Origin: Candidatus Falkowiibacteriota bacterium | GTDB lineage: Bacteria > Patescibacteriota > Patescibacteriia > Patescibacteriales > VMTK01 | Length of the DNA: 44,913 nucleotides | Direction of reading: 5' to 3' | Assembly (NCBI GenBank): GCA_013791585.1 | Contig: VMTK01000043.1 | Span: 1-44,913, forward strand | Shown: positions 1 through 44,913 of the stretch, piece after piece | Layout of the letters: every line of letters starts with the position of its first letter | Numbering within the stretch: position 1 is the first letter of the stretch | Program-made: the position numbers and the translations under genes | Notes under the pieces: generated by a model | Seen by the model: the letters and a program-made list of their open reading frames with translations, nothing else | Database searches by the model: none | What the model was told of the DNA's origin: nothing

Positions 1-5
1 ACATC

Positions 6-150
6 GCACAACACGGTGTATCTGGCTCCAGAAAATTTACTTTATTAATTATTAAATAGGAGTAAAATTTTCTTCCAACCCAAATTTTTGATATAATTAT
101 TAATGATAATAATGAATATCAAAAACTTCAGATACACCGATACGTTGTGC
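6..150 (+). other. attC site 1
   Basis: R'' GCACAAC (6-12) pairs perfectly with R' GTTGTGC (144-150). L'' CGGTGTATCTG (14-24) pairs with L' CAGATACACCG (129-139). The top has two stem-loops: AGAAAATTTACT against AGTAAAATTTTCT, then after CCAACCCAAA a second stem TTTTTGATAT against ATATCAAAAA. It closes a cassette that starts left of the window. Confidence 0.8.
92..97 (+). promoter_or_regulatory. Extended -10 promoter inside attC 1
   Basis: TATAAT preceded by TGA forms an extended -10 (TGATATAAT) within the second apical stem of attC 1, about 130 bp upstream of the first cassette gene. No good -35 is seen. It could drive the 232-1579 gene pair. Confidence 0.4.
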
Positions 151-215
151 GAAATAATGAAAAGTTTTATAATTTCTTACAGAAATTAATTTGGGGCTAT
201 ATTTTTAAATTTTTA
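144..215 (+). repeat. Cassette 1 left terminal arm (inverted partner at 1583-1658)
   Basis: The first ~70 bp of the cassette match the reverse complement of its last ~75 bp. Matching blocks are GTTGTGCGA, TAATGAAAAGTTTT and ATTTGGGGCTATAT, then T-rich sequence. Between the blocks each arm holds its own small hairpin: AATTTCT/AGAAATT here and ATTTTGC/GCAAAAT in the partner. In a circular cassette the two arms would extend the attC stem. Confidence 0.75.
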
Positions 216-231
216 ATATTAACTAAAAACT

Positions 232-510
232 ATGAAAAAAATCACAAAAACATTCTGGTACATTTTTGGTTCATTTATAGCGTTTGCCTTCAATCAGACT
301 GGGGTATCTGCACAAATGCAAACAGAATATGGAATTGAACCAATGCCATTGTATGGTGTTGATTTTATATCTGAGCCAACCTTATGGGAAAGAATACTTT
401 CTGTAATTCTTTCACCAATTGTTATGGTCATAATAATTGTTTTGGCTATAGTTATCGGAACAGTTATTTTTATCAAACGAAGTAGAAAAAATGCTAAAAA
501 AAATTCTTAA
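232..510 (+). CDS. Small secreted/membrane peptide, possible radical SAM substrate
   Basis: This 92-residue protein has an N-terminal signal peptide (about residues 1-27, likely cut after VSA), a short exposed stretch, and a C-terminal TM helix (about 55-82) followed by a basic tail KRSRKNAKK. The mature N-terminus has a doubled Tyr-Gly pattern (EYGIEPMPLYGVDF). Its end overlaps the start of the downstream radical SAM gene by 20 bp, so the two are probably translationally coupled. From memory, Bacteroidetes rSAM/lipoprotein pairs have small exported partners with similar YG motifs; here a TM anchor would replace the lipid anchor. That makes it a candidate peptide substrate, but the function is inferred. 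No lipobox is visible and there is no clear Shine-Dalgarno sequence before the ATG. Confidence 0.6.
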   Translation: MKKITKTFWYIFGSFIAFAFNQTGVSAQMQTEYGIEPMPLYGVDFISEPTLWERILSVILSPIVMVIIIVLAIVIGTVIFIKRSRKNAKKNS

Positions 511-1579
511 ATTAGGGAGACAAAAGATCTGGCAAGCACATCGTGATTACCTTCGAGAAAATCATGAACTCAAATATCTTTTTTGGGAGTGTACTTTGAA
601 TTGTAATTTTAAATGTAAACACTGCGGAAGTCGTGCTGGTGAAAATATTTTTACTGAAGTTATTAGCACCGAAGAAATTAAAAAAGCATTATTAGATATT
701 GCTCAACATTTTGATGCCAAAAAAATTACCATAGCAATAACAGGAGGCGAGCCTCTTTTGCGAAAAGATCTTTTTGAAGTTATGAAATATGCCAATTCTC
801 TTGGTTTTCAATGGGGAATGGTTTCTAACGGCTCACTTGTTACTCAAGAAATTGTTGAAAAAGCCAAAGATGCTGGCATGGTAACGATTGATATAAGTAT
901 TGATGGAATCAGAGATGTTCATGATGAATTTCGCAACACAAAAGGTGCTTATGAAAAAGCAATAAACGCTGTTGGGCTTTTTGCAAAAGCTGATTTTTTA
1001 AACCCGCTCCGAATTACAACAACGATACATAATAAAAACATTGATACCCTTGATGAAATGTACGAATCTTTTTCTGCCTTAGGAATTAGTGATTGGCGTA
1101 TTTTGAATGTAGATCCGATTGGAAGAGCTATTTGCAATAACGACATTCTTCTCAATAAAAAACAATTTACTAGACTTTTGCAATTTATGAAAAACAAGAG
1201 AGCAAAAAAGCCGAAAGTAAAAATCACCTTTGGATGTGCTCATTTTTTGGGCGATGATTTTGAAGACGAAGTAAGAAATAATTTTTTCTACTGCGGAACA
1301 GGAATTAACATTGGAAGCATCCTCCATAATGGCGATATTTTTGTTTGTCCAAATGTTCCAAGACAAAGTAATCTTATACAAGGTAACATTAAAAAAGACT
1401 CTTTTTCAGATATTTGGAATAATAAATTTGAATTTTTTAGAGATGAAAATCGCACTGCTTGTGAAAAATGCCAAAAATGCGATTATTGGAATGAATGTTT
1501 AGGTGGCTCTTTTCATTCATGGGATTTTGAAAAAAAACAACCAAAAGTTTGTTTTTTAGACAAAGATTTATATTTATAA
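491..1579 (+). CDS. Radical SAM/SPASM domain peptide-modifying enzyme (putative)
   Basis: This 362-residue protein carries the radical SAM cluster motif CNFKCKHC (Cys38, Cys42, Cys45), followed by a GGEPLL-type SAM-binding motif near residue 85. The C-terminus is a cysteine-rich SPASM-like region (CGTGIN..., FVCPN, then CEKCQKCDYWNEC and a final VCF) that would hold auxiliary [4Fe-4S] clusters. SPASM enzymes typically modify ribosomally made peptides, and here the start lies inside the end of a small membrane-peptide gene, which fits an enzyme/substrate pair. The N-terminal HELKYLFWECTLNC block resembles the rSAM/lipoprotein-system enzymes of Bacteroidetes (recollection, not a search). The pair forms one integron cassette, so it may have been acquired laterally. 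The enzyme class is clear; the substrate is inferred. Confidence 0.85.
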   Translation: MLKKILKLGRQKIWQAHRDYLRENHELKYLFWECTLNCNFKCKHCGSRAGENIFTEVISTEEIKKALLDIAQHFDAKKITIAITGGEPLLRKDLFEVMKYANSLGFQWGMVSNGSLVTQEIVEKAKDAGMVTIDISIDGIRDVHDEFRNTKGAYEKAINAVGLFAKADFLNPLRITTTIHNKNIDTLDEMYESFSALGISDWRILNVDPIGRAICNNDILLNKKQFTRLLQFMKNKRAKKPKVKITFGCAHFLGDDFEDEVRNNFFYCGTGINIGSILHNGDIFVCPNVPRQSNLIQGNIKKDSFSDIWNNKFEFFRDENRTACEKCQKCDYWNECLGGSFHSWDFEKKQPKVCFLDKDLYL

Positions 1580-1582
1580 AAA

Positions 1583-1658
1583 TTGGAAAAAATTTAATAA
1601 TATAGCCCCAAATATTTTGCTACCGCAAAATTAAAAACTTTTCATTACATCGCACAAC
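1583..1658 (+). repeat. Cassette 1 right terminal arm
   Basis: This is the inverted partner of 144-215. It runs from just after the radical SAM stop codon into R'' of attC 2 and contains the nested hairpin ATTTTGC-GGTA-GCAAAAT. It may also act as transcriptional punctuation, but there is no clean T-tract. Confidence 0.75.
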
Positions 1659-1738
1659 ACGGCATATCTGGTTACGGCTTTTTACAAAAGCCTCCACCCA
1701 AATTGCTATGCAACTTCAGATATGCCGAAACGTTAGCT
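1652..1738 (+). other. attC site 2
   Basis: R'' is GCACAAC (1652-1658), L'' CGGCATATCTG (1660-1670), L' CAGATATGCCG (1717-1727) and R' GTTAGCT (1732-1738). R'' matches the R' of attC 1, while its own R' matches the R'' of attC 3, as expected when each cassette carries its own TTRRRY half. The top is GGCTTTT/AAAAGCC, then TCCACCCAAA, then TTGC/GCAA. The rest of the stretch to 1992 is the left arm of cassette 2 and AT-rich leader. Confidence 0.85.
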
Positions 1739-1803
1739 GAAATATTCCTTTTCTTTTCTGGCTATCGCCCAATTGTTTTAAAAAATTTTAAAATTTCTTT
1801 TTC
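1732..1803 (+). repeat. Cassette 2 left terminal arm (inverted partner at 3558-3632)
   Basis: GTTAGCTGA, TATTCCTTTTCTTTT and a 31 bp block beginning TTGTTTTAAAAAATTTTAAA all recur in reverse complement at the other end of the cassette. The two blocks flank a small hairpin (GGC-TATC-GCC) here and CCCGAC-AGCA-GTCGGG in the partner arm, at the same distance from the R box. Confidence 0.8.
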
Positions 1804-1992
1804 ATTAATTATAGAGGGGTATAAGGTGTTTTCTCCGCTTTGCTACGAAAACGATTTTATTAGAAAAAAGTAAGATGTCTATTGACTTTTATGTCAGTTG
1901 TGATAATCTTTAATGTTCTTTGAAAAGTGAATATAAGTTCAAAAAGATGCCTTTTAAATAAACTGAAATGATACAAATAGGAGGATGCGAAA

Positions 1993-2743
1993 ATGAGCCA
2001 AAACGAAATTATATGCGTAACGACCTTTCGACAAGGCAATCTAGAAAACATAGTTGAAAGAACTAGAAGCGAAGTTTTTTTTTGATACAGTTTACAGAAT
2101 ATTGGATGCAGGATTATCCCTTGTTGTTATCCATATCGAAACCAGAGATTCTGTTTTAATGATGCTCCAAAAACTTGGTGTAATTCTTGTTGAGCAACAA
2201 ACCATGGGAATGGGAAATATTCGCAGAGAAGCGTTATCGGGATCTCGAATGCATTTTCCAAATGCTCAATATTTTTGCTGGCTCGAACCGGAAAAACCAG
2301 ATTTGGTGCGGTTCATTGTTCCGATGGCCAATCAGATGAAGAAAACGCAGTCTGATTTTGGCATCTTCAACAGGATTGATATGGCAAGTTATCCGACTGA
2401 GCAAGCGCATTATTATCTTTTTTGTCGTGCGGTAGCAACACAACTTGTCGGTTTTGATATTGATTATGCTTTCGGTCCGATGATGATGACGCCTGCAACA
2501 ATTTCATTTTTTTTGGAATATTCGGGCGGTAGGTACGGCGACAAATGGGATTCAATTTTAGTTCCGCGCTTACGCATAATAAAAGGCGGGATAAAATTTT
2601 CGGTACTGCCGGTGAACTTTCAAAATGATGAAAGAATGACACGCGTAGAATCTGGTAATGTCGCCATAACTCTTAAGAGGTTGGAACAATTTAACAATGT
2701 CATTCCTTCTCTTATCGCTGAGTGGCAATTTCTAAATGAATAA
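1993..2743 (+). CDS. Glycosyltransferase-like protein with apparent frameshift in a T9 run
   Basis: A strong Shine-Dalgarno sequence (AGGAGG, 7 nt spacing) precedes ATG 1993, which opens MSQNEIICVTTFRQGN and then stops at a TGA just after a run of nine T (2075-2083). The long downstream frame (229 codons from a TTG at 2054) has no good start signal. Removing one T joins the two into a ~250-residue protein that reads smoothly (RSEVFFDTVYRILDAG). The joined sequence resembles a GT-A type glycosyltransferase: an N-terminal beta-alpha start with ICVTTFRQGN, a WLEPEKPDLV stretch and a C-terminal FGPMMMTP segment. The family is uncertain. It may be a sequencing error, a pseudogene, or a gene using slippage. 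A terminator at 2762 follows it, and a Nudix gene shares its cassette. Confidence 0.55.
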
Positions 2744-2761
2744 TATTCATAGCATATCTTG

Positions 2762-2796
2762 GCCATCATCTCAAAATTTGGGATGATAGCTTTTTT
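2762..2796 (+). terminator. Rho-independent terminator after the glycosyltransferase-like gene
   Basis: Stem GCCATCATCTC / GGGATGATAGC (with G-T pairs), loop AAAATTT, followed by six T. It separates the two genes of this cassette. Confidence 0.8.
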
Positions 2797-2805
2797 GTGC
2801 CTCTG

Positions 2806-2814
2806 TGTTATAAT
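2806..2814 (+). promoter_or_regulatory. Extended -10 promoter for the Nudix gene
   Basis: TGTTATAAT (TG-n-TATAAT) lies directly after the terminator and about 70 bp before ATG 2884. No strong -35 is seen. It suggests that the second gene of this cassette is transcribed separately. Confidence 0.5.
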
Positions 2815-2883
2815 TATAAAAACTTTCCAAAGACTATCTGGGAAAGCAATGAATTAATTACCTAAATTTTAATATTAGCTTTT

Positions 2884-3486
2884 ATGCAAATACCAACTAA
2901 TGTTTCATTAAAACAGGAAGGGCAATACTGCACACACTGTTTTTCACAAAAAGTTGAAAGAACTTATCAAAACGGCTTAACATATTATTATTGTCAATCG
3001 TGTGGCAAGACCGCAGAAAGAAGTTTGGTTATTGACAATAATATTGTTTGGTGGATAGACAAAAAAACCAATGAGTATTGGCACGAAAGTGTGGGCATTT
3101 TTGTTTTTAATTTTAAAAATAAAGCCCTTTTTTTTGAAAGAACTATATATCCTTTTGCCTTTGCTATTCCAGCAGGACATCTTGACGCAGGAGAAAATGC
3201 GGAAATGGCTATAAAACGAGAATTAAAAGAAGAAACAGGAATCGAATCTGATAATGTTAAACTTTTTTCAGAGGAAGATGTCATTGGAGATAAATGTCGT
3301 CGTGGAGCCGACAATCACAGATGGCATCTTTATGTTACTAAAACTGAAAGTACTGATGATAGTGTTAAAATAAATGACGAAGGAGTAAGACCTGTTTGGC
3401 TCACTCTTAATGAAGCATTAGAAAAAGAACTTGTGTTTCCTGTCCGGTATTTTATTGAAAAATATGGCGAAAAACTTTTAAAATAA
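2884..3486 (+). CDS. Nudix hydrolase with N-terminal zinc ribbon
   Basis: This 200-residue protein starts with a four-cysteine zinc ribbon (Cys16, Cys19, Cys37, Cys40) followed by a Nudix fold. The Nudix box is complete, G98-x5-E104-x7-R112-E113-x2-E116-E117-x-G119, so the Mg-dependent pyrophosphatase site looks intact. The ribbon-plus-Nudix layout recalls NudC-type NADH pyrophosphatases, but the substrate cannot be read from sequence. It has its own promoter after a terminator, is the second gene of cassette 2, and is followed by a conserved-loop hairpin (3508-3555) and the right arm of the cassette. The start ATG is the first in frame. Confidence 0.88.
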   Translation: MQIPTNVSLKQEGQYCTHCFSQKVERTYQNGLTYYYCQSCGKTAERSLVIDNNIVWWIDKKTNEYWHESVGIFVFNFKNKALFFERTIYPFAFAIPAGHLDAGENAEMAIKRELKEETGIESDNVKLFSEEDVIGDKCRRGADNHRWHLYVTKTESTDDSVKINDEGVRPVWLTLNEALEKELVFPVRYFIEKYGEKLLK

Positions 3487-3507
3487 GCAAGGATAATAAA
3501 AAAGGAG

Positions 3508-3555
3508 TTTTGGATTTTGATCATTCACCCCTACCCCTCTGCCCAAAATCCAAAA
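3508..3555 (+). repeat. Hairpin with conserved loop, copy 1
   Basis: Perfect 12 bp stem TTTTGGATTTTG / CAAAATCCAAAA enclosing a loop that contains CATTCACCCCTACCCCTCTG. A second copy at 8536-8584 keeps the loop but has a different, still perfect, stem. No T-tract follows, so it does not look like a simple terminator. Confidence 0.75.
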
Positions 3556-3557
3556 CG

Positions 3558-3632
3558 GAAAAAGAAATTTTAAAATTTTTTAAAACAATCCCGACTGCTG
3601 TCGGGAAAAAGAAAAGGAATACATCAGCTAAC
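3558..3632 (+). repeat. Cassette 2 right terminal arm
   Basis: Inverted partner of 1732-1803, running into R'' of attC 3. The nested hairpin is TCCCGACTGCTGTCGGGA. Confidence 0.8.
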
Positions 3633-3711
3633 ACGGCATATCTGGTTACGGCTTTTTACAAAAGCCTCCACCCAAATTGCTATGCAACTTCAGATATGCC
3701 GATACAGTGTG
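3626..3711 (+). other. attC site 3
   Basis: R'' is AGCTAAC (3626-3632), complementary to the R' of attC 2, which is the other end of the same cassette. L'' and L' and both apical stems are nearly identical to attC 2. The R' side is degenerate (CAGTGTGA where GTTGTGTGA would be expected), consistent with a small deletion at the joint with the next cassette. Confidence 0.75.
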
Positions 3712-3738
3712 AAATAAAATTTTCAACCTAAAAATTTA
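3707..3738 (+). repeat. Cassette 3 left terminal arm (inverted partner at 4157-4188)
   Basis: GTGTGA followed by TAAAATTTTCAACCTAAAAA recurs in reverse complement at 4157-4188. The start codon of the cassette gene is at the inner edge of this arm, and the partner arm contains its stop codon. Confidence 0.75.
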
Positions 3739-4172
3739 TGGAAATTGAAGTCGACTACAACCCAACGCCGAGCACGTCATTTTTTATATCAGTTTCAGTA
3801 AATGACACGGAAGCCATTTCTTTTGATTATACGACTAAAGCCCACCGCATAATTAGACAAGTTTTAGTTGATAAAAAATCTTTTCCCATAAACCAAATGA
3901 TAACTTCTGAATGGGATACGCTCGTTCTGAAAGACGGAAAATTTGTACAAAAATATCACGTTAAATGGATAGACATGGACAAACGAGATTGGTGTAATGA
4001 TGAAATTTGGGAGACTGTAAAAGAACAACCTATTTCTAAGGAATTAACTGAAAATCTTTTAAGATATTCCCGTATAGTCTCAGATAACTATAAATTTTTG
4101 CACAAATTTTCTGACGAGGTAAAAAGTTTTGAGCAACTATTATCAAAAGAAATGGCTAAATTTTTAGGTTGA
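3738..4172 (+). CDS. Hypothetical cassette protein
   Basis: This 144-residue soluble protein has no signal peptide or TM segment, and I recognise no family. The N-terminal half looks beta-rich (MEIEVDYNPTPSTSFFISVS) and the C-terminal half is helical and charged. It fills its cassette almost completely: the ATG is at the inner edge of the left arm and the TGA lies inside the right arm, so expression probably depends on a promoter in or upstream of attC 3. No Shine-Dalgarno sequence is evident. Lone unknown ORFs of this size are typical integron cargo. Confidence 0.7.
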   Translation: MEIEVDYNPTPSTSFFISVSVNDTEAISFDYTTKAHRIIRQVLVDKKSFPINQMITSEWDTLVLKDGKFVQKYHVKWIDMDKRDWCNDEIWETVKEQPISKELTENLLRYSRIVSDNYKFLHKFSDEVKSFEQLLSKEMAKFLG

Positions 4173-4188
4173 AAATTTTACATCACAC
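4157..4188 (+). repeat. Cassette 3 right terminal arm
   Basis: Reverse-complement partner of 3707-3738. It overlaps the 3' end of the hypothetical gene and runs into R'' of attC 4. Confidence 0.75.
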
Positions 4189-4392
4189 AACACCGCGATA
4201 AGCGGTTCCAGAAATTTACATAAATTAAATTTTTTCCGCTCCGCTACAAAATAATAATAAGGAGTATAAATTTCTTTCACCCAAATTGCGCTGACGATTA
4301 TTAAAGTTTAGTGATATAATAAAGATAAGAGGATAGCCAGTATTTAAACTAAATAAAACGGCGCAACTTCGCTTCATCGGGAAACGTAATGT
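4185..4392 (+). other. attC site 4
   Basis: R'' is ACACAAC (4185-4191). L'' begins CCGCGATAAGC and L' is GCTTCATCGGG, with imperfect pairing. R' is GTAATGT (4386-4392), one base from the complement of the attC 5 R''. The top has AAATTTA/TATAAATTT, then TTCACCCAAA, then TTGCGC (4286-4291) against GCGCAA, with a long loop that contains a promoter. At ~208 bp it is the longest site apart from the MITE-split one. Confidence 0.65.
4291..4320 (+). promoter_or_regulatory. Promoter inside attC 4
   Basis: CTGACG (-35-like, 4291-4296), an 18 bp spacer, and TATAAT (4315-4320) with TG one base upstream (extended -10). It points to the two-TM gene at 4457. Confidence 0.5.
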
Positions 4393-4456
4393 GTAATATT
4401 ACTCGAAGCCCTCGCCTTTAGCAAAGTTTATATAATATCTTAACTTAAATAAAATC

Positions 4457-4750
4457 ATGAAGATGAATATAAAAAACTTTTTTAGATTTAATAAAATCAA
4501 AATAATCTTTACGCTATTGTTTCTATTAGTATTTTTACTCTTTAAAACCGAAATTCCTGTCTTTGATGCTACATACATTAAACATGGTTTCCCACTTCCC
4601 TTATTAGAAAGACGGATAGATACTGGTTGGGACATAGGACATACAAGCTATAGAGTATTGCCGCTTGGGATGGTTGTCGATGTACTTTCTTGGTATTTAA
4701 TTTCCTGTTTAATAATGTCCGTTTATAGTAAATATAAGAAACCAGTTTAG
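4457..4750 (+). CDS. Two-TM small membrane protein, function unknown
   Basis: This 97-residue protein has a TM helix at about residues 12-30 and a second at about 71-90, joined by an extracytoplasmic segment containing HGFPLPLLERR. The second helix is preceded by RVLPLGMVVD. The termini are basic (KMNIKNFFRFNK and YSKYKKPV), predicting both ends in the cytoplasm. I do not recognise a named family. It is the sole gene of cassette 4 and can be transcribed from the promoter inside attC 4. A second possible start lies two codons downstream (ATG 4463). Confidence 0.7.
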   Translation: MKMNIKNFFRFNKIKIIFTLLFLLVFLLFKTEIPVFDATYIKHGFPLPLLERRIDTGWDIGHTSYRVLPLGMVVDVLSWYLISCLIMSVYSKYKKPV

Positions 4751-4812
4751 GCTCGGGCTCCTGCGTCATACTATCGGTCGTTTTGCTCCCTCGTTCGCCT
4801 TGCAGGTTCACC

Positions 4813-4899
4813 ACATAACAGCGATTAAGAGGAAAATTCTTGCAGAATTTTCCCAAATTTTGACTTCGTCAAAACTTCTCATAATCGCATACGTTATAT
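4813..4899 (+). other. attC site 5
   Basis: R'' is ACATAAC (4813-4819) and R' is GTTATAT (4893-4899). L'' GCGATTA pairs with L' TAATCGC. The apical stems are GGAAAATTCT/AGAATTTTCC, then CCAAA, then TTTTGAC/GTCAAAA. Sequence just upstream (4751-4812) is a variable tail without arms. Confidence 0.8.
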
Positions 4900-4969
4900 G
4901 AAATAAAATTCTTTCTTTTTTCTTTTTTATAGAGGGGAAATAAAGTATTATAAATTCATAATCGTAAAA

Positions 4970-5056
4970 CTGGAATCAATTTATAAACAAAAAATAACGG
5001 ATCTGGAGGAGCTTAAAAAATCGGTTTTAAAAATGGCTTTTAGCGGGGAACTGTAA
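4970..5056 (+). pseudogene. hsdS: hsdS C-terminal remnant (type I restriction specificity subunit)
   Basis: The open frame (from about 4931) reads ...LESIYKQKITDLEELKKSV followed by LKMAFSGEL and a TAA at 5054. This is the characteristic C-terminal end of HsdS subunits, a coiled-coil spacer then K-x-AFSGEL. No start codon or DNA-recognition domain is present, so it is a decayed 5'-truncated scrap. A 31-codon ORF follows directly (ATG 5058) without a recognisable match. The remnant sits in cassette 5 between attC 5 and the AAA+ gene. The match to HsdS is from memory of the family end motif. Confidence 0.7.
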
Positions 5057-5162
5057 TATGCGCAAAAAAATAGATAAAATTGCGCAAAAGTACGATTATT
5101 TGGAAAAATTCAAACAAGAAATTGTCATAAAATATGTCTATTTTAAGCCATAAAATTGATGA

Positions 5163-5191
5163 TTGACATTACTTGAATAGTATAATATACT
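5163..5191 (+). promoter_or_regulatory. Promoter of the cassette 5 ATPase
   Basis: TTGACA (5163-5168), 17 bp, TATACT (5186-5191), 33 bp before ATG 5225. It is the best sigma-70-like promoter of the array. Confidence 0.7.
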
Positions 5192-5224
5192 ACAAACATA
5201 TAATTGTTGAATAGTTAAATATAT

Positions 5225-6649
5225 ATGAAACAAGAATTGATCCAATATCTGCAAAAGCAAATTTTAACCACCGATGATCGGTTAAAGCACTTTACTCACA
5301 GCCCGGCAGGAGAAAAATATCCTCAGCGTTTTTTGTATGTAAAATTGCAAAAATATATCAATGATTTTTTGGATAAAAAATCTAGCAATAGAATGGTGAT
5401 AATTCCCGGCTTCAGAGGCGTGGGAAAAACAACATTAATGGCTCAGATTTGTTCGGAATTTAAAAAGAAAGACGTTCGGGTTTTTTTCTTGTCCGTAGAA
5501 GATTTGAGAAATTATTTTGATGCAGGCATTAATGAAATAATTTCCGCTTATGAAAAGATTATCGGTGAATATTTGGAAAGCCTAAAAAAACCGATAATAA
5601 TATTTTTTGACGAAGCGCAGACTGATCCAAAATGGGCAATCACCCTGAAATCATTATTTGAGAGAACGAATAATGTTTTTTTATGCGTCACGGGATCTTC
5701 AGCGATTGTCCTGCAATCAACGCCGAATATTGCCAGAAGAGCTATTTTTGAGCCAATGACGCCAATGTGCTTTGGGGAATATCAGATGATAAAAAGTAAA
5801 ATCTATCCGACTCCGGGGTTGAAAAATAAAATAAGGCAAGCGATTTATTTTTCGCCGACAGCCCGGGAAATTTATAAAAATCTTTCTGATTTGGAAGGAA
5901 TAGTTAATAGTTATTGGTCAAATATAGATAGAAATGACATTAAAAAATATTTGTCATACGGAACATTTCCTTTCGCGCAGATAATGCCGGATGAAATTTC
6001 AATTTATAATAATATATCACTGCTGCTTGAAAAAATTATCAAACAAGATATGCCTACTCTTGGAAGTTTTAATCAAGAAACACTCGGCGCAGTAAAGAGA
6101 ATTTTGTTCGCAATTGCAGAAAATGATGTTACGAGTTTGACTACTCTGGCAGATAAATTTGGCATTAGCCGTTTAACTTTGGCTAATATTTTCGATGTCT
6201 TGGAAAAAGCGGAACTCTTGGTGAAAATTCCTCCGCATGGATCAAATATGACTATCGCCAATAAGCCAAATAAATATTTATTTATGAGTCCGGCAATAAG
6301 AATGTCATTCTTTTACTTTTCCGGGAATGAAGGAACCTATTTAACGAGGCAAGGAAAATTATTGGAAGATTCTATAGGAGCGCATTTATATAGAGAGTTC
6401 ATCTTGAGAGGTGATGGAATTATTCGTTATGACAGCGCTCAAGGGGGAGCAGATTTTATTTTACAAATAGGAAATACTAAAAAGATTATTATAGAGGTTG
6501 GGCTTGGGAATAAAGACAAAAAACAAGTAATGGGAACTATGCGTAAAATTAAATCAGATTATGGAATTGTTTTTTCAAGTAGTCCTTTGATGATTGATAA
6601 AGAAGAGAAAATTGTTAATGTGCCGCTTGACTATTATTTTCTAATGTAA
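5225..6649 (+). CDS. AAA+ ATPase, AAA_14/DUF4143-like
   Basis: This 474-residue protein has Walker A GFRGVGKTT (62-70), a hydrophobic Walker B PIIIFFDEAQ (123-132) and a sensor-like CVTGSSA about 30 residues later. A winged-helix-like stretch follows (FGISRLTLANIFDVLEKAEL), and the C-terminal domain ends with GGADFILQ...KKIIIEVG, similar to the PD-(D/E)xK-like tail of DUF4143 ATPases. Such proteins are widespread in mobile and defence-associated DNA, but their role is mostly unproven. The gene has its own promoter and shares the cassette with an hsdS scrap. Nothing indicates truncation. Confidence 0.85.
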   Translation: MKQELIQYLQKQILTTDDRLKHFTHSPAGEKYPQRFLYVKLQKYINDFLDKKSSNRMVIIPGFRGVGKTTLMAQICSEFKKKDVRVFFLSVEDLRNYFDAGINEIISAYEKIIGEYLESLKKPIIIFFDEAQTDPKWAITLKSLFERTNNVFLCVTGSSAIVLQSTPNIARRAIFEPMTPMCFGEYQMIKSKIYPTPGLKNKIRQAIYFSPTAREIYKNLSDLEGIVNSYWSNIDRNDIKKYLSYGTFPFAQIMPDEISIYNNISLLLEKIIKQDMPTLGSFNQETLGAVKRILFAIAENDVTSLTTLADKFGISRLTLANIFDVLEKAELLVKIPPHGSNMTIANKPNKYLFMSPAIRMSFFYFSGNEGTYLTRQGKLLEDSIGAHLYREFILRGDGIIRYDSAQGGADFILQIGNTKKIIIEVGLGNKDKKQVMGTMRKIKSDYGIVFSSSPLMIDKEEKIVNVPLDYYFLM

Positions 6650-6689
6650 AAATATGAACGAAGCAGAAACAAGAGAAAAGGAATACATC

Positions 6690-6925
6690 AGCTAACACGG
6701 CAGGCTGTCTAAAATGTATACAAAACGATAAATTTATTGTGTAATATGGGGATAACTAAAAATTTTATTGCTAAAATTAGCACACCAAATTTTCTGAAAT
6801 CAAAAAATTTTTAGTTATTAGACAGCCTGACGGCATATCTGGTTACGGTTCGCCTCTGGCGAGCCTCCACCCATATTTTACTTCGCTTCGCTCCGTAAAA
6901 CATCAGATATGCCGAAACGTTAGGC
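6690..6925 (+). other. attC site 6, interrupted by a MITE
   Basis: R'' is AGCTAAC (6690-6696) and R' is GTTAGGC (6919-6925). L'' is interrupted just after ACGG by a 129 bp element and resumes at 6830 as ACGGCATATCTG, pairing with L' CAGATATGCCG. Apical stems are GGTTCGCC/GGCGAGCC, then TCCACCC, then TTTTAC/GTAAAA. The 20 bp upstream (GAAAAGGAATACATC) are shared with attC 3. Confidence 0.8.
6701..6829. mobile_element. MITE inserted in attC 6
   Basis: A 129 bp element bounded by perfect 12 bp inverted repeats CAGGCTGTCTAA / TTAGACAGCCTG and flanked by a 4 bp target duplication ACGG (6697-6700 and 6830-6833). Removing the element and one ACGG restores a normal attC (AACACGGCATATCTGG). A second inverted pair inside it, ATAACTAAAAATTTT (6752-6766) and its complement (6804-6818), gives further folding. 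It has no coding capacity; the parent transposase family is not identified. Confidence 0.85.
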
Positions 6926-6987
6926 GAAATTCTAACCCCCACCTAAAAATCATTAAATTTATATAAATTAGAAGAACCTTTATTGAT

Positions 6988-7455
6988 ATGGAATTTAAAA
7001 TAAAGCAAATTGGAATAATTCATAGCCCATATAAAACCAACGAGGGGTGTCCTATTCAAGGTAATATAAACCCTAAAAGTAAAGGACAAATTGAATTATT
7101 TCCAGAATATGAATATGGATTAGAAACAATTGAAACATTTTCACATATTATCTTGTTTTACATTTTTGATAAGGCTGGAGATATTAAATTATCTCGCCCA
7201 ACATTTTTAGATGATTCTTCACATGGTGTTTTTGCATCTAGACATCCTTGCAGACCAAACAGCATAGGTATTTCAATTGTAAAACTAGAAAAGAGAAATA
7301 AGAATATTCTGGAGGTATCTGGGATAGATATATTTAATAATTCTCCTCTAATTGATATTAAACCATATATTCCGAGATTTGATTATTTTAAGAATGCAAA
7401 TAATGGATGGACAGAAACGAAAAAGATTCGTCCAAAACCTAAAGGGAGAGAATAG
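6988..7455 (+). CDS. trmO: TrmO/TsaA-family tRNA N6-threonylcarbamoyladenosine-37 methyltransferase
   Basis: This 155-residue protein spans the TrmO (YaeB/TsaA) beta-barrel domain: IGIIHSPY at the N-terminus, FSHIILFYIFD mid-way, the signature HGVFASRHPCRPNSIGIS (79-96) and PLIDIKPYIPRFD near the end. The family uses SAM to methylate t6A37 of some tRNAs. Length matches the short single-domain version; the C-terminal extension of the E. coli enzyme is absent. It is the only gene of cassette 6 and stops shortly before attC 7. A translation-modifying enzyme as integron cargo is plausible but unusual. TsaA-like domains may have other substrates. Confidence 0.88.
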   Translation: MEFKIKQIGIIHSPYKTNEGCPIQGNINPKSKGQIELFPEYEYGLETIETFSHIILFYIFDKAGDIKLSRPTFLDDSSHGVFASRHPCRPNSIGISIVKLEKRNKNILEVSGIDIFNNSPLIDIKPYIPRFDYFKNANNGWTETKKIRPKPKGRE

Positions 7456-7513
7456 AATGGTGAGGGTCAGAACTCAAAGGGGCGCTGCGCTTTCGGACTT
7501 CGTCCCCACCCTT

Positions 7514-7607
7514 GTATAACAGCGATTAAGAGGAAAAATCCTCGGCTCGGATTTTTCCCAAATTTCTTCCGCTTCGCTCCAGAAACTTCTCTATCGCGAT
7601 GTTATAC
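7514..7607 (+). other. attC site 7
   Basis: R'' GTATAAC (7514-7520) pairs perfectly with R' GTTATAC (7601-7607). L'' GCGATTAAGAG pairs with L' CTCTATCGC. Apical stems are GGAAAAATCC/GGATTTTTCC, then CCAAA, then TTTCT/AGAAA. It is the same subtype as attC 5. Upstream (7480-7510) a GGGGCG...CGTCCCC hairpin ends the trmO cassette. Confidence 0.8.
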
Positions 7608-7690
7608 GCAATTCAAAAAATATTTTTCTTTTATAAGGAGTTTTGAAAAATGAAATTCAACCCAGACGCCTAATATGGTAAAATAAATAT

Positions 7691-8521
7691 ATGCCAAAAA
7701 ATAAAACTATAAACGTAAAAGGAACCAAAATCACGATTATAAAACAGGGCGATTCCGACTATGACTATATTTCCCTGACTGACATGATTAAGGCGAAGGA
7801 TGGTGATTTTTTTATTTCCGACTGGCTGAGAAATAGAAATACGGTTGAATTTTTGGGTATTTGGGAAAGAATTTATAATCCTAATTTTAATTATGGCGAA
7901 TTTGCCATAATTAAAAGCAAGGCGGGGTTGAACAATTACAAAATAAGCGCAAAAGAATGGGTGGAAAAAACTAACGCCATAGGATTGAAAGCTACAACAG
8001 GAAGATATGGAGGAACTTACGCGCATAAAGATATTGCCTTTGAATTCGGAATGTGGATCAGCGCGGAATTTAAAATTTATCTCATCAAAGAATTTCAGCG
8101 CCTTAAAGAAAACGAAGCGGAAAATCTGAAACTCGGGTGGAATATCCAAAGAACGCTGACAAAAATTAATTACAAAATTCACACTGACGCAATAAAAGAA
8201 AACCTAATCCCGCATGAACTGACAAAAGATCAGGTTAGTATGAAATATGCTAACGAAGCGGATTTGCTCAATGTGGCCTTATTCGGAATAACCGCAAAAA
8301 TATGGCGAGACCAAAATCCGAAGTTAAAAGGAAACATTCGAGATTATTCCACGATTGAACAATTGGTAGTTTTATCTAATCTTGAGAGTATAAACGCATT
8401 GTTAATTCGCGAAGGACTTACTCAGCAAGATCGAATTTTAAAATTAAATAATACTGCAATAATTCAGATGAAATCGCTTTTAACAAGTAACGGAGCAAAA
8501 AAACTGGGATCGCCAAAATAA
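7691..8521 (+). CDS. KilA-N domain protein
   Basis: This 276-residue protein has an N-terminal KilA-N-type domain: DYISLTDMIKAKDGDFFISDWLRNRNTVEFLG (about 24-55), then GRYGGTYAHKDIAFEFGMWIS (about 104-124), the usual conserved end of the fold. The C-terminal half is helical and ends in a basic tail. KilA-N domains are DNA-binding modules common in phages and mobile DNA; the role of stand-alone bacterial versions is poorly known. It is the single gene of cassette 7. A seven-codon ORF with AAGGAG upstream (ATG 7650) may be a chance leader. A conserved-loop hairpin follows the stop. Confidence 0.88.
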   Translation: MPKNKTINVKGTKITIIKQGDSDYDYISLTDMIKAKDGDFFISDWLRNRNTVEFLGIWERIYNPNFNYGEFAIIKSKAGLNNYKISAKEWVEKTNAIGLKATTGRYGGTYAHKDIAFEFGMWISAEFKIYLIKEFQRLKENEAENLKLGWNIQRTLTKINYKIHTDAIKENLIPHELTKDQVSMKYANEADLLNVALFGITAKIWRDQNPKLKGNIRDYSTIEQLVVLSNLESINALLIREGLTQQDRILKLNNTAIIQMKSLLTSNGAKKLGSPK

Positions 8522-8535
8522 ATCATAATAAGGAG

Positions 8536-8584
8536 TTTTTTATTTTTGGCATTCACCCCTAACCCCTCTGTCAAAAATAAAAAA
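8536..8584 (+). repeat. Hairpin with conserved loop, copy 2
   Basis: Stem TTTTTATTTTTG / CAAAAATAAAAA around a loop containing CATTCACCCCTAACCCCTCTG (one base longer than copy 1 at 3508-3555). The stems of the two copies differ by compensating changes while the loop is kept, and both sit just after the last gene of a cassette, behind AAGGAG. Confidence 0.75.
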
Positions 8585-8654
8585 CAAAAAAACAAATTTT
8601 CTTTTAAAATAGATAGAGTTATTGCAATAAACACAGAGATAAAAAATTTACATC

Positions 8655-8804
8655 GCACAACACCGAATATGAGGTTCCGGAAATTTGCATTAATATAATT
8701 CATAAGGAGCGCAAATTTCTTCCACCCAAATTTTTATTTCTCTTTTCTCTAAAATAAAATTGAGGAAAAGAAATAAAAACTTCTCATATCCCGAAATGTT
8801 ATAC
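8655..8804 (+). other. attC site 8 (last of the array)
   Basis: R'' is GCACAAC (8655-8661) and R' is GTTATAC (8798-8804). L'' CCGAATATGAG pairs with L' CTCATATCCCG. Apical stems are AAATTTGC/GCGCAAATTT, then TTCCACCCAAA, then TTTTTATTTCT/AGAAATAAAAA. Beyond it, 8805-8875 shows nothing recognisable. Confidence 0.8.
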
Positions 8805-8875
8805 GCAATAATAAAAAGCATCTAATACGAATTACCGCGTACGCCTCTTCATGTTTACGAAAAAATTCATGACAA

Positions 8876-8923
8876 TAAAAAAATCCCCGTGTTAAATGCG
8901 ATTGAACTGCATCCAACGCGGGG
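8876..8923 (-). terminator. Terminator of the 8946-9350 gene
   Basis: On the - strand, stem CCCCGCGTTGGATGC / GCATTTAACACGGGG (imperfect) followed by ATTTTTTT. It also insulates the cassette array from the following chromosomal genes. Confidence 0.8.
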
Positions 8924-8945
8924 AAAATTTGCTGCAAACATTAAA

Positions 8946-9350
8946 TTAATTAAAGAACGCATACCCCTTTTTCCTGTCTCCGTTTTTATATTCCAAATAC
9001 CAATATTTTCCACCGTAAGGCGGAATCAGGTTTCCAATATCTGTTTCAATAACAGAAAAACAAGGTTGCTCTAAACCATCCCTAAGCACGAATTTAACAT
9101 TGATTACACGGCCAAGCAATGTTTCTTCTGCCGTATGATCTTTATTTTTAGAAAGATCACTCTCTATCTGCTCATCGCTCATACAGAAATAAAAAGTTTT
9201 ATTTTTTAGCTGTATAAAACCGGCCGCTCCAAACGTTTTATTACTTGCTTCCCTAGTGCCGTCAATGCATTTTACAAATTCATCATCAATTCTTATTAAA
9301 CGTTTTTGACGCACTTTTTGCTCTTGACTCATCATTGTACTCGGGTACAT
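8946..9350 (-). CDS. Hypothetical protein
   Basis: This 134-residue protein has no signal peptide or TM segment and I recognise no family. It begins MYPSTMMSQEQKVRQKRLIRIDD and ends in an aromatic, basic tail (GGKYWYLEYKNGDRKKGY). Expression signals are very good: a TTGACT-17-TATAAA promoter (9411-9439), AGGAGG seven bases before the ATG, and a terminator behind it, so it is a real monocistronic gene. It is the first gene beyond the cassette array and points toward it. Confidence 0.8.
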   Translation of the reverse strand: MYPSTMMSQEQKVRQKRLIRIDDEFVKCIDGTREASNKTFGAAGFIQLKNKTFYFCMSDEQIESDLSKNKDHTAEETLLGRVINVKFVLRDGLEQPCFSVIETDIGNLIPPYGGKYWYLEYKNGDRKKGYAFFN

Positions 9351-9410
9351 AAGTATTCCTCCTTTTTTTATTATGTTTTTTGTACATTATGAAAGGTGCT
9401 GAATATCTAA

Positions 9411-9439
9411 TTTATACATACTTTAATTGAACAAGTCAA
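9411..9439 (-). promoter_or_regulatory. Promoter of the 8946-9350 gene
   Basis: - strand TTGACT (9434-9439), 17 bp, TATAAA (9411-9416). Confidence 0.7.
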
Positions 9440-9469
9440 GCTGTATAAACATAAAAAGGTAAAAAAACG

Positions 9470-9507
9470 CTAATATAAAATAAAGGAGCAGTTAATTAAC
9501 TGCTCCT
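9470..9507 (-). terminator. Terminator of the P-loop ATPase gene
   Basis: The perfect 24 bp palindrome AGGAGCAGTTAATTAACTGCTCCT (given here as 9484-9507) is followed on the - strand by TTTATTTTAT, 18 bp after the stop codon. Confidence 0.85.
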
Positions 9508-9524
9508 CAAATTACTAAACTCAT

Positions 9525-10136
9525 TTAATTACTTTTTATTGCTTTCAATGCTTTTTGGTATCTTTCTTCTTTTCCTCCTGTAATTCTTGTGTATTTAATA
9601 TTGAAATCATGGAGTATTTCAACTATTAATTCATCGATTTTGGCCTGAAATTTTGGATCCGTGCTCCGCACGCCATCATCTTCAATCGGAAATTCACCTG
9701 ATGGCAAATAGATAACAACATCGTATTTTCTTACTGCTCTTTCGGTTATTTCGCGCAGAACTTTAATAAACTCAAGATTATTCCCAAAAATACAAATCGC
9801 ATACGCCAATAAATCAATAAAACACTTATCGGCAATATAGTTGTCTCCGGCAATCATTTCCATTTCTAATTGCTTGCCGAAAATCCAAAATTCAGTCTCA
9901 ATGGGAGTGTTTTCATTAATAGGGAAACCTAACTGCAAGGCTTGCCTGGGTGATTCGGGCAATAATTTGTAATTATTTCTTCCCGCGATATGCTTTGATA
10001 ATGTCGTCTTTCCTGTGCCATGAGATCCGGTAATTCCCGCTTTCATAGTCTCCTCCTTTTTATTTAAAAATTTCAAAAGATCGTTTATCAGTGTTGTTTT
10101 TCCAACACCATGAGATCCTGTAATTGCTATTCTCAT
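9525..10136 (-). CDS. P-loop ATPase (AAA_28/NadR-like) with duplicated start region
   Basis: The open frame encodes 203 residues with two Walker A motifs in a row, ITGSHGVGKTT (5-15) and ITGSHGTGKTT (34-44). The second P-loop is followed by the rest of an AAA_28-like kinase/ATPase domain (ESPRQALQLGFP, YIADKCFIDLLAY, YDVVIYLPSGEFP), so the first looks like a duplicated 5' end. Met31 (10046) has a strong Shine-Dalgarno sequence (AGGAGG), which is itself translated as the KKEET stretch in the longer form; the ATG at 10136 has none. The likely main product is 173 residues from 10046. The family includes NadR-type nicotinamide riboside kinases, but the substrate is not evident here. Confidence 0.85.
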   Translation of the reverse strand: MRIAITGSHGVGKTTLINDLLKFLNKKEETMKAGITGSHGTGKTTLSKHIAGRNNYKLLPESPRQALQLGFPINENTPIETEFWIFGKQLEMEMIAGDNYIADKCFIDLLAYAICIFGNNLEFIKVLREITERAVRKYDVVIYLPSGEFPIEDDGVRSTDPKFQAKIDELIVEILHDFNIKYTRITGGKEERYQKALKAIKSN

Positions 10137-10146
10137 ATTTTATTTT

Positions 10147-10170
10147 ACAAATAAAAATAAGTTTATTTGT
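10147..10170. promoter_or_regulatory. Palindromic operator-like site upstream of the P-loop ATPase
   Basis: Perfect 9 bp inverted repeat ACAAATAAA-AATAAG-TTTATTTGT between the promoter and the first ATG. GACAAATAAA also occurs at the -35. It could be an operator or an mRNA leader hairpin. Confidence 0.45.
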
Positions 10171-10182
10171 AATTTTAATTAT

Positions 10183-10211
10183 ATATTAATAGTATTTTTT
10201 TTATTTGTCAA
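10183..10211 (-). promoter_or_regulatory. Promoter of the P-loop ATPase gene
   Basis: - strand TTGACA (10206-10211), 17 bp, TAATAT (10183-10188). Confidence 0.65.
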
Positions 10212-10253
10212 CTTTTTCAATTCAAATTTGTTTGGTTATTGTATCTTGTGCTT

Positions 10254-11378
10254 TTATTTCTTTTTAATAATATTATTAATAATTTCAACAATCCTATCGT
10301 TCGCCCCTTTCTTGATAACCGTTTTAATATTACTGCTCAACTTATTTTGCAGTTCTCTGTTGTTTAATAATTTTTTAATATTTTCAACTAGTTTTTCAGC
10401 CGTCAATTCTTTTTGATTTAATACAATAGCCGCTTGTTTTTCTTTAAAAATTTCCGCGTTATCTTCTTGATGGGAATCAGGCATGGGAATCAAGATAGCC
10501 GGCTTGCCAAGATATGACAATTCAGTCAAAACTCCCATGCCGGCTCGAGAAACCGCGATGTCGGCGGCGGCATACGCCTGGCTCATTTGTTCCGCGTTGA
10601 GAAACTCGCGTAACGCGTAACGCGTAACGCGTAACGATTTAGAATATTGTATTTTTTTGTTTTTTCCGGTTACATGAATAATATTGCAAAATTTTGTTAA
10701 CTCGCCTATGCTTTGCTCAATTAAACTATTAATCGCCACCGCGCCTGTCCCTCCGCCAACCGCCAACACAACTGGCAAATCATTTTTAAAATTAAAAATT
10801 TCTTGTGTTTTCGTGTTTTCGTGTTTTCGTGTTTTCGTGTTTTCGTGTTTTCGTGTTTTCGTGTTTTGCGCCGGGTTTCCCGTCCAAACCGCCTTCTTGC
10901 CGTAATCGGCCAGAGATTTTTCAAAAGTAACTGTAATAACGTTCGCGAACGGCGCCATTAGTTTATTAGCCAGACCATGGCGAACATCCTGCTGGTGGAT
11001 TAAAACAGGTACGCGCAACAGCCATGCCGCCCAGACAACAGGCACGCTTACAAAACTGCCGGCGCTCATTACCAAAGCGGGTTTTTCTTTTATTAATATG
11101 GCTAAAGATTGAAAAAAAGCAAAAATAATTTTAAATAAATCTATAAAATTTTTAATGGAAAAATATCTTCTGAATTTTCCGCTCGCAATTGAAATAAATT
11201 TAATATTTTCTTTTTGAACCATCTGCTTTTCAACTCCATTTCTTGTGCCAATCCATGTAAATTTAAACTTTCCGACATCCGACATCCGACATCCGACATC
11301 CGAAATAGCCAAAAGCGGCGCCACGGATCCGCCTGTGCCTCCGCCGGTTAATAATATTTTTTTAATGTTTTTTTGCAT
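10254..11378 (-). CDS. murG: MurG, UDP-GlcNAc:undecaprenyl-PP-MurNAc-pentapeptide GlcNAc transferase
   Basis: MurG makes lipid II from lipid I at the inner face of the membrane. The 374-residue protein has the N-terminal glycine loop LLTGGGTGGSVAPLL, the SAGSFVSVPVV and HQQDVRHGLANK segments, a second-domain loop VLAVGGGTGA and the UDP-GlcNAc signature (VSRAGMGVLTELSYLGKPAILIPMP in two parts). Three tandem DNA repeats lie inside it in frame: a 7 bp repeat near residue 30 (CRMSDVG), an 8 bp repeat in the domain linker (NTKTRKHE repeated), and the GCGTTACG-type repeat giving RVTRYALRE. A second copy of its 5' end lies beyond the NYN gene at 12110-12183, so the gene was probably once directly behind ftsW. 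Confidence 0.95.
   Translation of the reverse strand: MQKNIKKILLTGGGTGGSVAPLLAISDVGCRMSDVGKFKFTWIGTRNGVEKQMVQKENIKFISIASGKFRRYFSIKNFIDLFKIIFAFFQSLAILIKEKPALVMSAGSFVSVPVVWAAWLLRVPVLIHQQDVRHGLANKLMAPFANVITVTFEKSLADYGKKAVWTGNPAQNTKTRKHENTKTRKHENTKTQEIFNFKNDLPVVLAVGGGTGAVAINSLIEQSIGELTKFCNIIHVTGKNKKIQYSKSLRVTRYALREFLNAEQMSQAYAAADIAVSRAGMGVLTELSYLGKPAILIPMPDSHQEDNAEIFKEKQAAIVLNQKELTAEKLVENIKKLLNNRELQNKLSSNIKTVIKKGANDRIVEIINNIIKKK
10607..10638. repeat. GCGTTACG-type tandem repeat inside murG
   Basis: Four copies of CGCGTAA-C (period 8) within the coding sequence. The same repeat is found in many intergenic gaps of the window (for example 13413, 15270, 17175, 18540, 25866, 28190, 30900). Confidence 0.8.
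10805..10867. repeat. 8 bp microsatellite GTGTTTTC, 7.9 copies, inside murG
   Basis: Seven exact copies of GTGTTTTC plus a partial eighth, encoding (NTKTRKHE)n on the - strand. Because 8 is not a multiple of 3, gain or loss of one unit would shift the murG frame; three units give eight codons. Confidence 0.9.
11272..11305. repeat. 7 bp tandem repeat CCGACAT inside murG
   Basis: Four copies of CCGACAT followed by a variant CCGAAAT, in frame in the N-terminal domain of MurG. It is related to the ATTTCGG repeat in hydA (complement CCGAAAT). Confidence 0.85.
11311..11360. repeat. Direct repeat copy A (murG 5' end)
   Basis: About 50 bp encoding LLTGGGTGGSVAPLL, nearly identical (two differences in the first 47 bp) to 12110-12159. 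The two direct copies bracket the NYN gene. Confidence 0.85.
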
Positions 11379-11386
11379 AATTACTT

Positions 11387-11989
11387 TTAATATAAAAATT
11401 TTCTGATATTTTTTTGCTTTAAGACTAAATAATCGCCAGCTGCTTTTGACAATAAAAAAGAACGGCGATTAACCGCGCAAACATATTTAACCTTTTTATT
11501 AAAAGAAAAAACCTCTTCCACCGCTGGTATCAAATCATTATCAGAGCTAACTAAAACAGCTGTATCATATTTATTTTGTCTGGCAAATCTAATCATTTCT
11601 ACCGCTATTCTAACGTCAACGCCTTTCTCATGATAAATTTTATCCGGATGCTGAATTAATTGCCCTTCAATTATATTTACTTTATTTTTTCGCAATCTTC
11701 TAAACAATTTCTGCTGATTATTGTACATTTCTTCGCTTTTAAAGTTATTCTTTTTTCTCCTTACCGCTCCGACATAATACCTAACATTAATCAATTCAAA
11801 ATCCCTGCAAAGCCATTCAGAAAATTTACGATAATTAAAATTCAAAAGTGAAATATGTTTTAAATCTTCAGTTAATTCTTTCAAACGAAAATAAAAATTG
11901 CTGCCATCAATAAAGACAATAGCTTTTTTTCTTTTAACACTTCGCATATTAAACAAATTAAAAGATCCCGACAAAATCGGGACCTTCAT
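11387..11989 (-). CDS. NYN-domain (PIN-like) putative ribonuclease
   Basis: This protein matches the NYN/DUF88 (LabA-like) fold: KKAIVFIDGSNFYF at the N-terminus supplies the first acidic site, KGVDVRIAVEMIRFA the middle one, and AVLVSSDNDLIPAVEE the C-terminal acidic cluster. NYN proteins are predicted metal-dependent RNases. The open frame starts at 11989, but the first 14 codons run through a hairpin (11964-11984); ATG 11947 (MRSVKRKKAIVF) is the more likely start and gives 186 residues. The gene lies between murG and a duplicated murG 5' fragment, with its own promoter at 12050-12078, so it looks like an insertion into the cell-wall cluster. Confidence 0.85.
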   Translation of the reverse strand: MKVPILSGSFNLFNMRSVKRKKAIVFIDGSNFYFRLKELTEDLKHISLLNFNYRKFSEWLCRDFELINVRYYVGAVRRKKNNFKSEEMYNNQQKLFRRLRKNKVNIIEGQLIQHPDKIYHEKGVDVRIAVEMIRFARQNKYDTAVLVSSDNDLIPAVEEVFSFNKKVKYVCAVNRRSFLLSKAAGDYLVLKQKNIRKFLY

Positions 11990-12043
11990 TAACCATGGTC
12001 GTTCCCGGTAAAAAACTGGGGCAGGAACATGGTGGGATTAATT
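11955..12043 (-). ncRNA. Structured leader or small RNA upstream of the NYN gene
   Basis: Transcription from the 12050-12078 promoter would start near 12043. The transcript folds into a hairpin with ACCATG/CATGGT and GTTCC/GGAAC helices (11992-12034), followed by a terminator-like stem GGTCCCGA-TTTTG-TCGGGATC and TTTTAATT (11964-11984). This could be an attenuator controlling the NYN gene or a short independent RNA. No known RNA family was recognised. Confidence 0.45.
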
Positions 12044-12049
12044 AATTTT

Positions 12050-12078
12050 AGTATAGCAAAAAACTTATCCACAGTCAA
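12050..12078 (-). promoter_or_regulatory. Strong promoter for the NYN gene
   Basis: - strand TTGACT (12073-12078), 17 bp, TATACT (12050-12055). Confidence 0.7.
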
Positions 12079-12086
12079 GGGGTTTG

Positions 12087-12183
12087 CGCGAAACACATTA
12101 TCAATAACTAAAAGCGGCGCCACGGATCCGCCCGTGCCTCCGCCGGTTAATAAAATTTTATATTTCTGCTTTGTATAACCCAT
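12087..12183 (-). pseudogene. murG: murG 5' fragment
   Basis: The - strand ORF from ATG 12183 reads MGYTKQKYKILLTGGGTGG then SVAPLLVIDNVF, matching residues 6-28 of MurG, after which similarity ends near the NYN promoter. It sits 83 bp behind ftsW, where murG would be expected in an ftsW-murG order. It is best explained as the old murG start cut off by the NYN insertion, with the functional gene restarting at 11378. Confidence 0.8.
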
Positions 12184-12265
12184 AACATATAACTAATAAC
12201 TTTGAGTTAAAATAAATAAAACAAATTATAAGTTATAAGTTATAAATTATATAATCATCTGCTAT

Positions 12266-13408
12266 TTATTGCCGCGTCTGCTTGCTGATATTAACCAAAA
12301 TCCCCAAAGCCGCCAAGCATGCCATTATGGCTGATCCGCCATAACTGACTAACGGCAGCGGCACTCCGGTCATGGGCAAAACATTCAGCATGCCGCCGAT
12401 ATTGATCATGGCCTGCAGCACTATCCAGCTTACTATGCCGATTGCCAAAATCCTGCCAAAGCCGTCTGGAGCGTATTTGGACGCTAAATACCCGCGGTAA
12501 AACAAATATATATACAGCATAATCAGCGCTCCGCTGAATATTAACCCTGTTTCTTCGCCGATTATGGCAAAAATTGAATCGCCGCTTACTTCCGGCAGAT
12601 ACATGTATTTTTGCCTGGACGCTCCCAGTCCCCTGCCCCAAATTCCGCCGGATCCGATCGCTATTAATGACTGGTTGATTTGATAGCACGCATCCTGGCT
12701 GCTGAATTGCGGATCCATCATGCATCTGAAGCGATCCATCTGGTACGGCTTAGCTTGTGCCAGGGCGGCAAAAGCCAAAACTCCCAATAATATTATAGTT
12801 AAAATATGCCTTATTTTTCCGCCAGCGGCAAAATAAACTATCAATGATGTGGCGGCAACAATAGACAATGTGCCTATGTCCGGCTGCAGCAGCATCAGCC
12901 CGGCGATTACTCCCAAGACAATAATAAAAGGCCCTATGCCTTGATGGAAATCAGCCAGATTTTTGCCCCGGCTTTCCAGCCAAGCCGCCAAATACAACAG
13001 AAAGGAAAGCTTGACAAATTCCGACGGCTGGAGCGACTGGCCGAATATTTCTATCCAGCTGCGCGAACCGTTGACTATCTTGCCCAATCCTGGAACAAAA
13101 ACAAGCGACAGCAAGAACACTGAAAAAATCAGCAAGCCGAAAGCGTATTTCCGCCAGCGATGGTAATCCACGCGGGAAAAAAAGAAAAAAGCCATAACAC
13201 CCAAAGCAAGCCCGACCAACTGATGCTTAAGGTAATGATAACTGTCGCCAAATTCAGCGTAAGCCACCACGGAAGAGGCGCTGGAAAGCATTACGAGTCC
13301 GAATACTACGATAATTCCTATGGTTATAATCAAATTGCGGTCGGGCTCATGTTCATTTCTTTCCGCGGAAAAGATATTTTGAATTAACTGTTTAAGCGAT
13401 TTTCGCAT
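12266..13408 (-). CDS. ftsW: FtsW, SEDS-family peptidoglycan glycosyltransferase
   Basis: This 380-residue, roughly ten-TM protein polymerises lipid II at the division septum together with a class B PBP. Family motifs are clear: VMLSSASSVVAY in TM1, GSRSWIEIFGQSLQPSEFVKLSF, LLQPDIGT, and the C-terminal MTGVPLPLVSYGGSA. The last block favours FtsW over RodA, and murG and mraY neighbours agree. The start ATGCGAAAATC is provided by the end of a GCGTTATG-type repeat; no Shine-Dalgarno sequence is visible. RodA cannot be fully excluded. Confidence 0.93.
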   Translation of the reverse strand: MRKSLKQLIQNIFSAERNEHEPDRNLIITIGIIVVFGLVMLSSASSVVAYAEFGDSYHYLKHQLVGLALGVMAFFFFSRVDYHRWRKYAFGLLIFSVFLLSLVFVPGLGKIVNGSRSWIEIFGQSLQPSEFVKLSFLLYLAAWLESRGKNLADFHQGIGPFIIVLGVIAGLMLLQPDIGTLSIVAATSLIVYFAAGGKIRHILTIILLGVLAFAALAQAKPYQMDRFRCMMDPQFSSQDACYQINQSLIAIGSGGIWGRGLGASRQKYMYLPEVSGDSIFAIIGEETGLIFSGALIMLYIYLFYRGYLASKYAPDGFGRILAIGIVSWIVLQAMINIGGMLNVLPMTGVPLPLVSYGGSAIMACLAALGILVNISKQTRQ

Positions 13409-13496
13409 AACTCATAACGCGTAACGCGTAACAAAAATTATTTAATTCTTTAAGTTAACGAATTAAAGAGTTATCCCCGTTAGATAAATTATCTAT

Positions 13497-13688
13497 ACGG
13501 GGTGAACGAGTTGATTAAATTTTAAACAATAACCCGTTAACTCGCTAACTCGCTAACTAAATAATATTTTAATTATCTATAAATTATGCGTTACGGGGTG
13601 AACGAGTTGATTAAATTTTAAACAATAACCCGTTAACTCGCTAACTCGCTAACTAAATAATATTTTAATTATCTATAAATTATGCGTT
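13497..13688. repeat. 96 bp tandem duplication
   Basis: Two near-perfect copies (13497-13592 and 13593-13688) of a 96 bp unit containing TGAACGAGTTGATTAAATTT and CCGTTAACTCGCTAACTCGC, in the ftsW-mraY gap. Each unit can fold through GTTAACGAGTTA-like halves. A related element precedes pilC (17196-17290). This gap contains no gene. Confidence 0.85.
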
Positions 13689-13703
13689 ATGTGTTACGCG
13701 AAA

Positions 13704-14753
13704 TCACATTGTCTTATCAAGCAAAAAAATCACTAACCCAATAACCGCGCTTACTCCGGCGATTACCCAAAAGCGCATCACGATCTTTGGTTCCGGCCAG
13801 CCCTTGGCTTCAAAATGATGGTGTATGGGCGCTGACAAAAAAACTTTTTTGCCATGGCGCAATTTTTTTGACAATATTTGGATAACCGTGGATATTGCTT
13901 CAATAACAAAAATAAAGCCCAGAAAAGGCAAAATAAAAACAGTATTGGTGTAAAAAGCGATTAGGGCCAAAGTAACGCCCAATGATATGGATCCGGTGTC
14001 TCCCATTATAAATCTTGCCGGATTAATATTAAACCACAAAAAAGCAAGCAAAGCGCCCGCTACCACTCCGCAAAATGTAGCTAAATCATATCTTCCGATA
14101 GCAAAAGAAATTACTCCGTATGCGGCAAAAGCCATTATTAATGTTCCGCCCGCCAAGCCGTCCAAGCCGTCTGTTTGGTTTACGGCAAAAGCGGTTCCCA
14201 CCACCACCGCGACAAAAAATACGATGTACATCCAGCCAAAATGAAAATTTCCTAAAAATGGCAGATGCACAATATCCCAGTCCAGCTTAAAATAAAACCA
14301 CCACGCGCCGACCATGGCAATAATTGTATAAATAATTAATTTATGGCTGAATTTTATGCCTCTTTTTTTGTATCCCAAACGGCGGACATCCATAAAGTCA
14401 TCGGCTAATCCGACCAAAGCTGAAGCTACCAAGCATCCTAGCGGCAATAGAGTTTGGTTGCGGGACAAAAAATTCAAATTCTTAAATATTTCCCAAGGCA
14501 AAAATTTAGACGCGTAAAAAAACAGCAAGCTGAAAATTAAAACAGTAAGCCAAACAAGCAATCCTCCCATTGTCGGCGTTCCTGACTTATGGGCGTGCAT
14601 TTTTGAATATAACGGCGTCGAACTGTCATCTCTAATCTGCTTGCCTAACTTGTATTTATATAAAAAATAAGTAAGCAAAGGCGTCCAGCTGATCGTAAAA
14701 ACAAAAGCTAAGGTTGTTAAAAGTAAAATTTTGATAATGTAAAAATCAGTCAT
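13704..14753 (-). CDS. mraY: MraY, phospho-MurNAc-pentapeptide transferase
   Basis: MraY transfers phospho-MurNAc-pentapeptide to undecaprenyl phosphate, giving lipid I, the substrate of MurG. The 349-residue multi-TM protein has the expected motifs: HKSGTPTMGGLL, GLADDFMDVRR (catalytic DD pair), AVNQTDGLDGLAGG, GDTGSISLG, and the C-terminal APIHHHFEAKGWPEPKIV (HHH). Length is close to the ~360 of typical MraY. It is co-oriented with ftsW and murG and probably co-transcribed, with a repeat-rich 296 bp gap between them. Confidence 0.96.
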   Translation of the reverse strand: MTDFYIIKILLLTTLAFVFTISWTPLLTYFLYKYKLGKQIRDDSSTPLYSKMHAHKSGTPTMGGLLVWLTVLIFSLLFFYASKFLPWEIFKNLNFLSRNQTLLPLGCLVASALVGLADDFMDVRRLGYKKRGIKFSHKLIIYTIIAMVGAWWFYFKLDWDIVHLPFLGNFHFGWMYIVFFVAVVVGTAFAVNQTDGLDGLAGGTLIMAFAAYGVISFAIGRYDLATFCGVVAGALLAFLWFNINPARFIMGDTGSISLGVTLALIAFYTNTVFILPFLGFIFVIEAISTVIQILSKKLRHGKKVFLSAPIHHHFEAKGWPEPKIVMRFWVIAGVSAVIGLVIFLLDKTM

Positions 14754-14838
14754 AGATTAAAAATAATTAAATAATAAAGAATTTATATTTTATTAATTTA
14801 TTATTTTATTACTTTTTTATTTTTGTTATTTTATTATT

Positions 14839-15267
14839 TCAACGAAAGTTAATCAAATAAACCGAGGCAATGGCAGCCAGCAAAAACAGATTGGCCATTA
14901 AGGCCGCGCCGAACAGCAAATGAACGATAAATTTGCCGTGCTTGTGTATAAAAGTTAATAAAATAAAATTGGTTAAAATAAAAATGAAGCCAAGCAGCGG
15001 AATAATATAAACCCTTGAAACATCGCCTATTAAATCAACTCCGAAATTAACATTATAATGCAAAAAAACCAATTCTTGGCTCACATTCTTATTGATAAAA
15101 AACGCAACCGCCCAATTTAATGAATTTAAGCTTATTAACGCGATTAAATATATTCTAACATAAATAAAGCCCAGCAAGTCAAAGGCGCTATTCAATGAAA
15201 TCTTATTGCTTAAATTAAAATAATTTAAAAATTTTAACCAAAGAATTCTCATAATTTCTGCGCGCAA
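14839..15267 (-). CDS. Multi-TM membrane protein, function unknown
   Basis: This protein has about three or four TM helices (about residues 31-55, 84-107 and 112-138) and no recognised catalytic motif. The open frame begins with TTG at 15267 in repeat DNA; the ATG at 15252 (MRILWLKFLNYFN) is more likely and gives 137 residues. It is divergent from pilB across a 170 bp region of GCGTTACG repeats. Its position next to pilus genes is not enough to assign a function. Confidence 0.75.
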   Translation of the reverse strand: MRAEIMRILWLKFLNYFNLSNKISLNSAFDLLGFIYVRIYLIALISLNSLNWAVAFFINKNVSQELVFLHYNVNFGVDLIGDVSRVYIIPLLGFIFILTNFILLTFIHKHGKFIVHLLFGAALMANLFLLAAIASVYLINFR

Positions 15268-15380
15268 CGCATAACGCGTAACTCGTAACGCGAAATATAT
15301 AATAATAAATTTAATATTACCCTAAATACAACTTACCATATTTCGCAAAAAATGAAAACTTTCCTATATTTATAATTTTA

Positions 15381-15389
15381 TGGTATAAT
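15381..15389 (+). promoter_or_regulatory. Extended -10 promoter of the pilus locus
   Basis: TGGTATAAT (TG-n-TATAAT) about 48 bp before the pilB start, with a weak -35. The leader between them is GCGTTACG/ATGCGTTACG repeat. Confidence 0.55.
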
Positions 15390-15436
15390 AAAATAAAATT
15401 ATTCATCACTGCGTTACGCGTTATGCGTTACGCGTT

Positions 15437-17170
15437 ATGCGAACTATGTTTACCGATCAACAAATCAAAAAAATATTTGAAAAATCCAAAATGCTTCCGG
15501 CTGATGAATTTAATAAAATCATTAAAGACGCGAAAACCGCTGAAAAAAAAATTGAGGGATATTTATATGAAAAAAAAATCATATCTCCGGCAACGTTATA
15601 TGAAAATGCCGCCAGTTATTTTAACACGCCTTTTATTAATCTGAAAGGCCAAATAATAAGGAAAGATATTTTAACCGCGATACCTGAGCCGATTGCTTCC
15701 ACCCACAAATTAATCGCCTTTGAAAGCAGCGGCAAGGAAATTAAAATAGCTACCACAGACCCTGAAAATCTGGAAATTTTTGAATTTATCAAGAAAAAAA
15801 CCAAATTGAAGCCGATAATATACTTAACCAGCCCTGAAAGCATTTCAGACATCTTGAAGCAATACCACAAAAGCTTAAAAGCCGAGTTTAAGGATTTAAC
15901 GGATAAGGAAACGGAAATTTCAGGAGATGAAAATTTGGAAAAATTAGCCAAAGACCTGCCCATAGTCAGAATAGTGGACACTTTGCTGGAATACGCTATA
16001 TTTGAAAATGCCAGCGACATACACATAGAGCCGGAGGAAAAAGAAATTACTGTCCGCTACCGCATTGACGGCATTCTGATTAACGTGATGACTCTGCCGA
16101 AAAATGTGCAGTCTGGAATTATAGCGCGCATAAAAATATTGGCGAATCTTAAAGTTGACGAGCATCGCCTGCCTCAAGACGGGCGGTTTAAAATAGCAAG
16201 CAAAGACTATAAAGTTTCATTCAGGGTTTCTATTATTCCGACTTACGGCGGAGAAAAAATAGTTATGCGCCTGCTTTCTGAAAAAGCGCAGATTTTAAAT
16301 TTGGAACAATTGGGATTTCAGCCAAAAAGCTTGGATATTATCAAGCGCAACATCAGCAAGCCGCATGGCATGATATTAGTTACCGGGCCGACCGGATCGG
16401 GAAAAACCACTACATTATATACCATACTTAATATTTTAAACACCCCGAAGGTTAATATTATTACGATTGAAGACCCGATTGAATACAGGATGGCGCATGT
16501 AAACCAATCGCAGGTCAACCCTAAAATCGGCTATACTTTTTCCGCCGGATTGCGCGCTTTTTTGCGCCAAGATCCGGACATTATAATGGTCGGCGAAATA
16601 CGAGATCAAGAAACAGCGGAAATCGCCATTCATGCCGCCATGACCGGCCATTTAGTGCTGTCCACTCTGCATACAAACGACGCTCCCACTACTCTGCCCC
16701 GGCTGGTTGAAATGGGGGTTCCTTCATTTCTTGTCGCGTCAACAACCAATGTTATCGTCGCGCAAAGATTAGTCAGAAAAATCTGCTCTAACTGCATTCA
16801 AAGCTACATGCTTGGCAAGCAAGCCATTGAAGAAATAAAAAAACAATTGAATATTGAAAACATTATGCAGGCAATGGAAAAAACAAAAGCCATCGCGGAC
16901 GCGGGGAAAGGCATAGAATCGCTTCTTTTTTACAAAGGCAAGGGATGCAAGCAATGCGGAAACAGCGGCTATAAAGGGAGGATAGGCATATACGAAACAT
17001 TGGAAATTACCGAGGAAATTTCAGAATTAATATTAAAAAATGCCAGCCGCGCGGAATTAATAAAGCAAGCGAAAAGGCAGGGCATGCTGTCTATTGTTGA
17101 AGACGGCTTTATAAAAGCGAAAAACGGCATCACTACGATTGAGGAAATTATGAGAGTTACGAAAGAATAG
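15437..17170 (+). CDS. pilB: PilB/GspE-type pilus extension ATPase
   Basis: This hexameric ATPase drives pilin polymerisation. The 577-residue protein has an N-terminal MshEN-like domain (about 1-140), then the T2SSE core: SDIHIEPE, Walker A VTGPTGSGKTTT, Asp box IITIEDPIEY, Walker B DPDIIMVGEIRD, His box HLVLSTLHTND, and a zinc-binding tetracysteine (CSNC ... CKQC). ATG 15437 comes from the repeat (GTTATGCG); the second ATG at 15446 (MFTDQQIKK) is equally possible. It leads the pilus operon with pilC directly downstream. No pilT retraction ATPase is in the window. Confidence 0.95.
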   Translation: MRTMFTDQQIKKIFEKSKMLPADEFNKIIKDAKTAEKKIEGYLYEKKIISPATLYENAASYFNTPFINLKGQIIRKDILTAIPEPIASTHKLIAFESSGKEIKIATTDPENLEIFEFIKKKTKLKPIIYLTSPESISDILKQYHKSLKAEFKDLTDKETEISGDENLEKLAKDLPIVRIVDTLLEYAIFENASDIHIEPEEKEITVRYRIDGILINVMTLPKNVQSGIIARIKILANLKVDEHRLPQDGRFKIASKDYKVSFRVSIIPTYGGEKIVMRLLSEKAQILNLEQLGFQPKSLDIIKRNISKPHGMILVTGPTGSGKTTTLYTILNILNTPKVNIITIEDPIEYRMAHVNQSQVNPKIGYTFSAGLRAFLRQDPDIIMVGEIRDQETAEIAIHAAMTGHLVLSTLHTNDAPTTLPRLVEMGVPSFLVASTTNVIVAQRLVRKICSNCIQSYMLGKQAIEEIKKQLNIENIMQAMEKTKAIADAGKGIESLLFYKGKGCKQCGNSGYKGRIGIYETLEITEEISELILKNASRAELIKQAKRQGMLSIVEDGFIKAKNGITTIEEIMRVTKE

Positions 17171-17296
17171 CTTCTCGTAACGCGTAACGACGAAAATTAT
17201 TTAGTTCTTTAGTTAACGAGTTAATCAAATTTTAAAAAATAACTCGTTAACCCGTGAACTCGCTAACTAAAGAATATTTTAATTATTTATTAATAT

Positions 17297-18469
17297 ATGT
17301 CTATAAATTTATCTTCCGCCAATCAAGAAGAAGAGCAAACAAAATCAAGCGATAAAAAAACAGCTGAAACGTCTCCGGCATCCGAAGAAAAAACATTTAT
17401 TGATAAAATGAATAATTTTTTGCTGCGCCTCAGCCGCGTTCCGCTTACTGAAAAATTATTTTTTGTGCGGCATCTCGGCGTTATGATGAAGGCGGGCATC
17501 TCTCTGTCAGCCGCTCTTTCAACTTTGGCAAAACAGACAAAAAATAAATATTTCGCCAAAATTCTTAATGATGTCTCAAGCCAAGTGGAAAAAGGCACAA
17601 CATTGTCTGAAAGCTTAAAAAAACATGAAAAAGTTTTTGGCGAACTTTTCATAAATATGATTGAAGCCGGGGAAATGTCCGGCAAACTGGAAGATGTTTT
17701 TGATCGGCTTTATATACAGATGAAAAAACAGCACGAATTAATTTCCAAAGTAAGGGGGGCGCTCACATACCCGGCGGTAGTTATTACCGCCATGATAGGC
17801 ATTGGATCATTTATGATGGTATTTGTGGTGCCGAAAATTTCCGACATGTTCAAGGATTTCAGCGCGGAGCTTCCTTTGCCGACCAAAATATTAATCGGCG
17901 CCAGCGACGCGATAGTAAATAACGGAGTGCTCACCGCTGTTTCTTTAATACTGTTCATTTTCGCTTTTATTAAAATACTGCGTACCTACAAAGGAAAATA
18001 TTATTTTCAGCTGTTGTTGTTAAAACTGCCTATTTTATCGCCTATTATTAAAAAAATAAATTTAGCCAGATTCGCCAGAACCATCAGCTCTTTGTTGAAA
18101 ACTGACATTATGATTGTTAAAACTTTCCAAATAACCGGCAGCATACTCGGCAACTTGCATTACAGGGCGGCATTACTGGAAATGAGCGGCAAGATCAAAA
18201 AAGGCAGCACTATTTATGAAATTATTTCCAATTATCCGCATTTATTCCCGCCAGTGGTAACCCAGATGATATCAGTCGGGGAAGAAACCGGAGAACTGGA
18301 CAATATACTGGAAGAGCTGGCGGAATTCTACGAAAACGAAGTTGATGAAATCATGAACAACCTTCCCTCAATAATTGAGCCGGTGCTAATCTTGATTTTA
18401 GGCGCCGGCGTCGGGGCAATGGCCGTTGCCATAGTTATGCCGATGTATTCCATCACGCAGTCAATGTAG
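17297..18469 (+). CDS. pilC: PilC, type IV pilus inner-membrane platform protein
   Basis: The 390-residue protein has two GspF/T2SSF repeats (about 65-190 and 265-385), each with the LS.AL.TLA / GTTLSESL type motif, and three TM helices (about 165-190, 215-235 and 360-385). PilC is the platform through which PilB assembles pilins. The ~35 residue N-terminus rich in Ser, Glu and Lys is non-conserved. The 126 bp gap after pilB carries a GTTAACGAGTTA...TAACTCGTTAAC hairpin related to the 13497 tandem repeat. Confidence 0.95.
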   Translation: MSINLSSANQEEEQTKSSDKKTAETSPASEEKTFIDKMNNFLLRLSRVPLTEKLFFVRHLGVMMKAGISLSAALSTLAKQTKNKYFAKILNDVSSQVEKGTTLSESLKKHEKVFGELFINMIEAGEMSGKLEDVFDRLYIQMKKQHELISKVRGALTYPAVVITAMIGIGSFMMVFVVPKISDMFKDFSAELPLPTKILIGASDAIVNNGVLTAVSLILFIFAFIKILRTYKGKYYFQLLLLKLPILSPIIKKINLARFARTISSLLKTDIMIVKTFQITGSILGNLHYRAALLEMSGKIKKGSTIYEIISNYPHLFPPVVTQMISVGEETGELDNILEELAEFYENEVDEIMNNLPSIIEPVLILILGAGVGAMAVAIVMPMYSITQSM

Positions 18470-18524
18470 ACGCGCTCAAATCTGCAAATAATATTCAAAT
18501 CTACAAGTTTAAGATTTTTAATTT

Positions 18525-18597
18525 CGTACTTCGTTATGCGTTATGCGTTACGAGTTATGCGTTACGAGTTATGCGTTACGAGTTATGCGTTATGCGA
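18525..18597. repeat. GCGTTATG/GCGTTACG repeat array before the giant pilin gene
   Basis: About seven units of the 9-10 bp repeat (GCGTTATGCGTTACGAGTTA pattern). The last unit supplies the probable start codon at 18592 (GTTATGCG). Confidence 0.85.
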
Positions 18598-20811
18598 AAA
18601 AACAACCTCGGATTCTCATTGATTGAAGTTTTGGTTTCTTCTGTAATTATAGCTATTTTAACCTTGTCTATTTTTAATTTAATAATTTATTCCTTAAAAG
18701 TTACCGGCGATAATAAATTACGCATGGCCGCGGCGACTATCGCTAACCAAAAGATGGAATATGTCCGCAGTTTGCCATACAACAACGTCGGCACAACAAG
18801 CGGAATCCCGTTTGGAATAATTCCCGTAAATGAAACCGTTAACGTAAATAATGGGGTATTTTTTGTTAATACGCTTGTTGAATACGAAGACGATCCTTTT
18901 GACGGAATAGAAGACGGGATGCCGGACGATCTTCTGCCGACTGACTACAAAGAAGTGAGAATAAGAGTTAGTTGGAACGGCCCTTTCGGCTTTAAAAACG
19001 TTTCTGTATTTACGAAAATAGCGCCCAGAGGCATGGAAACCAACGCGGGCGGCGGCACGCTTTCAATCTTGGTGTTTGATGCTAGCGGCATGCCGGTAGC
19101 CACTTCTTCGGCGCATATTGAAAATAATCTGCTTAACCCGGCAATAAATTTTGATATAGAAACAAACAGCGACGGCAAAATAAGCTTGCCGGGCGCGCCG
19201 GAATCAATAGAAGGATATGAGATAACTGTAACCAAGGCCGGATACAGCACCAGCTCAACAACAGCCAGAACCGTTGATAACCCCAATCCCACCAAGCCGC
19301 ATGCCACCGTGCTGGAGGGTGAAAAAACAGAAATAAGCTTTGCCATTGATTTGTTAAGCGATCTGAATATATACGCGGTAGCAGCCAATTTGCCTCAAAA
19401 CTGGCAGGTCAACACAGATGAAACAGGGGAAAACCAGATTAATTCGCGCCTAGTTATTGACAGTTCCGGATATATTTATATTGTCTGGCAAGACTATCGC
19501 GACAGCTCGTCCAGCCGCATTTACGCGCAAAAATACGATTCCGGCGGCAATGCCCAATGGCTGCCTGATGATATAAAAATAAGCGACGCCAATAAGCAAG
19601 TTCTGCCTGACATTATGGTTGACAGCGCTGGTGATTTGTATATTTGCTGGAATGACGACTCTCCCGGAAATGAAGAAGTTTATTTGGACAAAAGAAACTC
19701 TGCCGACGGGAGCGATGCCTGGATTGGCGCGGAAAGAGTGGATACTTTAGCTGACGCAAAAGACCAGACCAACGGCAGAATGTCTTTGTCTGAAATTCTG
19801 AGCGTCCCTGAAATTACTGTTGTTTGGCAAGACAACCGCAATACGGATCTTGACATATTCATGCAGCGCTATGACGCGGCGCGCAATGAACTTTGGATTC
19901 CTGAAATTAGCGTAAACGCGAATCCGGCGGACGGAACCAATCAATACGAGCCGGAAATAACCGCTGACTCTGCCGATAATCTATATGTTGCATGGACTGA
20001 CTCAAGAAACGGCGATTTGAATATTTATGGGGCAAAACACGATACAATAGGGAGCGCTCTCTGGGCTGCTGATTTATTGATTAATACTGACGGCGGCGCA
20101 ACTGACCAATACTCGCCTGACATAGCAATTGATTCCGCAGACAATGCCTATATTGTCTGGACTGACGAACGCAACGGCAATCCTGATATTTACGCGCAAA
20201 AATACGATGCGGACGGAAATGTTCTTTGGGCTTCTGATCTGCTTATCAACACTAATGCTGATTTAACCAGCCAATACTCCCCTGCCATAGCCATAGATTC
20301 GCTGGATAATATTTATATTGTCTGGACTGACGAGCGCAACGGCAATCCTGATATTTACGCGCAAAAATACGACGCGGACGGAAATAATTTATGGAGTGAA
20401 GATGTTAGACTTAACATAGATCTTGGAACATCGGCCCAATACAATCCGGATGTAACAATAAATCCTGTCAATAATGTGCCTTACGCTTCATGGGAAGACG
20501 ACAGAGAAGATGACTTTGACATTTACGCCACGCCATTTGACAATTACGGGACTGAAACGCCAATCGCCAATGCCCCGATAAATATTCAAGGCGCTAAAAA
20601 AATAGGAGAAGACCCTGTTATTTATAAATACAGCCAAAATTTTTCTACGAACGGTTCAGGGATAATATCCATATCTAATATTGAATGGGATTCATATACT
20701 TTGACTTTGCCGGATGGATATTCCGCTTACGCTATCATTATGTCTGAACCGCTCCAGCCAACCGATCTTCCTCCCGACAGTGTCGTGGAAGTAAAACTTT
20801 ATTTAAAGTAA
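18571..20811 (+). CDS. Giant type IV pilin-like protein fused to a seven-repeat beta-propeller-like domain
   Basis: The probable start is Met8 (18592), since the first codons are repeat DNA. The protein opens with a class III signal, MRKNNLG/FSLIEVLV, with Glu5 of the mature pilin and a 20-residue hydrophobic helix, so it is processed by PilD and built into the pilus. Next come a pilin-like head, a carboxypeptidase-regulatory-like segment (GGTLSILVFDASGMPVATSS onward), then seven ~45-60 residue repeats (about 288-657) with the theme IDSxDNxYIVWTDxRNGNxDIYAQKYD, and a C-terminal beta module. Seven units suggest a closed seven-bladed propeller, hence a minor tip pilin or adhesin. The adhesive role is inference. 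Ordinary pilins are about 150 residues. Confidence 0.88.
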   Translation: MRYELCVMRKNNLGFSLIEVLVSSVIIAILTLSIFNLIIYSLKVTGDNKLRMAAATIANQKMEYVRSLPYNNVGTTSGIPFGIIPVNETVNVNNGVFFVNTLVEYEDDPFDGIEDGMPDDLLPTDYKEVRIRVSWNGPFGFKNVSVFTKIAPRGMETNAGGGTLSILVFDASGMPVATSSAHIENNLLNPAINFDIETNSDGKISLPGAPESIEGYEITVTKAGYSTSSTTARTVDNPNPTKPHATVLEGEKTEISFAIDLLSDLNIYAVAANLPQNWQVNTDETGENQINSRLVIDSSGYIYIVWQDYRDSSSSRIYAQKYDSGGNAQWLPDDIKISDANKQVLPDIMVDSAGDLYICWNDDSPGNEEVYLDKRNSADGSDAWIGAERVDTLADAKDQTNGRMSLSEILSVPEITVVWQDNRNTDLDIFMQRYDAARNELWIPEISVNANPADGTNQYEPEITADSADNLYVAWTDSRNGDLNIYGAKHDTIGSALWAADLLINTDGGATDQYSPDIAIDSADNAYIVWTDERNGNPDIYAQKYDADGNVLWASDLLINTNADLTSQYSPAIAIDSLDNIYIVWTDERNGNPDIYAQKYDADGNNLWSEDVRLNIDLGTSAQYNPDVTINPVNNVPYASWEDDREDDFDIYATPFDNYGTETPIANAPINIQGAKKIGEDPVIYKYSQNFSTNGSGIISISNIEWDSYTLTLPDGYSAYAIIMSEPLQPTDLPPDSVVEVKLYLK

Positions 20812-20867
20812 AATCAATATAACGCGAATCTATCTCGCCAAAGCGGGGCGGATTAGCGCTATGCAAC

Positions 20868-21470
20868 ATGATTAAACAAAAAAAACAAAACGGCTTTTCG
20901 CTTTTGGAAATAACGGTTGTTATGTCTATTTTTATTATCTTGTTTTTTGTTTCCTCCGACTTTATTATCAGAGGATTTAAATCCATTCTATTCGGCTACG
21001 AGCAAGATTCAGCGGTGCAAAACGCAAAAAGAATAACCAATGAAATAATTGGAGAAGTTAGGGAGTCCGCGCAAAGCGACCGCGGAGACTATTTGCTTGA
21101 TACTGTGGAAGAGCAAAATTTCAGTTTTTTCAGCGATATTGACAGCGACGAATATATTGAAAAAATAAGGTATTTTTTGGATAGCGACATATTAAAAAAG
21201 GGGGTTATAGAGCCGATTGGAGATCCGTTGGAATATTTGGACGAGAATGAAATGATTTCCGAAATAGCTGAATATATCAATAATCAAGCCGAGCCTATTT
21301 TTACGTATTATGACACTAATAATAATTTAATCGCCAACCCCTTGGCGAATAAAAACAGCATACGGCTAATCCGCGTTTTTATAAAAATAAACGCTACGCC
21401 GGAGATAGCTCCAAGAGATTATGTTGTTGAAACAGACATACATTTAAGGAATTTGAAAGACAACTTATAA
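20868..21470 (+). CDS. Minor pilin/pseudopilin (PilW/GspJ-like)
   Basis: This 200-residue protein has a prepilin N-terminus, NG/FSLLEITVVMSIFIILFF, with Glu at +5. The rest is an acidic head with many Asp and Glu (FFSDIDSDEYIEK) and a late RLIRVFIKIN beta strand, as in GspJ/PilW-type minor pilins. It lies between the giant pilin and the PilX-like gene, the usual pilV-pilW-pilX order of minor pilin operons, so it likely belongs to the pilus initiation complex. Exact orthology cannot be set. Confidence 0.85.
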   Translation: MIKQKKQNGFSLLEITVVMSIFIILFFVSSDFIIRGFKSILFGYEQDSAVQNAKRITNEIIGEVRESAQSDRGDYLLDTVEEQNFSFFSDIDSDEYIEKIRYFLDSDILKKGVIEPIGDPLEYLDENEMISEIAEYINNQAEPIFTYYDTNNNLIANPLANKNSIRLIRVFIKINATPEIAPRDYVVETDIHLRNLKDNL

Positions 21471-21493
21471 ATTTAAACTATGCTTAAAGATTT

Positions 21494-22945
21494 ATGATTA
21501 AGAATAAAACAAGCCAATCCGGAGCCGCTCTTATTCTTGTTTTGTCAATCACGGCGATTTTTTTAGCGTCTTCCATGGGATTAATATCATTGGGAATATA
21601 CAGAAACCGGCTTTATCTCCAGCAGTCTGCCAAACAGCAGGCCCTGCATATAGCTGAAGCCGGCGCGAATTATTACCGCTGGCATCTCGCGCATGAACTG
21701 GATGATTATTACGACGGCACAGGCGCGGATCCGGGAGAGCCGGGCGAGCCATACGGGCCTTACGAGCATACTTTTTACGAGCCGTCTGGAAGCGCGGCAG
21801 GAACCTACGTCCTGGAAATCACTCCTCCCCCCATCGGCTCCACTATCGTAAAGGTAAAATCAACCGGGTGGGTTAACAGCTATCCCAACATAAAAAGGAC
21901 AGTGGAAATAAGATACGGGGATCCGTCTCTCGCGCATTATTCTTTTCTGACAAATTCCGATATCTGGTTCGGCGACAGTGAAAATGTAAGGGGAGAAATG
22001 CATTCCAACGGCGGCGTGCGGATGGACGGCACAAACGATTCCATAGTGGCTTCTGCCAGAAATACTTATATCTGCACCTTCAGCCACGGCTGCAATTCTT
22101 CAAACTGCGGCAGCCCCTGCGCTTGGATCAGCGGCACCGGCTGCGAGTGCCCCGCTGTTTGGGGAGCCGGGCCAAACTATGATTTATGGGATTACCCGGT
22201 GCCAATCGTTGATTTCAACAGTATTACCGCGGATATAGCGGAAATAAAGGACAACGCGCTCTACTTTGGTTCATCAGGAGGAAATAATGACGGGTATCAT
22301 GTTATTTTTCAAAATGACGGCACTTTTGATGTTTATATTGTTAATAGTTTGGAAGCGGCAATTTATCAATACAAAGAATCTTTTACCGGCTGCGGCCAAA
22401 ATATCGCGGAAAAAATTAACAGCGAAACCTATGATAATAATTATGCGATACCGGCTAACGGCCTTATTTACATTGAAGATGATGTCTGGGTTGAGGGAAC
22501 TGTTAACGGACGCGCTACATTAGTCGCCGCCAGACTGCCTGATAATATTAATAAAAGAAAAACTATTTATATAAACAACAATATTAATTATTTGGCTCGC
22601 GACGGCAATCATATTTTAGGGCTTATCGCGCAAAAACATATTAAAATACCGCAGCACGCCCCGACTGATTTGGTTATTGACGCCATACTTTTAGCGCAAA
22701 ATGGCCGCTGTTTTAGAAATTATTATTGCTGCGAACCAAGCTGTGATGTAAAAAACAGCATAGAAGTATACGGCGGAATAATCACTAATCAAATTTGGAC
22801 ATGGTCTTGGGCGGACGGCACGGGCGCTACTATAGACGGCTACAACACTACAACTTCAATTTACGATTCTAACGCCACCTACGCGCCGCCGCCTTCCTTC
22901 CCGACAACAGGAGAGTATGTGTTCATATCATGGGAAGAAAAATAA
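21494..22945 (+). CDS. PilX-like N-terminal domain protein with large Cys-rich exported domain
   Basis: This 483-residue protein starts SQSGAALILVLSITAIFLAS, a PilX-type hydrophobic N-terminus (G-AALILVL) followed by the long alpha1 helix (QQSAKQQALHIAEAGANYYRWH). The extracellular part contains a cysteine-rich loop (CTFSHGCNSSNCGSPC and two more cysteines), a parallel-beta-like region (GLIYIEDDVWVEGTVNG) similar to polymer-forming pilus-associated proteins, and a second CC-containing loop. It completes the minor pilin trio. Its size and cysteines suggest disulfide-stabilised surface exposure. The function is inferred from position and the N-terminus. Confidence 0.78.
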   Translation: MIKNKTSQSGAALILVLSITAIFLASSMGLISLGIYRNRLYLQQSAKQQALHIAEAGANYYRWHLAHELDDYYDGTGADPGEPGEPYGPYEHTFYEPSGSAAGTYVLEITPPPIGSTIVKVKSTGWVNSYPNIKRTVEIRYGDPSLAHYSFLTNSDIWFGDSENVRGEMHSNGGVRMDGTNDSIVASARNTYICTFSHGCNSSNCGSPCAWISGTGCECPAVWGAGPNYDLWDYPVPIVDFNSITADIAEIKDNALYFGSSGGNNDGYHVIFQNDGTFDVYIVNSLEAAIYQYKESFTGCGQNIAEKINSETYDNNYAIPANGLIYIEDDVWVEGTVNGRATLVAARLPDNINKRKTIYINNNINYLARDGNHILGLIAQKHIKIPQHAPTDLVIDAILLAQNGRCFRNYYCCEPSCDVKNSIEVYGGIITNQIWTWSWADGTGATIDGYNTTTSIYDSNATYAPPPSFPTTGEYVFISWEEK

Positions 22946-23056
22946 TAACTGTAATTTGAAATTGGAAATTGGAAATTTGGGTAATTCTTTTGAAATATTT
23001 TTATTTATTTCCAAATTACTAATTTCTAATTTCTAATTTCAAAAACGTTATTTTTA

Positions 23057-23065
23057 TGATATAAT
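23057..23065 (+). promoter_or_regulatory. Extended -10 promoter of the pilMNO block
   Basis: TGATATAAT about 35 bp upstream of ATG 23100; TTTCAA is a weak -35 at 17 bp. The upstream gap has short inverted TTTGAAATTGGAAATT / AATTTCTAATTTCAAA sequences. Confidence 0.5.
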
Positions 23066-23099
23066 ATTAATACCCCTTAAACTATTTTATAAACAATAT

Positions 23100-24254
23100 A
23101 TGTTTTTCAATAATAACTCAACTTACCCCATAGGCCTGGACATATCTGATTTATCGTTGAAATTCGTCCAGCTTAATAAAATCAGGAATAAAATAACAAT
23201 CCAAGCTATGGGCAAAACCAGCCTGCCGGCGGGATTGATTGAAGGAGGAGAAATAAAGAATAAAGAAGGAGTCGCTAAAAAAATAAAAAAACTTATCGCG
23301 AATCCGCAATTCGGCAAAATTAGCTCCGGGGAAATAATATCATGCTTGCCTGAAACCAAAACCTTCATCAAGCTTATTGAAGTTGAAAGAACTCCTAATC
23401 CAATGCGGGAAATTATCAGCAATGAAATTGAAAAACACATACCAATGCCAATTAACGAAATGTACTACGATTGGCAAATCATAAAAACACCGGATAGCAA
23501 GCAATCGGTTTTAATAGGGGCCGCGCCGCAGAATATAGTGAGCCAATACGCTAATTTGCTCAAAGAAGCCAAGTATTCTATTGTGGCTCTGGAAATAGAG
23601 CCGATTTCCATCTGCCGCAGCCTGCTTGCCGAAGAAGCATTAAAATTTGAGGGGGCATTTGAAAAAAATTATGGCATTATTGATATAGGCGCGAAAAGGA
23701 CAAGCATGATTATCTATTCAAAAAATACGATTCTTTTTACCGTAAGCATGCCGATATCCGGAGAGGAGGCGACTAACCGCATTGCCAGAACATTAAAGAT
23801 TGAAGCAAGCCAAGCTGAAAAGGCAAAAATTGTCTGCGGTTTTGATGAAAGAAAAGCTGATGGAATTATCAAAAACATCCTGTCCGATATGGCCCATGAG
23901 CTGATAAAAAAAATGCGGGAAACTATTGAATTTTATAACGCTCATTTCTCCGGCAGGGGCCCGATCAATGAAATTCTGCTTTGCGGCGGCGGCGCTAACA
24001 TAAAAAAGTTGGATGAAATTATCAGCAAAGAGCTTTCAATTCCAGCTAAGCCGGGCAATGCTTTGATTAATTTATCGGAAATTAACGGAAAATTCTCCGA
24101 TATTTTAAAAGAAAAGCATATTCTGGAAATTGATTTGAATAAAGAAAGCAAAAATAAAAAAAACAAGCTATTATCAATAACTCAGGACGCGAGCCTGACT
24201 TTTTCCACGGCAATAGGCCTTGCTTTAAGGGGAATATTTATAGAAGAGATATAA
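23100..24254 (+). CDS. pilM: PilM, actin-like ATPase of the type IV pilus
   Basis: The 384-residue protein has the PilM/FtsA-like fold: phosphate-1 loop IGLDISDLSLKFVQL, EIEKHIPMPINEMYYDW (typical PilM helix), a second nucleotide loop YGIIDIGAKRTSMIIY, and the adenosine motif EILLCGGGANIKKLDEII. PilM binds the cytoplasmic N-terminus of PilN and links the platform to the alignment complex. pilN and pilO follow directly. Length is near the ~350 of Thermus and Pseudomonas PilM. Confidence 0.94.
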   Translation: MFFNNNSTYPIGLDISDLSLKFVQLNKIRNKITIQAMGKTSLPAGLIEGGEIKNKEGVAKKIKKLIANPQFGKISSGEIISCLPETKTFIKLIEVERTPNPMREIISNEIEKHIPMPINEMYYDWQIIKTPDSKQSVLIGAAPQNIVSQYANLLKEAKYSIVALEIEPISICRSLLAEEALKFEGAFEKNYGIIDIGAKRTSMIIYSKNTILFTVSMPISGEEATNRIARTLKIEASQAEKAKIVCGFDERKADGIIKNILSDMAHELIKKMRETIEFYNAHFSGRGPINEILLCGGGANIKKLDEIISKELSIPAKPGNALINLSEINGKFSDILKEKHILEIDLNKESKNKKNKLLSITQDASLTFSTAIGLALRGIFIEEI

Positions 24255-24324
24255 ATTTTCATATAAACGCACTAACATTAAAACATATTAAAAAATAATA
24301 TTGTTCAAATGTTAAAATGCTTAA

Positions 24325-24870
24325 ATGTTAAAATTAAATTTAATACCGCAACAATTAAAAAAAGAGCTTAAGCTAAAACGGATTTACAAAATACTGAAAA
24401 AGATGAGTAGCTTTATTATTATAGCCATGGTGATAATCGCCATAACTCTTTTGATCGCCAAGCTGATCATGCAAAATCATTTTAATAAAATAATAGAGCA
24501 GGGCGCTTTGATAACTAAAAGCAGCCAAAGCTACAATGCTGAAGCAAGGGATATTAATTTCCAGATAAGCCAAATTTCGCAAATTCAAAACGAATTTACC
24601 GAATGGTCTTTGCTTCTGGAAAACTTAGCCGCCAAAACCCCTGAAGATATTTCATTGTCAAATGTTAAAATCAGCGGCGATCCAAGCTTAATCAGCATCA
24701 AAGGGCTGGCCGGCTCGCGCGATAATCTGCTGCTTTTTAAAAAAAGCTTGGAAGATTCTCCCGTATATTCCGACATTAAATTCCCTTTGCAAAACATAAT
24801 GCAGAAAGAAAATATAAATTTTGAAATAAGCGCAAGCTTAAACTTGCCCGTGTTGAAAGATGTCAAGTAA
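24325..24870 (+). CDS. pilN: PilN, type IV pilus alignment protein
   Basis: The 181-residue protein has the short cytoplasmic N-terminal peptide LNLIPQQLKKE, the family motif that docks into PilM, then one TM helix (about 30-50), a coiled-coil stretch (QISQISQIQNEFTEW) and a ferredoxin-like C-terminal domain (SNVKISGDPSLISIKGLA). It partners PilO. The order pilM-pilN-pilO is conserved. Confidence 0.9.
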   Translation: MLKLNLIPQQLKKELKLKRIYKILKKMSSFIIIAMVIIAITLLIAKLIMQNHFNKIIEQGALITKSSQSYNAEARDINFQISQISQIQNEFTEWSLLLENLAAKTPEDISLSNVKISGDPSLISIKGLAGSRDNLLLFKKSLEDSPVYSDIKFPLQNIMQKENINFEISASLNLPVLKDVK

Positions 24871-24993
24871 GACTTATCTTCTTGAACACTAAATTACTGA
24901 ATATTATTATTTTTGTTTATTAAAATACTCCTGCAAGCATTGTTAAATTGTTTTAATGATAGCAATTTAGCAATGTAACAATTTAACGGTTAT

Positions 24994-25584
24994 ATGCAAA
25001 TAGATAATTTTACAAAATACAGCTTAAAGAAAAAAATAATAGCCGGACCTGTAATTTTTCTTGCTATTATGGGAATTATTGTTTTTTTTATCGTAATGCC
25101 GGCCATTAATGACATTAAAAAGATAAAAAACGAAGTTGAGGCGGAAAGAATTGATTTAGAAAAAAAATACATTAAGGGGCAAAGCTTAAAGCAGTTAAAA
25201 GAAAACTTGCAAGAAATAAAGCCGGATTTGGAAAAGCTGAACAATGTTTTTGTTATTAACGAGCAAGAGCTTGATTTTATTACAACTTTAGAAAATTTCG
25301 CGCATGAAAACAATGTTGAGCAAAAAATAAACATGGACGCGTTTAAAAATCTTGACAAAAGCAAAGCGCTGCAAGAAATACGGTTAAATCTTTCTTTGGC
25401 CGGCGGCTTTACGGAATTGCTGAATTACTTGGCGGACTTGGAGTCTTCGCATTATTATATAACTGTAAATTCCTTGGAAGTCTCTTCGGCATCGGCCAAA
25501 TCGCCTATCGCCGGCAAGGATTTGGGCCTTAGCAGCGGCATAAGCATGGCGATTTCAGCGAATATTTACTGGGTTAACAAATAA
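24994..25584 (+). CDS. pilO: PilO-like type IV pilus alignment protein
   Basis: The 196-residue protein has one TM helix near the N-terminus (about 16-38), a charged coiled-coil (DIKKIKNEVEAERIDLEKKY) and a C-terminal alpha/beta domain with LNLSLAGGFTELLNYLADLE, matching PilO. It follows pilN at the expected position, although 123 bp of AT-rich DNA with IR-like TTAAATTG/CAATTTAA intervene. Sequence conservation in PilO is low, so the call rests on topology plus context. Confidence 0.87.
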   Translation: MQIDNFTKYSLKKKIIAGPVIFLAIMGIIVFFIVMPAINDIKKIKNEVEAERIDLEKKYIKGQSLKQLKENLQEIKPDLEKLNNVFVINEQELDFITTLENFAHENNVEQKINMDAFKNLDKSKALQEIRLNLSLAGGFTELLNYLADLESSHYYITVNSLEVSSASAKSPIAGKDLGLSSGISMAISANIYWVNK

Positions 25585-25591
25585 AAAATCT

Positions 25592-25861
25592 ATGGATAAA
25601 ATAAAATTCACATCAAAAAAAACATTTTTTTGGCTTTATATTATTATAATAATTTTAAGCATTTCCGCGTTGTCTTATAATACTTTCTTTTTGTACAAAA
25701 ATTTTTATCAAGTGATTACCTATTTTGAAGAAATAATAGTGCTGAAAGAAAAAGTCGCGGTTGAAACAGTGGATATTGAAAAATTTAACGTTATTACGGA
25801 AAAAATAAACAAAAAAACAAACAGGCGGGAATTGGATAAAATTTCCAATCCTTTTGATTAG
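25592..25861 (+). CDS. Small single-TM protein at the pilP position
   Basis: This 89-residue protein has a TM helix (about 12-33), a helical charged segment (EEIIVLKEKVAVETVDIEKF) and a C-terminal LDKISNPFD. It begins 7 bp after pilO, so it is surely co-translated with it. It is too short for a PilP lipoprotein and has no lipobox, but could be a reduced substitute or a pilus-associated adaptor. No family was recognised. Confidence 0.75.
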   Translation: MDKIKFTSKKTFFWLYIIIIILSISALSYNTFFLYKNFYQVITYFEEIIVLKEKVAVETVDIEKFNVITEKINKKTNRRELDKISNPFD

Positions 25862-25865
25862 CCGC

Positions 25866-26036
25866 GCGTAACGCGTAACGCGTAACGCGCGAGTAGTAAT
25901 GCGCGGATAAATTAATTTCCGCCGCGTCGCAGTCTCCTGCCTGCCCCTGCTTCTTGCGGGGAAAGGGACTGCGGCGGACAAGCAGGCGAAACCGCCGCAG
26001 TCCTCTGCTGAGAAACTGCGGCGAGGCAGCATGAAA
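25866..26036. repeat. GC-rich palindromic element with GCGTTACG repeats
   Basis: Starts with three or four CGCGTAACG units, then a GC-rich block with several stems, the best being ACTGCGGCGG / CCGCCGCAGT with a 16 bp spacer; related GCCGCAGT pieces recur at both ends. It is strikingly GC-rich against its neighbours and resembles a REP/BIME-type intergenic element. No coding potential is credible. Confidence 0.7.
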
Positions 26037-26046
26037 TTCTAACTAT

Positions 26047-26091
26047 TTTAAAAAACCATTCACTTTGGTGCAAAGTGAATGGTTTTTTAAA
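26047..26091. terminator. Bidirectional terminator between pilus and Fe-S operons
   Basis: Perfect 21 bp stem TTTAAAAAACCATTCACTTTG with loop GTG, with A and T runs on both sides, so it works for the converging pil and nifS transcripts. Confidence 0.93.
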
Positions 26092-26111
26092 TACGCTTAT
26101 AGATTTGAGTG

Positions 26112-27344
26112 TTAATGCTCCGGCGACATTTTGCGGAGGCGCTTGATGATAGGCGGCAATATTTTTATAACTTGTTTAATTTCAGCTTCCGTTGTGAGCT
26201 TACCCAAAGTAAACCTGATAGAATTATGCGCTACTTCCGGCTTGATCCCCATGGCCAGAAGCACATGCGAAGCTTTCAAGCTGGATGAAGCGCAGGCAGA
26301 GCCGGTGGAAACCGCTATTCCTTTCAGGTCCAATGAAATCAAAATTGACTCCCCTTCAACTCCCAAAAAAGAAAAATGGGCGTGCGACGGAGTGGAAATT
26401 TCCCGGTCAGTATTTAGTATGGCATTTGGAATATTTTTCATTATTCCGTTAACCAGCATATCGCGCAATTTAACTATTTTTTTATTTTCAACTTCCCGGC
26501 TTTTTTTATCCAATAATCTTATTGCTTCCCCCAGCCCGACAATCCCCGGAACATTTAAAGTTCCGCTGCGCAAATTTCTTTCATGATGCCCTCCCAGCTG
26601 AACCGGCTTAAGCGGCGTTTCTGATTTGACGAATAAAGCGCCGACCCCTTTCGGACCGTAGATTTTATGCCCCGACAAGCTTAACAAATCGCAGTGCAGG
26701 CGCTTGACATCGCAATCAAGAAAATTAACCGCCTGTGTCGCGTCAGTATGGAAATAAATCGGGCGCGGCTTCTCTCCCCTGTTTTTAGTTCTGCATTTAT
26801 GCCACTCTTTTAATCTTTTCTCATTAATATTTTTAATAATCTTGCCGATCTCGCGGATCGGCTGAATGCTCCCCACTTCGCTGTTAACATACATAATTGA
26901 AACCAAAACCGTATCATCTCTAATCGCTTTTTTAAACTTTTCAATATCAACAACGCCGTTCGCCTTAACAGGCAAACGCGTAATTTTCATGCCTTTTGCT
27001 TCCTGATCCGTCAACGGCTCCAAAACAGCGTCATGCTCAATAAGCGATGTAATAATATGCATTTCTTCTCTCTTTATCCCCTGTTTTTTTAATGCTTTTA
27101 CCACGCCTTTTATGGCTAAATTATCAGATTCCGTGGCTCCTGATGTAAAAATAATTTCATCCGGCGCGCAGTTTAAAAATCTTGACAATTCTTCTCTTGC
27201 CGCGTCAACTCCCGCCAACGCAGCTTGACCAAAACCATGGATTGAAGAAGGGTTGCCGAACTTATCGCTGAAATAAGGCAGCATGACCTTAAGGACTTGC
27301 TTGTCCATGGGCGTTGTCGCGCTATGGTCTAAATATATTTTCAT
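26112..27344 (-). CDS. nifS: Cysteine desulfurase (NifS/IscS family)
   Basis: This PLP enzyme removes sulfur from cysteine for Fe-S cluster assembly. The 410-residue protein has IYLDHSATTPMD, FTSGATESDNLAIKG, HTDATQAVNF, the PLP-lysine motif LSLSGHKIYGPKGVGAL, RSGTLNVPGIVG and the active-site loop STGSACASSS with the catalytic Cys. The substrate-side motif reads EHDAVL where EHxAVL is usual. Length is normal for group I NifS/IscS. It is the last gene of the Rrf2-IscU-Nfu-NifS operon, separated from nfu by a palindromic element. Confidence 0.95.
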   Translation of the reverse strand: MKIYLDHSATTPMDKQVLKVMLPYFSDKFGNPSSIHGFGQAALAGVDAAREELSRFLNCAPDEIIFTSGATESDNLAIKGVVKALKKQGIKREEMHIITSLIEHDAVLEPLTDQEAKGMKITRLPVKANGVVDIEKFKKAIRDDTVLVSIMYVNSEVGSIQPIREIGKIIKNINEKRLKEWHKCRTKNRGEKPRPIYFHTDATQAVNFLDCDVKRLHCDLLSLSGHKIYGPKGVGALFVKSETPLKPVQLGGHHERNLRSGTLNVPGIVGLGEAIRLLDKKSREVENKKIVKLRDMLVNGIMKNIPNAILNTDREISTPSHAHFSFLGVEGESILISLDLKGIAVSTGSACASSSLKASHVLLAMGIKPEVAHNSIRFTLGKLTTEAEIKQVIKILPPIIKRLRKMSPEH

Positions 27345-27352
27345 AATTTTTA

Positions 27353-27473
27353 ACCTCCCCTAACCCCTCCTTAGTAAGGAGGGGAATATAATTAGCTTAT
27401 TATAATTAATATACAATTAACCTCGCAAAATTTCTCCCCTTGCCAAGGGGAGATGCCCGAAGGGCAGAGGGGT
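27353..27473. repeat. Palindromic MITE/REP-like element between nfu and nifS
   Basis: About 120 bp with inverted ends (ACCTCCCCTAACCCCTCC / GGCAGAGGGGTA) and internal perfect hairpins CCCCTCCTTAGTAAGGAGGGG (in two halves), TCTCCCCTTGCCAAGGGGAGA-type and TGCCCGAAGGGCA. No ORF is present. From memory, similar CCCCTAACCCC palindromes are common in many genomes. Confidence 0.7.
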
Positions 27474-27475
27474 AT

Positions 27476-27700
27476 TTAGACAGCTACAACCTCTTTAACT
27501 TCCGGAACTTCTTTTTTAATTTCCGCCTCAATCCCCTGCTTCAAGGTAATTTGCGACATGGGGCAATGAGCGCACATGCCCATTAATTCAACCTTTAAAA
27601 CGCCGCTATTTTCATCAAAATTTACAAAATGAACATCTCCGCCATCTGCCTGCAGAGAAGGCCTGATTTTTTCTAAAACTTTTTTAATTTTTTCTTCCAT
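27476..27700 (-). CDS. NifU C-terminal-domain (Nfu) Fe-S carrier
   Basis: This 74-residue protein consists of a single Nfu domain: IRPSLQADGGDVHFV, then the cluster-binding MCAHCPMSQITLKQGIE with the CxxC pair. It receives [4Fe-4S] clusters and passes them to target enzymes. It lies between iscU and nifS in one operon, and the hydrogenase genes nearby are likely clients. Length is that of stand-alone Nfu domains. Confidence 0.93.
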   Translation of the reverse strand: MEEKIKKVLEKIRPSLQADGGDVHFVNFDENSGVLKVELMGMCAHCPMSQITLKQGIEAEIKKEVPEVKEVVAV

Positions 27701-27760
27701 ATAGTTTTTATTAATTATAAATCCCCGCGAAAAACAAAGATTAATAAAATTATTATTTTA

Positions 27761-28183
27761 TTATTTTATTATTTTATTTTTATAATTTTCAATCGCCTTA
27801 TGCAAGGCCTCAATTCCAAGCATGGAACAGTGGACTTTCGGCGCAGGCAAGCCGCCTAAATCTTTTACGATTTTATCCTTGGTGATTTTCAACGCCTCGT
27901 CCAAAGTTTTGCCTTTTACAATATCGGTTAGCGCGGATGACACGGCAATGGCCGCGGCGCAGCCCAAGGTTTCAAATTTAATATCTTTTATAAAATCCTT
28001 GCCTTCTTGCGCTTTTCCGCCCTTGTCAACCTTTTTCCGCCCTATTTTAATATAAATTTTCATGACATCGCCGCAAACAGGATTGCCAACTTTGCCGACA
28101 GCGTCAGCGTTTTTAATAACACCCTGATTATGGGGATTTTTAAAATGCTGTATAACTTTTTTTGAATATGGCATACTTCGCAT
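27761..28183 (-). CDS. iscU: IscU/NifU-type Fe-S scaffold protein
   Basis: The ~140-residue scaffold has the three conserved cysteines in GNPVCGD, ETLGCAAAIA and HCSMLG, and the metal-modulating Asp after the first. The start is probably ATG 28174 (MPYSKKVIQHFKNP); ATG 28183 comes from a GTTATGCG repeat unit. A 13-residue Lys/Gly-rich insert (KVDKGGKAQEGKD) sits between the first two cysteines. It assembles [2Fe-2S]/[4Fe-4S] clusters with the desulfurase encoded downstream. Confidence 0.94.
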   Translation of the reverse strand: MRSMPYSKKVIQHFKNPHNQGVIKNADAVGKVGNPVCGDVMKIYIKIGRKKVDKGGKAQEGKDFIKDIKFETLGCAAAIAVSSALTDIVKGKTLDEALKITKDKIVKDLGGLPAPKVHCSMLGIEALHKAIENYKNKIIK

Positions 28184-28216
28184 AACTCATAACGCGCAAC
28201 GCGCAACGAGCATTAT

Positions 28217-28618
28217 TTACATTAAATCCGATAATTTAATATTTCTTAAAGTATTGTTGACTGCCTGCTGGACTTTTAGCAAAACTTTCGTGGCGCCGCA
28301 TTCGCATTTATTGCCGCAATACACTTTACCGTCTTCGCTTAAGCAATAAAACAATGTCATCTTGCCTTCTAACGCCTTGATTATATCATGAACATTTATT
28401 CTCGCGGGACTAATTAATAATTTATAGCCGCCCCTTGCTCCTTTGGCTGATTTGATTAAGCCCGCTTTTTTTAATTTTGCGAATATGCGCTCCAAATATT
28501 TATGGGAAATTTTTTCCTCCAAGGCAATACTGGACAGGGAAACGTTTCCTGAATTATAGTTTTGCGCCAAATTAATCATGGCGCGCAAGCCATAAGTTGT
28601 ACAGGTGGAAAATTTCAT
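28217..28618 (-). CDS. iscR: Rrf2-family Fe-S-responsive regulator (IscR-like)
   Basis: The 133-residue protein has an N-terminal winged helix (MKFSTCTTYGLRAMINLA, SHKYLERIFAKLKKAGLIKSAKGARGGY) and a late cysteine cluster (FYCLSEDGKVYCGNKCECG) able to bind an Fe-S cluster. Members of this group sense cluster demand and repress isc genes. It heads the iscU-nfu-nifS operon, and a TACT-AAATC-AGTA palindrome overlapping its own Shine-Dalgarno region suggests autoregulation. The exact ligand residues are not proven. Confidence 0.9.
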   Translation of the reverse strand: MKFSTCTTYGLRAMINLAQNYNSGNVSLSSIALEEKISHKYLERIFAKLKKAGLIKSAKGARGGYKLLISPARINVHDIIKALEGKMTLFYCLSEDGKVYCGNKCECGATKVLLKVQQAVNNTLRNIKLSDLM

Positions 28619-28620
28619 AA

Positions 28621-28642
28621 CTCCTACTGATTTAGTATGTAT
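28621..28642 (-). promoter_or_regulatory. IscR type 1-like operator overlapping the Shine-Dalgarno sequence
   Basis: - strand ATACATACTAAATCAGTAGG: ACT-5-AGT spacing and flanking ATA match the E. coli IscR type 1 layout. It lies between the -10 and the start codon of the Rrf2 gene. Confidence 0.45.
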
Positions 28643-28646
28643 TTAT

Positions 28647-28674
28647 ATATTATCATATTATAAATTTTTGTCAA
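28647..28674 (-). promoter_or_regulatory. Promoter of the Fe-S assembly operon
   Basis: - strand TTGACA (28669-28674), 16 bp, TAATAT (28647-28652). Confidence 0.6.
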
Positions 28675-28686
28675 ACATGTCTATCC

Positions 28687-28715
28687 TTGACATCTAATAT
28701 TGATTTTGTTATATT
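28687..28715 (+). promoter_or_regulatory. Promoter of rpmA
   Basis: TTGACA (28687-28692), 17 bp, TATATT (28710-28715), divergent from the Fe-S operon promoter. Confidence 0.7.
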
Positions 28716-28765
28716 AAATTAAGATGAAAACTAATTAACTGGCTAACTTAATCAACTAAAACTAT

Positions 28766-29047
28766 ATGGCGCATAAAAAAGCAGGCGGTTCCACAACCCT
28801 GGGCCGCGATTCAATCAGCAAAAGATTGGGAGTAAAATTAAACGACGGGCAATTCGCCAAAGCCGGAGCTATTATAATCCGCCAAAGAGGCGCTAAATAC
28901 CATCCGGGCAAGAATGTTAAAAAAGGCAAAGATGACACTCTTTTCGCCATTGCCGCGGGCTTTGTTAAATTTACCGCCAAAAAATTAAGAAAATTCAACA
29001 ATCAATTAAAAACAGTAAAAACAGTAAATGTAATGCCGCAAAAATAA
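28766..29047 (+). CDS. rpmA: Ribosomal protein bL27
   Basis: The 93-residue protein starts [16 protein letters not shown], the classic bL27 N-terminus that reaches the peptidyl-transferase centre, followed by [21 protein letters not shown] and [18 protein letters not shown]. No cleavable N-terminal extension like that of Firmicutes is present. Elsewhere rpmA usually follows rplU (bL21); here it stands alone with its own promoter and a strong terminator. Confidence 0.97.
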
Positions 29048-29066
29048 AAACAATAATATTGCAATC

Positions 29067-29108
29067 AAAATAAAGGCGTCCCGATGTCTATCGGGGCGCC
29101 TTTATTTT
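29067..29108. terminator. Bidirectional terminator after rpmA/hydA
   Basis: Stem AAAATAAAGGCG-TCCCGAT / ATCGGGG-CGCCTTTATTTT, between the convergent rpmA and hydA genes. Confidence 0.9.
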
Positions 29109-29122
29109 AATTTTTATTTTCC

Positions 29123-30883
29123 TCAGCTTCTCTTCTTATACTTAGTATGTAAAACCTGGCATTCCAGTTTTCCCTGCTTTTTCAGCCAGCCAAGGGCTTC
29201 CGCGGCGCATTTGTTTTCATGCGCTTTTCTTATTTTTTTATTTTTATCTATTCTGTATAATGCTTCTATTCTCTTTTTTCTGGTTTCCGGCGTGGTTGGA
29301 ATCGGCTGTCCGCCTCCGCCAATGCACCCGCCCGGGCAAGCCATAACTTCTATGTAATCATATTTATCCAAATGTCTTAAAATCGGATCAATGTTGCCGA
29401 TCCCGTTCACTACGGCCACTCTAACATTTTTACCGGCAACATTCACAATGGTTTCTTTAATGCCGGCCATGCCGCGCACATCTTTGAAATCTAAACGGAC
29501 TTCGCATAATTTGCTTTTACTCTTGCCGCAAGCCAAAAATTGCGCCGTGCGCAACGCTGACTCCATAACGCCTCCGCTTCCGCCGTAAATTGCCGCGGCG
29601 CCGCTGTATTCTCCAAGCGGATTATCCGGCTTGCCTGATTTTAATTTGGCAAAATCAATATTATTCTTCTTCAGCATCCAGGCAAACTCCCGCGTGGTTA
29701 TCACATAATCAACCGGCCAAACGCCTTTTATTTTCATCTCCTTTCTTGAAGATTCAAACTTCTTGGCAGTACAAGGCATTACTGATACTACCACAATATT
29801 CTTCGGGTTTATATTCATTTTTTCCGCCCAAAAAGTCTTTATAATCCCGCCAAGGTGAATCTGCGGGGATCTGGAAGTGGTCAAATTCGGAATAAGCTCC
29901 GGATGATAAAATTCAACATATTTAACCCATGCCGGACAGCAGGAAGTGAACATAGGCATTTCGGATTTCGGATTTCGGATTTCGGATTTCGGATTTTTTT
30001 CAGACAATAATCTTTCTAATAATTCTTGCGCTTCAACCATAGTTGTTATATCAGCGGCAAAATTTACGTCAAAGACATGTTTAAAACCAAGCTTGCGCAA
30101 GCCGGATATTACTTGGCCTGTTACTGTTTTACCGTATGGAATGTTAAATTCTTCGCCTATGCTAACCCTGATGGACGGAGCGAATTGGGCAACTACAATC
30201 TTATTTTTATTATTTAGCGCGTTCTCCACCATCTCCCAATGCGTCTGCTCTTGAGCCGAACCAACAGGGCAATGCACTGCGCACTGGCCGCAGTAAATAC
30301 AATCAATTTTTTTGCCTGCCCCGCCGAGGCGGTGGCTTTTTACCGGAACCACTTCTTGGTCATGACCCTTGCCTTTTAGTTCAAGATAATTAATTTTTTG
30401 CAACAACGAACAAGCGTCAATACAGTTGCGGCAGTCAATGCACTGAGTGCCGTCAATTTCCACTGAATTGCCGAATTTATAAATTTTTCTTGATCCTTTT
30501 CTGTCCGGGAATCTGGTAATTTCAATTTTATATCTGTCGGCAAAATTCAATAAAGCGCAATTAACGCGCCAAACGCAGGTTGGGCATTTTTCTATATGCT
30601 CGGCAAAAATTAATTCAATATTCAAATTGCGCGCTTTCTTGACTCTTTCGCTGTCCGTAATTATTTCCATGCCGTCTTCAGCCTTTGTTGAACAGGAGGT
30701 GGTTAAATCTTTGCGGCCTTTTATTTCCACCACGCAAATTCTGCAGTTGGCTTTGGCTGGAAAATCAGGATGGCCGCAAAGACCCGGGATAAAAATCCCG
30801 TTTTCTTTGGCAACCTTGTAAATATTCTTATCTGCAGAGCATTCTATTTCTTGATTGTTGATTTTAATTTTAATCTTTTTCAT
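29123..30883 (-). CDS. hydA: [FeFe] hydrogenase catalytic subunit HydA
   Basis: The 586-residue enzyme interconverts protons and H2. Domains in order: N-terminal [2Fe-2S] ferredoxin (GLCGHPDFPAKANCRICVVE), a His-Cys3 cluster domain (HIEKCPTCVWRVNC), two [4Fe-4S] sites (CIDCRNCIDAC, CIYCGQCAVHCPV), then the H-cluster domain with all three signatures: TSCCPAW (about 313), MPCTAKKFE (about 370) and EVMACPGGCIGGGGQP (about 510). Ala replaces the usual Gly in the first motif, which is tolerated in the family. A tandem 7 bp repeat adds KNPKSEIRNPKSEM just before motif 1. It lies behind a NuoF-like gene, so NAD(P)H coupling is plausible. HydE, HydF and HydG are not in the window. Confidence 0.94.
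   Translation of the reverse strand: MKKIKIKINNQEIECSADKNIYKVAKENGIFIPGLCGHPDFPAKANCRICVVEIKGRKDLTTSCSTKAEDGMEIITDSERVKKARNLNIELIFAEHIEKCPTCVWRVNCALLNFADRYKIEITRFPDRKGSRKIYKFGNSVEIDGTQCIDCRNCIDACSLLQKINYLELKGKGHDQEVVPVKSHRLGGAGKKIDCIYCGQCAVHCPVGSAQEQTHWEMVENALNNKNKIVVAQFAPSIRVSIGEEFNIPYGKTVTGQVISGLRKLGFKHVFDVNFAADITTMVEAQELLERLLSEKNPKSEIRNPKSEMPMFTSCCPAWVKYVEFYHPELIPNLTTSRSPQIHLGGIIKTFWAEKMNINPKNIVVVSVMPCTAKKFESSRKEMKIKGVWPVDYVITTREFAWMLKKNNIDFAKLKSGKPDNPLGEYSGAAAIYGGSGGVMESALRTAQFLACGKSKSKLCEVRLDFKDVRGMAGIKETIVNVAGKNVRVAVVNGIGNIDPILRHLDKYDYIEVMACPGGCIGGGGQPIPTTPETRKKRIEALYRIDKNKKIRKAHENKCAAEALGWLKKQGKLECQVLHTKYKKRS
29958..29992. repeat. 7 bp tandem repeat ATTTCGG, five copies, inside hydA
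   Basis: Five exact units encode (NPKSEIR)-type repeats in frame, directly upstream of the H-cluster TSCCPAW motif. The complement unit CCGAAAT is related to the CCGACAT repeat in murG. Confidence 0.9.
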
Positions 30884-30889
30884 AATTAT

Positions 30890-30924
30890 AGCGCCGTTAT
30901 GCGTTATGCGTTACGTGTTATGCG
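30890..30924. repeat. GCGTTATG/GCGTTACG repeat between hydB-like and hydA
   Basis: Three or four units fill the 34 bp gap between the two hydrogenase genes and overlap the 3' end of the NuoF-like gene. Confidence 0.75.
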
Positions 30925-31967
30925 CTTTTAAAACATTCGCAAATAATTTTCTTGCTTCCGTTCGGCAAATTAATGCTGTTTTCAGGCATTTTTGCCAAAA
31001 CATTTTTAATGTATGATTTTAGCGGCACCGGCACTGCGCAGCCCAACCCGCAAAAAGCAGTCTCGCTTAAATTATCAAGAAGATCTCCGAATAATTGCCA
31101 ATCAGGATCCGCTGATCTGGTAATCTCAACCAAGCGGTAGACTCCTTCCCTGCATGGAACGCATTGGCCGCATGATTCATTAATAAAAAAGTCAAGCCAT
31201 TTTTTAATCAAATCCGTTGGCTTATGCTTGATTATGCTGTAAACCGCGATTGATCCGGCGCCGCTAACTTGGCTTTTCAGCTGGCTGACTGCCAAAACTT
31301 CTCCGCTGGCATCGCCGCCTATTTGAACAAAAAAAGGAAAATTCGGATAATTTCTTGTTTCTTTCAATATCTTTTGGATTGTCCAGCTGTCAGGAAAAGA
31401 ATAAACGCCGTCATGCAGGCAGTCTCCGCTTATGGTATAAAATCTCCTATTCTCATATTCATCAGAAGCAACCAAGCTTACATTGTGAAAAGTCTCAACA
31501 TTATTAACCAAAGTCGGGCATCCAAATAGTCCATTAGTTGTGGGGAAAGGCGGGCGTAATCGCGGTTCAACTTTTTTACCCTCTATTGCGTTTAAAATTG
31601 AGCTTTCCTCGCCTCCGATATAGCCGGAATCAATCGGCTTAACAAAAAGCTCAATGGGCGCGCCGCCTATCAAGCTAATTAATTTTTTGCCGTATTTTTT
31701 ATAATAATCTTTATTGATATAAATATAAGCTTTTTCCGCGCCTAAAAAATCAATGGCTATTTTCATGCCGTCCACGACTCTTTCCGGAAAATGCTCCAAA
31801 ATATATCCGTCCTTTTTCACGCCCGGCTCGCCTTCCGCGGAATTACAGACAACATATTTCTTGTCCACTGCCGCTTTCTTCACCATTTCCCACTTCACGG
31901 CCACAGAAAAACAAGCGCCGCCGCGCCCAACCAATTTTGCTTTTTTGATTTTATTAAATATATTCAT
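30918..31967 (-). CDS. NuoF/HydB-like FMN, NAD(P)-binding hydrogenase subunit
   Basis: The 349-residue protein begins with the NAD/FMN-binding glycine loop (LVGRGGACFSVAVKWEM), then CNSAEGEPG, GYIGGEESSILNAIEGKK, RPPFPTTNGLFGCPTLVNNVETFHN, and the [4Fe-4S] motif ESCGQCVPCREG with a distant C (FCGLGC), as in NuoF and HydB. It lacks the N-terminal thioredoxin-like part and C-terminal ferredoxin domain of many HydB proteins. Together with HydA it would form an NAD(P)H-linked hydrogenase. No HydC/NuoE gene is visible, so a minimal dimer or a distant third subunit must be assumed. Confidence 0.9.
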   Translation of the reverse strand: MNIFNKIKKAKLVGRGGACFSVAVKWEMVKKAAVDKKYVVCNSAEGEPGVKKDGYILEHFPERVVDGMKIAIDFLGAEKAYIYINKDYYKKYGKKLISLIGGAPIELFVKPIDSGYIGGEESSILNAIEGKKVEPRLRPPFPTTNGLFGCPTLVNNVETFHNVSLVASDEYENRRFYTISGDCLHDGVYSFPDSWTIQKILKETRNYPNFPFFVQIGGDASGEVLAVSQLKSQVSGAGSIAVYSIIKHKPTDLIKKWLDFFINESCGQCVPCREGVYRLVEITRSADPDWQLFGDLLDNLSETAFCGLGCAVPVPLKSYIKNVLAKMPENSINLPNGSKKIICECFKSA

Positions 31968-31980
31968 AATTCAAAAAAGG

Positions 31981-33006
31981 CTAAAACACCCCCTTGCTAT
32001 ACATTAAATCAAAAATATTCACTTGCGCATTAAAGGATATAGCTTCTCTTTTTTTATTTTGCATTTTTGATAATTTTAATTTTGGCATACTATTAAGCCT
32101 TTTTAACGCAATATCAACATACTCAGGATTTATATCAACTCCAATATAATGTAATCCTAATTTTTTTGCCGCCAGGGCTGTAGTTCCGCTGCCGACAAAT
32201 GGATCTAAAACAACGGCGTCTTTATAAAAAGCCGTTAGCTTAATTAAATGCTCGCATAATTCCAATGGTTTTACTGTTTTATGGCTATTAAAATCGCTTT
32301 TCTCTTCCTTGCTCGGCTTTTTTATTAAAAACGCTTTATCAATAATTTCATTAATATTCTCAACTGTTAAAATATTAGCGGGAAACATATTATCTCCTAC
32401 TTTTACTTCTGTGTTTAAAAGTCCTATGCTGTTTTTAATCATATTATTTAAAAAGGTTCCATCAGTTGGCTTTTGCGCCATTACTATCGGCTCAAAGCAA
32501 GATTTTAATTGCGGGGTTTTCCATCCCTGAAATTTGCTTTTTAATTTTTCTTTCTTTTCGTTGTTAATATTTAATTTATCAATAAAATGATTCAAACTCA
32601 TTGCTTTTGCTTGATTTTGAGTATAAAGCCACAAAAAACAATCCCTAATTTCCATTCCCGCATCATCAACCGCGCTTGCCATTCTATGATATAGCCTTGG
32701 GCTGGAAAATGAAAAGAAAAATCCGCCAGGCTTTAAAACCCTTAATATTTCTTTTGATATTTTAAAATACCAATTATAAAATTTTTTTCCCTGTTCTCTG
32801 TCAAATTTCATCCCTGACGGCAAGGATTTTATGACTTGCTGATTTTTTTTATTATTAACATTGTCATATTGCCAATTATTATCTAATTTATCTAAAAAAT
32901 ACGGCGGATCAGTCAAAACAACGTCTATTGAACTATTTTCAATATTTTTCAAAATTTCCAGGGAATCGCCTAAAATAATTTTATTTATTTTTTGTTTATT
33001 TTTCAT
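31981..33006 (-). CDS. DNA methyltransferase (DPPY-type, N4/N6 amino)
   Basis: The 341-residue enzyme has the catalytic motif IV DPPYF near residue 33 and the SAM-binding motif I DPFVGSGTT close to the C-terminus, i.e. the beta-class order. ILRVLKPGGFFFSFSS and HKTVKPLELCEHLI are also typical of adenine/cytosine-N4 methyltransferases. Its start overlaps the end of the upstream restriction endonuclease by 11 bp, so the two form a type II R-M unit. The nuclease is interrupted, leaving this as a possibly solitary methyltransferase. Confidence 0.92.
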   Translation of the reverse strand: MKNKQKINKIILGDSLEILKNIENSSIDVVLTDPPYFLDKLDNNWQYDNVNNKKNQQVIKSLPSGMKFDREQGKKFYNWYFKISKEILRVLKPGGFFFSFSSPRLYHRMASAVDDAGMEIRDCFLWLYTQNQAKAMSLNHFIDKLNINNEKKEKLKSKFQGWKTPQLKSCFEPIVMAQKPTDGTFLNNMIKNSIGLLNTEVKVGDNMFPANILTVENINEIIDKAFLIKKPSKEEKSDFNSHKTVKPLELCEHLIKLTAFYKDAVVLDPFVGSGTTALAAKKLGLHYIGVDINPEYVDIALKRLNSMPKLKLSKMQNKKREAISFNAQVNIFDLMYSKGVF

Positions 33007-33739
33007 ACGGCTTTCTGCCTTTAAATTCTTTATAAAGTATTTTATAAATTTTCCATCTCACTTCTTTATCAAAATTCTTGACAAAAGATGGATTCGCTAA
33101 TTTAACAACTCTGCCTTTGTCGTCATAAACCCATCTATTCCTATCAGCTCTATTGCATTTTTGGCATTGCGGAATAATATTCCCCTCAATTAATGGCTTG
33201 TTTGGATCTTTGTGGGATTTTTGCAATTTTGTTTTAGCCCCTGACCAATGAAAATGAGGATCTCCTTCTCGTGAACCGCAAGTAGCGCATCTATAGCCAT
33301 ATTGCTCTTTTAATTCTTTCCAATTGCAAATATCATTTACTCTATGGCCCTTTTTAAAATCCGGATAAGGCCGTTCTAATGTATATAATTGATAAAAGCC
33401 TTTTTTTATATCAAGTACTATATTATCCCTGCCGCCGGCAACAATCCACCATCCGCTTTGAGCGCCTAAATGCCTTGCTTACTGAACATCATTTACTTTT
33501 TTGTCAAAAAATCTGATAAACTCTGTTAATTCTGTTTTTGAAATTATTTTAGTGTCCGGATATCCGATAGATAAATAAACTAATGTTAGGGCATTCTTAG
33601 TAAATTTTTTATTTGCATCATATAATTTAGGTAAAACAACTCCAAATTTTTTTAAATGCTTCTTGTAATAGCTCTTTATTAAGCTGTATTGTTTTCTAAT
33701 GTCTTTTTTAGTTAATCTTGTATAATTTTTCATAAACAT
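32996..33739 (-). pseudogene. Type II restriction endonuclease (HNH type) interrupted by an in-frame TAA
   Basis: Two open segments (33739-33479 and 33481-32996) are in the same frame and are separated only by TAA at 33479-33481. Read through, they give a ~247-residue protein: an N-terminal helical domain, then ...KKVNDVQ-stop-ARHLGAQSGWWIVAGG, and a C-terminal HNH-like zinc site (RCATCGSREGDPHFHWSGA, HKDPNKPL, CQKCNRADRNRW). The conserved block continues smoothly across the stop, so a CAA-to-TAA change (Gln to stop) is the simplest explanation. It overlaps the methyltransferase start by 11 bp. A restart at TTG 33226 would make only the HNH part. Confidence 0.82.
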
Positions 33740-33748
33740 AAATCGCGC

Positions 33749-34759
33749 TTAAATTAGCTTTTTCCTTTCAATATACCCGCACAAATCAACTAATCTATTG
33801 GAATACCCCCATTCATTATCATACCATGCGACTATTTTTAACAAATTACCCTCAATCACTTTAGTTAAAGGCAAATCAACAATGGCGCTGGCCGGATTGC
33901 CGATAATGTCGGAAGAAACTATGGGCTCGTCCGTCGCCTCAACAATACCGCGGTATCTGGCGCTATTGGCCATCTTCTTAAAAATCTTATTAACTTCTTT
34001 TTCATCAACTTTCTTGTTTGTTTCAAAAACTATATCGCACAGCGAGCCGACAAGCGTTGGCACGCGGATTGCCATGCCGTCAATTTTGCCCTTGAGCTGG
34101 GGGATCGCTTGGCAGACTGCGATAGCGGCTCCTGTTGTTGTGGGCACGATATTAATTCCTGCCGCGCGCGCTCTGCGCAGATCCTTGTGGGGTCCGTCAA
34201 CGATATTCTGGTCAGCGGTATATGAATGAACCGTTGTCATAATCGCTTTTTTAATGCCGAAATTCTGCCGCACAATATCAACAACAGGGGCTAAGCAGTT
34301 TGTCGTGCAGGAAGCGTTTGATATTATTTTGTCATTCTTGCTGATTTTATTTTCATTTACGCCCAGAACAATGGTTTTAACGCTATCGGATTTCGCCGGC
34401 GCGGAAATTATCACTTTTTTTGCTCCTGCTTTAATATGAGCCATGGCTTCTTCTTTTGTCCTGAATCTGCCTGTGCACTCTAAAACAATATCAACTTCCA
34501 TTTCTTTCCAAGGCAAATTAGCAGGATCTTTTTCAGCGAATACTTTATACCTCTTGCCGGCGACGATTAAGCTATCTGCGGCATATTCCACTTTGTTTCC
34601 GTATCTGCCGTAAGCAGTGTCATACTTTAATAAATGCGCCAATGTTTTGGTGTCTGTTAAGTCGTTAATTGCGACAATATTAATTTTTGATTTTTTTTCT
34701 AAAAAAGCTTTAAAAGCGGCTCGGCCGATCCGGCCAAAGCCGTTGATCGCGATGTTCAT
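33749..34759 (-). CDS. gap: Glyceraldehyde-3-phosphate dehydrogenase
   Basis: This glycolytic enzyme oxidises glyceraldehyde-3-phosphate with NAD(P) and phosphate. The 336-residue protein has the Rossmann start INGFGRIGRAAFKA, the active-site SNASCTTNCLAPV with the catalytic Cys, TVHSYTADQNIVDGPHKDLRRARAA, and the C-terminal VAWYDNEWGYSNRLVDL. Length is standard. Asp in the AINDLTD segment favours NAD. The 185 bp upstream of the start holds two stable hairpins and a 14 bp tandem repeat. Confidence 0.97.
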   Translation of the reverse strand: MNIAINGFGRIGRAAFKAFLEKKSKINIVAINDLTDTKTLAHLLKYDTAYGRYGNKVEYAADSLIVAGKRYKVFAEKDPANLPWKEMEVDIVLECTGRFRTKEEAMAHIKAGAKKVIISAPAKSDSVKTIVLGVNENKISKNDKIISNASCTTNCLAPVVDIVRQNFGIKKAIMTTVHSYTADQNIVDGPHKDLRRARAAGINIVPTTTGAAIAVCQAIPQLKGKIDGMAIRVPTLVGSLCDIVFETNKKVDEKEVNKIFKKMANSARYRGIVEATDEPIVSSDIIGNPASAIVDLPLTKVIEGNLLKIVAWYDNEWGYSNRLVDLCGYIERKKLI

Positions 34760-34764
34760 AAAAT

Positions 34765-34825
34765 AAAAAACTTCTACCGAACTTCAGTTCGGGTTCTGGA
34801 TGCTTTAGCATCCCGCTAAAAAACG
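34765..34825. repeat. Double-hairpin element upstream of gap
   Basis: Two adjacent perfect hairpins (CCGAACT-TCA-type stem CCGAACTTCAGTTCGG, and GGATGCTTTAGCATCC), enclosed by CTTCTACCG/CGGCAGAAA. It could be an mRNA leader structure of gap or a dispersed palindromic repeat. Confidence 0.65.
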
Positions 34826-34910
34826 GCAGAAATTATTAACAATTCATTATACATAAATTATAGCACAAATTTCAAAAACAAAAAAACAACCCATTAAGGA
34901 CTGTTCTTCT

Positions 34911-34970
34911 TTATTCTTACTTCTTTATTCTTACTTCTTTATTCTTACTTCTTTATTCTTACTTCTTGCT
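34911..34970. repeat. 14 bp tandem repeat downstream of the HepT-like gene
   Basis: Four exact copies of TCTTTATTCTTACT plus a partial. The first copy contains the hepT stop codon end (…KKQEVRIKK), so expansion would leave the protein unchanged. Confidence 0.85.
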
Positions 34971-35415
34971 TTTTTTCTTCAGCCCTTCTTTTATCTAAAA
35001 ACTTTAAAATATGCTTGCAGTAATCGCTGTATTGCTTAATCGCCTCGCCAACAGTTTTATAAACTATTCTTTCATCCAAATCATCATAATCATGCACAAT
35101 CGCATTGCGAAAACAGGCGCTTGCGGCTATTTTTTTGGCAAAACTTTCCGGCAAAGCGCTTAGCTTTGCCATATGCAAGAAAGTTTCCTTATAATCTCTT
35201 GGTGATAAATTTTGATATGACCCTAACCTGGCAATAATGTGCTCATTAATATCAATGCCGCGCCCGATAATCTCCATAAAAATATTTTTTAAGGCGGCGT
35301 ATTTTATATAATCCTTAGCCATTTCATCAAAAGTAAAATCCTTGAAATCTATTAATCTTTCCAGATCCCTTTGGATTAAATCAATTTTCTTTTTTATTAA
35401 TCTTGCGTTAAGCAT
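34945..35415 (-). CDS. hepT: HepT-like ribonuclease toxin (HEPN, DUF86)
   Basis: The 156-residue HEPN protein is mostly helical and carries the catalytic/AMPylation motif R-x4-H-x-Y: R103, H108, Y110 (RNAIVHDY). HepT toxins are RNases that are silenced when the partner MntA transfers AMP to the Tyr. It overlaps the mntA-like gene by 8 bp, the standard operon order. The C-terminus is a Lys/Glu-rich tail (RRAEEKKQEVRIKK) next to tandem repeats. Confidence 0.9.
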   Translation of the reverse strand: MLNARLIKKKIDLIQRDLERLIDFKDFTFDEMAKDYIKYAALKNIFMEIIGRGIDINEHIIARLGSYQNLSPRDYKETFLHMAKLSALPESFAKKIAASACFRNAIVHDYDDLDERIVYKTVGEAIKQYSDYCKHILKFLDKRRAEEKKQEVRIKK

Positions 35416-35842
35416 ATTGCGCTAAAACTTTATTTAAATGTTTTTGCCTTTTATTGATTAAAATATCCTGCAGTTTAAATAAGCTCTTGCTGTCGTTATA
35501 ATCTTTGCAAGCATACAGGTAATACTCGTCAAAATCATTTTGATTGCCATAAATTAATTGCCCATTGCGTACAACTTCATAACGAAATAATGGATTAGTA
35601 TTATGCAAAATTTTTAAATCAAGCTCCCTGCCTTTATTGTCGCCGAAAACATTAGCAAAATCACCATACATTTTGATATGCCGTTTAAAATCAATCTTCT
35701 CCTTGCCGTAAACAGCCACATCCAAATCACTGCCTTTCCTTTCTTCCCCGACAGCATAAGAGCCATGGATAATGATAAAACGCAGATTATATTTTTCACC
35801 GATTTTTTTTATTTCTATTTTTTGCTTAACAGTTAATTTCAT
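35408..35842 (-). CDS. mntA: MntA-like nucleotidyltransferase antitoxin
   Basis: The 144-residue minimal nucleotidyltransferase has the signature HGSYAVGEERKGSDLDVAVYG with catalytic Asp39 and Asp41, and a third acidic position in ELDLKIL. MntA-type enzymes AMPylate the HepT toxin. It is the first gene of the two-gene unit with hepT. A C-terminal helical extension (SLFKLQDILINKRQKHL) is longer than in the smallest MNT proteins. Confidence 0.9.
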   Translation of the reverse strand: MKLTVKQKIEIKKIGEKYNLRFIIIHGSYAVGEERKGSDLDVAVYGKEKIDFKRHIKMYGDFANVFGDNKGRELDLKILHNTNPLFRYEVVRNGQLIYGNQNDFDEYYLYACKDYNDSKSLFKLQDILINKRQKHLNKVLAQYA

Positions 35843-35962
35843 ATAACAATATTATATTACAAAACCAACAAAAAAACAACCGTACTGATTGCTGTTTATT
35901 AACTGCGCGAATTATTTTCATAAAAGAATAAACGGCTCTGCCGCCGGACATTCTCTTTGCAA

Positions 35963-36001
35963 AATTAAAACCCGCTGCTTAATAGGCGGCGGGTTTTAAT
36001 T
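35963..36001. terminator. Bidirectional terminator after the surface operon
   Basis: Stem AATTAAAACCCGC / GCGGGTTTTAATT with T runs outward on both strands; it follows the 36016-39024 gene. Confidence 0.88.
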
Positions 36002-36015
36002 ATTTTTGCTTTTTA

Positions 36016-39000
36016 TTAAATTTTTACGCTAAACACATTATACGGATGCAAATATTTTCTTCTTAGTATTTGCGCGGCAACAAGTAATTTTATGGAAAGA
36101 ATAACCAATAAAATATATTCCGCGGCATCAATGCCGCTAGCCGCTAAAACTTTTACAAGCCGCACTTCTACATCAATTGAAGCGCTAACGGAATTATGAT
36201 TATCAGCGCTCGCGCTCGCTATATTGGCAAAAATTCCCGCGGCTGAAGAACTGCTGATATTAACCGAGTATTCAATTTCTTGAATTTGCCCCGGCTCAAT
36301 ATCGCCAATCTGCCAAGTTTTGGCTGATCCTCCTGCTTCGCTGAAAGTAAAGCCGTCCGGCAAAGTATCGGTTAAAACCGCGTTATAAGCCGCTATATTG
36401 CCGATATTGGCTATATTTACTTTATAAACCACAGTATCGCCCGGATTGGCAAAATCAACGTTAACTGTTTTGCTGATCGTTAACTCAGGAGCGCCTTCTT
36501 CGCCTAAAACAACAACTTCGCAGCCGTCCGCCATGCAGTCCGCGAGGTTGAATGTTAATTCTTTGCCAAACACATCCGGAGAAGCGCTGGAAATCGGCTT
36601 GAAATAATAAACAGCGCTGGCGGCTAAATTGTTAATAACCACTGAATGCTCCAAAACTTTATTGGCATCTTCTTCGGTTGAAAAATCATAGCCATAGTTA
36701 GGCGCCGGACCGATAGAAATTTGCGGTTCTTCGCCATAAACCACTCTGCCGGTTGAATACTTATTGGTAAGCCAGGTAATAACCACGGAAGTTTCCGATA
36801 AGCATTTTATCTGCTCGCCGCGGACTGCCAAAGGCGTTGAACCGCCGCCGCCTCCTCCGCCGCCGCCGCAAGATCCGCAATCTGTTGAACAAGTTGAACA
36901 AGTTTCACCCCCGCCGCAGGTTCCGTCGCCGCAATAAGGGCCTGTTAATTCAATTATCGTGCAGGCGTTTGAACAATACGCGCAAGTTCCGCCATAGCCG
37001 GCTTGGCAAATTTGGCCATTGGCTTGGCCATCATCGCATTCTTCATATTCCTGATTAATAATGCTGTCTCCGCAAACCGGCTCAATCGGCTCATTATAAT
37101 AATTAACAAAATTAATAGTTATGTCTTGCCCGTTTTCAAGAATTGCTTCCGCCTGGCCGCTCGCCGGATCAAGAACTGCCCAGTTTTCAGCCAACTCTTC
37201 CGCAACAGCATACTCGCCTGAATCCAAATCATTAAAAACAGCGCAGCCGCCGGATGTTGCTTGGGAAGTAGTAGCTATATCATTTTCTAAAATAAATGTC
37301 CAAACTGTCGTAGACGCTAAATATTGGTCATCGGTTGTTGAAGCCAACCCGTCTATATCTATGTATTTGCATACTGTTATTGAACTAAGTTCCGGTTCAA
37401 TAATAGTACACTCTATTGAGCAAGAATCAGAACCTTCCGGCCCGTCATCGCATTCTTCATCGCCTTCAACAACTTCATTGCCGCAAACACTTGGCGTATC
37501 TCCGGTGCAGTCCTGATTGCAAGAGTCGTAAATTCCATTATTCGCGCCGTCATCGCAAATTTCCAGGCCATTAATGATTTCATCGCCGCAATATTCACTA
37601 GTGCCGCATCCGCTCCAAAGGCAGGTATCACTACCGCATGTTTGCAAACCGGCATAGCCATTATCCGTGGTACATATCTCGGATTCGGCTTGATCGCATT
37701 CTTCTGATGTTTGGTTAATTAGAAGATCGCCGCAATAAGGAATATATTCTATCGTACAATTATTAGTGCAAATATAATGCGCCGGATCATATCCTCCTAT
37801 GCTGCCGCCGTCGCATTCCTCGCCATCATTAATTACGCCGTCGCCGCACCATTCTTCCGAAACGCATTCTCCCCAGCCGGAACAATCTTGATTGCACCCT
37901 TGGCTGCCGGCATAGCCAGTAACATCGCTGCATTCTTGGATATCGCCAATCTCGCAAATTTCATCAGTATAGCCGGAATAGCCCGCGTCTAAAATGCTAT
38001 TGCCGCAATATGGAATATAATTGCCAAAATCTTTTTCAATAACATCCGCGCCTTCAGCTAAATCTATGGCGTAAGAACCTTGCAAAGGGTAAGTTTGCGC
38101 AAAAATCACTCCTGTTTTTCCTCCTTCGCTTACAGTATAATTTCCAGGCAACAAGCCGGTAAAAGAATAGCATCCGTCTTGGTCAGTTAATTGGGTGTCG
38201 CTTGAATCGCCGCTTAAAACAATTTCCCAGCCGTCTATAATATCCTCGCCGCTGATATCGCTGTCATTATCAGAGTCGCCGTATTTGCATCCTGAGATTG
38301 AGCCGTATTCGCAGACTCTGATAGAAATATCATTATAAATGCCTGCTAAGGCGGCGCCGTCAGGAGCAAAGTAATATTGCGCGCCCGTGGTAGAGGCGAT
38401 GTTTTGCAGCATTGTCTCATTTACGCCGCTGCCCAGTCCGATAGTAAAAATCTTATAGCCCAAGCTGGCTGCTTCCGCCGCCTTTGCCTCGGCGTATATT
38501 TCCGGATCTCCTTTGTCTAACGGCCTGTTAGCAGCGCCGTCTGTGAGCAATATCGCAACTTTAACGGCTTGGGGGTTAGCCCTAGCAGAGCTTAATTCCT
38601 GATTAGCCAGCTTTATGGCATCGCCGATATTAGTCCAGCCGGACGCGATTAACCCATTAACCGCTGATTGAGTTGCGGAATGGTTATCGGAAAGAGCCTT
38701 ATCTATTGGAGAAACCACAGAAGTTGAAAAAGAAACTAAAGCTGATTGATCGTTCGCGCCTAAATTGCTTAAAAACGAGTTGGCCGCGTCTTTGGCCTGC
38801 GATAATCTGGTCGGGCTGTCCCATGCCATACTGCCTGATCTGTCAATAATCATTACCGCGTCAACATCCGCTTCGCACATATTGCCGTTATTATCCGCCT
38901 GCATATCAGGCGGGCTGATAAAAAACAAGCCGCCAAAGCTTAATTGCGAAACAAGCAAAATAGCTAACGCGGCTGATAATTTTCTATTGCTCCCTCCTTG

Positions 39001-39024
39001 TAAAAAATTTGGCGAATAATTCAT
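36016..39024 (-). CDS. Large surface protein: VWA, Cys-rich repeats, DUF11, sortase-type anchor
   Basis: The 1002-residue exported protein starts with a signal/TM segment, then a von Willebrand A domain with the MIDAS motif DRSGS and LLTDGAANRP (about 55-235), an SdrB/Cna-B-like module (GCYSFTGLLPGNYTVSE), and about six cysteine-rich repeats of the CGDxxINxxEECD type (Myxococcus/DUF4215-like). A poly-Gly hinge follows, then a fibronectin-like module (VVYGEE), a DUF11 domain (LTISKTVNVDFANPGDTVVY) and a C-terminal LAASG, TM helix and RRKY tail. This is a classical adhesin layout; the LAxSG-like end is a candidate for the sortase encoded upstream. Ligand unknown. Confidence 0.88.
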   Translation of the reverse strand: MNYSPNFLQGGSNRKLSAALAILLVSQLSFGGLFFISPPDMQADNNGNMCEADVDAVMIIDRSGSMAWDSPTRLSQAKDAANSFLSNLGANDQSALVSFSTSVVSPIDKALSDNHSATQSAVNGLIASGWTNIGDAIKLANQELSSARANPQAVKVAILLTDGAANRPLDKGDPEIYAEAKAAEAASLGYKIFTIGLGSGVNETMLQNIASTTGAQYYFAPDGAALAGIYNDISIRVCEYGSISGCKYGDSDNDSDISGEDIIDGWEIVLSGDSSDTQLTDQDGCYSFTGLLPGNYTVSEGGKTGVIFAQTYPLQGSYAIDLAEGADVIEKDFGNYIPYCGNSILDAGYSGYTDEICEIGDIQECSDVTGYAGSQGCNQDCSGWGECVSEEWCGDGVINDGEECDGGSIGGYDPAHYICTNNCTIEYIPYCGDLLINQTSEECDQAESEICTTDNGYAGLQTCGSDTCLWSGCGTSEYCGDEIINGLEICDDGANNGIYDSCNQDCTGDTPSVCGNEVVEGDEECDDGPEGSDSCSIECTIIEPELSSITVCKYIDIDGLASTTDDQYLASTTVWTFILENDIATTSQATSGGCAVFNDLDSGEYAVAEELAENWAVLDPASGQAEAILENGQDITINFVNYYNEPIEPVCGDSIINQEYEECDDGQANGQICQAGYGGTCAYCSNACTIIELTGPYCGDGTCGGGETCSTCSTDCGSCGGGGGGGGGSTPLAVRGEQIKCLSETSVVITWLTNKYSTGRVVYGEEPQISIGPAPNYGYDFSTEEDANKVLEHSVVINNLAASAVYYFKPISSASPDVFGKELTFNLADCMADGCEVVVLGEEGAPELTISKTVNVDFANPGDTVVYKVNIANIGNIAAYNAVLTDTLPDGFTFSEAGGSAKTWQIGDIEPGQIQEIEYSVNISSSSAAGIFANIASASADNHNSVSASIDVEVRLVKVLAASGIDAAEYILLVILSIKLLVAAQILRRKYLHPYNVFSVKI

Positions 39025-39109
39025 ATTTTTTGCTTAATATAAATTAAATTTATAAGTTTTCAATAGTTATTTTATCTTGAATGAAAAAATAGAATTAGTC
39101 AAGTATTTC

Positions 39110-39835
39110 TTAACTTTCAATCAACTCGCTGATTACAGCCAGCCGATTCTTCTGCGAGTAAATCGGCGCGCAGGTGAACATTGTCAATACCTGCTCTTTG
39201 GTTTGTTTTAAAATTGACAGATCATGCGCCGCGATTGTTTTTATTTCTTTTACTTTATAATAATATTTTTTTTCATGCCAAATTATCAAGACAGTATCAC
39301 CTGCTTCCAATTCATGAAACAAATAAAATGTTAAATTGCTGGGAGGCAAATATTTAAAACGATGCCCTGTAATTACAGTGTTGCCTCCTGTATCCGGAGT
39401 AGAACTTTCAGGTATTCGCCAAGCTCCTTTAGACAAGGCGTAATCTCCGTTTGCTGAATCAATAATTGGCGCGTTTACGCCGATTTTAGCGATAATTACG
39501 CGGTTAGGCGATGTTTCATATTCTGCTTGCCCCGTTAGATAGTGAACATCTAACGGGGCCTCCGGCAAATTAGCGCTTTGGCCTGCCTGCTCTTCTTGAT
39601 TATTTTGCTTGCTATCAGCGATGGGCAGAGAATTTCTTATTATTTTTTCTGTTTCTTGCTTAACAGCTTCAAAATCCTGCCAGTCAACGCGCGAAGTTTT
39701 ATTTTGAAAATCTAATTTATATTTTACAGCCGGATAAAAAGGCAGAGAGATTAAATAGATTACAATGCCAATAGCCAAAAACTCTAGCGCGAAAACTAGA
39801 GTTTTTATAATTTTATTTTTATATAGTCTGTTCAT
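39110..39835 (-). CDS. Sortase
   Basis: The 241-residue membrane transpeptidase has an N-terminal TM helix (about 11-33) and a C-terminal sortase barrel with the catalytic triad: His158 in ITGHR, Cys222 in LTMFTCAP and Arg231 in KNRLAVISE. Class is uncertain (E/D-like). Its two flanking genes encode proteins ending in LAPTG or LAASG plus TM plus basic tail, and class E enzymes are known to prefer LAxTG, so these are its likely substrates. It overlaps the upstream gene by 4 bp. Confidence 0.93.
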   Translation of the reverse strand: MNRLYKNKIIKTLVFALEFLAIGIVIYLISLPFYPAVKYKLDFQNKTSRVDWQDFEAVKQETEKIIRNSLPIADSKQNNQEEQAGQSANLPEAPLDVHYLTGQAEYETSPNRVIIAKIGVNAPIIDSANGDYALSKGAWRIPESSTPDTGGNTVITGHRFKYLPPSNLTFYLFHELEAGDTVLIIWHEKKYYYKVKEIKTIAAHDLSILKQTKEQVLTMFTCAPIYSQKNRLAVISELIES

Positions 39836-41298
39836 TTTTCTAAATTAAATAAATATCTTTTTCTTAACATTATGGCAGATCCAGCCAACATAATAAACGT
39901 TAAAATTAAAATAATAAATTCTTTGATATTGAACCCGGTTGGAGCCAATTCTATGCCCAGCACTCCGGGCTTCCTTACTTCCAAATCAGCTGAAGCGCTA
40001 ATAGGATCAATGCCGTCAGCGCTTACTTGGGCTAAATTAGTATAAATTCCTTCTCCGGTATCACTGCTTATGTCAACTGAATATTCCGCTGTTTTTGCCT
40101 GGCCCGGCTCAATATCGCCTAACTCCCATGTTTGGAACGCTGTTCCGTATTCGGAAAATGTAAAGCCGGCCGGCAGAATATCTGTTAAAATCGCGTTATA
40201 AGCAATTATATTTCCAATGTTAGTTATATCCGTTTTATAAATTACAGTATCGCCGGGATTGGCAAAGCCGACGTTAACAGTTTTGCTGATTGTTAAATTC
40301 GGCGCGCCTGCTTCGCCTAAAACTTTAATGCCCTCGTCTTCTGCCGGCGTGGTAAAGCTATACTGAAAACCAATTGTCGCGGGCGAAGCGCGCGAGACAC
40401 AGCGAAAATAATAAGTTGTCGCTGGCAAAAGGCCGCTAATATAAACAGAATGGCCGGTAACTCTTGGCGCTAAATCTTTCTCAACGGTTGAAAGAACATA
40501 ACCGTAATTCGGCGGATTATTTGAATTAAAAAGATGAGGAAATCCGCCAGGCGAATAAATTACTCTGCTGGTGCTGTCTAAATTAGTAAGCCAAGTGATT
40601 GTTACGTTGTTAGCTTCAATATTTGAAGCTTGTTCATTATAAATCATAAGCCCTGATATAATCACTCCGCCTCCGCCGCCTCCGCCTCCGCCGGGCTGTA
40701 TTTCTTCGCCTATTGACTCTTGGCCGAAAAATCCTATTTCAATATCAAAATTAGCGGTTAAGCCCTGATAATTGTCTCCGGAATTAGGAAAAAAGGTTAT
40801 TGAAAAATTATATGTGGTGTCTGCCCCGTTTTCCAAATCAGAGGCGTGTATCTCGCCCATTTCGTAAAAAGTAGTTAAGGAGCCGCTATACAAAAGATTT
40901 CCGTTTTCGCTAATATCCAAATTTAATTTATCGGACAAGCAATAATCCGCGGAACACTGGTATTTATCTATTATTTTTACTCCAATTTTTTGCTTTTGTC
41001 CGCTGTTGTTGGTGATTTTCGCCCAGCGAGTTTCCGCGTCTCCTGGCAAAAAATTAGTTACGCTGTTAAATAGCGGCATTTCTTGAAAATCAACAACTAA
41101 TTCATTTGGCTCCTGCGCGCAAGCTGAATTTGCCGCCAGCAAACTAACAGCGGAAATAATCGCTATGCTAAAAATAAATTTTACCCCGTTAGAAAAAATT
41201 CTTTGAGAAAGCCGTAATAAATTCAGATGATTAATCATGGTAAAAAATCCACTAATAAGTGATGTATTTCTAATGGGGTTTGATATTTTTATAATCAT
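39832..41298 (-). CDS. Surface protein with poly-Gly hinge, fibronectin-like and DUF11 domains, LAPTG signal
   Basis: The 488-residue protein has a long signal region ending LLAANSACAQ, a beta-rich N-terminal domain (ELVVDFQEMPLFNS...), a nine-glycine hinge, a fibronectin-like module (ITWLTNLDSTSRVIY, GLLPATTYYFR), a DUF11 domain (LTISKTVNVGFANPGDTVIY) closely related to that of the 36016-39024 protein, and a sorting signal LAPTG-FN, TM helix, RKRY. ATG 41298 overlaps the previous stop (ATGA); ATG 41238 could also start it. It is probably exported and attached by the adjacent sortase. Confidence 0.88.
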   Translation of the reverse strand: MIIKISNPIRNTSLISGFFTMINHLNLLRLSQRIFSNGVKFIFSIAIISAVSLLAANSACAQEPNELVVDFQEMPLFNSVTNFLPGDAETRWAKITNNSGQKQKIGVKIIDKYQCSADYCLSDKLNLDISENGNLLYSGSLTTFYEMGEIHASDLENGADTTYNFSITFFPNSGDNYQGLTANFDIEIGFFGQESIGEEIQPGGGGGGGGGVIISGLMIYNEQASNIEANNVTITWLTNLDSTSRVIYSPGGFPHLFNSNNPPNYGYVLSTVEKDLAPRVTGHSVYISGLLPATTYYFRCVSRASPATIGFQYSFTTPAEDEGIKVLGEAGAPNLTISKTVNVGFANPGDTVIYKTDITNIGNIIAYNAILTDILPAGFTFSEYGTAFQTWELGDIEPGQAKTAEYSVDISSDTGEGIYTNLAQVSADGIDPISASADLEVRKPGVLGIELAPTGFNIKEFIILILTFIMLAGSAIMLRKRYLFNLEK

Positions 41299-42965
41299 AA
41301 ATTTAAATCTTGGTTAGTTTCTGGTTCCGGTTCCGGAGCTGGTTCAGGAGCTGGTTCCGGTTCTTGAACTTCCGGTTCATCAACCTCGGGCTGAGGTTCG
41401 TCAGTTGGCTCATCAACGGGCTCGTCTGCTGGCTCATCAGCTGGTTCTAGAACTGGTTCCGGTTCTTGAACTTCCGATTCATCAACCTCTGGCTGAGGTT
41501 CGTCCGCAGGTTTATCAACAGATTCGTCTGCTGACTCATCAATGGGCTCGTCTGCTGGCTCATCAGCTGGTTTTAGAACTGGTTCTTGTTCTTGAACTTC
41601 CGATTCATCGGCCTCTGGCTGGGGTTCGTCAGTTGGCTCGTCCGCAGGTTCGTCAGTTGGCTCATCGGCAGATTCATCGGCAGATTCATCGGCTGGCTCG
41701 TTCGCAGGTTCATCAGCTATTTCATCTTCAACAGATGCCGGCTGTTCAATAATTTCAATATCCGGCTCTTGCTCAACAACTTCAACGGCTTCAACCGCAA
41801 AAATTTCTTGCGCCTGTTGGCTGTCATCCTGATCCAGCTTATTTACGGTCCCGGGCGTTGGAATAGGGTCAACCCAATCGCCGATGCCGTCAGGAATGCG
41901 CGCATATGACTTGTTCGGCGGCACTCCGGCGCAGCTGCCAAAAGTATCTTCCGCATTCTCGTCACCCGGCGTCGGCTCAATATCGCAATAATCACTGACA
42001 GTTGTATAGGCGTAAGAATCAATTAAAGTGTCGGCATTGTCAAATAATTTTACAGTGTCGCCATCGTTATTAAGTGAAAAATTAGAATTGTCATAAACTA
42101 CCAAGTAGCCCTTTGCAGGAACAATTGTCTCGCCTGCGTCTCCCGTGTTGCCATTATTGTCGCTGTTTGCCGCCTTAATTTCTAAAATATTGCTGTCCGC
42201 ATCTTTGATATACCAGCCGAGAACATCAAACGCCGCATCGCTGTTGTTGTAAATCTCAACCCACTCCCCTCGCGGCATGCTGCTACTATCGCTTCCGAAG
42301 TCAAAACCGTATGCCCAGCCATCCGGATTGGGCAAAAATTCGTTGAGAACTATCATTTTGCTTACAAGGCGGACATTGATGCGCTCTTCATCGGAAAACC
42401 CGCTATCTTCGTAGTTTGCCGCTTCAGCCTGCCAGCCCTTGAAGACAAAATCAATTTCGCATACAGCGCCGTGGGGAATATTATCCGCTGAAACCGGCAT
42501 CTCAATATTAAATTTCCATGTTCCAGGCGCGGCGCTGGAGGCGCTGAATGGAATTAAATTTTCATCATGCTCTTTAACGCCATTCAGCTTTGCTTCCAGC
42601 AGTAAAGCATTGCAAAAATCTTCGCTGCCGGAAATTTTTTCCGCTTCAACAGTATATTGAAAATCAAGACTGCCGCTGTTTGTAAGGACAGAACTTAATA
42701 AAATAGTTTCGTCAAGACCGATGTATTTATTGAAATCCGTATTATTTAGAGAAAAATCCAAAGTTCCGGCCTGATAAACATTGCCCTCTGAAATTTCCGT
42801 GTCATTAAAATAAGCAACGGTGCCGCCAACAGCTGAAAGCCCTGCCCAATTAAGGGCGGCAATCAACAGCAAAACAACGGCTTTTAACGCAAGCTGTTTG
42901 AATAATTCGTAAACTGCTCCTTTTTTCAAAGCAAATTTTTTAATTGTCTCCATTTTCTTCTTCAT
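41295..42965 (-). CDS. TasA/camelysin-like protein with lamin-tail domain and acidic repeat tail
   Basis: The 556-residue protein has a SipW-type signal (hydrophobic helix then GGTVAYFNDTE), a TasA/camelysin-like domain with AGTLDFSLNN (about 50-195), a lamin-tail domain (IVLNEFLPNPDGW, GEWVEIYNNSD, VLGWYIKDADSN; about 205-390), and a ~150-residue tail of DEPADEP/QPEVDESEVQEPEP repeats. TasA-type proteins form extracellular fibres after SipW processing, and the SipW-like peptidase gene lies directly upstream (26 bp overlap). No C-terminal anchor is present. The acidic repeat is encoded by three ~120 bp DNA repeats. Confidence 0.86.
   Translation of the reverse strand: MKKKMETIKKFALKKGAVYELFKQLALKAVVLLLIAALNWAGLSAVGGTVAYFNDTEISEGNVYQAGTLDFSLNNTDFNKYIGLDETILLSSVLTNSGSLDFQYTVEAEKISGSEDFCNALLLEAKLNGVKEHDENLIPFSASSAAPGTWKFNIEMPVSADNIPHGAVCEIDFVFKGWQAEAANYEDSGFSDEERINVRLVSKMIVLNEFLPNPDGWAYGFDFGSDSSSMPRGEWVEIYNNSDAAFDVLGWYIKDADSNILEIKAANSDNNGNTGDAGETIVPAKGYLVVYDNSNFSLNNDGDTVKLFDNADTLIDSYAYTTVSDYCDIEPTPGDENAEDTFGSCAGVPPNKSYARIPDGIGDWVDPIPTPGTVNKLDQDDSQQAQEIFAVEAVEVVEQEPDIEIIEQPASVEDEIADEPANEPADESADESADEPTDEPADEPTDEPQPEADESEVQEQEPVLKPADEPADEPIDESADESVDKPADEPQPEVDESEVQEPEPVLEPADEPADEPVDEPTDEPQPEVDEPEVQEPEPAPEPAPEPEPETNQDLNL
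41345..41735. repeat. Coding repeat for the acidic DEP tail
   Basis: About three imperfect ~120 bp units, themselves built from 12 bp GGCTCATC(A/G/T)-type pieces, encode ADEPADEP and QPEVDESEVQEPEP blocks. Length is likely variable between strains. Confidence 0.8.
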
Positions 42966-43494
42966 TTTTTTCTAATTTTGATATTTTTTTATTTCTAATC
43001 CTCTGCGCCTCTTTCCAAATCTTCCTGAACTCATCCCCGACAAGCACCGCGGCCGGAATTATAATAATCAAGGCAAAACCCCATGGCTTGCGGGCTGTGT
43101 CTATGGCATAGCCGGCATAAGGAACAGAGAACAAAACTTTGCCGATTATGTCTTTATTTGTTATTTCTTTGGAATCAGGAGCGTTGTTGGCGTCGCCTTT
43201 CGTCATGTAGATGGGGTTGCCTTCCTGCACTTTCATGTCATGGATGCGGTGCGTGGTCGGGGTTTTGGTTTTTGTTGATTCGCCGAATGTTATAACATCC
43301 CCGATTTTATAATCATCAGCCGGCTTGACTGCCACCACGCTTCCTGTATGGATCGCCGGCTCCATTGATCCGGAAAGAACCGTCAATATCTGATAATTTC
43401 CCGGAATCGGGAGCAATGGCGCTATCACGCCCAGCGCGATTATGACAATAGCGGCGAAAAATATATAATATAATATTTTAAATAATTTTTTCAT
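42940..43494 (-). CDS. sipW: SipW-like (ER-type) signal peptidase I
   Basis: The 184-residue membrane protease has an N-terminal TM helix, catalytic Ser43 in VLSGSMEPAIHTGS, His82 in PTTHRI in place of the bacterial Lys, and acidic residues in KGDANNAPD (Asp101, Asp107), as in SipW and archaeal/ER peptidases. A second TM helix lies near 130-150. It heads the surface operon, and the TasA-like gene next to it carries a matching signal, so it is probably the dedicated peptidase for that protein. Confidence 0.93.
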   Translation of the reverse strand: MKKLFKILYYIFFAAIVIIALGVIAPLLPIPGNYQILTVLSGSMEPAIHTGSVVAVKPADDYKIGDVITFGESTKTKTPTTHRIHDMKVQEGNPIYMTKGDANNAPDSKEITNKDIIGKVLFSVPYAGYAIDTARKPWGFALIIIIPAAVLVGDEFRKIWKEAQRIRNKKISKLEKNEEENGDN

Positions 43495-43520
43495 TTTGCG
43501 TTAGAATTATTGTTGTTTTT

Positions 43521-43549
43521 TTGTTTTAATATTAATTTAATGATATAAT
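43521..43549 (+). promoter_or_regulatory. Promoter of the fic gene
   Basis: TTGTTT (43521-43526), 17 bp, TATAAT (43544-43549) with TG in extended -10 position, 24 bp before ATG 43573. Confidence 0.65.
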
Positions 43550-43572
43550 AAAAATAGATATAAATCAAAATT

Positions 43573-44490
43573 ATGTTTAAGCCAAAATACGCAATAACCA
43601 ATAAAATTCTTAATGATTTAAACAGAAGTTCTGAAATTAAATCTTTAGTCGCGCATACTCCTATTATGCCAAGGCAGGAATTAAAGCTAAGGCGCGAGGC
43701 AATGATCCGGATGATCCATTCTTCCACAAGCATTGAAGGCAATATTTTAAACCGCTATGAAGTGGAAAAGGTTTTGGCTGGCGAAAAAGTTGACGCTCCC
43801 AAGCGGGATATTGCCGAGGTTAAAAATTACCGCGACGCTTTGTATTATATTTCAAAGTTCCTGGAAAAAAAGCAGAAAATTACAGTCAAAACAATTCTGG
43901 AAATCCATCGGCTTGCTGTTAAAAATGTCCTTGAAAAAGACAAGTGCGGAAAATTCAGAAAAAATAATGTTTATGTGGTTTCAAGAAAAGCCGGCAAAAT
44001 TGTTAAAGTGTCTTACACGGGTCCAAAGCCGGATCAAGTCCCGAAGTTAGTTAAAGATTTAATCAGCTGGCTTGATAAAACCAACAAGGAAAAAATCTGC
44101 CCTGTTCTCGTGTCCGCGCTCGCCCATTCGGAAATAGCGGCGATTCATCCTTTTGCCGACGGAAACGGCAGGACAGCTCGGCTGTTAGCGACTTTAATTC
44201 TTTATCAAAGGGGCTATGATTTCCGCAAGCTGTTTGCGCTGGAAGATTATTATAATCAGGATCGTCCGTCTTACTACAAAGCGATTCATCTGGGTAAAAA
44301 TTATAAAGAGCGCTTGCAAAATGATTTAACCAACTGGATAACATATTTCAGCCATGGCTTTGCTTATGAAATGGAAAAAATTTATAATGTTATGATACCG
44401 TTAAGCTTGGACGCTAAGATGCTGAAAAAGCTCGGCGGGCCTGTTTATCTTGATAAAAAACAGATTCACCCCGCACCTTTTAAGCATTAA
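43573..44490 (+). CDS. Fic-family AMP transferase with N-terminal inhibitory motif
   Basis: The 305-residue protein has the full Fic motif HPFADGNGRTAR (192-203) and the N-terminal inhibitory helix motif S51-TSI-E55-G (class II), so it is probably an auto-inhibited AMPylator. The mid part YYNQDRPSYYKAI is the usual flap region. The C-terminus stops at IHPAPFKH just where a winged-helix domain is usual in Fic/DUF4172-like proteins, and it overlaps a convergent GIY-YIG gene by 11 bp, so it may be truncated. The target is unknown. Confidence 0.9.
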   Translation: MFKPKYAITNKILNDLNRSSEIKSLVAHTPIMPRQELKLRREAMIRMIHSSTSIEGNILNRYEVEKVLAGEKVDAPKRDIAEVKNYRDALYYISKFLEKKQKITVKTILEIHRLAVKNVLEKDKCGKFRKNNVYVVSRKAGKIVKVSYTGPKPDQVPKLVKDLISWLDKTNKEKICPVLVSALAHSEIAAIHPFADGNGRTARLLATLILYQRGYDFRKLFALEDYYNQDRPSYYKAIHLGKNYKERLQNDLTNWITYFSHGFAYEMEKIYNVMIPLSLDAKMLKKLGGPVYLDKKQIHPAPFKH

Positions 44491-44740
44491 TTATACTTTT
44501 CCTAATCTTTCTTTTTAATTGACTATAAGCTTTTCCAAAATATTTAAGCTGTCTTTCTCTTTCTATAGCATCCTCTTTTGTTTTATAAGCCTCATAATAC
44601 ACTAAAACTAACGGTCTTCTATTTTTTGTTGATTCAACTTTACCTTCTATATGTTCTTTAAATCTTTTATTCAGATCGCTTGTAAATCCAATATATAATT
44701 TTTTATCTTTTAAACTTTTTAAAATATATACATAATACAT
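44480..44740 (-). CDS. GIY-YIG nuclease domain protein (UPF0213-like)
   Basis: The 86-residue protein is a single GIY-YIG domain: YYVYILKSL, KLYIGFTSDLNKRFKEH (Tyr, Arg and the basic stretch) and a Glu in AIERERQLK. Such small proteins are often called UPF0213 endonucleases; their cellular role is unclear. Its 3' end overlaps the fic 3' end, and its 5' side is followed by an insertion element. Confidence 0.9.
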   Translation of the reverse strand: MYYVYILKSLKDKKLYIGFTSDLNKRFKEHIEGKVESTKNRRPLVLVYYEAYKTKEDAIERERQLKYFGKAYSQLKRKIRKSIINA

Positions 44741-44754
44741 ATTGATTAGTCCTG

Positions 44755-44913
44755 GATATACTGAACCAGTAAGCTAAGGAAACCTAACAGGACAGGTTTT
44801 TACAATCTCGCGTGTATTTGTTAAAATGAAATTGTAAAAATCTAACCTCAAAAAATCTATGACAAATCTAATCAAAAAAAATCGTAAAAAGTATTCTCCT
44901 CAATTTAAATTTG
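44755..44913 (+). mobile_element. Left end of an IS3-like insertion sequence (runs off the window)
   Basis: Begins near TGGATATACTGAACCAG. A sequence foldable as GGTTTTTACAAT...ATTGTAAAAATC (44796-44842) follows, then a transposase start. The other end is outside the window, so the inverted repeats cannot be checked. Confidence 0.55.
44859..44913 (+). CDS. IS3-family transposase OrfA, 5' part only
   Basis: The 18 visible codons read MTNLIKKNRKKYSPQFKF, the typical beginning of IS3-family OrfA proteins (basic residues then KYSPEFKF-like). It is cut by the window edge, so integrity is unknown. No Shine-Dalgarno sequence is obvious. Confidence 0.65.
   Translation, partial: MTNLIKKNRKKYSPQFKF

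Follow-up and report, generated by a model that had tools for sequence, protein, structure and literature searches.

A radical SAM/SPASM enzyme and its putative peptide substrate on a single integron cassette of a Patescibacterium

Overlapping genes for an exported peptide and a radical SAM/SPASM enzyme

The window analysed here is a contig of 44,913 nucleotides from a 1.34-Mb MAG of Candidatus Falkowiibacteriota; its genes and cassette features described below lie on the forward strand. At its left end, an ORF for a 92-residue peptide (positions 232 to 510) and one for a 362-residue radical SAM/SPASM enzyme (491 to 1579) share 20 bp. A sequence-only reading of the window had described an exported peptide with two YG motifs whose gene overlaps that of a SPASM-type radical SAM enzyme, and both ORFs proved to be real.

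The ORF list, hydropathy and motifs, together with a layout and position as in two related Patescibacterial loci (L016 and L017), mark the peptide as a putative substrate of the enzyme. Judging by sequence features, its hydrophobic N-terminus is a presumed signal peptide of 28 residues (232 to 315), ending in GVSA before a Gln. The exposed stretch that follows bears both YG motifs. These are EYG, with Tyr33-Gly34 (residues 32-34; 325 to 333), and LYG, with Tyr41-Gly42 (residues 40-42; 349 to 357), the latter in the context PMPLYGVDF, comparable to the PlpA2-derived splice tag PIRPLYGLPI (PMC10533398). A hydropathy window revealed a single strong transmembrane segment (415 to 480; Kyte-Doolittle peak of 3.48, residues 63-81), followed by a basic tail up to position 507. 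The peptide has no lipobox Cys, and none of the Pfam and NCBIfam profiles matched it above cut-off. YG turned up in about 25-33% of shuffled sequences of its composition, so on its own it supports the case of an individual peptide only weakly. The strict YGxP/YGP motif was found in one of 94 small ORFs across the window.

Pfam placed Radical_SAM (5.8e-23) and SPASM (2.4e-9) domains on the enzyme, both above cut-offs. Its best NCBIfam profile was TIGR04133 (rSAM_w_lipo) with 303 bits, below the 425-bit cut-off; six relatives from Patescibacteria and Clostridia scored 212-360 bits. After TIGR04133, the heme/NirJ-type, TIGR04053 and MftC (136 bits) profiles all outscored the PlpX profile TIGR04103, which reached 128 bits against a cut-off of 725. 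The radical SAM cluster motif C38-X3-C42-X2-C45 (602 to 625) was invariant in both of our alignments (A1 and A2). Aligned rows also identified the SPASM motif CQKCDYWNECLGGS (1469 to 1510) as CX2CX5CX3C with its last Cys replaced by Ser. The SPASM cysteines 268, 286, 327, 330, 336 and 354 are present and the remaining one is this Ser. All TIGR04133-type rows checked likewise have S, A or G in place of the last SPASM Cys, which is kept in PlpX-family, GDL and MftC rows. With this loss, the clade may have a different auxiliary cluster and a different chemistry.

An AlphaFold2 model of the enzyme, with plasmid-derived rows left out of the input alignment, had a pLDDT of 85.8 and a pTM of 0.87 and showed a RiPP-maturase fold, nearest to SkfB, SuiB and anSME. 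Only a helix precedes the core in this model, so the enzyme has no RRE domain. A sequence search of the PDB returned only general radical SAM relatives.

An attC-bounded cassette with long terminal inverted repeats

The two genes lie between attC sites at 3 to 151 and 1649 to 1739. The first, recognised by its bottom-strand DNA fold with paired R and L boxes, forms the 3' end of the previous cassette, and its R' core belongs to the radical SAM cassette. The second scored 95 bits with a covariance model and also folds on the bottom strand. With its boundaries placed at G|TT in both R' cores, the cassette spans about 145 to 1732, or about 1588 bp, and its own R' GTTGTGCG and R'' CGCACAAC are exactly complementary. 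The sequence-only reading had called the pair one cassette, and a mobile module if the peptide is the substrate; the flanking attC sites go further than that reading could on the cassette and lend support to mobility. No attC flanks were detected at the nearest enzyme relatives (L014, L016 and L017), and capture into the array therefore looks lineage-specific. In the first of these relatives (L014, G116, 100-1500), a transposase insertion splits the peptide gene, leaving the enzyme gene intact.

The whole array covers positions 1 to 8805. Its part beyond the radical SAM cassette (1733 to 8805) encodes NUDIX, AAA_14/DUF4143, TrmO_N and KilA-N proteins as well as ORFs without a Pfam match. The covariance model (R1) was built from five window sites, including the one at 3 to 151. 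It regained these five and independently matched 4182-4393, 6817-6926 and, weakly, 7511-7608. Further attC sites in the array lie at 3623-3713, 4182-4393, 4810-4900 and 8652-8805. The match at 6817-6926 belongs to an attC (6690-6926) that is split by a possible MITE, an insert about 130 bp long whose ends are the inverted repeats AGGCTGTC/GACAGCCT. Array sites have complementary R boxes, a folded bottom strand and one orientation. Across the genome, the model matched only the left 8.8 kb of the window contig and one other contig (C15). Rfam and tRNA searches of the window found nothing, and a promoter scan gave eight hits where 9.7 were expected.

The window contig stops short of an integrase. 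An integron-type tyrosine recombinase is encoded on a separate contig of the genome (L062; G000:C72:219-1073), where it lies next to a GTTGTACGAAAT core and the first part of a cassette on the opposite strand. It matched NF040815 above cut-off and TIGR02249 below cut-off, the latter without profile region 178-237. Homologues of this integrase lie opposite attC arrays in other genomes of the order (for example G436 C9, G441 C10 and G390 C9), so that the order has a genuine integron type. AttC-type sites of this kind occurred in 52 of its 109 genomes surveyed, and integrons thus look common among these Patescibacteria.

The cassette also carries terminal inverted repeats. Its left arm (144 to 214) pairs with its right arm (1588 to 1658) at 79% over 71 nt, with a score of 29 against a shuffle maximum of 14. 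Similar repeats, about 20-75 nt long and situated outside the R box, pair 1772-1803 with 3558-3589 and 3707-3738 with 4157-4188, and recur on C15 (L090) and at six further loci (L100-L105). In nine of the 12 cassettes of contigs C48 and C15, the beginning of the cassette repeats, in inverted orientation and well past the 7-nt core, a stretch upstream of the cassette's own attC. Of 36 cassettes from seven genomes (our source genome included), 19 exceeded the 99th percentile of cross-cassette pairings when scored without the core. Such repeats would lengthen the attC stem in a free circle, and they bear on cassette formation and recombination.

Other repeats occur across the window. A 57-bp repeat at 11304-11360, within a MurG-like coding region, recurs with 93% identity at 12103-12159, a possible partial duplication. 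Positions 13496-13687 consist of two identical 96-bp units in tandem, matched by a 76% copy at 17206-17301, and repeats of the GCGTTACGCGTTATGCG type are scattered over many intergenic sites.

Pairing of the enzyme with YG peptides across bacteria

Relatives of the enzyme were sampled from named genome contigs, its own phylum and order, a Clostridial order and plasmids. The closest with named records were Moranbacteria, and 44 of 148 genomes of the Clostridial order contained the family. Viral contigs yielded no relatives, and the radical SAM matches from a phage search were all distant; nothing here points to a phage origin.

All 39 of the TIGR04133-type clade loci examined, spanning Patescibacteria, Clostridia, Bacteroidota and Treponema, had an xYG motif, usually xYGxP, in a neighbouring peptide that is exported or has a lipobox, counting one peptide that is IS-split but recognisable and one that runs off a contig end. 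Two outcomes had been named as contrary to a substrate role: enzyme homologues regularly found without such a peptide, and a lack of conservation in its exposed part. No lone homologue turned up among the 39 loci, and in the exposed part the YG(x)P motif is kept while the rest varies. The partner usually lies directly upstream of the enzyme; it is downstream in L025 and L065. The anchor is a transmembrane segment in Patescibacterial partners, in contrast to a lipoprotein in all other groups.

Patescibacterial partners carry motifs such as NIPMYGSP (L016), VAEYGVT (L017) and IAYGMPVD (L025). At a further locus (L018, 1066-3244), one enzyme is flanked by two YG peptides upstream and a third downstream, all different, with the motifs LYGAP, EYGMP/KYGVP and AYGPV. 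In Clostridia, a YG partner accompanies L019, and at 28 of the other 29 loci it is a lipoprotein bearing one to six motifs, mostly VYGPP; at the 29th, the partner runs off the contig end, with VYGPP motifs in the remaining part. Among 104 Clostridial motif copies, V preceded the Tyr in 95, P followed the Gly in 98 and P came next in 93. Across the Patescibacterial peptides and L019, Pro was the second residue after the Gly in eight of 12. Bacteroidota partners have CEYGSP or CEYGTP, and the Treponema partner CYGMP. A looser test, for any exported small ORF with YG, was positive at two of 25 control loci, yet in four of eight AT-rich 4-kb tiles of the window. Because this test is noisy, we rely on the YGxP motif and its recurrence across loci. 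A related enzyme subfamily (L015 and L026) stands beside transmembrane peptides with IYAPPEV or IYVPG instead of YG.

A phylogenetic tree of 22 rows united the window enzyme with TIGR04133 members from Parabacteroides, Phocaeicola and Treponema in a clade of 13 rows (95/95); MftC fell on a separate branch (100/98). The clade stands beside a PlpX-family/GDL/DUF1843 group, a neighbour relation that rests on few rows in a tree rooted at midpoint only. Partner peptides of that group bear [L/P/M]Y[G/A]. Its Nostoc member (L067), annotated as 'nif11-class peptide radical SAM maturase 3', is 28% identical to the window enzyme and accompanies a nif11 precursor ending in IALYGLPPELF. An Agathobacter rectalis plasmid encodes a PlpX-related enzyme beside a short ORF (L068, 2210-2416) ending in GPVMYGTGVRM, possibly a splicease precursor in a gut bacterium.

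Proposed chemistry and comparison with known systems

From the observed pairing, conserved motif, anchoring features and cassette boundaries, we propose that the two genes form a peptide-modification module occupying one integron cassette, in which the enzyme modifies the Tyr of the YG motifs and the peptide is exported and displayed (probability about 0.6). The overlap of the two genes and the lack of a third gene in the cassette speak for such a module. Points against the proposal are the YAPP or YVPG partners of the L015/L026 subfamily and the rank of TIGR04103 behind other curated profiles. Modification of the xYG motifs would take place in the cytoplasm. The peptide would then be exported and held by its C-terminal transmembrane helix, displaying a modified segment of 30-40 residues outside the membrane. 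That the peptide is the enzyme's substrate is very probable, and the Tyr of YG is a likely target, only slightly less so.

As to the reaction, a PlpX-like excision of tyramine (-135.0757 Da) would leave a surface-anchored α-keto-β-amino acid. PlpXY excises tyramine at XYG (PMC10533398; PMC11002830). Its natural sites are MYG and LYG, and a tag in use is the PIRPLYGLPI sequence mentioned above (PMC10533398; PMC11002830). The window peptide carries two XYG sites, EYG and LYG. We nevertheless put this chemistry at slightly less than even odds because the cassette has no PlpY gene and the last SPASM Cys is replaced. The surface ketoamide could covalently trap proteases or other nucleophiles, and spliceotides are reported protease inhibitors (PMC11117315, citing Scott et al. 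2022). In a Patescibacterium, it could bear on host-cell contact. Such a biological role is speculative, and we consider it improbable in this specific form. Somewhat less doubtful, but still tentative, is a wider proposal: that TIGR04133-type enzymes act as spliceases on substrates anchored in the envelope, producing α-keto-β-amino acids at xYG and a ketoamide surface on ultrasmall Patescibacteria and on Clostridia, here borne by a cassette. If true, the ketoamide-bearing cell surface would act as a protease trap or covalent adhesin. TIGR04133 enzymes may already figure among the 939 splicease systems predicted by Scott et al. 2022, a number we take as quoted by PMC10533398.

The strongest competitor accepts that YG is acted on and differs in the bond made: the Tyr would be cross-linked to the residue two positions on in a cyclophane-type reaction, or oxidised as by MftC, and a cyclised or oxidised product would be displayed on the membrane. 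Cyclophane-forming SPASM enzymes use aromatic-X-X motifs. The higher score of the MftC profile than of TIGR04103 fits this view, as does the lost SPASM Cys that sets the clade apart from the PlpX family, and MftC does act on Tyr (PMC8326336). However, the motif is an invariant Tyr-Gly, usually with Pro two residues later, as in PlpX substrates, and the tree groups the clade with PlpX-family/GDL enzymes rather than MftC. We regard another bond as unlikely, although it deserves more weight than the other alternatives.

A short, divergent, transmembrane-anchored peptide from a family in which no modification is known could instead be a membrane scaffold or cofactor of the enzyme, with the true substrate elsewhere in the genome. 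This is hard to reconcile with up to six motif copies in Clostridial lipoproteins, as expected of substrate cores, with three different peptides for the single enzyme of L018, and with conservation that falls on the exposed YG segment; we hold it to be quite improbable. Finally, integron arrays gather unrelated genes, and the two ORFs of the next cassette look unrelated, which would allow the peptide and enzyme to be chance neighbours. We rejected this extremely improbable explanation on the co-occurrence of the pair across loci: in L016 and L017 it stands outside any array, and it also occurs in Clostridia, Bacteroidota and Treponema.

Under the proposed module, a peptide-modification system is carried as an integron cassette. 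The window cassette shares R/L-box attC sites, G|TT cores and a directional array with known integron cassettes, as well as homologous integrases opposite attC arrays in related genomes; it differs in holding two genes and in the long inverted repeats at its ends, outside the R box.

The best-matching enzyme family and an adjacent exported partner are shared with the TIGR04133/TIGR04134 systems of Bacteroidota and Treponema, whose CEYGSP, CEYGTP and CYGMP partners have YG(x)P near the mature N-terminus. In Parabacteroides and Treponema, these partners are annotated as 'radical SAM-associated putative lipoprotein'. In contrast, the window partner has no lipobox, is transmembrane-anchored, does not match TIGR04134 and sits on an integron cassette. 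A TIGR04134 lipoprotein was absent from its own genome, and related genomes gave two weak matches. The earlier suggestion of a variant of rSAM/lipoprotein systems with a transmembrane-anchored product thus fits, as the enzyme is nearest to TIGR04133, whose known partner is a lipoprotein. The Clostridial VYGPP-repeat loci (L033-L061) share the enzyme clade, the upstream partner gene and the xYG motifs, with 36-41% identity between the window enzyme and aligned Clostridial rows. Their partners have a lipoprotein anchor and one to six repeats, whereas the window peptide has a transmembrane anchor and two YG motifs. Two Clostridial lipoproteins compared with curated NCBIfam profiles had no match above cut-off. 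The literature collection searched contained no paper naming TIGR04133. The rSAM_w_lipo pair is named from bioinformatics; xYGxP gives it a concrete, testable chemistry and connects it both with spliceases and with Clostridial and Bacteroidota substrates anchored in the envelope. In Patescibacteria it takes the form of a minimal unit of enzyme and putative substrate that is easy to express.

MftC resembles the window enzyme as a SPASM radical SAM enzyme with Tyr-directed chemistry on a ribosomal peptide, but it belongs to a separate branch, targets a C-terminal Val-Tyr and has the partner protein MftB. PlpXY is alike in its SPASM radical SAM enzyme, its xYG target, the LYGLP motif of its precursor and its neighbouring branch in the tree. 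PlpX, however, works with the small protein PlpY, whereas the two-gene window cassette has no PlpY-like partner; its substrates have nif11 or nitrile-hydratase-like leaders where the window peptide has a signal-like N-terminus; and its family has a C-terminal extension and still carries the last SPASM Cys, which is replaced by Ser in the window enzyme.
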